A DNA stretch of 39,736 nucleotides from assembly GCA_945900455.1 (NCBI GenBank), contig CAMDJH010000021.1, positions 1 to 39,736 of the forward strand, given 5' to 3'. The position numbers and the translations under genes are program-made. The stretch's first letter is position 1. Every line of letters begins with the position of its first letter. Positions 1-39,736 of the stretch are shown in pieces. The notes beneath the pieces were generated by a model. It was not told the origin of the DNA. It worked only from the letters and a program-made list of their open reading frames with translations, and did not search any database. This DNA comes from Akkermansia muciniphila (GTDB lineage Bacteria; Verrucomicrobiota; Verrucomicrobiia; Limisphaerales; UBA9464).

Positions 1-1051
1 ACTTCGCGATGCCGTTGGTAAACTGCGTCCCGGAGGTCGCGTCAATGTTCACACCGACGTTAAACTCCGTGAATATACTGTTAAACACCTTGGGAGCCGC
101 ATACACCCGCGAGATGAGGGCTCGTGCACCGGTCGTGTTGGTGCCCGCCCCAATGTACGTCGCATTGTAGATCTCGAAATTCCCCTTTGGCGAGTTACCC
201 ACGCCAATCCCGTTGGGCTCGCCGTTCCATTCGCCGCCATTGTCCTTCTTGTCGGACGCCTGGAGCGCGAACCAGAACTGGTTCTTACCACGATACCCCT
301 GGTCGATGTCGAAATTGTCGTCATCGCTGAAGATGCTCGCCATGTACTTCGTGTTCACCGTTCCTCCGAAGAACTCAACCGAATCATCCGCTGCGCCAAA
401 CACTTCGACATTTTCAATCTTCGTGCCGCGGCCGACCGCGCACAAGGACAGCCCGTTAATCTCCTTGTCCGGCAGAATCACGGTTGAGGAATTCCGGATC
501 GACACGTAGCGGAACACACCCGAGTTGTCGTTGTCATCATTGCCGCCGTACCGGTGTAGCTGTTGGCTGCCCACCGCAGTATCGGGCAAACCCTCGAACA
601 AGTCATACTTGGGCGACGCCGCATTACCCGCGACATCGCTGGCCGTGTTCAACACGGATTTGCCAAAGATCACGATGCCGCCCCACAGCCCGCGCTGCCA
701 CAACGGAATATCACTGGGATCCGTCAAATCATCCGACTCCGAGCAGAAGATGACGGGTTTGGCTCGCGTGCCATTGGCGAAGATCTTGGCACCCTGAGTA
801 ATGAAGAGGACAGAGGAGGCAAGCCCTGTGCCAGCCTTGCCACGGATGACCGTACCAGGCTCGATCGTCAACACGCTGTCGGCCAGAACATAGACGAACC
901 CGTTCAGGATGTACTCATTCGAATTGCGCCAAGTCACATTGCCGGTAAGATTCCCGGAAACCTCCACCGTAGCGGCTCTTGCTCCAAGCGAAGCAAGGAG
1001 CCCCGCGCAGATCAGTCCAGCAATTGATTTTGTTTTCAGATAACTAATCAT
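1..1051 (-). CDS. Secreted beta-helix-like protein, TonB-operon partner (partial, C-terminus off window)
   Basis: An open frame runs from an ATG at 1051 to the left edge (350 codons, no stop), so the C-terminus is missing. It begins with a signal peptide (MISYLKTKSIAGLICAGLLA, then SLGARA-ATVEV). The mature part has short beta-strand and turn segments: YVLADSVLTIEPGTVIRGKAG near residue 45, GLWGGIVIFGKSVLN near 100, RYGGNDDNDNSGVFRYVSIR near 145, GAADDSVEFFGGTVNTKYMA near 200 and FDIDQGYRGKNQFWFALQAS near 225. I recognise this as a widespread exported family of unknown function, probably a right-handed parallel beta-helix, often found beside TonB-dependent receptors (family knowledge from memory). 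It is the last visible gene of the TonB operon, 129 bp after the heparinase-like gene. Its ligand is unknown; a surface or periplasmic capture protein is an inference. Confidence 0.82.
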   Translation of the reverse strand, partial: MISYLKTKSIAGLICAGLLASLGARAATVEVSGNLTGNVTWRNSNEYILNGFVYVLADSVLTIEPGTVIRGKAGTGLASSVLFITQGAKIFANGTRAKPVIFCSESDDLTDPSDIPLWQRGLWGGIVIFGKSVLNTASDVAGNAASPKYDLFEGLPDTAVGSQQLHRYGGNDDNDNSGVFRYVSIRNSSTVILPDKEINGLSLCAVGRGTKIENVEVFGAADDSVEFFGGTVNTKYMASIFSDDDNFDIDQGYRGKNQFWFALQASDKKDNGGEWNGEPNGIGVGNSPKGNFEIYNATYIGAGTNTTGARALISRVYAAPKVFNSIFTEFNVGVNIDATSGTQFTNGIAK

Positions 1052-1086
1052 AAGTTTTTCAAAGTTCACTTTAACTAACGACCACC

Positions 1087-1114
1087 CCGTCATTTGAGCA
1101 GCTCTGAATGACGG
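1087..1114 (-). promoter_or_regulatory. Intercistronic hairpin in TonB operon
   Basis: Perfect 8-bp inverted repeat CCGTCATT / AATGACGG with a 12-nt loop lies between the heparinase-like gene and the beta-helix gene, 36 bp before the latter's start. On the transcribed strand it is not followed by a T run, so it is not a classical terminator. An mRNA-stabilising or processing element that sets different expression of the last gene is possible (inference). Confidence 0.4.
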
Positions 1115-1180
1115 TCACGCGCCGGCTGGGTGACAATGTGGTGAACTCAGTGCCAATCCGAGCACAGGGGGCGGCGGGCG

Positions 1181-2134
1181 TTACTTGGCCGAGGGACGCT
1201 TTTTTGGACTGAAAACCGAGACCCCAACCGGGCCGGCAAACTCAAATCCAGTAAGGCTTGCCTTTTCGTCGGCAGGCCCCGTTCTGAATGCAATGAGGGT
1301 CGGATGGCCCTCCCGGTGAATGCGCGCACCGATTGCATCGTTACCTTCGAGCAGTCTAAAAGCCAGCTCGCCCCTTTCACCGGCTCGATGGGTCGCAAAT
1401 ACTGTCAATAGGTTGAGTTCAACCATCGCATTGGTCGCACCCAACTGGACCGTCACCGTATTTTCGAAGATTCCATCGGCAATAGAATCAATCCGCTCCC
1501 AACTGCGCGGCTGCTTTTGAATCGCTGGTGCGTGAACTCTCAGGCCCGCCCTCGGAAGCTCCAACCGAAGGTCTCTCCAGATGGCATCCACCCGTGTGGC
1601 CGATGGGGGGTGCATCCGCATCTGGAAGGACGACGTCGCCCCGGCAATCAAATGGTCATGCAGGATAAAAAGGTCTGGCTCGACATAAAGGACGCCCCTT
1701 CTGAATTGTTTTACCAGCCCCTGATAAGCACGACTGCCGTCCAGACCGATATAACTCCAGCCCGGGCCAGAGGCCTCCTCCACCACAACCAGGCCGTTAC
1801 CGTGGGCCAACTCCGGCCCTTTTCCATTGACCAGAATATTATGAAGCTCTCCACCCGCCGCAGCTTGACTAAGCGAGCGCCGCAAGGGCTCACCTCCAGG
1901 GCTTGCAATCAAGATCTCACCATGCGCTTCGATCTCAAACGTATTGAACAAATGGCGGGCATCCGGCGCCGCGTTTGTGTACAAGCGAAATTGAATGGCA
2001 TTGGTCGCGTTCGGCAGCACAACAAAGTCTCGCGGGATTTCGGCTGCTCCAAGATCCACCCGTGGGTCCAACTCTCCATGCGCTCCGCGGAGAAAACCGA
2101 GCACAAGGAGACCCGCAATGAACGTACGTTTCAT
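1181..2134 (-). CDS. Secreted heparinase II/III C-terminal-domain-like protein
   Basis: This 317-aa protein starts with a signal peptide (MKRTFIAGLLVLGFLRGAHG-ELDP). The body is beta-rich. The segment ELHNILVNGKGPELAHGNGL (near residues 96-115), followed by YVEPDLFILHDHLIAG (near 150-165), resembles the beta-sandwich domain at the C-terminus of heparinase II/III-type polysaccharide lyases, where an HNT(L/I)xVDG(K/Q)xQ-like motif is common. The alpha-toroid catalytic domain of those lyases is absent, so lyase activity cannot be claimed. Only 3 bp separate the upstream receptor stop from this ATG, implying translational coupling. A role in binding the glycan or ligand handled by the receptor is inference; an unrelated beta-sandwich is the alternative. 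Confidence 0.75.
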   Translation of the reverse strand: MKRTFIAGLLVLGFLRGAHGELDPRVDLGAAEIPRDFVVLPNATNAIQFRLYTNAAPDARHLFNTFEIEAHGEILIASPGGEPLRRSLSQAAAGGELHNILVNGKGPELAHGNGLVVVEEASGPGWSYIGLDGSRAYQGLVKQFRRGVLYVEPDLFILHDHLIAGATSSFQMRMHPPSATRVDAIWRDLRLELPRAGLRVHAPAIQKQPRSWERIDSIADGIFENTVTVQLGATNAMVELNLLTVFATHRAGERGELAFRLLEGNDAIGARIHREGHPTLIAFRTGPADEKASLTGFEFAGPVGVSVFSPKKRPSAK

Positions 2135-2137
2135 GGG

Positions 2138-5038
2138 CTAGAAATCGTAATGCAACGTCATTCCGAAGCTGCGCCCCCTGGAATAGGATGAGTACAGCAG
2201 GGAGGTATTCTTCCCGTAAGTGCGCTCGAAAGTGGGGTCGAGAAGATTCTTAAATGCGAACTTCATCGTCAGGTGAGGGCCGATTTTCTGCGAGAGCACG
2301 AAATCCAGAACGGGTGTCGGCTGTTCATAAACATCGTCGGTATTCAACTTGGTGAGGGCAATGCGGGGTCCCGCGACGTTATATATTATAGCGGCGGTTG
2401 TCCCGAGCCGCTCGTTACTGTAGTTGAGATCGAAGTTTATGATGTATGGAGATTGATCATAAAGGGGACGCGTGGGTTCGGTGTCGGGTAGGAACATTTG
2501 CTTCACATTGTAGTCGTTCGTCGACAATTTCACCTCGGATGCCACCAGGGCCAAGTTCCCCCCGACACTGAATGGAGCCAGGGGCGACCCCATAAAGCCA
2601 AGGCTCTTCCGACCTTCGAACTCAATGCCGTACAGAATCGCGTCATTGTTGAAGAATGTAATGACGTCCCCCTCCTGTTTTACGTTGCCTCGTTCAATCG
2701 CATCCTGAAGTTTCTTGTAGAATAGGCTGGCACTGACCAGTTCGCCCGGCCGGAAAAACCATTCCCAGCGCGCATCGAGATTTTCGATCGCGGACATCTT
2801 CAACAGGGGATTTCCCTCGACGAAATCACTGACAATCGGATCATAGCTGTAGTAGGCAGCCAGCTCACGAAAGCTTGGGCGGGCGACCGTCCGGCTGTAG
2901 TTCAACCGGACATTCATATTAGTGATCACCGCATAGGTGAGGCCAATACTCGGCAGCACGTCTGCCTGGTTCAGCCTCGTATCATTGGTTTTCTTGCCCG
3001 TGATGCTACTATCCAGATAACTGATGGAATACACGGAGATGTCCGATGCTTCGTATCGCGCCCCGCCCGTCAGCCGGAGATTCTTGACGAGGGGAAGCTC
3101 CGCCATGAGATAGGCTGCCTGCACCGTGCGATCGCCGGTGTAGAGGCTGTCAAAAACCTGGACATAATCACCCCAGTTAAACTTGATGCTGCGGGCGTTG
3201 GTCTTAACCGAGAGCAAACCCAGGTTTTCCGGAGTGAGAAACAGATTGGGATTGTCCTGATACCCACCACGCCCCGGGTAATAGAATTGTCGCTCGGTGA
3301 AATTACGGTCCGAGGAGCTGTCGAAGACTCCCCATTTGACCCGGCCTTCATCGGGGGTCCAATTGGAGAATGGAAGAATCCAGTCCAATTTTGGGTTCAG
3401 ATTACCTTCATCAAGAGCACGGAAGTACCGCGTAGGGTCTTTCGGATTTGAGTTCTTTCCGCCGGTCTCAAATCCGCTTCCCGAGTTGTTGTCGTTGAAG
3501 AAGCGCGCATCGGGTTCGTCCTGGGTGGTCTGTGCCAGCCCGACAAGCCAGTTAAACTGAAGGTCACCCAAGCTCGGAAGTCGATGTTCTCCTTTCATCT
3601 GATGGGTCATCAGGTTGCGCTCGATCCAGTACAGATTGAACTTCCGAAATTCCCCCCCCGTGCTGTTGTTTGCGTCAACGCCCTGATCCTGGATCCGGAC
3701 GTCATCGACGGCATTTTGATTGTAGAAGAACGTGTAACCCAGTTCGTGATTCTCAATGGGTTTGTAAGCTAGGTTCACCATTCCCGACCAATTCACCGTG
3801 CCCAGGGATCGGGCGTCCCGATAGCTGTTCTTGATCTCGGTCCCGCTTTGGTAGCGCCGGGAGATTCCATCCTCGTAGGAGGCGTATTCATGCTTGTAGC
3901 TCACGCCGGCGAAGTACCCCAACAGTCCGTCGAATACCGGCACCGAGCTGCCACCCGCTGCAGACAGGTTATGATTCAACGGGGGAACGTCGTGTTTGGG
4001 GGCAAACTCCGAGGTGCCCAGCGCCTGCGTTACCCGATCGAGGCGAAGTTGACTCTCGACCTTTTGCCTGAACACGGGCGAGTTCGTCGGGAGATTGCCA
4101 ACGAGGGGTGTCGGCAATGGTTGCCCGAGGGGTGCTTCCTGGTTGACGGTACTCGGCAATGCACGTCCCCCGTCGTCCATAGCGGCCCAGTCCAGTGCGC
4201 CGCCTTTGTAGGTGAGAAAGTGATCGTTAAGATTTACCTGCGGATTGTAGGCACCGCCCAGCGACACCGAAAAAAAAGGCTTCTCCGGGAATGATTTCGT
4301 GACGATGTCTATGCCGCCTCCCGTATAGGTGCCTGGTTGATCGGGTGTGAAGGTCTTGGCTACCACCACACGGTCGATCACCTGCAACGGGAACAGGTCG
4401 AGCGAGGCGGACTGCCGGTACGGGTCGGCGGATGGGACGCTGGCGCCGTTAAGCGTTGTGGTGATGTACCGGTCATTCAAGCCGCGGATCACGGCGGACT
4501 TGCCATCCACAATCGTCGCGCCCGAGATTTTTGAAATCGACTCCGCCGCATTGCCTGCACCCACCCGGGAAAGAAAGTCCGAGCCGAGCGCCTCCATCAT
4601 TGATGGTGAATTCTGCCGTTCAAACAGGATCTGTTCGGTTTGTTTGGTGAATTCCTCGGCGGTGACCTCGTATTCCTCCATCTCATAGAATTCGGGACGA
4701 AGATTCCCATTCACTGTGGTCGTTTCGCCAGGCAACACGCGGACATCGGTTACCGTCGCCGAAGCGAATCCAGACTTGGAGAATCGTACTGTCTGAACTC
4801 CGGTCGGCACGCTGTTCAGTAGGAATCGGCCCGTTGAATCGGATTGGGTCCCGAGCGTGGTGCCCCGCACGGTGATCGCGGCACCCGCCATCGGTGAACC
4901 ATCCCAGGAGCTCACAACAACGCCGGTCACACTGCCTGATTCTTGGGCGGTCGCATCCGTGCCCACCCACCAGGCAAGTAGGACTGCTGCCAGGATAAGA
5001 GCCTGCGGCACTCTCATCCGGTTGGAGATCGTTCCCAT
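2138..5038 (-). CDS. TonB-dependent outer-membrane receptor
   Basis: 966 aa from the ATG at 5038; the frame stays open upstream but that part overlaps the TPR gene and has no signal peptide. Order: signal peptide about 1-32 (ALILAAVLLAWWVGTDATAQ), carboxypeptidase-regulatory-like beta-sandwich about 35-114 (GSVTGVVVSSWDGSPMAGAA), possible TonB box EMEEYEVTAEEF at 119-130, plug about 138-250 (IRGLNDRYITTTLNG, then GGGIDIVTKSFPE), then a long 22-strand-type barrel ending in the aromatic HYDF typical for BamA recognition. An alternative start is ATG 5017 (MRVPQALIL). It imports an unknown ligand using energy from TonB-ExbB-ExbD. The gene starts 25 bp after the TPR stop and is followed at 3 bp by the heparinase-like gene. 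No SusD partner is present, so it is not a classical SusCD pair. Confidence 0.93.
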   Translation of the reverse strand: MGTISNRMRVPQALILAAVLLAWWVGTDATAQESGSVTGVVVSSWDGSPMAGAAITVRGTTLGTQSDSTGRFLLNSVPTGVQTVRFSKSGFASATVTDVRVLPGETTTVNGNLRPEFYEMEEYEVTAEEFTKQTEQILFERQNSPSMMEALGSDFLSRVGAGNAAESISKISGATIVDGKSAVIRGLNDRYITTTLNGASVPSADPYRQSASLDLFPLQVIDRVVVAKTFTPDQPGTYTGGGIDIVTKSFPEKPFFSVSLGGAYNPQVNLNDHFLTYKGGALDWAAMDDGGRALPSTVNQEAPLGQPLPTPLVGNLPTNSPVFRQKVESQLRLDRVTQALGTSEFAPKHDVPPLNHNLSAAGGSSVPVFDGLLGYFAGVSYKHEYASYEDGISRRYQSGTEIKNSYRDARSLGTVNWSGMVNLAYKPIENHELGYTFFYNQNAVDDVRIQDQGVDANNSTGGEFRKFNLYWIERNLMTHQMKGEHRLPSLGDLQFNWLVGLAQTTQDEPDARFFNDNNSGSGFETGGKNSNPKDPTRYFRALDEGNLNPKLDWILPFSNWTPDEGRVKWGVFDSSSDRNFTERQFYYPGRGGYQDNPNLFLTPENLGLLSVKTNARSIKFNWGDYVQVFDSLYTGDRTVQAAYLMAELPLVKNLRLTGGARYEASDISVYSISYLDSSITGKKTNDTRLNQADVLPSIGLTYAVITNMNVRLNYSRTVARPSFRELAAYYSYDPIVSDFVEGNPLLKMSAIENLDARWEWFFRPGELVSASLFYKKLQDAIERGNVKQEGDVITFFNNDAILYGIEFEGRKSLGFMGSPLAPFSVGGNLALVASEVKLSTNDYNVKQMFLPDTEPTRPLYDQSPYIINFDLNYSNERLGTTAAIIYNVAGPRIALTKLNTDDVYEQPTPVLDFVLSQKIGPHLTMKFAFKNLLDPTFERTYGKNTSLLYSSYSRGRSFGMTLHYDF

Positions 5039-5063
5039 GAGAAGGAGTTGGAGACGGTGCCGC

Positions 5064-6515
5064 TCAGGACCGACTGCTGGTGCGCGCGAGCTGCTCCACT
5101 TTTTCGAGGTAACGCTGTACGTTATCTCGCGGCTTGAGCTTCTGCGCCTTTTTGAGCAACTCACTCGCAGGGACATATTTCTGCGACTTAACAAGCAACT
5201 GGGCATGCTTGACCAATGCCTCGGCTTCAAACCCTTGAATCCCGCCTGCGGTGCGGTAGCGGATCTCCGCTTTCTCGCTTTGGTTATTCTTCGAGTAGTA
5301 GTCGCCCGCCAACAGGAGCGCTTCGCCGTCAAGTGGATTCTTCCCCAGGATTTGCTCCAACGTCTCAATGGCCTTCTCGCCCGAGCCGGCCGACATTGCG
5401 GCTTTGGATTCCAACTTCAAGAGTTGCAATTCGTCCGCCCCGGTCAGCTGCGTTCCGGCGTTGCGGATCTTGGAAAACATCAGGTCCGCCTCCGTCCACG
5501 CACTCCGACTGACTAGAATCTGCGCCGCGCGGAGCGCCTTTGCAGGATTTTGTCCATTGTCCTTTTCGACGGCTTCGAGGTACGCACCGAGCGCGAGATC
5601 GCGCGACTCTTGCGACATGTAAAGATCGCCGAGCAAATAGAGTGTCTGGGTATTGGCCTTGCCCGCCCGCCGCAACATCTCAAGACTGATGGCGGCTTTT
5701 GCCGGCTGCTCCCGTTGGATATAAATGTTGGCTTGTAATGACCAGAGGGTGTCACGCTCGGGATACTGCGTGATCAATTCATCCAGCAGTGCGAGTGCGT
5801 AGTCGAAATTCGCCGTGGCGATCGAACACTTCACCAGGGCGAGCTTGAAATCGATGTTCTCCGCCTCGAATACCAACGCCTGGCGATATGCGGCCTCGGC
5901 CGAAACGTTCCGGCCCTGACTCAAATAAGCGAATCCCAGCAGTCCAAACACTTTTCCGTCACCACCCCCCAACGCAATGGTTCGGACCAAGGGTTTGATC
6001 GCTTCGGCATACTTGCCGTCACGAACCAACGCAAATCCAAGGTTCTTCTGGGCTCGTCGAAAGTCGGGATACTTTTCAATCGCAGCCTCGAAATGTTTCA
6101 CCGCGTTCGTCAGATCCTCCGCTTGAAAATAGAGGTTGCCGAGCGTGAAGTCGAAAATGGCGGTGCCGCCCGGTTTAAGGAGCGAGCTCAACAAAGATTG
6201 AGCTTTTTTCTGATCATCACGCAGGAGAGGCACCACTTTGTCGCGATAGGCCGCCTGTTCCTCCGGGGTCATACGCGGCTCAATATCCGACGCGAATCCG
6301 TAACTGCCGATCAGGCGGCGAGCAAACTCAGGATCGTTCCACATGGAGGCGAGTTCGTGCCCTTCGGGCAACGGGGTAAAGGTCGTCGGTGCCACGGCCT
6401 CCGCACTCTTTGGCGGTTTCGACGCGGCCACGGCGAGGAATCCGCCCAGGAGGCATACCCCTCCCACGAGCGTCCTCGCCCACTTCAGGCTTCGGTGAAT
6501 CAATTGGTTTGTCAT
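5064..6515 (-). CDS. Periplasmic TPR-repeat protein of the TonB system
   Basis: 483 aa with an N-terminal signal peptide or anchor (RTLVGGVCLLGGFLAVAASK, residues about 15-33). From about residue 105 to the end it consists of helical repeats with TPR signatures, for example IFDFTLGNLYFQAEDLTNAV, KHFEAAIEKYPDFRRAQKNL, FGLLGFAYLSQGRNVSAEAA and LYLLGDLYMSQESRDLALGA, about ten repeats in total. A TPR protein directly after tonB is a hallmark of TtpC/TonB2-type loci (family knowledge); it probably scaffolds the complex in the periplasm. It starts 9 bp after the tonB stop and precedes the receptor gene by 25 bp. No catalytic domain is visible. Confidence 0.9.
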   Translation of the reverse strand: MTNQLIHRSLKWARTLVGGVCLLGGFLAVAASKPPKSAEAVAPTTFTPLPEGHELASMWNDPEFARRLIGSYGFASDIEPRMTPEEQAAYRDKVVPLLRDDQKKAQSLLSSLLKPGGTAIFDFTLGNLYFQAEDLTNAVKHFEAAIEKYPDFRRAQKNLGFALVRDGKYAEAIKPLVRTIALGGGDGKVFGLLGFAYLSQGRNVSAEAAYRQALVFEAENIDFKLALVKCSIATANFDYALALLDELITQYPERDTLWSLQANIYIQREQPAKAAISLEMLRRAGKANTQTLYLLGDLYMSQESRDLALGAYLEAVEKDNGQNPAKALRAAQILVSRSAWTEADLMFSKIRNAGTQLTGADELQLLKLESKAAMSAGSGEKAIETLEQILGKNPLDGEALLLAGDYYSKNNQSEKAEIRYRTAGGIQGFEAEALVKHAQLLVKSQKYVPASELLKKAQKLKPRDNVQRYLEKVEQLARTSSRS

Positions 6516-6524
6516 CTTGGCTTG

Positions 6525-7184
6525 TTATCCCGCCATCACTCGGAAGCGCATTGGGATTCGGATATAGGTGCGCACCGGTTGACCGTCCTTCATGCCGGGA
6601 GTGAAACGCCACTTGCGGATCGCCTCCAACGCCGGCTTTTCAAACTCGGGGCGGGTCGAATTCTCGACGCGCGGATCCTCCACCCGGCCCTTTTCATCCA
6701 ACACAAAGAGCATCGTCACGACGCCTTCGACCTTTGCCTTGCGGAGTTCCGGCGGATAGGCGGGTGCGACTTGAGTTACCGCTTCGGGACGCTTCTCGAG
6801 ATCGGCGACATTGAACGCCTCTTCCTGCGTCGCTGCGGCAGCCGCCACCGAGTGGGTCTCCCCGAAGCCAGCCAGGGCGCCCCCTGATCCCATGGCCACC
6901 TCCAGATCAGCGCTCAGGGGAATGGCCTGCTTTGCCTCCGCCAACTGTGGTTCCGGGGCTGCCTCCGGCGGCTTCATTTCCTCGATCTGAGGCGGGAGTG
7001 TCTCTTGGGCGGGCGGCGGCAATTCCACCGCACCGGTTTTTCTAAGTTCCAATGTGCGGTCGGGTTTGTTGATCCGATGCGCAAAAGGAATGACACCGAA
7101 GAGCAGGGCAGTGAAGCCCACGGACAACGTCACCGCCACCGCCGTGCCGGTGGACGTATTGTCGTTTTGATAGACCTTGCGCAT
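6525..7184 (-). CDS. tonB: Energy transducer TonB
   Basis: 219 aa with TonB architecture. A single N-terminal membrane segment (TAVAVTLSVGFTALLFGVIP, residues about 13-33) is followed by a proline- and acid-rich periplasmic linker (PPPAQETLPPQIEEMKPPEA, about 55-75). The C-terminal TonB domain (about 137-218) carries the usual VAPAYPPELRKAKVEG start, VTMLFVLDEKGRVEDPRV, and the closing ALEAIRKWRFTPGMKDGQPV with the conserved W-F-P pattern. It links the proton-driven ExbB/ExbD motor to the receptor encoded two genes downstream. The linker is short compared with E. coli TonB. It lies 22 bp after exbD and 9 bp before the TPR gene. Confidence 0.94.
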   Translation of the reverse strand: MRKVYQNDNTSTGTAVAVTLSVGFTALLFGVIPFAHRINKPDRTLELRKTGAVELPPPAQETLPPQIEEMKPPEAAPEPQLAEAKQAIPLSADLEVAMGSGGALAGFGETHSVAAAAATQEEAFNVADLEKRPEAVTQVAPAYPPELRKAKVEGVVTMLFVLDEKGRVEDPRVENSTRPEFEKPALEAIRKWRFTPGMKDGQPVRTYIRIPMRFRVMAG

Positions 7185-7206
7185 CGCGCCTTTCAGTGCA
7201 AACGGA

Positions 7207-7611
7207 TCAACCCTTCTCGGTTGCGAGACTCACGTCCTTCGCGCCACCAAGCTTGGCTTCGTCAATCACTCGAATGACCATGCCCGAGCGCGCGTTCTCG
7301 TCCGCCTGAATGACTACCGAGAGGGGCTCTTTTGCACAGAGGCGTTTCACCGTGGGGCGAACGCCACCCAGTCCGATTTCCTTCCCTCCGTAGGCGACTT
7401 TCCCGTCGGGTGTCACCGCAAAGATGATGCTGTTCTTCTCAACCTGACTCGCGCTCGCCGCGGCAGGCTTGTCCACTTTCACGCCCGGCTCCTCAATGAA
7501 GCTCGTTGTGGAAACGAAAAAGATCAGCAGAAACATGATGATGTCGATGAGCGGAATTAGATTCAGCTCGATCGGCTCATCCGGCTCGGCAAGTGTGCGG
7601 CGAAATCTCAT
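7207..7611 (-). CDS. exbD: ExbD/TolR biopolymer transport protein
   Basis: 134 aa, normal for ExbD. The N-terminal cytoplasmic stretch leads into a single transmembrane helix LNLIPLIDIIMFLLIFFVST (residues about 16-35) that contains the conserved membrane aspartate, here D23, which carries protons through the ExbB pore in this family. The periplasmic domain (about 60-134) has the typical IFAVTPDGKVAYGGKEI and PLSVVIQADENARSG pattern. Its ATG overlaps the TGA of the short exbB gene by 4 bp (ATGA), showing translational coupling within the motor genes. Confidence 0.94.
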   Translation of the reverse strand: MRFRRTLAEPDEPIELNLIPLIDIIMFLLIFFVSTTSFIEEPGVKVDKPAAASASQVEKNSIIFAVTPDGKVAYGGKEIGLGGVRPTVKRLCAKEPLSVVIQADENARSGMVIRVIDEAKLGGAKDVSLATEKG

Positions 7612-8282
7612 TGATGAACGAATTCAGGTTGCGGGCGGGGAACGGTGCGACCCGCATCTCGGCGAGTCACGAACTGGGTCATCTCTCCCCGGTGTTCGGG
7701 ACGCAGGTGGCGCAGAGTTATACCCTCCAGCCGTGTTAGAAACGCGACGTACTCGTGGCGCCGCCGCTTTGCAATGGTCGTTAGGATTAAACCTGGAATC
7801 GCAATCATCATTCCGGTTTGCGTGGCAATGAGGGCTTCGCTGATTCCCCTGGCAATGATCTCGGAAGTGGAACTTCCGCCGGTGCCAATCGCCTTGAACG
7901 TCAGCAGCATACCCAACACGGTGCCGAGCAAACCGAACAGCGGGGCGGTGACGACGAGCACATTCAGGAATGCAATTCGCCGGTCCATGTCCGAGACTTT
8001 TGTCGCCTCCACTTCCCGGAATCGACCTTCGACGTCGCGCAACGAAGGGGCTTCATCTTGCGTGTAGCGGATCAATTCGCGGATCCGTCCCGGAGCTTCC
8101 GAGGGCCGGGCCACCCAACCTCGCAACACCCCATCCGACGCCTTGGTGAGGCCGCGATAGTGTAGCATCCGCAGCAGACGGAACGCGCTTGCGTATAGGA
8201 CAATGGCAAGCAATGCCATGGCGCCCATCACCAGGCCGCCATTCGACCATGTATGCCACATTTCGTGTATCACTGCGTTCAT
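7608..8282 (-). CDS. exbB: MotA/TolQ/ExbB proton channel protein (short ExbB)
   Basis: 224 aa from the ATG at 8282 (MNAVIHEMWHTW). An in-frame codon further upstream at 8345 would overlap the preceding gene and add an unlikely leader. Three membrane segments: about 15-35 (GGLVMGAMALLAIVLYASAF), about 110-135 (FLNVLVVTAPLFGLLGTVLG) and about 155-178 (EALIATQTGMMIAIPGLILT). The GLLGTVLGM and GISEALIATQTGM motifs are the ExbB/TolQ signature. With ExbD it forms the proton-driven motor of the inner membrane. It is the second ExbB of the operon, 22 bp after the long form, matching the duplicated ExbB layout of TtpC systems. Confidence 0.92.
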   Translation of the reverse strand: MNAVIHEMWHTWSNGGLVMGAMALLAIVLYASAFRLLRMLHYRGLTKASDGVLRGWVARPSEAPGRIRELIRYTQDEAPSLRDVEGRFREVEATKVSDMDRRIAFLNVLVVTAPLFGLLGTVLGMLLTFKAIGTGGSSTSEIIARGISEALIATQTGMMIAIPGLILTTIAKRRRHEYVAFLTRLEGITLRHLRPEHRGEMTQFVTRRDAGRTVPRPQPEFVHQ

Positions 8283-8304
8283 GATGCGGGAGGTTAGGAC
8301 AGGC

Positions 8305-9741
8305 TTAGTGAGAGGAATCGTCGTCGGTGCCGTTCGATAATCCATTCACGAAACCAACCGCTGTCTGCTCCATGCTGCCGATGATTGCCTTGGCTCGACG
8401 GCTGAGGAATGCGTGAAAAAGTAGTGCTGGAATCGCAACCGCCATGCCGGTCGCCGTGCAGATAAGCGCCTCCGATATGCCAGCCGCCAACATCTTCGGA
8501 TCACCGCCGCCAAAACTGGAAATGATCTTAAACGTGGCGATCATGCCCGTGACGGTTCCGAGCAAACCCATTAGCGGACCCGTGGTCGCGGCGAGGGCGA
8601 GGAACGGCAGCCCCCGTTCGAGCCTCATCCGTGCTCCCAGCATTTTCTCATAGAGGATTTCCTCGATATATTCCTTCTTCTCGTCGATGTGTTCAATGGC
8701 GGCGGCCAGCAGGTCACCGGCCATGCCAGGAATACTCCGAACGTGCTGCAATGCCTTGTCGGGTTTCCTGGATTCGAGATATTGCAGAACCAACTGTAAG
8801 TCGCCCTCGGTCGCGAGTCGGACCCGGGAAAACTCGAACCACTTGAAGAGAGCGAGAAGAACGGCGGCGAGGCCCAAACCAACCAGTGGAATCATGACAA
8901 TGCCGCCCTTTTTAAGCTTTTCGAACAGAGATTCCTCCATGGCGGCAAGCTTGAAAGCATTGCCGAGGGTGGGGTCCAACACCAACTCTCCCGAGCCGGA
9001 GGCTACGAGCGCTCGACTGGCGGCTTCCAGGGCGGGATCCAGTTTGGCGATGCTCGGATCCGCCTTGTTCAGCTCCTGCTGTAACAGACCCGCCGGACCT
9101 CCCGCACTGGCTGAAAACATCGCCACTGGCCCGATCAGTGCAACCTTGCCCGTCCGCAGGACGCCCGTTTTATCCAGCGCCCGGCCGTCGATCAATTCTC
9201 CACCGAGGGCACCTTCCGCCCGTTTTAGAGCTGCTGTTAAGAGGACGGAACGTGCATTGAATTTATCCGCCGGCGCCATATCCGCAGCCGCGCCCGCTTT
9301 TTCCACGGATTCAAACAGCGAGCCGAATCGGGGCTCCTCAACAAAATTGAGACGGGACCGGAACGCGCGCGTGTATTCACTCAGCAGCGATTCTATGTAT
9401 TTAACTTCGTCGCCGCGCTGTTTGGCTTCGGTCTTCAGCGCATTCAATTCGACAAGTTGATTCTCCTGGACCCGCTGCGCCTTGGCGAATTCAACGCGTC
9501 GTTCCGCCACTTTTTGCTCAAGCTCCGTTATCTGTCGCGCGAGCGGAAGGCGGTCGGTTTCAATTTCCTGCCGGACTCTTGACAATTCGGCGAACGCCGT
9601 CTGCAAATCCTTGCCAGCCCCCGAAGCAAGATTTTCCATGTTTTGACCGAACCCGTCCGACGGCACGAGGACGATCGTCGCCGCAAGAAGGCCAATGAGG
9701 CGGCTTGTCACAAGGCTATTGCAATTGAAGAGTTGTTTCAT
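8305..9741 (-). CDS. Long ExbB-family protein with periplasmic coiled coil (TtpC-like)
   Basis: 478 aa, about twice a normal ExbB. It has a signal peptide (LLAATIVLVPSDGFG-QN, cleavage near 33), a charged coiled coil about 45-125 (AELSRVRQEIETDRLPLARQ, then ELEQKVAERRVEFAKAQRVQ), and a globular periplasmic region to about 270. The C-terminal MotA/TolQ/ExbB module follows: TM near 278-300 (GIVMIPLVGLGLAAVLLALF), then GLLGTVTGMIATFKIISSFG and ISEALICTATGMAVAIPALL. This matches TtpC, the extra inner-membrane component of TonB2 systems, thought to span toward the outer membrane (family knowledge). Its ATG overlaps the DUF3450 stop by 4 bp. Confidence 0.92.
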   Translation of the reverse strand: MKQLFNCNSLVTSRLIGLLAATIVLVPSDGFGQNMENLASGAGKDLQTAFAELSRVRQEIETDRLPLARQITELEQKVAERRVEFAKAQRVQENQLVELNALKTEAKQRGDEVKYIESLLSEYTRAFRSRLNFVEEPRFGSLFESVEKAGAAADMAPADKFNARSVLLTAALKRAEGALGGELIDGRALDKTGVLRTGKVALIGPVAMFSASAGGPAGLLQQELNKADPSIAKLDPALEAASRALVASGSGELVLDPTLGNAFKLAAMEESLFEKLKKGGIVMIPLVGLGLAAVLLALFKWFEFSRVRLATEGDLQLVLQYLESRKPDKALQHVRSIPGMAGDLLAAAIEHIDEKKEYIEEILYEKMLGARMRLERGLPFLALAATTGPLMGLLGTVTGMIATFKIISSFGGGDPKMLAAGISEALICTATGMAVAIPALLFHAFLSRRAKAIIGSMEQTAVGFVNGLSNGTDDDSSH

Positions 9742-10499
9742 TGGATGACTACCGGAAGGGAAACGAATCGGGCGGAGCGCTCGTTTCTATAGATTCGAAT
9801 GACCTCCCGGACAGGAGACGCCAGCTCGCGTTTCACCGTCCATTCCCAACCCTTTTTTCCCGGAGAACCCACCCCACCAAAATCTCCTGAATCATTGACG
9901 AAGTACGCGGCCCCCAACCCGACATAAACTGTTTCCACGGCGAGCTCCTCGCCTTTTTCATTTTTCTGCTTGTCACTAAAAATTGAGACCGCGTTGTTGA
10001 ACTTATCCAGTTCATTGAGGATCCCAACCATCACCTGAACGCGCTCGGTCGCGGGCATCTTGGTGCTTTCGGGATTTAGGGGGATTCTCGCCAGGAGCGG
10101 CTTTAGGATATCCTGGAGCGGCATGGGAAGCCGGGGAACCACCTCTGCGATTCGGACCTCGAGATCCGCCGCAAATTTCCGGGTTTGTTCGAGGCTCTCG
10201 TTGGATGACTTGAGCAACGCCTCCGCGTGCAACCACTCCTTCTCAACCTGCGTCGTGTTTGTACCGAGCCTGGTTATCTGGGTTTCGATCGACTTCAGCT
10301 CGCGATCCAGCAGTTGAGTGGTCTGATCGAGCAGATCCCGGTCGGATTGCCAGTCGGCCTTGGTCTTGGAGATCAATTGGCGGGTCTCGACCCATTTCTC
10401 AAGGGTGGACCGTGCCTCACTCAATGGAACCTCTGCCCGGGCGCAGACGACCGCGCACGCGGCAGCGAGGAGAATCCAGCCCCAACACTTTGAACTCAT
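9738..10499 (-). CDS. DUF3450-family periplasmic coiled-coil protein
   Basis: 253 aa from the ATG at 10499 (MSSKCWGWILLAAACAVVCA, a clear signal peptide with cleavage near ARA-EV). The mature protein opens with a long coiled coil (STLEKWVETRQLISKTKADW to EQTRKFAADLEVRIAEVV, residues about 27-120). A C-terminal segment follows with ELAVETVYVGLGAAYFVNDS and PVREVIRIYRNERSARFVSL, characteristic of DUF3450. This family is almost always the first gene before the long ExbB in TtpC-type TonB operons (family knowledge), and it is so here, with a 4-bp ATGA overlap to the next gene. It probably acts with the coiled coil of the long ExbB. A weak purine-rich stretch precedes the ATG. Confidence 0.88.
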   Translation of the reverse strand: MSSKCWGWILLAAACAVVCARAEVPLSEARSTLEKWVETRQLISKTKADWQSDRDLLDQTTQLLDRELKSIETQITRLGTNTTQVEKEWLHAEALLKSSNESLEQTRKFAADLEVRIAEVVPRLPMPLQDILKPLLARIPLNPESTKMPATERVQVMVGILNELDKFNNAVSIFSDKQKNEKGEELAVETVYVGLGAAYFVNDSGDFGGVGSPGKKGWEWTVKRELASPVREVIRIYRNERSARFVSLPVVIQ

Positions 10500-10848
10500 G
10501 AAACCACCCTGGGGGAGTGAGGTCACAGGCGTGCGGCGGCTCGGTTACGATTCCGTGACAACCGAATCCATCGTCGCTGCGATGGCTACTCCGTTTATTA
10601 ACCGGAGTTGGAACCGCGGATGAACACGGATAAACGCCGATTTCGGACGTTTGGGCCGTGTTCCGTCGCTCACTCTGGAAGTGGGGGCTGCTGCTGCATC
10701 TTATCCGCGTCGATCCGTGTGAGTCCGCGGTTCTTCCCCCCGCAAATTCCTGTTTCAAGTTCAACGACTCAACCGGCCGATCAGCGCCTAGGAGCTACGT
10801 GTAAGGCTTGATACTTAGGGGTTAGATTCTCGGCGTGGAACCCGCCCT
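10500..10848. other. Gene-free stretch upstream of the TonB operon
   Basis: 349 bp without a credible gene, between DUF1844 and the TonB operon. It should hold the operon promoter for leftward transcription, but I cannot point to convincing -35/-10 boxes. The only clear structure is the long inverted repeat annotated separately at 10612-10732. No transcription-factor operator or Fur-box-like palindrome was recognised. Confidence 0.6.
10612..10732. repeat. Imperfect long inverted repeat (probable dispersed intergenic element)
   Basis: The left arm starts AACCGCGGATGAACACGGAT at 10612 and continues to about 10641. The right arm (about 10702-10732), read on the other strand, starts AACCGCGGACTCACACGGAT. 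The arms match at most of about 30 positions around a 60-bp centre. From memory, sequences of the form CGCGGAT-AACACGGAT-AACGC are abundant between genes in several environmental bacteria, so this is probably a REP/MITE-like dispersed element rather than a site specific to the operon. Copies elsewhere in the genome cannot be counted here. Confidence 0.7.
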
Positions 10849-11211
10849 TCAGACAACCGGCGTCTGGAACGTCGCGGCGTCAGCGTCAGCGTCGGCGTCA
10901 GCGCGGTTGATACCGTCGACGACTTCGGTAAAGGCCGTCCGCGTGAGGCCAAGGGTTTCCTGTAGAAGGTGAATTTCGTCCGGGGAAATGTTGCCCTGGG
11001 TTTTTTTCTCCAACATCTCCAACTGATCCATGAACGTGCGCGCCGCCTCGAGGATCGGCAGCTCGACATTGCCCGTCTGGGGATTCGGTAGTTTGCCAAG
11101 AAACATCAGGGCCATCTGACCATGTCCCGTCACGAGCTGGGAGAAAAGCGCCGCGTGACGTTCCGCCACGGCATTCTCGTCGGAAGCCGCAGGCCCGCCT
11201 TCGACATTCAT
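10849..11211 (-). CDS. DUF1844 domain protein
   Basis: 120 aa from the ATG at 11211 (MNVEGGPAASDENAVAERHA). The core LALMFLGKLPNP-like motif, here QMALMFLGKLPNPQTGNVEL, followed by AARTFMDQLEMLEKKTQGNI and SPDEIHLLQETLGLTRTAFT, identifies DUF1844, a small helical family of unknown function. The start overlaps the Lon-domain gene stop by 4 bp (ATGA), so the two are co-translated. The C-terminus contains an ADADADADAA run encoded by a GCGTCA-like hexamer repeated four times (10877-10900), a slippage-prone tract. A longer upstream frame exists but overlaps the preceding gene and is not protein-like. Confidence 0.88.
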   Translation of the reverse strand: MNVEGGPAASDENAVAERHAALFSQLVTGHGQMALMFLGKLPNPQTGNVELPILEAARTFMDQLEMLEKKTQGNISPDEIHLLQETLGLTRTAFTEVVDGINRADADADADAATFQTPVV

Positions 11212-11879
11212 GTTTGTTGCCCTTTCGCTTGAGCACGAACGACCTCTCCCATCAAGAGTTGGACGAGCAGCTTCAGTCGTTTTTCCGTTGCGACAGCTTC
11301 CAGAACGGTTTGTTGTGCTCGCGGATTGTCTTGGAGAAAAAGTCGGGCGATCAGGTCCGCAAGCTGACCGGCATCGGGCCATTGCGCGAGCGATTCAATA
11401 AACCGATCAATGGTCTTGGGGCCGTCGATCTCCCCGACCGCTTTCTTGAAGGCATCAAGCGGGAGAGAGATTCCCTGTCGGGCGCGGGCTTCGGCGAGTT
11501 CGAGGACCCGGGACCGGAGAGCGTCGACGACCAGGCTTTCCTTCGGATCGGGCGCGAGAAGTTCGAAGCCGCACTGCCGGAATGGTTTATAGTGAAGGAT
11601 GCGCGTCAGGCGGATTCGCACCACACCCTGCAGAATCAGGTTGGAGGTGCCGTCGGGATTCTCGACGGATGCACGGATCAATCCGAGACAGGCAATGGGG
11701 CATGGGGATTCGGTGCGGGACCTCGGCCGTTGCAGGGCGACGGCGAACATCCGGTCCCCAGCAAGAGCTGCGCTTAGCATGGTGCGATATCGCATTTCAA
11801 AAATGCGTAACGGCAACACGGCGCCCGGAAAGAGCACCGTGTTAAGAATCATGACGCTCGCGCGAGCGGGCAGCTGCAT
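11208..11879 (-). CDS. Stand-alone Lon N-terminal (LON substrate-binding) domain protein
   Basis: 223 aa from the ATG at 11879 (MQLPARASVMILNTVLFPGA). The start VLFPGAVLPLRIFEMRYRTM with the conserved LFP..LPL.IFE.RYR pattern is the Lon N-terminal domain; later CLGLIRASVENPDGTSNLIL and QGVVRIRLTRI continue it. A helical part follows to the end. There is no AAA+ ATPase or Ser-Lys protease domain, so it is not Lon protease. Such small LON-domain proteins are widespread and of unclear role; substrate recognition or redox-linked quality control are guesses. A GTG at 11930 is an alternative start. It is coupled by ATGA overlap to DUF1844, and 64 bp follow the NUDIX gene. Confidence 0.87.
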   Translation of the reverse strand: MQLPARASVMILNTVLFPGAVLPLRIFEMRYRTMLSAALAGDRMFAVALQRPRSRTESPCPIACLGLIRASVENPDGTSNLILQGVVRIRLTRILHYKPFRQCGFELLAPDPKESLVVDALRSRVLELAEARARQGISLPLDAFKKAVGEIDGPKTIDRFIESLAQWPDAGQLADLIARLFLQDNPRAQQTVLEAVATEKRLKLLVQLLMGEVVRAQAKGQQT

Positions 11880-11943
11880 CCCCCAAAGTAAATGGGATGT
11901 GTCGGCTGGCAAGCGACGTGCCGGATCCACCGCATTTTTAGGC

Positions 11944-12465
11944 TTAGAGTGTATCAAGGAATTGTTCGTAGGCCTTGCGAGTCGAGTCAAATGCCAGGTC
12001 GGCTGGAGAAACGTCGCAAGGGGTGAGCCAGCAAACCGCCGACACTTCGTTCGAGTCGACAATTCCCGTCGGGCCGTCGAGCCGGGCAACGAAATAGAGA
12101 TCGAGCACCGGGTAGACGAGGTTGCGATAGGCGTATCGATTGGGTTGTGAACAGAGGTAGCGGAGTCCACTGGGTTCGATGCCGACCTCCTCGCGGAATT
12201 CCCGACGGACGGCAGCTTCATAGGTTTCTCCCGGATCGACGAACCCACCGGGGGGTGCCAGTCGGCCAATGGAGGGTTCCCGGGCGCGACGGATCATCAG
12301 AACCTGCCCATCCGCCCGTCGCGCAAACGCGGCGACGGCCGCTGCGGGGTTAAAATAATATCGAAAGCCACAGAAAGAGCAGTCGATGAACAGGACTTCG
12401 GTGTCCCGTTCGGGCAGCGCTCGCGAGCAACCGGGACAATATCGAAAGGCGTCGATCGGTCTCAT
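11944..12465 (-). CDS. NUDIX hydrolase with N-terminal zinc ribbon
   Basis: 173 aa. The N-terminus carries a zinc-ribbon with four cysteines, CPGC at 10-13 and CSFC at 29-32. The NUDIX box GGFVDPGETYEAAVRREFRE followed by EVGI fits GX5EX7REUXEEXGU completely, with catalytic glutamates present. This arrangement resembles NADH pyrophosphatase-related (NudC-like) and ADP-ribose-type NUDIX enzymes. The NudC SQPWPFPxS substrate motif is replaced by SQPNRYAYRNLVYP, so the substrate (a nucleoside diphosphate linked to X) is open. It lies 20 bp after the methyltransferase gene, probably in one transcript. Confidence 0.92.
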   Translation of the reverse strand: MRPIDAFRYCPGCSRALPERDTEVLFIDCSFCGFRYYFNPAAAVAAFARRADGQVLMIRRAREPSIGRLAPPGGFVDPGETYEAAVRREFREEVGIEPSGLRYLCSQPNRYAYRNLVYPVLDLYFVARLDGPTGIVDSNEVSAVCWLTPCDVSPADLAFDSTRKAYEQFLDTL

Positions 12466-12485
12466 TCAGATTTGTCATGGGTGAC

Positions 12486-13769
12486 CTACAATACCCGGGC
12501 CCAGAGAACCTTCAAATAGCGGCCTTCCGGGCAGTTTGAGAGCACGGGGTGATCCGCACCCGCGCCGGTATTATCCAGAAACTGCAGCCGTCGAACCATT
12601 CGGTGAGCCGCCTTGGTCACCAATCGCTCGAAATCCTCGGGGGTCAGCAGCCCGGAGCAGGAACACGTCACCAGCAAGCCGCCCGGTTTCAAGACGGCCA
12701 TCCCCAACGCATTTAAATCCTCGTACTTCCTAATCCCCTCGGCTTCATCCTCAATGTCACGCCCGAGAATGAGCTTGGGTGGGTCCAGAATCACGACATC
12801 CGAGGTTTCTCCGTTTTTTTGCATTTGGCGGGCATAGGAATAGGCGTCGCAATGCACCCAATCGATTCGCGCCTGATTGATGTTGGCATTGCGCTTGGCC
12901 TGTTCGATGGCTTTCTCATCGAGATCAACGCCGGTGACCTCCGTCGCACCCCCGGCCACTTTTGCGGAGAGCGCGAACCCACCGGTATAGCAACAAAGAT
13001 CCAGCACTCGTTTGCCCTGGGTGAAGGAGGCGAGCCGGCGGCGGTTCTCGCGTTGATCGCAGAAAAATCCAGTCTTATGACCCGTGGCGAAATCGATCTC
13101 ATATTTGATCCCGTGCTCCTTGATGCGAACGGTCTTCACGGGATCCGAAGCGACGGTCCTGGGATCAATTCCTTCCCAGCGCACGATGTGTTCCTCCACT
13201 TCGATGACGGCCCGTTTGGTACCAAGTCGCGTATGGAGCTTTGGGAGCCAGCGTGAGAGGCGCTGATGCATGCCGAGGCTGTGCACCTCAATGCTAAGCA
13301 CGTCCCCAAGTTTGTCCACGACCAGGCCGCTCAGGCTGTCTCCGTCGGAATGAATCACCCGGAACGCATCGGTGACCTCCGGAAGCCGGAGAATGTCGAG
13401 ACGCAAATCGAGTGCGCGGTCGATCAGCAAATCGAGGTGAGCCTCATCGGCCGGAACATCCCCGTGGTGAAACACCCGGAGTGGAACACGGGCGCGTGGA
13501 TTGTAAAGGCCCGTGCCATAGGGGCGGCCTTCGCGGTCATAGACGGCGACGAGGCTTCCCGGCCGGGCATCGGGAGAGGCGGCCCGGAGCATGGCAGGAA
13601 AGATGCACGGGTGGTTACTGTAGTATTTCAGCTGGGCCCAGGGCTTCTGCCAGGTTTCAGTTTCGGAGAGTGCTGAGTCCGCCCGCTGAAATTTGGGGGC
13701 GGAAGGACCGCCGGACCCCTGTTCGGAATGTCGGCGGCGAAAGGCGGGCGGAGAAGAAGGGCGCAACAC
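12486..13769 (-). CDS. Class I SAM-dependent rRNA methyltransferase, RlmI-like
   Basis: 427 aa if started at the GTG 13769. The recognisable protein begins at about residue 43 (PWAQLKYYSNHPCIFPAMLR), a PUA-like domain with GSLVAVYDREGRPYGTGLYN. The Rossmann methyltransferase domain has the SAM loop RVLDLCCYTGGFALSAKVAG (about 255-275) and the acceptor motif VVILDPPKL (about 325), typical of RlmI/RlmK-type 23S rRNA m5C/m7G methyltransferases. Late LLVTCSCSGLL is also typical. The first about 40 residues are low-complexity, and their DNA looks like intergenic GC-rich repeat, so the true start is uncertain; the first in-frame ATG (13592) would cut into the PUA domain. The exact target base is not predictable. 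Confidence 0.88.
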   Translation of the reverse strand: MLRPSSPPAFRRRHSEQGSGGPSAPKFQRADSALSETETWQKPWAQLKYYSNHPCIFPAMLRAASPDARPGSLVAVYDREGRPYGTGLYNPRARVPLRVFHHGDVPADEAHLDLLIDRALDLRLDILRLPEVTDAFRVIHSDGDSLSGLVVDKLGDVLSIEVHSLGMHQRLSRWLPKLHTRLGTKRAVIEVEEHIVRWEGIDPRTVASDPVKTVRIKEHGIKYEIDFATGHKTGFFCDQRENRRRLASFTQGKRVLDLCCYTGGFALSAKVAGGATEVTGVDLDEKAIEQAKRNANINQARIDWVHCDAYSYARQMQKNGETSDVVILDPPKLILGRDIEDEAEGIRKYEDLNALGMAVLKPGGLLVTCSCSGLLTPEDFERLVTKAAHRMVRRLQFLDNTGAGADHPVLSNCPEGRYLKVLWARVL

Positions 13770-13929
13770 CGCTCCCGCCTACACAGGAGAGGCCGCGCTG
13801 ACAACGAGGAAATCTCAAAAGCATGGATGCACGGGGGTTAACGGTCGGATTGATTGCCGGATTGATTTGATTGCTTTGGCGATGATTGTACCCTCTGCGC
13901 TCGCCATAAACCGGATCCCTGGGTTCTCT

Positions 13930-13983
13930 GGCATCCTGCCGGCGAACCTCCAGGGGGGGCCCACACCCGCCGGCAGGGATGCC
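13930..13983. repeat. Inverted repeat, possible dispersed element or bidirectional terminator
   Basis: GGCATCCTGCCGGCG (13930-13944) pairs with CGCCGGCAGGGATGCC (13968-13983), with one bulged base and a 23-nt centre containing GGGGGGG-CCC. It lies in the 273-bp interval between the divergently oriented methyltransferase and dioxygenase genes, so it is not needed as a terminator for either. GCCGGCATCCCTGCCGGC-type arms look like a mobile REP-type element (inference). The rest of the interval shows no gene. Confidence 0.5.
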
Positions 13984-14042
13984 GGCGCTCCCAGGTTCAT
14001 GGTCCTAGTCGATTTCCATTCGTTTGATAAATTCCCATTCCC

Positions 14043-14891
14043 ATGACCGCTCAGCCCAAATTTAAGGTCGTTCCTTCTCTCGCCCAACTCGCCACAATGG
14101 ACCGCGACCTCAGCTTCCATCCCAGCACGGTCCAAAATCCAAAATGCCTCACACCGGAACAGATCGCCCACTACAACCGCGAAGGCTATGTCAAGGGCCT
14201 GCGCGTCCTCTCGACTGAGGAAATCGCCGCCCCGCGGGCCTTCTTCGACACCATTCTCGCCCGGGTCATTTCACAAGGGGCCAGCAGTTACTCAATCATC
14301 TCCGCCCACATGAAATACGGGGCGGTCTGGGACCTGATCACCCATCCCCGCATCACGGCCTTGGTCAAGGATCTGCTGGGAGACGAGGTGGTCGGCTGGG
14401 GAGCGCAAGTCTTCTGCAAGCTGCCAGGGGACGGCAAGATCATCGCATGGCACCAGGACGCTTCCTATTGGCCCCTCACCCCCTCCAAGACGCTCACCGT
14501 CTGGCTGGCCATCGACGACGCCGATGTGGAGAACGCCTGCATGCGCTTTATCGCCGGCTCCCATCACCACGGTCACCTCACTTTCAGGCCTAGCGACGCG
14601 GGCGAGCAGAACGTGCTAAACCAAACCGTTGAAAACGCAGAGCAGTATGGGACGGTGGTGGACGATGAATTGCTGGCCGGCCAGATCTCCATACACTCCG
14701 ATCTGCTTTTGCACAGCTCCAAGGCCAACCTCTCGCAGCGCCGGCGCTGCGGGCTCACCCTGCGCTACTGCACCCCCGACGTGCGTGGCACCATGGGCTG
14801 GAACAAGGAGGGAATCCTCATCAGCGGAACCGATCCAGAGAGTCACTGGGGCAACCCGCCCCGGCCGGTGCGGGACTACGAGGGGATCTGA
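14043..14891 (+). CDS. Phytanoyl-CoA dioxygenase (PhyH) family protein
   Basis: 282 aa. The double-stranded beta-helix Fe(II)/2-oxoglutarate oxygenase fold is indicated by the iron triad H137-x-D139 (IIAWHQDASYWPL) and H224 (SDLLLHSSKANLS), followed by the Arg-rich RRRCGLTLRYC segment that binds 2-oxoglutarate in the family. LTVWLAIDDADVENACMRFI then AGSHHHGHL is typical PhyH. In bacteria these enzymes hydroxylate diverse small molecules and natural products; the substrate here is not predictable. The gene stands alone on the plus strand, convergent with the AAA+ gene 6 bp away. A second possible start is ATG 14097 (MDRDLSFHPS). Confidence 0.92.
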   Translation: MTAQPKFKVVPSLAQLATMDRDLSFHPSTVQNPKCLTPEQIAHYNREGYVKGLRVLSTEEIAAPRAFFDTILARVISQGASSYSIISAHMKYGAVWDLITHPRITALVKDLLGDEVVGWGAQVFCKLPGDGKIIAWHQDASYWPLTPSKTLTVWLAIDDADVENACMRFIAGSHHHGHLTFRPSDAGEQNVLNQTVENAEQYGTVVDDELLAGQISIHSDLLLHSSKANLSQRRRCGLTLRYCTPDVRGTMGWNKEGILISGTDPESHWGNPPRPVRDYEGI

Positions 14892-14897
14892 AGGGAA

Positions 14898-16397
14898 TCA
14901 GGCTCTCCGAGCTCGAACCGTTGCCCACTCCCGCAATCGACTCGTCTGCTCGGCCATCGTACGCGCCAACGGGATCATCTCCTGACCGGCGCGCAACAAA
15001 TCGTCCGAGGTGAGGTCGTGCCCTTCGCCAAAAGCGGAATACAGGCCCGCCACAACAACGGCTTCGATCTCGGCACCACTGAAATCGGGAGTGGCCGCGG
15101 CAACCGCGCCGACATCAAAGGATTCCGCCGGCCGACCACGCCGGTTGAGATGCACACCGAGAATTTCGGCGCGGCCAGCCTCGTCAGGCAGGTCGACGAA
15201 AAAAATCTCATCGAAACGCCCCCGCCGAAGCAGCTCGGGAGGCAGATGGGAAATGTCATTGGCCGTGGCGACGACGAACACCGGGGCGGTCTTCTCCGCC
15301 AGCCAGGTGAGTAGCGTGCCGAAAACGCGAGCACCGGTGCCGCCATCGCTCGCACCACTGCTGGCCGTCCCGGCAAAGGCCTTGTCAATTTCGTCGATCC
15401 ACAGCACCGCGGGAGAGACGCTCTCCGCGACCGCGATCGCCCGTCGGACGTTTTCTTCCGACGACCCGACGTAACTTCCGAACAACCGACCCAGGTCGAA
15501 GCGCAGGAGCGGCAGTTGCCATTCGCTGGCGACGGCCTTTGCGCAAAGACTCTTGCCGCAGCCCTGCACCCCGAGCAGGAGCACACCCCGCGGTGACGGC
15601 AGCCCAAACTCGCGGGCCTCAAGGGTAAAGGCCAACCGTCGTTCTCTCAGCCATCGTTTCAGCCCGGCCAGACCACCCACGTGATCAAATCCCTCCGCGG
15701 GAACGAGGTACTCCAGTAAGCCATTTTTCCGCACCAACTGCTGTTTTTCCGCAAACACCTCGTTCACCAGATCGCCGCCCAGCCGCCCATGCTTTACGAG
15801 AACCCGCGCAAATACATTTTCCGTTTCCGCCCGTGTCAATCCTCGCGCCGCTTCCATCAATCGGTCCCGGCCCGCCGCATCCACGTCGACGCGCACCGAC
15901 CCCTGATTCAACATTTCTTCGGCGATGTCATCCAGCAGTGCCCCCAACTCCGCCCGATCTGGCAGTGGGAGCGACAACACCGTGGTCTCTTTTTCGAGCT
16001 CGATCGGAATCAGCAACACCGGCGAAACCAAGAGGATGGTCTTGAGACTATTCTTCAGGTGGAGTGCGATGTCTTTGAGTTTCCGAACGACCGCTGGATG
16101 TGCCGGCCCCATCCACGCGTGCAGGTCCTTGAAAACAAACAGGGCGGGCTCGACCTGCTCCAGGATCTGATCGAGGGCAACCAGTGGATCCCGAGTGGCC
16201 ATGTTCCGGTGCTTGGATTGGATGCTCGTTCCCGCCGGGACCAAACCGCCCGTGCAGGTCCATTCAAATACCTTCTTGTTCCGGCGCCCGGCAACTTCCA
16301 AGACCGCCTCCTCGGCGCGGAGTTCTTCTCCGGTCAGCACGTACACCAACGGATAGCGGGCACGGATCAGCAATTCCAATTCAGCGGTAAACGACAC
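14898..16397 (-). CDS. Ycf46-like AAA+ ATPase
   Basis: 499 aa from the GTG at 16397 (VSFTAELELLIRARYPLVYV), which matches the family N-terminus ELxxLIRxRYPLIYxxT. The ATG at 16493 would add 32 atypical residues and overlap purM's start. The N-terminal half has FVFKDLHAWMG and LLVSPVLLIPIELEKETTVL. The AAA+ half starts VGGLAGLKRWLRERRLAFTL, then Walker A LLLGVQGCGKSLCAK, Walker B AVLWIDEIDKAFAG, a glycine/serine-rich loop and ATANDISHLPPELLRRGRFD with the arginine finger. This is the pattern of Ycf46, a cyanobacterial/plastid ATPase linked to inorganic-carbon use (family knowledge), also seen in Verrucomicrobiota. Partner and substrate are unknown. Confidence 0.9.
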   Translation of the reverse strand: MSFTAELELLIRARYPLVYVLTGEELRAEEAVLEVAGRRNKKVFEWTCTGGLVPAGTSIQSKHRNMATRDPLVALDQILEQVEPALFVFKDLHAWMGPAHPAVVRKLKDIALHLKNSLKTILLVSPVLLIPIELEKETTVLSLPLPDRAELGALLDDIAEEMLNQGSVRVDVDAAGRDRLMEAARGLTRAETENVFARVLVKHGRLGGDLVNEVFAEKQQLVRKNGLLEYLVPAEGFDHVGGLAGLKRWLRERRLAFTLEAREFGLPSPRGVLLLGVQGCGKSLCAKAVASEWQLPLLRFDLGRLFGSYVGSSEENVRRAIAVAESVSPAVLWIDEIDKAFAGTASSGASDGGTGARVFGTLLTWLAEKTAPVFVVATANDISHLPPELLRRGRFDEIFFVDLPDEAGRAEILGVHLNRRGRPAESFDVGAVAAATPDFSGAEIEAVVVAGLYSAFGEGHDLTSDDLLRAGQEMIPLARTMAEQTSRLREWATVRARRA

Positions 16398-16491
16398 AAG
16401 GCCTACCGGTAGAGACAAATCCGGCAAAAAAGAAGCCTGAACCCGCTTCCCCCTCGACACCGCGCGGTCCGGTCCAAATAGTTCCCATCGC

Positions 16492-17547
16492 ATGAAACGT
16501 CCGAAAGCATACGCCGCCGCCGGCGTTGACATCGATCTTGGGAACCGTGTGAAAGCCACCCTCCCCCAATTGCTCGCCTCAACCCACCGACCGGAAGTCC
16601 TTGGCAAAGTCGGCGGATTCGGTGGCCTGTTTGCCCTCAACACGCGACGGCACCGCCATCCCGTCCTGGTCAGCAGCGTCGACGGCGTTGGTACCAAACT
16701 CAAGATTGCCTTCGCCATGGATCGTCACGGCACGATTGGCGAGGATTTGGTCAATCATTGCGTCAATGACATCGCCGTGCTCGGAGCGGAACCCCTCTTT
16801 TTTCTCGACTACCTCGGTACAGGAAAACTCGAGCCCCACGTCTTCACCGAGATCATCGGTGGTTTTGCGCGCGGCTGTGCCGCCAACGGCTGCGCCCTGA
16901 TCGGAGGAGAAACCGCTCAGATGCCCGGCTTTTATCAAGCAGGAGAGTACGACCTCAGCGGCACGATCGTCGGAATCGTGGACAAGCCGGCGATGTTGAC
17001 CGGCCGCGAAATTCGTCCCGGCGATATTGTCCTGGGAATCGGTTCCAGCGGGCTGCATACCAACGGCTATTCACTCGCCCGCAGGATTTTTCTGGAGCAG
17101 TGGAAGTGGAAACTGAACCGCCGGGTGCCCGAACTTGGAACCACCCTCGGGGAAGCGTTGCTGGCCGTTCACCTCAGCTACGGCCCACTGGTGCTGTCGC
17201 TGATCCGTAAATTTAACAGGCCCGGAAAGCCCCGCCTGTTAAAGGGTCTAGCCCACATCACCGGCGGCGGCTTCATCGACAATCTACCCCGGGTCCTCCC
17301 CGGAAAATGTGACGTCGTGATTCGCAAGGGGTCCTGGGATATGCTACCCATCTTCCGCCTGATGGAGGCGCACGGGGGTGTCCCCGAAGAGGAACTTTAC
17401 CAAGTTTTCAACATGGGAATCGGCATGACGGCCATCGTGGAGGCCGACCAAGCGAATGCGGTGCTCCAAGCCATCCGCAAGGCAAAATTTATGGCCTGGC
17501 ACATCGGTGACGTTACCCGGGGGCGCGGCGTCTGCCGGGTTGAGTGA
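16492..17547 (+). CDS. purM: Phosphoribosylformylglycinamidine cyclo-ligase (AIR synthetase)
   Basis: 351 aa, normal for PurM. It catalyses the ATP-dependent ring closure of FGAM to AIR in de novo purine synthesis. Diagnostic stretches: YAAAGVDIDLGNRVK at the start, VLVSSVDGVGTKLKIAFAMD near 60, GEDLVNHCVNDIAVLGAEPL near 85, ALIGGETAQMPGFYQAGEYD near 138, GIGSSGLHTNGYSLAR near 182 and LAHITGGGFIDNLPRVLP near 255. The ATG is shared in a CATG palindrome with a possible ATG of the divergent AAA+ gene. No other pur genes are adjacent. A small membrane-protein gene follows at 19 bp. Confidence 0.96.
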   Translation: MKRPKAYAAAGVDIDLGNRVKATLPQLLASTHRPEVLGKVGGFGGLFALNTRRHRHPVLVSSVDGVGTKLKIAFAMDRHGTIGEDLVNHCVNDIAVLGAEPLFFLDYLGTGKLEPHVFTEIIGGFARGCAANGCALIGGETAQMPGFYQAGEYDLSGTIVGIVDKPAMLTGREIRPGDIVLGIGSSGLHTNGYSLARRIFLEQWKWKLNRRVPELGTTLGEALLAVHLSYGPLVLSLIRKFNRPGKPRLLKGLAHITGGGFIDNLPRVLPGKCDVVIRKGSWDMLPIFRLMEAHGGVPEEELYQVFNMGIGMTAIVEADQANAVLQAIRKAKFMAWHIGDVTRGRGVCRVE

Positions 17548-17566
17548 ATCGGGCCTTTCGAACAAA

Positions 17567-18013
17567 ATGATCCCCGCGAGCACCAACGATCGGTTTTTTC
17601 AACAAGTCGTTGCCGTGGCCACCGGCTTGGCGTTTGCCGGAATGTTGGCATCGCTGGCCGCCGTTGAAGTTGGGTCGGGCGGAAAATTGGTGCTGCGGTG
17701 GCATTGGGCCATCGGTCCGCTGGTGTTGCTCGGACTGCTCATTGGCATCCGCTTCTGGCAACTGGTGTTTCGTTCCGCCGCTCAGGAAACCAATCTCAGT
17801 CACCGTCGCCTCAAACAAGCGGCGGCCGGACTGGCCGCCATGTCGATCACCGCGTTTCTCTATCCCCTGCGGTTCGTTCAGCCGGAGCGACGCAACGAGG
17901 TCTTCATCGGCCTCGCGCTCGCCATCCTCGTATTGTCCTTTGTTGCCTGGCTACTGTGGAAAACAATTTCGTGGGTGACTGAGAATGAACTGAAGGACGG
18001 TGAAAGCGAATAA
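17567..18013 (+). CDS. Small multi-pass membrane protein, unknown function
   Basis: 148 aa from the ATG at 17567 (MIPASTNDRFFQQVVAVATG). I do not recognise the family. Four hydrophobic stretches are visible: about 12-30 (VVAVATGLAFAGMLASLAAV), 42-60 (WAIGPLVLLGLLIGIRFWQL), 80-97 (AAAGLAAMSITAFLYPLRFV) and 107-128 (VFIGLALAILVLSFVAWLLW), with a charged C-terminus ENELKDGESE. It follows purM by 19 bp and is probably co-transcribed, though no functional link is evident. Upstream in-frame codons lie inside purM and are rejected. Confidence 0.72.
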   Translation: MIPASTNDRFFQQVVAVATGLAFAGMLASLAAVEVGSGGKLVLRWHWAIGPLVLLGLLIGIRFWQLVFRSAAQETNLSHRRLKQAAAGLAAMSITAFLYPLRFVQPERRNEVFIGLALAILVLSFVAWLLWKTISWVTENELKDGESE

Positions 18014-18259
18014 TCACGGGCATTGCATACGCTCAAATCGACCGATCGCGGCATCGGTCTCGATCGCCCGCGCGTCACAGATCTTGACACCCGGACTCAG
18101 TCACGGCTCATTTCAAGCGTTCGCCGGAGTTGGAATCAGTTTCGGCGCTGCCTTTCTTGAGAACGGCGGCGAACGTGCAACTTAAAATATTACGGAACAG
18201 TCCTTGACGCTTCCATCCCCCTCGCCTACGAAGGCCGCGAAAGAAAAATAGGAAAAACC

Positions 18260-18502
18260 ATGGCTGAAAAATCCATCGAGCAACGAATCAAAGATATCAT
18301 CGTCGAGCAACTCGGCGTGAACGCTGACCAAGTCACACCCGACGCAAAGTTCATCGAGGACCTTGGTGCCGATTCACTCGACACCGTGGAACTTGTGATG
18401 GCGCTAGAGGAGGAGTTCGGCTCCGAAATACCCGATGAGGATGCCGAAAAACTGGCCACTGTCGGCGACGTCAATCGGTACATCGAGGAACAGCAGAAGT
18501 AG
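18260..18502 (+). CDS. acpP: Acyl carrier protein
   Basis: 80 aa, acidic, of typical ACP size. The phosphopantetheine attachment motif [20 protein letters not shown] has the serine at position 39 (GADSLD). Helix I ([20 protein letters not shown]) and the end ([20 protein letters not shown]) are standard. It carries growing acyl chains in fatty-acid synthesis in the cytoplasm. An AGGA-like site (ATAGGAAAAACC) precedes the ATG. The 246-bp upstream region holds no gene; an AT-rich TTAAAATATT at about 18182 may be part of its promoter, but the matching -35 is unclear. A terminator follows within 35 bp. Confidence 0.97.
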
Positions 18503-18534
18503 GTTCCTGAAGCGGCGCAAGCCGCGGTTATCAT

Positions 18535-18571
18535 CGGGCAGACGGTTTCACCCGCTGCCCGTTTTTCTTTT
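18535..18571 (+). terminator. Rho-independent terminator after acpP
   Basis: Perfect 7-bp stem CGGGCAG (18535-18541) / CTGCCCG (18555-18561) with a 13-nt loop, followed directly by TTTTTCTTTT. Classic intrinsic terminator 32 bp after the acpP stop and 146 bp before fabF. It suggests high, separate transcription of acpP, with partial read-through or an own promoter for fabF. Confidence 0.85.
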
Positions 18572-18706
18572 CCTGAGCAGGCGATATTCGACACGAGGGT
18601 TTCGCTGGCGCGCCGCGTTGGAGCGGTAAGAACGCCAATGTTCCATGTGTTGGGTTGGTGCAATCTTGGGCTGGCGAAGAAAGCCGCCCGAAACAATTCA
18701 TACGGT

Positions 18707-19966
18707 ATGGGAAGTAACTGGTCAGATCGGCGGGTGGTCATCACGGGACTTGGCGTTGCCAGCTCCCTGGGCAACGACCCCGCCACCCTATGGCAAAATA
18801 TCGTCGCCGGAAAATGCGGGATCGATCGCGTATCCGCCTTTGACATTTCCGCCTACGATTGTCAGATCGCGGCCGAAGTGAAGAACTTTGACCCGACCCC
18901 CGCTTTTCCGTCCCCGAAGGAAATTCGCCGGACGGATCGCTTCACACATTTCGGAGTTTTTGCCGGATGGAGTGCACTCAAAGACTCCGGCCTCGATTTG
19001 AACACGGCGAACCTGGACGAAATCGGGGTCTTCCTCGGGTCGGGAATAGGCGGACTGCACACCACCGAGGAGCAACACACGATCCTGACCGCCAAGGGAC
19101 CAAGCCGAGTTTCGCCTTTCATGATCCCGATGCTGATCCTGAACATGGCCTCGGGACTCTTCTCGCTCTACTACCGACTCCGTGGCCCCAATTTTGCCAC
19201 ATGTTCCGCGTGCGCCACCGCTACTCACGCCATCGGTGAAGCCTGGGCTACCCTCAAGCGAGGGGACGCTCAAGTCATGTTTGCCGGCGGCAGTGAAGCG
19301 ACGGTGGTACCCATGGGGATGAGCGGATTCGCCGCCATGAAGGCAATGAGCACCCGCAATGACACTCCACAGAAGTCTTCCCGCCCCTTTGATCGCGACC
19401 GGGATGGCTTTGTCATGGGCGAAGGGGCCGCCGTGGTCGTCCTTGAGGAACTGAGCCATGCCCGCAAACGGGGTGCCCGCATCTATTGCGAACTGGTCGG
19501 GTACGGCAACACCGCCGATGCCAACCACATGACCGCACCGCACCCCGAAGGGGAAGGGGCGATTCGCGCGATGAAGATGGCGCTTCGCCACGCGGAGATG
19601 GCTACCGATCAAATTGACTACGTGAATGCCCACGCTACCAGCACCCCGGTCGGAGATATCTGCGAAACCCGAGCTCTGAAGCACCTCTTCGGACCGCACG
19701 CGAGGAAACTGGCCATCAGTTCAACCAAGGGCGCAACCGGCCACATGCTCGGCGCGGCCGGCGGTATCGAGACTGTCCTCTGCTGCAAAGCAATCGAAAC
19801 GCAGGTCCTGCCGCCGACGATCAATCTGGACAATCCAGACCCCGAATGTGATCTGGACTTCATCCCGCACACGGCTCGCGAACAACGATTCAACACGTTC
19901 ATGAACAATTCGTTCGGCTTCGGCGGCCACAATGCCGTGGTTGTCGGACGCCGGTTCACAGGTTGA
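18707..19966 (+). CDS. fabF: 3-oxoacyl-[acyl-carrier-protein] synthase II (beta-ketoacyl-ACP synthase)
   Basis: 419 aa from the ATG at 18707 (MGSNWSDRRVVITGLGVASS). An in-frame extension upstream is not protein-like. The Cys-His-His triad is present: C169 in TCSACATATH, His in YVNAHATSTPVGD near 315, and His in SSTKGATGHMLGAAGGIE near 350. The end NTFMNNSFGFGGHNAVVV is the standard KAS C-terminal motif. It elongates acyl-ACP by condensation with malonyl-ACP. The neighbouring acpP supports FabF rather than a polyketide-type KS. The Asp-Gly-Phe-Val-Met-Gly-Glu-Gly loop is conserved. Confidence 0.95.
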   Translation: MGSNWSDRRVVITGLGVASSLGNDPATLWQNIVAGKCGIDRVSAFDISAYDCQIAAEVKNFDPTPAFPSPKEIRRTDRFTHFGVFAGWSALKDSGLDLNTANLDEIGVFLGSGIGGLHTTEEQHTILTAKGPSRVSPFMIPMLILNMASGLFSLYYRLRGPNFATCSACATATHAIGEAWATLKRGDAQVMFAGGSEATVVPMGMSGFAAMKAMSTRNDTPQKSSRPFDRDRDGFVMGEGAAVVVLEELSHARKRGARIYCELVGYGNTADANHMTAPHPEGEGAIRAMKMALRHAEMATDQIDYVNAHATSTPVGDICETRALKHLFGPHARKLAISSTKGATGHMLGAAGGIETVLCCKAIETQVLPPTINLDNPDPECDLDFIPHTAREQRFNTFMNNSFGFGGHNAVVVGRRFTG

Positions 19967-20118
19967 CAGGCCCTGCGACGGTTGGCTGCGGCCCGCTCGA
20001 CATAACGTATGCGAGTCGAATATCTTGACCGGGTCTTTGATCCGCCAACCCACCGACCAATCCCGAATCCCGCGCACGGAGATAAGCGGAAGACGGAGGA
20101 GTACGGAGCTACCACCGC

Positions 20119-20628
20119 ATGAACTTCACACGCCCGGCTTTTGCCGCCTTGCTCAGCACGGTGATTCTTGCCTCAGCGCCCGGTTGCGGGGACGGCGGCC
20201 ACGGGAAACAGACCGCGGGCGCATCTCCTCCCATCAAGCACGAGCACACCCCACCCCACGGCGGCACCGCGATTGAATTGGGCGAAGAGGCCTTCCATCT
20301 GGAGCTTGTCCGAGATCCCGAAGCCGGAGTGCTGAAATGCTATGTCCTGGATGGACACCTGGAAAACTTCATCCGGGTGGCAGATCTTACGTTTACAATC
20401 AATGCCCAGATATCGGGGAAAACGGAGCGACTATCCTTTCAGGCAGTGGCTAATCCTGCCACAGGGGAAACCGCCGGAGACACGTCGCTCTTTGAGGCGC
20501 GTGCGGAGTGGCTGCGCGCCGTCGCCCGATTTGAAGGAGAATTGGAATCATTAACGATTCGAGGCACCCGATTCAACTCCGTGCCGTTCAAGTTTCCCGA
20601 AGGGAACGAGGCATCTCCGCCGAAGTGA
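20119..20628 (+). CDS. Putative lipoprotein, unknown function
   Basis: 169 aa with a type II signal peptide and lipobox-like end (LLSTVILASAPGC, Cys23). After a short linker comes a His-rich motif HEHTPPHGGTAIELGEEAFH (about 41-60) followed by LELVRDPEAGVLKCYVLDGH and a compact beta-rich domain ending SVPFKFPEGNEASPPK. I have seen similar short HTPPHGG-type lipoproteins in Planctomycetes and Verrucomicrobiota, but no function is known to me. The histidines could bind metal (inference). It sits alone, 152 bp after fabF, with no gene between; convergent pseudopilin genes follow. Confidence 0.75.
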   Translation: MNFTRPAFAALLSTVILASAPGCGDGGHGKQTAGASPPIKHEHTPPHGGTAIELGEEAFHLELVRDPEAGVLKCYVLDGHLENFIRVADLTFTINAQISGKTERLSFQAVANPATGETAGDTSLFEARAEWLRAVARFEGELESLTIRGTRFNSVPFKFPEGNEASPPK

Positions 20629-20804
20629 GCGGGAAGTGCTGACGATAGCGGGTGGCAGCCCCCTTCTCGATTCCTGCTTCGATTTCCTGCAGCCAGTGCC
20701 GTCGGGTCTCCTTCTTGGCCAAACCCCTCGCCACGCTTGCAAAGGATTCGATTTTTGCCGTCGCCAACACCGGTTGGCCCCGACAAATTCCAGAGATATG
20801 CCTC

Positions 20805-21650
20805 CTACTTCAGCGGCGCCCACTTTTGGTGCTGGTACCGGTTCCAAACCCAGACGAAGTCCGGATTCGCCTTACCACCACCGGCCCAATAGAAGCTTTC
20901 CTTGCCCTTTGCGGAATCAGTGGCCGCCTGGATCGTCTTGGGGTCGATCCACTTCCGCCCTTCCACGTGGTTGTCGGCGAACGAGAAAGTACTCCATGAC
21001 CCGTGGAAGATGGCAAAAGGATCCACCCAGCCTGGAGTTGCCACATTGAGGACCCAGGTTCCTGCATTAAAATTTCTCGGATCGGACTCTTCGATAAAAA
21101 CCATCGATTCCGACGCATTTTGGATTCCGCTCGATTTGACAAACGGCGGCTGTATGGCTGGCTCCCACCCGCCGCCGTTCATCCCTTCTGCTTTCGAGTA
21201 ACTGTCGTACGCCCAGCCTTTTCCCGGGGCGCGATTTTTGGTTCGGAGATCGCCGGGACAGTGGTAAGCGGCGTAGGCGGTGCAGTATTTCCAAATCGGC
21301 CCGTTGCTGAGGCCTTTGCGGACGCGGCTCTCCGCCACTCCCGTAGTGATTCCCACGGCGATATCCGGGCTTGGCCCGGGCCAGTAACCGCCACCGGTCA
21401 TGTTCACCCCGTTGTAGGTACTCGGGGCCAAAACGTCCCCGTTTTCCTCAGAGTACATGTACCAACCCAGGTTGAGCTGTTTCTGATTGCTCGTGCATGC
21501 CGCACCGGTGGCCTTCAGCTTTGCCCGGCCGAGTGCAGGCAGCAACATGCCCGCAAGAATGGCGATAATCGCGATGACGACGAGAAGTTCGATCAGGGTA
21601 AAGGCTCCGACGCCCGGTTTGAAAGGCGTAGGAGATGCGGGGGCTTTCAT
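20805..21650 (-). CDS. Pseudopilin / type II secretion-type prepilin (copy 1 of tandem pair)
   Basis: 281 aa. The N-terminus has the prepilin cleavage/methylation motif G-AFTLIE (residues about 15-21) followed by the hydrophobic helix [20 protein letters not shown] (about 22-41), so a prepilin peptidase should cut after G15. The large C-terminal domain contains [60 protein letters not shown] (the H-x-D/G pattern near the end) and a [15 protein letters not shown] tail. This type is greatly expanded in Verrucomicrobiota, Lentisphaerae and Planctomycetes; the roles of individual copies are unknown. About 40 of 281 residues differ from the next copy. Minus-strand RNA leaves 176 bp of empty sequence before the lipoprotein gene's end. 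Confidence 0.92.
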
Positions 21651-21838
21651 GAGTGATTAATGAATTCGTGTGGTCTCTGCCCCCGAATAAAGCAGGGAAT
21701 GTGGAAGAGAAAAGGCAAAATTAGCACTTTATCTTCAAGGGTCGCCACAGACTCCATGGATGACGAATCGCAGTCCCCTTTTTGATTCTCCCGATTTTCT
21801 TAAGCTTCGTCCCCTCCAAAATACCCCCGGCCGGCGGG
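21651..21838. other. Spacer between tandem pseudopilin genes
   Basis: 188 bp without a gene. It contains no hairpin with a T run that I can find, so read-through from copy 2 into copy 1 is possible. The spacer does not visibly match the 3' flank of copy 1 (20629-20804), apart from the immediate gene ends. Confidence 0.4.
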
Positions 21839-22684
21839 CTACTTGAGCGGGGCCCACTTTTGGTGCCGGTAACGATTCCAAACCCAGACGAAGTCCGGAT
21901 TCGTCTTGCCACCACCGGTCCAGTAGAAGCTGTCCTTGCCCTTGGAAGAATCGGTGGCGGCTTGGATTGTCTTCGGGTCAATCCACTTGCGCCCTTCCAC
22001 ATGGTTGTCGGCGAACGAAAACGTACTCCATATTCCGTGGAAAATGGCGAAAGGATCCACCCATCCCGGGGTTGCCACATTGAGCACCCACGTTCCTCCA
22101 TTGAAATTTCTCGTATCGGATTCCTCAATGAAAACCATTGACTCCGCGGCACTCTCGATTCCGCTGTATTTCACGAAGGGAGGTTGAATGGTTGGCTCCC
22201 ATCCGCCGCCGTTCATGGTCTCTGATTTTGAGTAGCTGTCGTATGCCCAGCCTTTTCCAGGAGTGCGATTCTTGGTTCGAAGATCACCCGGGCAGTGGTA
22301 GGCAGCGAAAGCGGTGCAATATTTCCAAATGGGCCCATTACTGAGGCCCTTGCGGATCCGGTTCTCCGCCTCACCACGCGTAATTCCCGCCGCGATGTCC
22401 GGGCTGGGCCCGGCCCAATAACCGCCACCGTTCATGTTCGCACCATTCCACTGACTCGGAGCCAAGACATCGCGGTTATCCTCCGCGTACATGTACCAAC
22501 CGAGGTTGAGCTGCTTCTGATTGCTCAAGCATGCCGCACCCGTTGCCTTAAGTTTTGCTTGGGTGAGCGCAGGCAGAAGCATTCCCGCTAGAATGGCGAT
22601 AATCGCGATGACGACGAGCAGTTCGATCAGAGTAAACGCTCCAATGCTCAATTTTCCGGGCGCCGAAGATGCGGAAGCTTTCAT
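21839..22684 (-). CDS. Pseudopilin / type II secretion-type prepilin (copy 2 of tandem pair)
   Basis: 281 aa, same length as the downstream copy and about 86% identical by eye count. It has the same G-AFTLIE prepilin site, the same hydrophobic helix ending [20 protein letters not shown], the same [20 protein letters not shown] and [20 protein letters not shown] blocks and an identical HQKWAPLK end. Differences cluster in the N-terminal leader and around residues 70-112 ([20 protein letters not shown]). It is first in the pair; 188 bp separate the two, with no gene. Both are probably secreted to or anchored in the cell envelope. The pair arose by recent duplication (inference). Confidence 0.92.
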
Positions 22685-22812
22685 AAGTCGATAAGGTGTT
22701 TCTGGGGGGATCTACCTCTAAACAGATCAGGAATTGTGCGCGAAGCAACGAAAGACTGCACCTCGAATCCAAGAGAAACCGTATGAGGGCGGCTGCGACC
22801 GGCTTCCTCCGA

Positions 22813-23838
22813 TTATCGTGCCGATTGCGTCCGGCCCAGGGGCAGAGTCAATTGATCCGGTTCGCTCAAAGGCCGCGCGTCGTATCCCAGCTCCCGCAAT
22901 GTCTCAGCAAAATCCGCAGCAAACCCGTGCAAGGTATACACGCGGCACGGGTTTACCTGGCGGACAAATTCCAAAAGATCCGGAAAGTCCGCGTGATCGC
23001 TCAAAGGAAAAGCGGCGTCTGCCTGATATTGATATCGGCAAGAAGGATCGATCGCCCACCCGGTGAGAACGGCTTTCCGAACCTTTTCCACGCTCGCTTC
23101 CAATGTTGTCTCGGCGGCGCCGGGTGGAGCGATCACCACGTGACCTCGAGCTGAGGCGGGATCCCACTCCGCATAGGCAGGCATCGATCGCCCCAGGGCG
23201 GCATACACACCAGTCATCGTGGACGCCGCACCGTGCAACATCACGCGAAGACCCGTCTGCCTCAGGGCACAGAGAATTTCCTGAGTCTTGCCCAACGAAT
23301 ACCCCAGCAGCAGAGGCACCTCATCGGCCGATATCGTCCTTCGGCAAAACTCGACCAGTGCGGCGATTACTTCGGCCGTCGGAGGAAACACATAATGAGG
23401 CCGCCCGAAAGTGGTCTCCATGATCAAGATATCCGATGGATGCGGTTCACACCTTTCGGATGCAAATCCCTGGCGCAACTTAAAATCACCCGTATAAAGG
23501 AGCGATTGACCCTTCGATTCGAGGCGCGCCATGGCGCTACCCAGGATGTGGCCGGCGGGATGCAAGGTTATGGTGCCGGGGCCCCAAGTTTGGGGAATTC
23601 CAAAATCAAGGGCGTGCTCCGTTCGTTTTCCCGAAACCCGTACACGCATGAGCATTTGCGTCGCCCGACTGAATAGGACCTCCCGGTGCGCTCCCGTATG
23701 GTCCGCATGAGCGTGACTTACGAACGCAACATCGGAGCCTTTCACCCGGTGATGCGGATCCAACCAAAGTCCCCATTCCGGCAGATGGATCCCCCCTCGC
23801 TCATAACGGAAAGCCAGCACCGGTGCAGGAATGCTCAT
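22813..23838 (-). CDS. MBL-fold exonuclease, ligase-associated exonuclease / CPSF73-like
   Basis: 341 aa metallo-beta-lactamase fold protein. Metal motifs: FVSHAHADHTGAH (motif 2, about 40-52), LHPAGHILGSAMA (about 92-104), LLYTGDFKLRQG (motif 4, about 113-124) and FPLSDHADFPDL (about 280), the SDHxD pattern of beta-CASP-related nucleases. It resembles the ligase-associated DNA exonuclease family and the mRNA 3'-end processing-like proteins. No ATP-dependent DNA ligase is nearby. Its ATG overlaps the Dus stop by 4 bp, so the two are co-translated. A nucleic-acid processing role, DNA or tRNA, is likely; the substrate is not decidable here. Confidence 0.88.
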   Translation of the reverse strand: MSIPAPVLAFRYERGGIHLPEWGLWLDPHHRVKGSDVAFVSHAHADHTGAHREVLFSRATQMLMRVRVSGKRTEHALDFGIPQTWGPGTITLHPAGHILGSAMARLESKGQSLLYTGDFKLRQGFASERCEPHPSDILIMETTFGRPHYVFPPTAEVIAALVEFCRRTISADEVPLLLGYSLGKTQEILCALRQTGLRVMLHGAASTMTGVYAALGRSMPAYAEWDPASARGHVVIAPPGAAETTLEASVEKVRKAVLTGWAIDPSCRYQYQADAAFPLSDHADFPDLLEFVRQVNPCRVYTLHGFAADFAETLRELGYDARPLSEPDQLTLPLGRTQSAR

Positions 23839-24905
23839 GGGGATCTGACCACGGATGCGTACACATGAATCGGATCGGGTTCCAGGGGAACCAGCGGCAT
23901 CGGATCGTCGTGATCCAGGAATTCCGAGCAGGTTCGAAAAAAATCAGCCCGAGTCGTCACCCGTCGGATCCGGTGCAGAAAAAAACCCACCTCCGGACCT
24001 GGCGAGCCAATCCCAGTACCCACGAAATTCATGTATTTCTTCATCTTCTCCACCTGCAACCGTTCCCGCGCCGCGGGCGGCTCGGTGGTGCGATATAGAT
24101 CCTCGACATAGGCCAGAACCGTCCGACCGGTCGGCAGCACGGGTACTTCCCCTCGGCGTTGTGACCGGATCTGATCGAAAATCCACGGATTGCGGATGCA
24201 ACCGCGGCCAATCATCAATCCACAGGCGCCGGTCGCCTGCAGCACGGCTGACGCCCGATCCGCCGAATGGATGTTTCCATTCGCCAGAACGGGACACGAC
24301 ATCACTTCAACTGCCCGGGCGATGTAGTCGTAGTGCACTTCGTTGCGATACATCTCGACCACCGTTCGCCCATGCACGGTCAACAAATCCACCGAATGTT
24401 TCGCGAAAAGGCAAAGCAGCTCCTCAAACACTCCGGGATCGTCAAACCCGATCCGTGTCTTCACCGTGAAACGGATCCCTCGCTCTCCGACTGCCTCGCG
24501 CAACGCACCCAGAATGGCGTCGATCCGCTTTGGCTCGCGCAACAATCCTCCACCGGCGCATTTCCGATAGACCACGGGCGCTGGGCAGCCGAGATTGAAA
24601 TCCACGGCGGCAATCGGATACTGCTGCAGTTCACGCGCCGCACGCACCAGCGCTGGGACATCATTTCCAATTAACTGGGCAATCGCCGGACGCCCCGTCG
24701 GATTCTCAGTGAGGCTCTCCAAGATCGACCGCTCCAGCGTCGAGGTCGAGTGAACCCGATGATACTCCGTCCAGTAAACATCCGGACCCCCGTACCGCGC
24801 CATAAGCCCCCAGAATGGCAAGTCCGTGACATCCTGCATCGGCGCTAGCGCCAGCAGCGGCTCCGGCCGCGCCAGCAAGCGGCTGAATTCTTCGGCGGAT
24901 GACAT
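23835..24905 (-). CDS. dus: tRNA-dihydrouridine synthase
   Basis: 356 aa from the ATG at 24905 (MSSAEEFSRLLARPEPLLAL). A GTG at 24923 with an AGGA site before it is an alternative. It is an FMN TIM-barrel enzyme: LALAPMQDVTDLPFWGLMAR at the start binds FMN, VDFNLGCPAPVVYRKCAGGG carries the catalytic cysteine (C116), FTVKTRIGFDD, LLTVHGRT, PVLANGNIHSADRASAVL and GLMIGRGCIRNPWIF are the conserved Dus motifs. It reduces uridine to dihydrouridine in the tRNA D-loop using NADPH. The Dus subtype (A, B or C) is unclear. It is coupled to the MBL-fold gene by ATGA overlap. Confidence 0.95.
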   Translation of the reverse strand: MSSAEEFSRLLARPEPLLALAPMQDVTDLPFWGLMARYGGPDVYWTEYHRVHSTSTLERSILESLTENPTGRPAIAQLIGNDVPALVRAARELQQYPIAAVDFNLGCPAPVVYRKCAGGGLLREPKRIDAILGALREAVGERGIRFTVKTRIGFDDPGVFEELLCLFAKHSVDLLTVHGRTVVEMYRNEVHYDYIARAVEVMSCPVLANGNIHSADRASAVLQATGACGLMIGRGCIRNPWIFDQIRSQRRGEVPVLPTGRTVLAYVEDLYRTTEPPAARERLQVEKMKKYMNFVGTGIGSPGPEVGFFLHRIRRVTTRADFFRTCSEFLDHDDPMPLVPLEPDPIHVYASVVRSP

Positions 24906-24978
24906 CGGAATAGCTAACTCCACTCAGGAATCCTGCCCGGATCGAATCCGCAGGGGAAACAAATCTTCATGCATGCGC

Positions 24979-26064
24979 TTACCCAAAGACCGCCTTTTTC
25001 AAATCCCGCAACGCATAGAGCTCACCCTTCAGTCCTCGCACTCGCCTGGCGCCATCTTTCCGCTTCGCGCCAAATCGTTCCTTCATCGCCCCAAACATTG
25101 ACTCCAAAAATCCTCTCGTTCCCAAAATCGCTCCATCCGAAAAATACCTCACCCGAAGGCGCAGGAAATCCTCCATCCCCAGTCGCCCTTTCTCCGCCAC
25201 CACCTTTAATACCGCTTCGCGATCAAATCCTCTCCGCATAGGTACTCCCTCCGGAGTTATCCCTTCCCGTTCCTCCCCCGCTCCGTACACGAACAGCCGG
25301 TACCTCGACAACACTTCATCTGCCTCCCGACTTTTTGCTCCCTGCCCAGCCGCCGGGTCTAATCGTTCCACCGCCGCAACCACCCTTCGCAGCCCCTCCA
25401 TCGCTCGACGACTCCCAGCCGACGCTTCCCCATAGCCACTCCATCGATAGTCCGCCGGATCCTCCAGGATCCCCGCACGCACCGGATTCAAATCAATGTA
25501 CGCTGCCATCGTCCCCAATACTTCTCCGCATCCATCCACCAAGACACTCTTGAATCGCTCCTCCCATAAAGTCCCCTTCCGACCCTTCTGCGAGTTGTAC
25601 CACTGGGTGTACCGCTGTTTCAGGAGCTTCATGAACGCGCTGACATCCCACATCCGCGCCCAGAAACTCTCCAAATACTCCTCCAACTCTTTGTCAGCCT
25701 TTGAGTTCCGCAACATCTCGATCCGCTGAATCACCGTCCCGACGTTCACATGCCCCGACAATTGCCCCAATTGCCGAACCAATACCTCGGGGGATGGCAG
25801 CACCTCCGGACGTTTCGGCACCTCCACGAGAATGTGGAAGTGATTGGACATAATGCAGTAGGTGAGAATACGGACCCCGCAAAACGCCTCATACTCGCGC
25901 ATGAAGTCCACGAACTGTTCCCGCTCCGTGTCACCAAACAGGAACTGCCGGTCCACGATTCTGGAAATGCAATGGTAGTATCCGACCGGATAACTCTCCG
26001 GCACCTTCATTCGCGCCTGTCGCATGCAACGACTCAATCCGATTGACCGTGCCATGGCGATCAT
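24979..26064 (-). mobile_element. REP-associated tyrosine transposase (Y1/HUH, IS200-like)
   Basis: 361-aa CDS. The HUH motif is HFH at 75-77 in CIMSNHFHILVEVPK. The catalytic tyrosine helix is KLLKQRYTQWYNSQKGRKGT, followed by LWEERFKSVLVDG and the typical YIDLNPVRAGILEDPADYRW SGYG block. This is the RAYT family, single-copy domesticated relatives of IS200/IS605. A C-terminal extension of about 150 residues (GITPEGVPMRRGFDREAVLK, then KGRLGMEDFLRLRVRYFSDG) makes it longer than many RAYTs and may be a DNA-binding domain. It appears intact. Alternative start: ATG 26055. Flanks show a palindrome at 26070-26090 but no obvious target duplication. Confidence 0.93.
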
Positions 26065-26069
26065 TATTT

Positions 26070-26090
26070 ACTAATGACCTGTCCCTTAGT
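26070..26090. repeat. 21-bp imperfect palindrome upstream of the transposase
   Basis: On the plus strand it reads ACTAA-TGACCTGTCCC-TTAGT: 5-bp arms ACTAA/TTAGT with inner GAC/GTC complementarity. It lies 5 bp upstream of the transposase ATG and on the other side 57 bp from hrpA. RAYT proteins act on short palindromic (REP) hairpins, so this may be their recognition element or the operator of the gene (inference). Only one copy was seen in the window. Confidence 0.45.
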
Positions 26091-26147
26091 GTTTATTTTG
26101 ACAGTTTCCCCAACCGCAGTCTTTCCGTCATCTTGGTCCGCTCCGGT

Positions 26148-29100
26148 ATGGACGATCCCCGCATCCAGGAATTGAAAGGCCTTCTGCCACGTTGCCTGCT
26201 GCCCGACTGGGTCCGACTTGGCTCGCGCCTCGTCCGGTTGTTGCGCGACCCGCAATCCAGCAGCACTCAAAATACCGCCCTGGATCGCCTGCTAAAGGAA
26301 GCGCGCGATTCAAACGCCCGGTGCGAGCGTCGACGGCAACGTGTGCCCTTGCCCTCATACCCGCCGGACTTGCCCATCACCGCCGCACGGGAACAAATCG
26401 TCGCCGCCATCAAGGCGAATCCCGTAGTGATCATCGCCGGAGAAACGGGATCAGGGAAAACTACCCAGATTCCCAAGATGTGCCTCGAAGCCGGCCTCGG
26501 AATCGAGGCGATGATCGGCTGCACGCAACCGCGACGCGTGGCTGCCTTGTCGATCTCCAAACGCATCGCCGAAGAGCTCAACGTAAATTGGGGCCGGGAG
26601 GTTGGTTGCCAAATCCGTTTTGATGACCGCTCCGGAGAGGATACCTACATCAAACTGATGACCGACGGCATCTTGCTCGCTGAAACGCAGGGCGACCCAT
26701 TGTTGTCGGAATACAACGCCATCATCATCGACGAAGCTCATGAACGAAACCTCAACATCGATTTCCTCCTGGGTTACCTCAAGGGCCTCCTCGCCCGGCG
26801 GACAGATTTAAAATTGGTGATCACGTCTGCAACCATCGATACCGAAGCCTTCTCCCGCGCGTTCAATCAAGCACCGATCCTTGAAGTCTCCGGCCGGATG
26901 TATCCGGTCGAGACGGTCTATGCCCCGGTAGACGAAACCGCCGAAGAGAACGGCGACATCACCTTTATTGATGCCGCCGTGCGTGCCGCCGGGGATGTCG
27001 TTCAGGATTCTGACCAGGGAGACATCCTGATTTTCATGCCGGGCGAGCGGGACATTCGGGAGACGACAGACCTACTCGAAGCCCAATGGCGGGGCAGCGT
27101 GGAGGTGATCCCCTTGTTTGGACGTTTGAGTACAGAAGATCAGCAACGCGTCTTCGCTTCTTCGTCGCGTCGCAAGATCGTCATCGCGACAAACATCGCC
27201 GAAACGTCTCTCACCATCCCCGGCATCCGTTTCGTAATCGATTCCGGACTCGCGCGGATCAGTCGGTATAATCCCCGCACGCGCACTCGGCGATTGCCCG
27301 TCGAAGCCATCTCGCAAAGCAGTGCGAATCAACGCAAGGGCCGAGCCGGACGGGTAGAGGCGGGCGTCTGTATCCGGCTCTATTCGGAAGTGGATTTCAG
27401 CGAGCGGCCGGCGTTTACCCAACCGGAAATCCAGCGAGCGAATCTCGCCGAGGTCATTCTGCGCATGAAGGCGTTCCGCCTGGGCGACATCGAAACTTTC
27501 CCCTTCCTCAATCCACCCACGCCTGCCGCCATCCAGACCGGCTACACCCTCCTCCAGGAACTAGGGGCACTGGACGACGCTCGTGAGTTAACCGACCGGG
27601 GTCGTGACCTCGCTCGTCTTCCGATCGATCCCACGCTCGGCCGGATGCTCCTCCAATCCCAGCAGGAACACGCCACCCCGGAACTCCTCATCATCGCCGC
27701 TGGCCTCAGCATCCAGGATCCTCGGGAACGCCCCCTCGAACACCGAGACGCCGCCGATGCCGCACACAAACGATTCGCCGACTCGCGCTCCGATTTCCTT
27801 GGGCTCCTCAATCTCTGGAACGCCGTACATGATGAATGGGAAACCCTCCGCACGCAGAACCAGCGTCGCAAGTTCTGCAAGTCTCGGTTCCTTTCCTACC
27901 TGCGGATGCGGGAGTGGCAGGATCTTCACGCCCAACTGACCGGTGCCCTCGATGATCTCGGAACCCTTCGCCGTAATGATCGTCAGGCCGCTGCGACCTA
28001 CGATGCGATTCACCGATCCATTCTCGTCGGCTTACCCGCCCAAGTTTCCGTCCGCACCGAGCGGAATCAGTACCAGACCGCCGGCAATCGAGCGGTGATG
28101 CTATTTCCAGGTTCCGCCCTGTTTCAACGACCCGAGCCCGCTCGCAAGCCGGGCACTGCCACAAAAAAAGACTCGTCGACACCCTCCAAGAAGCCCTCGC
28201 AACCGGCTTGGATCGTCACGGGGGAAATCGTCGAAACATCGCAGACGTTTGCCCGCACTGCTGCTGGAATTGATCCGTCGTGGATTGTCGAACTCCTACC
28301 GCATCTCTGTAAAATCACGCGCACCCAGCCGCACTGGAGCGCCACTGCCGGACGGGTGCTGGTGAACGAAACGCTCTCCGTACATGGGCTCGAAGTCCAC
28401 CGACGCAAGGCCTCCTTCGGAAACGTGAATTCTGCTGAAGCCACCGAGATTTTCATCCGCTCGGCCCTGGTCGAGGAACAGCTGTTCCCCCGCCCGGACG
28501 ACAGAGGCGATGAATTCCGGCATGTCCCCTCCCGCAGTCCATCCAGCCGCGATCTGCTCTCGACGCTGCCCGCTGAGGATCGCCCGCGGCCACCGGAATT
28601 CTCCTTCCTCGACTCCAACCGCCGCATCCTGCAAAAAATCGAGCATTGGCAGACGCGCGTTCGCCGTCATGACCTTCTCGATCCAGAGGAAGCCCTGTTC
28701 CGATTTTACGCTGCCCGGATTCGCGAGTGTTCATCGTTGAATGAATTTCGTCGCCTGCTGACGGGGCCCGTTCCACCGGAATCCCTCTGCGCCTCCGAAG
28801 GGGACCTCGCCGGGGACAGCTCGCTCCGGTTCGACGCCACCGCATTTCCGGATTCGATCTGCGTCCAGGGGCAGCAGATGGCGCTGTCCTACTCGTATTC
28901 GCCCGGCGAAGACCACGATGGCGTCACCGTGCAACTCCCCGCCGCGTTCGCCCATAGCGTGCTGCCAGCGAATCTCGACTGGGCGGTGCCTGGACTCCGG
29001 GCCGAGCAGATCACCGAACTCCTGCGAGCCCTGCCCAAGGCGCTTCGTCGAGATCTCATGCCCTTCCCGCCCAAGGTGGAGGAGATCGTTCGCGACTTTC

Positions 29101-30302
29101 GCCCGGCCGGCCCGACCCTTCTGCCGGAACTCGCCCGATTTCTCCGGCAACGTTACGGTGTCGACGTCACGGCGTCGGCCTGGCCCGAAGGGGCACTTCC
29201 CGCACACCTCCGTCCCCGCATTGAGATCGTCGGCCACGATCGAAAGGCCTTGGCCGCCGGGCGGGATCTCGAGGAGTTGAAACGAAAACTTCAGGCCACG
29301 CCGATCCGGAGTGCGGAGGATTCACCCGGATGGAACCATGCGGCCCGACAATGGGAGCGGTTCGGGTTGACAGGTTGGAATTTTCCGGACCTTCCCGAAC
29401 GAATCACCGTGGAAGAAGCTGGCCAATCTCCCGTACTGGCCTGGCCGGGACTGGCTCTCGAAGAGAAGCACGTCAATCTCCGGTTATTCCGCACACCGGA
29501 GGCCGCGCACCGCGCCGGACTTCCAGCCCTGCACCGCCTCCTTGAGCTCTCCCTCCACAAAGACCTCGCCTGGACCGAAAAAGACTTCCGCATTCTCAGC
29601 CGATTTGAATCCGCACTCGGCGGGCCGACCCCATTTTCAGAGTTTCAATCCTCGGCCCTTCGCCACCTCCAACGGCACCTGTATCCGGTCGAACCGTTCC
29701 CGAACCTGACGGCCTCGCAATTCCAGACCACAGTCGCCGCGGTCCGCGGAAAGCTCCGCACGATCACCCCGGCATTTCTCGATCTGCTAGGCCGCATTCT
29801 GGATCTTCGCCAGCAGATCCAACGCAAGCTCAGCGCCCTGATGGCCCCTTCCAGTCCCATCAAAAGCACGCGGACTGTCACCGATTTCCAGCAATTGGGG
29901 CAGGCCTTGGGGCAGCCCCTTGGACAGCTCGCCGCGGCGCCGCCGCCGCATCCGCTCGCCGGCGAACTCCATGGGCTAGCACCGCTGAATTTCCTCGACC
30001 ACATTCCTCATGAGCAACTGGAACAGCTCCCCCGTTACCTCAAGGCGCTGCTCATTCGGGCAGAACGCGCCGAACTCAATCCCCAGAAGGATGAGGAAAA
30101 GATGCGCCAGCTGCGGCCCTATGTGGAGGCGCTCGAAAATCTCAAAAAAACATCCGCCAGTTCAAGCCACGCTACGGAAGCGCTCCGAAACTTCCGCTGG
30201 CTGATTGAGGAATATAAAGTATCGCTCTTTGCCCAAGAGCTCGGGACCGCCGTGCCCGTATCGACCAAACGCCTGGATCAACTCCTCGAGACCTGTCGCT
30301 AG
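26148..30302 (+). CDS. hrpA: ATP-dependent RNA helicase HrpA
   Basis: 1384 aa from the ATG at 26148 (MDDPRIQELKGLLPRCLLPD). An upstream in-frame ATG region would overlap the divergent transposase. DEAH-box core: Walker A IIAGETGSGKTTQIPK (95-110), motif II IIIDEAHERNLNIDFLLGYL (about 220), SAT motif VITSATIDTEAFSRAFN, then ATNIAETSLTIPGIRFVID, SQSSANQRKGRAGRVEAGVC (motif VI). The helicase-associated domain follows, then the HrpA-specific long C-terminal region (DUF3418-type: LTGWNFPDLPERI and HPLAGELHGLAPLNFLDHIP). It remodels RNA in the cytoplasm; in E. coli it affects mRNA processing and stalled-ribosome rescue. A bit longer than the usual about 1300 aa. Confidence 0.94.
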   Translation: MDDPRIQELKGLLPRCLLPDWVRLGSRLVRLLRDPQSSSTQNTALDRLLKEARDSNARCERRRQRVPLPSYPPDLPITAAREQIVAAIKANPVVIIAGETGSGKTTQIPKMCLEAGLGIEAMIGCTQPRRVAALSISKRIAEELNVNWGREVGCQIRFDDRSGEDTYIKLMTDGILLAETQGDPLLSEYNAIIIDEAHERNLNIDFLLGYLKGLLARRTDLKLVITSATIDTEAFSRAFNQAPILEVSGRMYPVETVYAPVDETAEENGDITFIDAAVRAAGDVVQDSDQGDILIFMPGERDIRETTDLLEAQWRGSVEVIPLFGRLSTEDQQRVFASSSRRKIVIATNIAETSLTIPGIRFVIDSGLARISRYNPRTRTRRLPVEAISQSSANQRKGRAGRVEAGVCIRLYSEVDFSERPAFTQPEIQRANLAEVILRMKAFRLGDIETFPFLNPPTPAAIQTGYTLLQELGALDDARELTDRGRDLARLPIDPTLGRMLLQSQQEHATPELLIIAAGLSIQDPRERPLEHRDAADAAHKRFADSRSDFLGLLNLWNAVHDEWETLRTQNQRRKFCKSRFLSYLRMREWQDLHAQLTGALDDLGTLRRNDRQAAATYDAIHRSILVGLPAQVSVRTERNQYQTAGNRAVMLFPGSALFQRPEPARKPGTATKKDSSTPSKKPSQPAWIVTGEIVETSQTFARTAAGIDPSWIVELLPHLCKITRTQPHWSATAGRVLVNETLSVHGLEVHRRKASFGNVNSAEATEIFIRSALVEEQLFPRPDDRGDEFRHVPSRSPSSRDLLSTLPAEDRPRPPEFSFLDSNRRILQKIEHWQTRVRRHDLLDPEEALFRFYAARIRECSSLNEFRRLLTGPVPPESLCASEGDLAGDSSLRFDATAFPDSICVQGQQMALSYSYSPGEDHDGVTVQLPAAFAHSVLPANLDWAVPGLRAEQITELLRALPKALRRDLMPFPPKVEEIVRDFRPAGPTLLPELARFLRQRYGVDVTASAWPEGALPAHLRPRIEIVGHDRKALAAGRDLEELKRKLQATPIRSAEDSPGWNHAARQWERFGLTGWNFPDLPERITVEEAGQSPVLAWPGLALEEKHVNLRLFRTPEAAHRAGLPALHRLLELSLHKDLAWTEKDFRILSRFESALGGPTPFSEFQSSALRHLQRHLYPVEPFPNLTASQFQTTVAAVRGKLRTITPAFLDLLGRILDLRQQIQRKLSALMAPSSPIKSTRTVTDFQQLGQALGQPLGQLAAAPPPHPLAGELHGLAPLNFLDHIPHEQLEQLPRYLKALLIRAERAELNPQKDEEKMRQLRPYVEALENLKKTSASSSHATEALRNFRWLIEEYKVSLFAQELGTAVPVSTKRLDQLLETCR

Positions 30303-30386
30303 CCATTCTTGGGCTCTCGATCAGCGCAAATGCGATCTCAGCGGATGCGAACCGCAGGGAAAGCATGGCACCCGTCGAGTACGGAG

Positions 30387-31316
30387 TCAGGGTGTCTTCA
30401 ATAGAAAATCTGCCCCCAAGCCACGCCAGGAATCGTCCACGACATGGCCGGTCTCCGCCATGGCCGAGCAGTGGAACTCGACCTGTGACCCATCATGGCC
30501 CTGTCGAAGGTTCGCATCCATCAATTCGGCGATGAACCGGCAACAGCTCACCGTGCTCACTCGCTTGTCGGAGTTGCCAATAACAACGAAGACCCGCCGA
30601 CCGGCGATCGCACTGGCGTAGCGGGAAAGCCGCAGCACAGCAACATCGTCTCGCCCACGGTCCGCGGAAAACTCGGTGAGATCCCGCCAATCCGTCACCG
30701 GCGCGATGGCAGCCGCGGATGCAACCCGCGAATCCGCCGCAAGCAATCGGACCGCCATGTACCCGCCGCGAGAAATGCCGTAGACAACAACCCGGCCTGG
30801 CTCCGCGACTCCCAACTCGATGCAGCGATCCAGAGCCGCTGAGGCCTCCTCCACGAACTGAGCAAACCGATCCTCTCCCGCCACCCAGGCATTGCGCCAG
30901 CCGGCAATGCCTTCTCCATGCGTGTCCACACGGGGCCCATGATTCGGCAGGTCGAAACCCAGTGCGCGATGCCCACGCGCCAGGAACCGTTTCACCGCAA
31001 GGTTGTAGGGGCTCACAGTCAAGGAGTCCTCTCGAACACCTCCAATATTGACTAGCAGGAGCGGCTTAGCTGCCAGGCGCTCTCGCGGCGGCGATAGCAG
31101 GCGGGAGACGATCATTCGTTGCTGAACTTTCACGGAAAACTCTTCGGACACTATTCCGCTCATCCACTCAGCGGTTGACGCCGGCTCGCTCTTGGGAGTC
31201 GGCCGCGGAGCATTCGGGGCGCCATCCACCCGATGCCATGGAACGACTGCCGCCGTCACAGCCGTCATCGCAGTCATCGCCGTCGCAGCGTCCTGCACAA
31301 ATTCACGTCTCGTCAT
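30387..31316 (-). CDS. Secreted alpha/beta hydrolase (prolyl-oligopeptidase-type), Tat signal
   Basis: 309 aa. It begins MTRREFVQDAATAMTAMTAV, a twin-arginine-like signal (TRREF) with a hydrophobic run and cleavage near residue 33. The alpha/beta hydrolase fold has the nucleophile elbow YGISRGGYMAVR (Ser182), RVFVVIGNSDKRVST (likely acid strand) and AMAETGHVVDDSW (catalytic His). LGFDLPNHGPRVDTHGEGIA resembles S9-type/dienelactone-hydrolase-like esterases common in Planctomycetes and Verrucomicrobiota. The substrate could be an acylated sugar or peptide. It lies 123 bp downstream of the propeller gene on the same strand, in an exported-enzyme pair. It converges on hrpA with an 84-bp gap. Confidence 0.86.
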   Translation of the reverse strand: MTRREFVQDAATAMTAMTAVTAAVVPWHRVDGAPNAPRPTPKSEPASTAEWMSGIVSEEFSVKVQQRMIVSRLLSPPRERLAAKPLLLVNIGGVREDSLTVSPYNLAVKRFLARGHRALGFDLPNHGPRVDTHGEGIAGWRNAWVAGEDRFAQFVEEASAALDRCIELGVAEPGRVVVYGISRGGYMAVRLLAADSRVASAAAIAPVTDWRDLTEFSADRGRDDVAVLRLSRYASAIAGRRVFVVIGNSDKRVSTVSCCRFIAELMDANLRQGHDGSQVEFHCSAMAETGHVVDDSWRGLGADFLLKTP

Positions 31317-31439
31317 AGGTCAATCGCGGCCAAATAAAATCGGAACACAATGCACCGTGCAGTTCCAGAATTCGCCATCCTGTCTCCGGGGATACGATGT
31401 ACAGCTCCTGCGTTCGTCCCACCCGGTCGGCGGTCGCCT

Positions 31440-32993
31440 TCATTTAATCCGAAAATAGGCGGCATAAAGGCGCGGCGTCGAAGCGTCCTGTTTCTTCAAA
31501 TGAAGACGCAGCCGAATGGCTTTTCCACTGAGGGAACCCAAGTCGCCTTTCGACCAGCGAACCTGGCAATCCAGTCCGGAGTCCTTCGCAGCGGCGCCGC
31601 TGTTCGGCCCGGAATAATTCGGCAGCAAGTTGAATTGTTCATCGGCGATCTCGACACGAATACCGTTTGCCGCGTCGGCATTCAACCAGACCTCGCAGGA
31701 CCGCGAAGGAAGCTGAATCGTGGCGGACCACACCGAGCCTTCCGACGTGTCCGGGTACAACCCCAAGGCGCCCCAACGATCACGCGGCAGCGTGGCAAGT
31801 GCCACTTCACCCCAGTAATCCAAGGCGTCATCTCCCGGATAGTTCGCGTTGCGCCAGCGGCCGTGATAGATACGCGTCTCATCACCGACATTCAGAATCC
31901 CATTGGATTGGGCGAGGACCGTGGGATAATTTTTCCCGGAGACCGGAGTGACCGCAGAATCCTTGTGCGAAAGGAATACGTGACCCTTGACCGGCTCACG
32001 AAAATGCATCCCATCGTGACTCAACACCAAACCGAAATCACATGTCGTCCCGCCAACTCCCCAACCCCGCTGGTGCCATAAACCGTACAGGCCAACGACA
32101 ACGTTTCCAAAGCTAGCTCCGCCGACACCAAGATGGACTTGATCATACTTTGAATCGAACCCTGGCGCCTCCACCGGCTCGGGCAGGGTGAAGGACAACG
32201 CCGGTTCCTGCAGCCAGTGATCAAAATCGGTCGACACCCACGCATAGGCCTGCCGCCCCTGGGGCCGGCCGCCCTCTCCGCGACCGAAAATCTGGGAATT
32301 GACGACATAGAGCCCGTTGTGTTTGTAGAGGGAACAAAATTCCAGGAAACTTCGAATCGGCAATTCCGCACCTGCCGCCCAACGAATTCCGTCTGCACTG
32401 GTGGCGGTGCGCAGGGTCCAAGAGAATTTCGGATCGGACGGATTATAAACCATTTTGTAGCGGCGCAAAGGATTGGGATCGTCTTCGTCTTTGAGAATCT
32501 CAACGCCTTCAAAGCGGTCCCCCGGCAGCGCGATAATATTGTTTTCACGGCTGCCGTTGAACATCACTTGCCCCAGAGATGGTTTGGTCCAGCGAAGCCC
32601 GTCTGGACTCTCGGCATAACAGATCGGGCCCTCGATCAAGTCCTTCAAGCCCGGTTTCGGATGCACCGCGTAGTACCACATGCGAAATTTACCCTGATCG
32701 AACAGTACTGTGCCGTAAAAGTGCGTCGCCATGTAATCCGGCGCATCCGGATTATCGCGACTCGGTATGAGCACGGGATCTTTACGCACTTCCGGCTTGG
32801 ACAAATAGAGACAGACACTGCGCTGCAACGGCCACGACACATCATCGATGCCGAGCAGAATTGCTTGCGGCGATACGCGAACACCGGTCGCGGGAAATTG
32901 AAACGAAGTGGACCCGGATTGCTCGCTGGCTGCCTGGCAGGGACAAAGGCATGTCATGGAAATCCAGAGGGCAACTAGGAGTGTACGATGCAT
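31440..32993 (-). CDS. Secreted beta-propeller protein, GH32/GH43-like fold
   Basis: 517 aa from the ATG at 32993 (MHRTLLVALWISMTCLCPCQ), a signal peptide with cleavage near QA-AS. An AGGAG site lies only 2 nt upstream. The repeating blades show GTVLFDQGKFRMWYYAVHPK, ICYAESPDGLRWTKPSLGQV, RRYKMVYNPSDPKFSWTLRT then ATSADGIRW, and YAWVSTDFDHWLQEP. S-x-D-G-x-x-W is the usual sign of five-bladed GH32/43/68-type sucrose- or arabinan-acting enzymes. A C-terminal beta domain follows (VWSATIQLPSRSCEVWLNAD to LRLHLKKQDASTPRL). The acid/base residues cannot be fixed by eye, so enzyme activity is unproven. It is likely a polysaccharide-related secreted protein. Confidence 0.82.
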   Translation of the reverse strand: MHRTLLVALWISMTCLCPCQAASEQSGSTSFQFPATGVRVSPQAILLGIDDVSWPLQRSVCLYLSKPEVRKDPVLIPSRDNPDAPDYMATHFYGTVLFDQGKFRMWYYAVHPKPGLKDLIEGPICYAESPDGLRWTKPSLGQVMFNGSRENNIIALPGDRFEGVEILKDEDDPNPLRRYKMVYNPSDPKFSWTLRTATSADGIRWAAGAELPIRSFLEFCSLYKHNGLYVVNSQIFGRGEGGRPQGRQAYAWVSTDFDHWLQEPALSFTLPEPVEAPGFDSKYDQVHLGVGGASFGNVVVGLYGLWHQRGWGVGGTTCDFGLVLSHDGMHFREPVKGHVFLSHKDSAVTPVSGKNYPTVLAQSNGILNVGDETRIYHGRWRNANYPGDDALDYWGEVALATLPRDRWGALGLYPDTSEGSVWSATIQLPSRSCEVWLNADAANGIRVEIADEQFNLLPNYSGPNSGAAAKDSGLDCQVRWSKGDLGSLSGKAIRLRLHLKKQDASTPRLYAAYFRIK

Positions 32994-33315
32994 AACTCCT
33001 ATCAATCGTATTCCGTGGAGGCATGCAATATATTGTTTACAATACTTATCGAGTGGAGAGCCGAAAGTGAGTTGTTGGTAGGGTTGTCGCGCTGCGACAA
33101 CCCCGCCCGCGTACAGCGGGCGAACAGGGCCACTGCGCGGTTCGTGCCGCGCCTGAACAGCGCGGCGTCCGCTAGCTTCTCCAACAACATCGCGATGCAT
33201 CGGTCCGTTGACCCACCAGGTTTTCTCATTGACGCATAGGAAAATAAATGTCTTTTTGCGCGGACCCGGAAGGAATACCTGCGACTATCAGTGGGAATAC
33301 CATGTCGAAAGGCCT
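32994..33315. other. Gene-free interval containing hairpin cluster
   Basis: About 320 bp between the propeller gene (minus) and the broken LVIVD gene (plus). It should contain the promoter of the propeller gene; the stretch GTATTGTAAACAATATATTG-like AT-rich DNA at 33030-33050 is the best candidate region, but no boxes are assigned. The strongest structure is the hairpin cluster at 33082-33165. Nothing else was seen. Confidence 0.5.
33082..33165. repeat. Cluster of short GC-rich hairpins
   Basis: Three hairpins in 84 bp. GGTTGTCGC (33082-33090) and GCGACAACC (33094-33102) form a perfect 9-bp stem with a GCT triloop. CGCCCGC (33104-33110) and GCGGGCG (33116-33122) form a 7-bp stem with a 5-nt loop. 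GCGCGG (33135-33140) and CCGCGC (33147-33152) form a 6-bp stem, with a competing pairing to GCGCGG at 33160-33165. There is no T run, so these are not terminators. Serial hairpins of this kind are common intergenic elements of the phylum and may mobilise as units (inference). Confidence 0.6.
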
Positions 33316-33959
33316 ATGCGCATGAAGACACAATGGCTGGTTCTATTGAGTTCGCTGCTTGGAGGTAGTTTGGGCTGGGGAGCGCCCTCGACCTTGCCTC
33401 CATTTTTTTTGGCGGCCCCGCTGAGATCGCTGGAAACGGAGCCCTGGGCATTTTCGTGAATGGGCCGTACGCCTACGTGGCTGCGGGGACCAATGGGTTG
33501 GTCATCCTCGACATTACAGGATGGCAGATGGTTGACGTGAGCGATCCCGTGGCCCCGGTCGTCCGGGCGATCTATCATTTGAATGGTGCCGCCGCGCACG
33601 CCGCCAAGAGCGGGGATAAATACTGGGTGGTGGATGGGGATGGCGGTCTGAACATTCTTCAGGAAGACTCGAACCAGATTACTCTGGAGTTGACACTCAT
33701 CAACCCGGGTTGGAGCAAGACGGCGGATTTCACGGTGCTTGTGCTGGTCATATCCGGCTCGTACGCGCTCGAGCATCGCGCGAGCGTTGAGGTCAACTTT
33801 CAACACAACGATTGCCGGTGTGAGGAGGGTCAGCGATTTGTCGGCCACCACGAGGCCCATCGGCTTTTATCGGATGACACGGAACTAGTAGGAGTTGCCC
33901 TTCACTGCGCGAAGTCTTTGTCATGCAGAGATGGGCGGCACGGATCGGCCGCGGCCTAG
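33316..33959 (+). pseudogene. Broken LVIVD-repeat secreted protein
   Basis: The first frame from ATG 33316 gives a signal peptide MRMKTQWLVLLSSLLGGSLG WGAPS then stops near 33459. The second frame, running from the T run, reads FGGPAEIAGNGALGIFVNGP, then YAYVAAGTNGLVILDI, the LVIVD-repeat signature, and MVDVSDPVAPVVRAIYHLNG. The frames join at T8 (33403-33410); one extra T, or two fewer, restores one frame. After about 33720 no LVIVD similarity is left and the frame ends at 33959. So this is either a decaying gene or a slippage-controlled one; a sequencing or assembly error at the homopolymer is also possible. Only about one and a half repeats remain, whereas family members have many. Confidence 0.65.
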
Positions 33960-34078
33960 AAAATTAGGCCCGGCCAGCGGCCTTTCGGGTTGACCTTGCT
34001 GCTCGAATACGAGTTCACCCTTCCCGGGTCGATCTTCAGGATTTACAGTGGCGGCAATCCCCGATATCCACTCCCACC

Positions 34079-35542
34079 ATGCAACCTCGTCCACTCGCCT
34101 CCTCAAAAGCCCGACTGCGGGCGCGTCCAAGAGGCGCGTCCCCCGCAACGAAAAAGGATGAAATCCGGACATCCGGAGTCGCCCCCACTCCGCCTCGAAG
34201 CCGGGAGGGATCGAAGCGGCTGCTCCAGCGCAATGAACAATGGATTCCGGGCGGCGTGGTTTCGATCAATCGGCGCTGTGATCCGAACATCGCATTTTCC
34301 AAGGGCACCGGCAGCCGGGTTTGGGATATCGACGGGAACGAATACATCGATTACCAGGCGGGGTTCGCCGCTTTTTTCCTCGGTCACAACGATCCGGATG
34401 TAAACGCCGCCGTGGAGCGGGTCATGCGGGAACAACGGACGCTGATGGGTGCCGGCCCGACGGAGTTGGAGGGAGAACTGGCCGAGTTGCTCTGCCGTCA
34501 TGTCCCAACCCTGGAGAAGGTGCAGCTCACCAACACGGGATCGGAGGCAACCTTCCTGGCGCTGCGTATCGCGCGGGCGGCGACCGGGCGGGATCATGTG
34601 ATTATCATCCAAGGAGGCTACAATGGCTGGCACAACGATGTGGCCGCCAATGTCCTCAGCAGCCTGGGCGATGTCGGCAGCCGCGTCAGTCCGGGAGAAT
34701 ATCCGTTCGATGCTCTCTCGGCCGGAATTCCCGAGGTTCAGAAATCCCAGGTCCATATCGTCAACTTCAATGATCTCGATTCCATCGCCTACGTTCTGAA
34801 ACGCTACCGAGTGGCCGGTGTGATTTTGGAACCGATCCTGCAAAATGTCGGCGTTGTGAAACCGCAAGCAGGCTACTTGCAAGGGTTGCGCCGACTGGCG
34901 GATGAACACGGTTTCCTGCTGATTTTCGATGAAGTGAAGACGGGGTTCCGACACGGATTGAGCGGTTATCAAGGGCTCTGCGGGGTCACACCCGATTTGT
35001 CGACGTTTGGCAAAGCCCTAGCCAACGGTTATCCCATCGGAGTGATCGGAGGGAAGAGTGTCTTCATGGACTATTTCGTGCATCCCGAGAAGGCGAAACG
35101 GGTGCTCATCGCCGGCACGTACAACGCCCACCCTATTCCGACTGCGGCGGCCATCGCCACGATTCAGAAACTCGCGTCGCCCCGGCACCGGGTATATCAG
35201 CACCTGGCGAAGTTGGGGCAACAATTGGAGGCAGGCATCCAGCGAATCCTCGAACCGCTCGGCCGCCCCTTTTTCCTCTCACGACAGGGCTCGGCTTTTT
35301 GTCTTTATTTCATGGACCACGAACCGCGTGACTATCACGATCTGGCATCCCATCACGACTTTGACCTCGACCGCCGCTACCGCCTTGAACTTATAGAACG
35401 CGGCATTTATCATTTCCCCTTGCCCATCAAGCAAGGGAGTATTTCCTTCGCTCACACCGAGCGCGACATTGCGGAGACGCTCGACCGGACGGCGGATGCG
35501 TTCCGCGCCGCCGTCACTCAACAGGCCTCCAACCGATCATGA
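34079..35542 (+). CDS. Class III PLP-dependent aminotransferase (glutamate-1-semialdehyde aminomutase-like)
   Basis: 487 aa. The PLP lysine is K312 in [20 protein letters not shown]; the cofactor Asp lies in [40 protein letters not shown] binds the phosphate and [20 protein letters not shown] opens the fold. It resembles glutamate-1-semialdehyde 2,1-aminomutase and the wider class III group acting on amine groups of small substrates. No other haem genes are nearby, so a catabolic transamination is more likely (inference). The first about 45 residues ([20 protein letters not shown]...) are extra, basic and low-complexity, so the true start may lie later. It leads the operon; the next gene's ATG overlaps its stop by 4 bp. 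Confidence 0.92.
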
Positions 35543-36717
35543 AAATCACCGGCATCGAGTCGTTCGTCTGCCACGCGCGGATGCGCAATTGGGTTTTCGT
35601 CAAAGTGCTCACGGACCAACCCGGCCTATGGGGCTGGGGCGAGGCAACGCTCGAGTGGCACACCCGGGCGGTGATCGGGGCGATTGAAGACATTACGCCG
35701 CTTCTCCTGGGCGAAGATCCGACTCGAATTGAACATCTCTGGCAGATGGTGTTCCGGCAGCATTTCTGGCATGGGAATGGCATCGTGCGTGCGACGGCGA
35801 TCAGCGGCATCGATATCGCCTTGTGGGATATTCTCGGAAAAATCCACGGCGTGCCCTGTCACAAACTCTGGGGTGGTCCGGTCCGCAACCATGTGCGGCT
35901 TTATTGTCATTTGGGGGGCGGCCGGATGGAGGATTTCTACGAAACAAAGCCGGCGGATGCGGAGCGTTTCGGGGATCTCGCCCGGCAAGCCGTGGCCGAA
36001 GGATTTACGGCGTTCAAGTCCATGGCGGTGCCGGAAACGATGCCACTGGAAGGCCTGCCGCCCATTCGCTACGCCGAGGCGTGCGTGAGGGCCATGCGCG
36101 AGGCGGTGGGAGAATCGATCGACATCATGGTGGACTGCCACGCCCGGCCGAGCCCCCGCATGGGACTGCTCTTCGCCAAGGCGCTCGAACCGTACGATCT
36201 CTACTGGCTGGAGGAACCGTGCTGGCCGGAGACCATGGAAGACATCGCCCACATCCAGCGCTCCGTGAAGACGCCCATCGCCACCGGCGAGCGATTGACC
36301 GGGCTGCATGCGTTTCGCGATCTGTTCGAAAAGCGCGCGGCCAGCGTGATTCAGCCCGACCTGACGCACTGCGGAGGATTCACGGAGGCTCGACGCATCG
36401 CCGCATTCGCCGAGGCGTACCGAGTCGCGATGGCGCCGCACAACCCCCAAGGCCCAGTCAGCACCGCCGCTTCGATTGAGTTCGGCTTTGCCACGCCGTC
36501 GTATGTTATCTGCGAAAGCGTCCATGCCGACGTCCCGTGGCGGGAGGATGTCGTTCGCGAAGGATTCACGGTGGAAAAAAAGGGCCGGATCGTGCGCCCC
36601 AACACCCGGCCGGGCCTGGGGATCGAGATCAACGAAGCCGAAGTCGCCAGGCATCCGTTCCAGCAGGAAATGCTGCAACGATCGTTTTATAAGGACGGAA
36701 GTGTGGGGGATTGGTGA
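35539..36717 (+). CDS. Mandelate racemase/muconate lactonizing (enolase superfamily) sugar-acid dehydratase
   Basis: 392 aa. N-terminal capping domain about 1-115, then a TIM barrel. Metal ligands fit D199 ([12 protein letters not shown]), E225 ([11 protein letters not shown]) and E251 ([11 protein letters not shown]). Two histidines fit D-galactonate dehydratase-type chemistry: H201 just after D199, and H301 in [14 protein letters not shown]. It would remove water from a sugar acid such as galactonate, gluconate or a deoxy/amino analogue to give a 2-keto-3-deoxy acid; the exact substrate cannot be read from sequence. The ATG overlaps the aminotransferase stop by 4 bp and the MFS gene follows at 20 bp, so all form one operon. 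Confidence 0.93.
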
Positions 36718-36737
36718 ACCGACCCTGAACCCATTGC

Positions 36738-38003
36738 ATGCGTTACCGCATTCTGGCGTTTCTGTGGTTCATTGCGCTGATCGCGTATGTCCAGCGCTCG
36801 GCCCTCAGCGTGCCGCTCAAAGAAATTGGGCGCGACTTTTCGCTGGCCAATGCCATCCGTGAACTCGGTTTCGTGCAGTCGGCGTGGTACTTCGGATATG
36901 CCGTCTTTCAGCTGCCCAGCGGCTGGCTGGCCGACCGTATCGGTGGCCGGCGCGGATTAATGCTCTATGCCGTGCTCTGGTCGTTGGCGACCGGCCTCAC
37001 CGGAGCCGCGCGCAGTTACTGGGAACTTTTCGCCGCGTGGGCTCTCATGGGCAGCCTGCAGGCGGGCATTTTCCCCTGCGCAGTGAAATCGATCGGAGTG
37101 GTATTCACCGAACAGGAGCGGGCTCGCGCCTCGGGATTCCTGGGCTCCGGCATGATGGCCGGCAGCGCCATCGCTCCAATCCTGACCGCCTGGCTCCTGG
37201 AAGTGCTGGCGCCCACCGCAGCAACTCTCGCCATCGACCGTTGGCGACTGTGCCTATTCCTCTATGTCGTGCCGGGAATTGCCTGGGTAGCCGCGTTCCA
37301 GTTTAGCACAAATGCCGCAACCTTCGAGGGTGCCTTGGCAAAGAGCACCCGCCCGCAGCCGGTTGCGTGGCACCGGCTCTTTGCCAGCGGCTCGATGTGG
37401 CTCTTGTGTGCTCAACAATTTCTTCGGGCTGCAGGCATGGTCTTTTTCCTGACTTGGTTCCCCACCTTTCTTCGCGAGACGCGCGGTGTCTCTCTCCTCC
37501 AGTCCGGCCTCCTCACCACCTACGCCAGCGCTGCCGGGATGATTGGCACGCTCCTCGGCGGATACTCTTCCGATTGGATTCTGAAACGGACCGGACGGAG
37601 GCGGCTCAGCCGTCAGGGAATTGCCGTCGCTGGAATGACCAGTTGCGCCATTCTTATCATGATTTCGTATTTCATTGCCGACGTGACCGGGGCGATCGCG
37701 CTGATCAGTCTCGGCGCGTTCTGCGCGACATTCGGAGGCGTGAGCGGCTACACCGTCGCCATCGGCTTCGGCGGACGCAGCGTCGCCACCGTTTTTAGCG
37801 CAATGAACATGTGCGGAGCCGTCGGCTCGATGCTTTTTCCCATGACCGTGGGCTGGCTAGTTGCATCGACCGGCAACTGGAACATGGCCCTCTTTAGCTT
37901 TGCCGGGCTCATGGCAGTCGATGCTGTGTGCTGGGCGTTGCTCAACCCTCAAGGAACGTTATTTGGCGACGAGAATGAACCCCTCCCAAAACAGAACACT
38001 TGA
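36738..38003 (+). CDS. MFS transporter, anion:cation symporter (hexuronate/sugar-acid) type
   Basis: 421 aa with about 12 hydrophobic segments. MRYRILAFLWFIALIAYVQR begins TM1 (the usual DRxxLSVP-like part is here QRSALSVPLKEIGRDF). QLPSGWLADRIGGRRGLMLY is the conserved MFS loop 2-3 motif. GSLQAGIFPCAVKSIGVVFT, ERARASGFLGSGMMAGSAIA and FLTWFPTFLRETRGVSLLQS are typical of the ACS family that takes up glucarate, galactonate or hexuronates. It sits in the inner membrane and should import the substrate for the enzymes encoded beside it. It starts 20 bp after the dehydratase gene; the next gene starts 1 bp after its stop. Confidence 0.93.
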   Translation: MRYRILAFLWFIALIAYVQRSALSVPLKEIGRDFSLANAIRELGFVQSAWYFGYAVFQLPSGWLADRIGGRRGLMLYAVLWSLATGLTGAARSYWELFAAWALMGSLQAGIFPCAVKSIGVVFTEQERARASGFLGSGMMAGSAIAPILTAWLLEVLAPTAATLAIDRWRLCLFLYVVPGIAWVAAFQFSTNAATFEGALAKSTRPQPVAWHRLFASGSMWLLCAQQFLRAAGMVFFLTWFPTFLRETRGVSLLQSGLLTTYASAAGMIGTLLGGYSSDWILKRTGRRRLSRQGIAVAGMTSCAILIMISYFIADVTGAIALISLGAFCATFGGVSGYTVAIGFGGRSVATVFSAMNMCGAVGSMLFPMTVGWLVASTGNWNMALFSFAGLMAVDAVCWALLNPQGTLFGDENEPLPKQNT

Positions 38004-38004
38004 A

Positions 38005-39507
38005 ATGAAACCCATCGAACCGCCCTCCGTCGAGTCACTCCAATCGCGCTGTCGTGCCGGCATCGCACGCACCGATATCACGCCCCAGGTCGGAATCTAC
38101 CATCGGATGTGGGGCGCCGCGTTGCACGATCGGGCGGCGGGAATCCATCGACCGCTCCTGGGTACGATCCTGTGGCTCGAACCCCTCGCTCCCGAGCCGA
38201 ACACCGCCCCCGCGGCCTGTCACATCGTAATCGCCATCGACCATTGCGTACTCGATGGCGATGAGATGCTGCGGATTCGTCAGGGGGTGGCCCAGGCGGT
38301 CGAAACCTCCGTCGACAACATCTCACTCACGCTGTCACACACGCACGGCTCGGGGTGGATGTCGCGATCCCGGGCCGATCTGCCGGGAGGCGAATTGATC
38401 GGTCCGTATCTCGATCGTCTGGCGGATCAACTTCAAACCCTTGCCAGGACGGCGCGCGCTACACTCGCGCCAGCCACCATCACGCATGGCTACGGACGTT
38501 GCTCAATGGCCGCGCATCGCGACTTCTGGGACCCTGCGGCAGGACGATTCGTCTGCGGATTCAATCCCACGGGTCCCGCGGACGACACACTACTCATCGC
38601 GCGAATCAGCGATGACAGTGGAACGACCCGAGCTGTGCTCGTGAACTATGCCTGCCATCCGACCACACTCGCCTGGGACAATCGCGCCATCAGTCCCGAC
38701 TGGATCGGCGCCATGCGTGAGACGGTGGAATCCGTGGCCGGGGGGGTGTGTCTATTCCTGCAAGGTGCCTCGGGCGACCTGGGGCCGCGCGATGGATTCG
38801 TGGGGGACTTGGGCGTAGCCGACCGCAACGGCCGGCAGGTTGGGCACGCGGTGCTTTCTACCTTGGAAGCATTACCCCCCGATGGAACGCGATTTACCTA
38901 CACCGGACCTGTCGTCTCGGGCACTTGGATCGGTACTTGGCGCCATGTGCCACTCGACGAACGGTCGCTCCAGCGCAAAGCGATTTGGCGCTGGCATCGG
39001 CACACGGTCGAACTTCTCTATCGGCCGGAACTCCCGAACATGGAAGACACCCTCCGCCAACGGGCGAGTCTTGAGTCGCAAGAACGTGCGGCTAAGGTGG
39101 CCGGCGACACCGCACTCGAGCGCGACTTCCATGCCGGAGTCGAGCAAATGAACCGCCAACTTTTCCGGCTGAAGACCCTGCCAGCGGGCAAGGTCTACCC
39201 CTACTCCATAACGATTGGGCAGATGGGAGACGCCGTCTGGATCCTCGTGCCGGCCGAGCTCTATCAAGTGTTTCAGACCACGTTGCGCCACCGATTTGCA
39301 CCGCGGCCCGTAATTATCTCGACGCTCACCGACGACTGGCAGCCCGGCTATATTCCCGCGTCGTCAAGTTACGGATATGGTATCTATCAGGACGTCATCG
39401 CCGCCGTAGCCCCAGGATCGCTGGAGGTCTTGATCAAATCGGTGACTCGACTCGTCCGAAAGATGCTATTGGAGAGCGAGAAGGCGGCGGCGGCCGAGTC
39501 GGTGTGA
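38005..39507 (+). CDS. Neutral/alkaline ceramidase N-terminal-domain hydrolase
   Basis: 500 aa from the ATG at 38005 (MKPIEPPSVESLQSRCRAGI); an in-frame ATG at 37975 lies inside the MFS gene. RCRAGIARTDITPQVGIYHR starts the domain. Zinc histidines lie in SLTLSHTHGSGWMS (H112, H114) and VLVNYACHPTTLAW; CLFLQGASGDLGPRDGFVGD matches the family's active-site loop. Known neutral ceramidases hydrolyse an amide bond and are exported and longer (about 650-750 aa). This protein has no signal peptide and lacks the C-terminal immunoglobulin-like domain, suggesting a cytoplasmic amidase for a smaller substrate (inference). Fourth gene of the aminotransferase operon. Confidence 0.9.
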   Translation: MKPIEPPSVESLQSRCRAGIARTDITPQVGIYHRMWGAALHDRAAGIHRPLLGTILWLEPLAPEPNTAPAACHIVIAIDHCVLDGDEMLRIRQGVAQAVETSVDNISLTLSHTHGSGWMSRSRADLPGGELIGPYLDRLADQLQTLARTARATLAPATITHGYGRCSMAAHRDFWDPAAGRFVCGFNPTGPADDTLLIARISDDSGTTRAVLVNYACHPTTLAWDNRAISPDWIGAMRETVESVAGGVCLFLQGASGDLGPRDGFVGDLGVADRNGRQVGHAVLSTLEALPPDGTRFTYTGPVVSGTWIGTWRHVPLDERSLQRKAIWRWHRHTVELLYRPELPNMEDTLRQRASLESQERAAKVAGDTALERDFHAGVEQMNRQLFRLKTLPAGKVYPYSITIGQMGDAVWILVPAELYQVFQTTLRHRFAPRPVIISTLTDDWQPGYIPASSSYGYGIYQDVIAAVAPGSLEVLIKSVTRLVRKMLLESEKAAAAESV

Positions 39508-39592
39508 CGAGGTCGCCATTTCCGAGGCACTAGCGGCCGCCGTTTCTCAACCTCACATTGGATGAATAGAACGTGTGGGATTCATTGCTATC

Positions 39593-39733
39593 GCGCCCCG
39601 TTGGGGCGCATAAATATATTGATGGCCGGTTACCCAGCCCGTTGGGCTGGGCTGAGGAATCACGGGCCCTTGGCCCGAAGCAAGGCGCACTATCACAGAC
39701 CTGCCGGGCGTTCTTCCCCAGGCCCAAAGGGCC
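39593..39733. repeat. Array of four short triloop hairpins (dispersed-element type)
   Basis: GCGCCCC/GGGGCGC (39593-39609, loop GTT), CCCAGCCC/GGGCTGGG (39633-39651, loop GTT), CGGGCC/GGCCCG (39663-39677, loop CTT), GGCCC/GGGCC (39721-39733, loop AAA). All stems are perfect with 3-nt loops; the first three are spaced 23 and 11 nt apart, the last by 43. No T run follows, so this is not a simple terminator set. It starts 86 bp after the ceramidase-like gene and may continue beyond the window. Similar hairpin trains are abundant between genes in this phylum (from memory); function unknown. Confidence 0.7.
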
Positions 39734-39736
39734 GTC

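Follow-up and report, generated by a model that had tools for sequence, protein, structure and literature searches.

The nine-gene operon at the start of the window (the whole stretch of DNA analysed, 39,736 nt) encodes, with a rough probability of three in four, a Pho-regulated, self-contained outer-membrane importer of a phosphorus-containing compound. The components of this reading differ in strength. Control by the Pho system, through binding of PhoB, is very likely; import of a phosphorus compound, which entails both a ligand and a direction of transport, is probable; and a role of the exported protein BHX as a surface binding partner or phosphatase accessory is an evenly balanced proposal. 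The gene set, its conservation across phyla, the pairing of the receptor with BHX, the conserved box and the phosphate-gene neighbourhoods were all computed in the present analysis. The first-pass annotation had left the ligand as unknown, a statement which needs changing, as phosphate starvation is indicated by the PhoB box predicted here, by the genes around homologues and by published expression results (PMC2996285, PMC8115612).

Layout and conservation of the operon

As claimed at first pass, the nine genes follow one another on the same strand (ORF list of the window), and Pfam backs the identities of the first seven:

10544..10560, minus strand: predicted PhoB box TGTCACGGAATCGTAAC, located 44 nt ahead of the DUF3450 ATG (10499)
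9738..10499, minus strand: DUF3450 protein (TtpB-like), 253 aa; PF11932, 1.2e-24
8305..9741, minus strand: long ExbB (TtpC-like), 478 aa; PF01618 MotA_ExbB, 3.1e-30
7608..8345, minus strand: short ExbB, 245 aa; PF01618 MotA_ExbB, 7.3e-23
7207..7611, minus strand: ExbD, 134 aa; PF02472, 9e-26
6525..7184, minus strand: TonB, 219 aa; PF03544 TonB_C, 4.6e-21
5064..6515, minus strand: periplasmic TPR protein (TtpD-like), 483 aa; TPR models
2138..5017, minus strand: TonB-dependent receptor, 959 aa; PF00593, PF13620, PF07715
1181..2134, minus strand: exported protein like the C-terminal domain of heparinase II/III-like (DUF4962) proteins, 317 aa
2..1093, minus strand: BHX, exported parallel beta-helix protein, first 364 of 638 aa

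The intergenic gaps, in gene order, are -4, -41, -4, 22, 9, 46, 3 and 87 nt. The span of 1-10499 originally assigned to the operon holds the nine genes, but the contig stops inside the BHX gene, which therefore continues past the edge of the window, and the regulatory site at 10544-10560 falls just outside. The remainder of the BHX gene lies on contig C334 (4709-5680), which overlaps the contig of the window by an exact 148 nt, and the joined protein has 638 aa. The first ATG of the DUF3450 gene is at 10499, and an alternative GTG start occurs at 10526.

The first six genes constitute a TtpB/C/D-type set. The DUF3450 protein combines an N-terminal signal or transmembrane segment with a coiled coil (hydropathy), and the long ExbB joins a signal segment and a long periplasmic extension to an ExbB channel domain, with TolQ/ExbB as PDB matches and a conserved ISEAL...TGM motif. 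The transmembrane segment of ExbD holds an Asp in its sequence, and the TPR protein occupies an equivalent position in related operons. The TtpC-type motor recognized at first pass is indeed in the same order as the Vibrio TonB2/TonB3 set ttpB-ttpC-exbB-exbD-tonB-ttpD, with all six motor and accessory genes shared; ttpB, ttpC and ttpD are all three needed by the Vibrio TonB2 system (PMC6957404).

The order of the operon is more than chance, as it recurs in relatives and in other phyla. In a set of 245 genomes from the order, 49 have both DUF3450 and BHX (OR 21.5, p=1e-20), and in 30 the two lie within 12 kb of each other. Gene order in the relatives reveals a conserved motor-receptor-BHX linkage, and thus the lack of linkage that the first-pass annotation had named as fatal to its dedicated machine is not observed. 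Of the two exported proteins which it had attributed to this machine, BHX remains; the heparinase-C-like gene occurs at this position in this genus only. The arrangement is not peculiar to Verrucomicrobiota; the same eight genes are found in gamma-proteobacteria. DUF3450 alone yielded no match on plasmids (tblastn), though DUF3450 genes are annotated on them; sequences of this family have diverged too far for a pairwise search to find them.

The receptor, BHX and the nature of the ligand

The receptor (Pfam) comprises an N-terminal CarboxypepD_reg domain, a plug and a TonB-dependent barrel. Its subfamily, defined here by linkage to BHX, is adjoined by BHX in 61 of 80 loci from about ten phyla, and the 20 highest-ranking receptor hits in 72,556 plasmid records each stand beside a BHX homologue. 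Scores of full-length receptors that adjoin BHX range from 207 to 1831 bits, as against 94 bits at most for other receptors. BHX thus regularly accompanies receptors of this subfamily, even though the heparinase-C-like gene sits between the two in the window. The receptor scores 205.1 bits for TonB-Xanth-Caul (TIGR01782), below the curated cut-off of 310, and no relatives of it were found on viral contigs. For the receptor, BHX and DUF3450, no solved structure is alike by sequence.

A receptor with a dedicated surface-exposed partner is also the arrangement of the SusCD/PusCD systems of Bacteroidota, and PusCD is phosphate-responsive (PMC8115612). In those systems the partner belongs to the SusD family, whereas here it is a beta-helix; no SusD model matched among the nine operon genes, which places the operon outside SusCD/PusCD.

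The beta-helix likeness proposed at first pass for the last gene is backed by an AlphaFold2 model of a BHX homologue (pLDDT 89), whose best PDB matches are parallel beta-helices. The assignment is supported by a VIA-align Z of about 22 together with the strand pattern, while Foldseek TM-scores for BHX are low (0.2-0.4). Most of these best matches are polysaccharide lyases, epimerases and depolymerases, which, along with the heparinase-C-like neighbour and the proposal that the Flavobacterium homologues are plant-glycan binders (PMC8115612), would suit a Pho-regulated glycan importer, in which a polysaccharide is bound or cut by BHX and its product imported by the receptor with the assistance of the heparinase-like protein. 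Such an importer is unlikely. Having a beta-helix fold in common does not demonstrate an activity, CAZyme, SusD and sugar genes are absent from the linked genes, and the neighbours at other loci are phosphate genes. The heparinase-C-like protein itself is similar to the C-terminal portion of DUF4962/Hepar_II_III_C proteins from other families of the order, in agreement with its first-pass name, yet it lacks their larger N-terminal domain. It is a genus-specific extra, and a conserved role for it in the machine was rejected.

An importer of iron, another metal or a vitamin, similar to Vibrio TonB2 and regulated independently of phosphate, has its precedent in the motor: the characterised TtpB/C/D systems power the uptake of siderophores, and TonB2 is under iron control and has a putative Fur site (PMC6957404). 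The TonB2 operon is, however, devoid of a receptor gene, and the regulator predicted here is PhoB. Vibrio TonB3, which does carry a receptor gene, is reported as not iron-regulated (PMC6957404); that gene stands at the start of its operon, whereas in the window the motor comes first, with the receptor and BHX after it. The siderophore and B12 genes noted as missing at first pass, as well as SusD, are absent from the linked genes, and so are heme genes. Since the conserved box is Pho-like and missing at motor copies free of BHX, and homologous loci adjoin phosphate genes, an importer of iron, another metal or a vitamin is very unlikely. No TtpC-type motor tied to phosphate was found in the open-access papers searched.

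A predicted PhoB box and the phosphate context

The PhoB-box-like repeat upstream of the operon is the sole match in the window, even when two mismatches are allowed, and matches the box of the genome's own pst operon, which has two near-identical copies, upstream of its first gene and of pstS. The exact pattern occurs 3 times in the 6.4 Mb genome and 0 times in the reversed control; single near-matches with up to one mismatch number 66, no more than in the reversed control. The case for this putative site rests on position and conservation. The box is kept at the matching place in relatives: with up to two mismatches it is found in 17 of 26 further BHX-linked operons, compared to 3.5% in shuffles, and the best sites fall within one 60-nt band in 23 of the 26. 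It is absent from second motor copies unlinked to the receptor-BHX pair (genomes G092, G106, G086 and G034). Upstream of the pair outside Verrucomicrobiota, at mostly Bacteroidota loci, the Verrucomicrobiota motif shows no clear enrichment (5/66, against 16/473 control genes, with up to one mismatch). Scans for sigma-70 promoters and terminators performed no better than shuffles.

No phosphate gene lies directly beside the operon of the window. Elsewhere, BHX-receptor pairs adjoin PhoB-type regulators, PstS, PHO4, a Na/Pi cotransporter, a phosphate porin and polyphosphate kinase. An Alteromonas plasmid carries the order phoB-phoR-pstS-2OG oxygenase-BHX-receptor-motor, and at Chryseobacterium loci a PhoB-type gene lies 190-325 nt from the pair. 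The ligand is probably a phosphorus compound because BHX relatives in other phyla adjoin such genes.

Published relatives appear to exist in Caulobacter (ElpS-CC0171) and Flavobacterium (FI/FII), likened to the pair by gene order and description. In Flavobacterium johnsoniae, PUSIII and PUSIV (Fjoh_3856-3857, Fjoh_0545-0546) comprise low-phosphate-induced lipoproteins beside TonB-dependent transporters, FII bears a pectin-lyase fold signature and PUSIV includes phoBR (PMC8115612). Motor genes are unreported there but linked in the window. In Caulobacter crescentus, ElpS (CC0170) is described as a secreted, phosphate-starvation-induced lipoprotein beside the receptor CC0171, itself reported as expressed whatever the medium (PMC2996285); the Caulobacter PhoB regulon (PMC11208175) likewise favours the phosphate reading. 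Both are pairs of a secreted protein and a TonB-dependent receptor, yet the Caulobacter pair adjoins type II secretion (T2SS) genes and the window pair a TonB motor. Alphaproteobacterial BHX-receptor pairs have the published CC0170-CC0171 order, with T2SS genes downstream, and an Indioceanicola homologue with this arrangement matches BHX (30%, 2.9e-39).

Like the ElpS/FI-FIII group, BHX is encoded next to a TonB-dependent receptor belonging to a single subfamily. Unlike ElpS and the F. johnsoniae lipoproteins, the BHX of the window carries a signal peptide of the ordinary kind; it is thus called a relative, not a member. Lipidation signals occur elsewhere, as a LAGC lipobox in gamma homologues and a Cys after the signal in those of Chryseobacterium.

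Oar-type receptors have been proposed as ports for export or surface delivery, and the receptor might by the same idea deliver BHX rather than import a ligand. The N-terminal CarboxypepD_reg domain, the T2SS genes beside the alphaproteobacterial pair and the matching of one receptor to one secreted protein in about ten phyla would fit, but the last pattern equally suits a receptor with a surface binding partner (SusC with SusD). In Caulobacter, ElpS is reported to need no T2SS to reach the cell surface and to be still produced after deletion of CC0171, production being the readout (PMC2996285). An export port is rated as very unlikely.

A possible phosphorus-capture module

For the phosphorus importer, the following sequence of events may be envisaged. 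Under low phosphate, phosphorylated PhoB would bind the box at 10544-10560 and turn on the whole operon. By analogy with Vibrio TonB2, an inner-membrane complex of DUF3450, TtpC, ExbB and ExbD would drive TonB at the expense of the proton gradient, and the TPR protein would be a partner of the motor in the periplasm. TonB would open the linked receptor for the ligand, while secreted BHX may capture the phosphorus compound, or help release it, at the cell surface and pass it to the receptor.

A broader and more doubtful hypothesis is that receptor and BHX together form a module for capturing phosphorus, common to about ten phyla, with a beta-helix in the role of SusD, and that the purpose of those TtpC-type motors which carry a receptor but have no known ligand, perhaps Vibrio TonB3 among them, is to energise this module.

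In many waters and soils phosphate is a growth-limiting nutrient, and outer-membrane transport of phosphorus compounds in abundant uncultured groups is largely unexplored. The present reading joins three apparently unconnected literatures, on TtpC-type TonB motors (studied for iron), Caulobacter ElpS and the Flavobacterium FI-FIII exoproteins, and provides a testable class of ligand both for an orphan subfamily of receptors that is widespread and for motor systems without an assigned substrate.

Gene content and conservation of the operon

The nine-gene order on one strand described in the first-pass annotation was borne out, as all nine genes were located between 10499 and 2 on the minus strand of contig C21, which is the window itself (contig end at window base 1) in a 6.4-Mb draft genome.

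9738-10499, minus: DUF3450 protein, first gene of the operon
8305-9741, minus: ExbB with a long N-terminal extension, 478 aa
7608-8345, minus: short ExbB, 245 aa
7207-7611, minus: ExbD
6525-7184, minus: TonB
5064-6515, minus: TPR protein
2138-5017, minus: TonB-dependent receptor
1181-2134, minus: exported protein, 317 aa
1093-2, minus: BHX, exported beta-helix protein, cut by the contig end

The intergenic gaps, in operon order (-4, -41, -4, 22, 9, 46, 3 and 87 nt), would fit a single transcription unit for the nine genes. The ISEAL...TGM stretch is retained in both ExbB proteins, as is the membrane Asp in ExbD. The reading of the operon as a TtpC-type motor machine draws on evidence from Vibrio, whose motor of this kind does not work unless ttpB, ttpC and ttpD are all present (PMC6957404). 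The remainder of BHX lies on contig C334, which shares an exact 148 nt overlap with the window and completes a protein of 638 aa. The window contig breaks inside BHX (at window base 1, with the continuation on L053, C334 5533-5680), as does that of the sister genome G002, and repeats within the BHX family may be the cause. Elsewhere in the window, 20805-22684 carries a tandem pair of near-identical 281-aa prepilin-like proteins with N-terminal prepilin-type segments.

Several genera of the same taxonomic order share the arrangement DUF3450-long ExbB-ExbB-ExbD-TonB-TPR-receptor, and BHX directly follows the receptor in the related genome G015, the MAG contig L070 and locus L073. Among 245 genomes of the order, DUF3450 occurs in 67 and BHX in 69; 49 have the two together (odds ratio 21.5, p = 1.3e-20). 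The two lie within 12 kb in 30 genomes, and in 28 of these DUF3450 precedes BHX on a shared strand at a spacing of 7.6-11.3 kb; this linkage is undercounted, because draft assemblies often break inside BHX. The same eight genes are also found in Gamma-proteobacteria, arranged as motor-TPR-BHX-receptor in Pseudoalteromonas and BHX-receptor-motor in Alteromonas macleodii, and Luteolibacter pohnpeiensis has receptor-BHX-motor. The proposed conserved linkage of receptor and exported genes to the motor holds for the receptor and BHX, but not for the 317-aa protein. This protein is similar to heparinase-like DUF4962 proteins in their C-terminal domain, and it occupies this position in the window's genus only.

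Loci L024 (G034:C44) and L023 (G023:C45) carry the DUF3450-TtpC-ExbB-ExbD-TonB-TPR set without receptor, BHX or Pho-like box. Contigs G075:C142 and G183:C36 come from genomes of different families, yet the coordinates and scores of DUF3450 and BHX are identical in both, possibly through shared contamination. L073 (CAMBHS010000019.1), labelled Akkermansia muciniphila, matches by gene position G078:C19 of the window's order, and its label is probably wrong.

Pairing of the receptor with BHX

The receptor and BHX form a pair. Among 72,556 plasmid records, searched independently with each protein, BHX matched 21 and the receptor 44, and the top 20 receptor matches were all in BHX records, close to BHX. 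The best 80 BHX loci from 84,980 scanned species genomes fall in about ten phyla; the receptor adjoins BHX in 61 of these 80 (median gap 90 nt), and many of the remainder sit on short contigs. Full-length receptors adjacent to BHX scored 207-1831 bits against the window receptor, and all others tested, including those of its own genome, at most 94 bits.

A structure model of a BHX homologue (26 sequences; pLDDT 89, pTM 0.88) had parallel beta-helices as its best PDB matches (Z about 22), including AlgE epimerase, tailspikes, NosD and pectate lyase. BHX is, as modelled, a beta-helix, a fold from which alone its activity cannot be told. Relatives often have at least two BHX repeats per protein, and long proteins with tandem repeats occur at L054:7705-10635, L056:1-3135, G138:C253 and G058:C10.

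Probable association with phosphate control

Upstream of the first operon gene lies TGTCACGGAATCGTAAC, a PhoB-box-like TGTCAC/CGTAAC direct repeat with an 11-bp period. Its pattern has a single match within the window, even allowing two mismatches, and three exact occurrences genome-wide (reversed control, zero), although one-mismatch sites are frequent across the genome. The pst operon of the same genome (porin, PstS, PstC, PstA, PhoU and PhoR, named from sequence) has TGTAACATGATCGTCAC 41 nt ahead of the gene that opens it, while TGTCACCCTGTCGTCAT stands 12 nt ahead of pstS. In relatives, too, the repeat can be seen ahead of the operon. Of 26 further BHX-linked operons, 17 carry a site that differs from the pattern at no more than two positions, versus 3.5% in shuffles, and the best sites of 23 of the 26 fall within a single 60-nt band. 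Second motor copies unlinked to the pair (genomes G092, G106, G086 and G034) had no site at that place. Such a site, at most two mismatches, precedes 9 of 33 other DUF3450 copies, four of the nine from genomes having BHX on another contig. Of the unlinked BHX genes, those of G008 and G034 are preceded by a box-like site, at -85 and -88 respectively, and that of G012 by none; the motif is not enriched at the mostly Bacteroidota BHX loci.

Around the pair, the best 80 BHX loci have 234 flanking genes, which include, as raw counts with no matched background, 18 OmpR-type regulators, six PBP_like_2 proteins, six PHO4 phosphate transporters, five phosphate-selective porins, three polyphosphate kinases and two Na/Pi cotransporters. 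Eight flanking regulators tested scored best with PhoB models, yet under curated cut-offs; both PstS proteins tested exceeded theirs. A PhoB- or PstS-like gene lies within 7 kb in 25 of the 80 loci, and PhoB within 400 nt in 13 (again raw, with no matched background). An Alteromonas plasmid has the order phoB-phoR-pstS-2OG oxygenase-BHX-receptor-motor, its 2OG-Fe(II) oxygenase gene (L067:6461-7252) lying between pstS and BHX.

Known counterparts and a proposed mechanism

The individual parts of the operon are already known. Caulobacter ElpS (CC0170) is produced on phosphate starvation, its release accompanies alkaline phosphatase activity, and its gene adjoins the receptor CC0171 and T2SS genes (PMC2996285), the same order as in the BHX-receptor pairs of Indioceanicola and Sphingomonas with T2SS genes; the Caulobacter PhoB regulon takes in TonB receptors and T2SS (PMC11208175). 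The ElpS-similar lipoproteins FI/FII of Flavobacterium johnsoniae are encoded next to receptors, by genes among those most strongly induced by low phosphate in that species (PMC8115612). Going by synteny and this published similarity, BHX appears to be of one family with ElpS and FI/FII. The TonB3 version of the motor in Vibrio, with a receptor gene, is not iron-regulated (PMC6957404). Among the open-access papers searched, none described a TtpC-type motor linked with both an ElpS-like protein and control by phosphate.

In the proposed mechanism, regulation alone is well supported in silico, and we infer the import, the ligand and the role of BHX. PhoB would activate expression of the operon, the TtpC-type motor would energise TonB, and TonB would open the receptor, through which a phosphorus compound would be imported; BHX may bind this compound or help liberate it.
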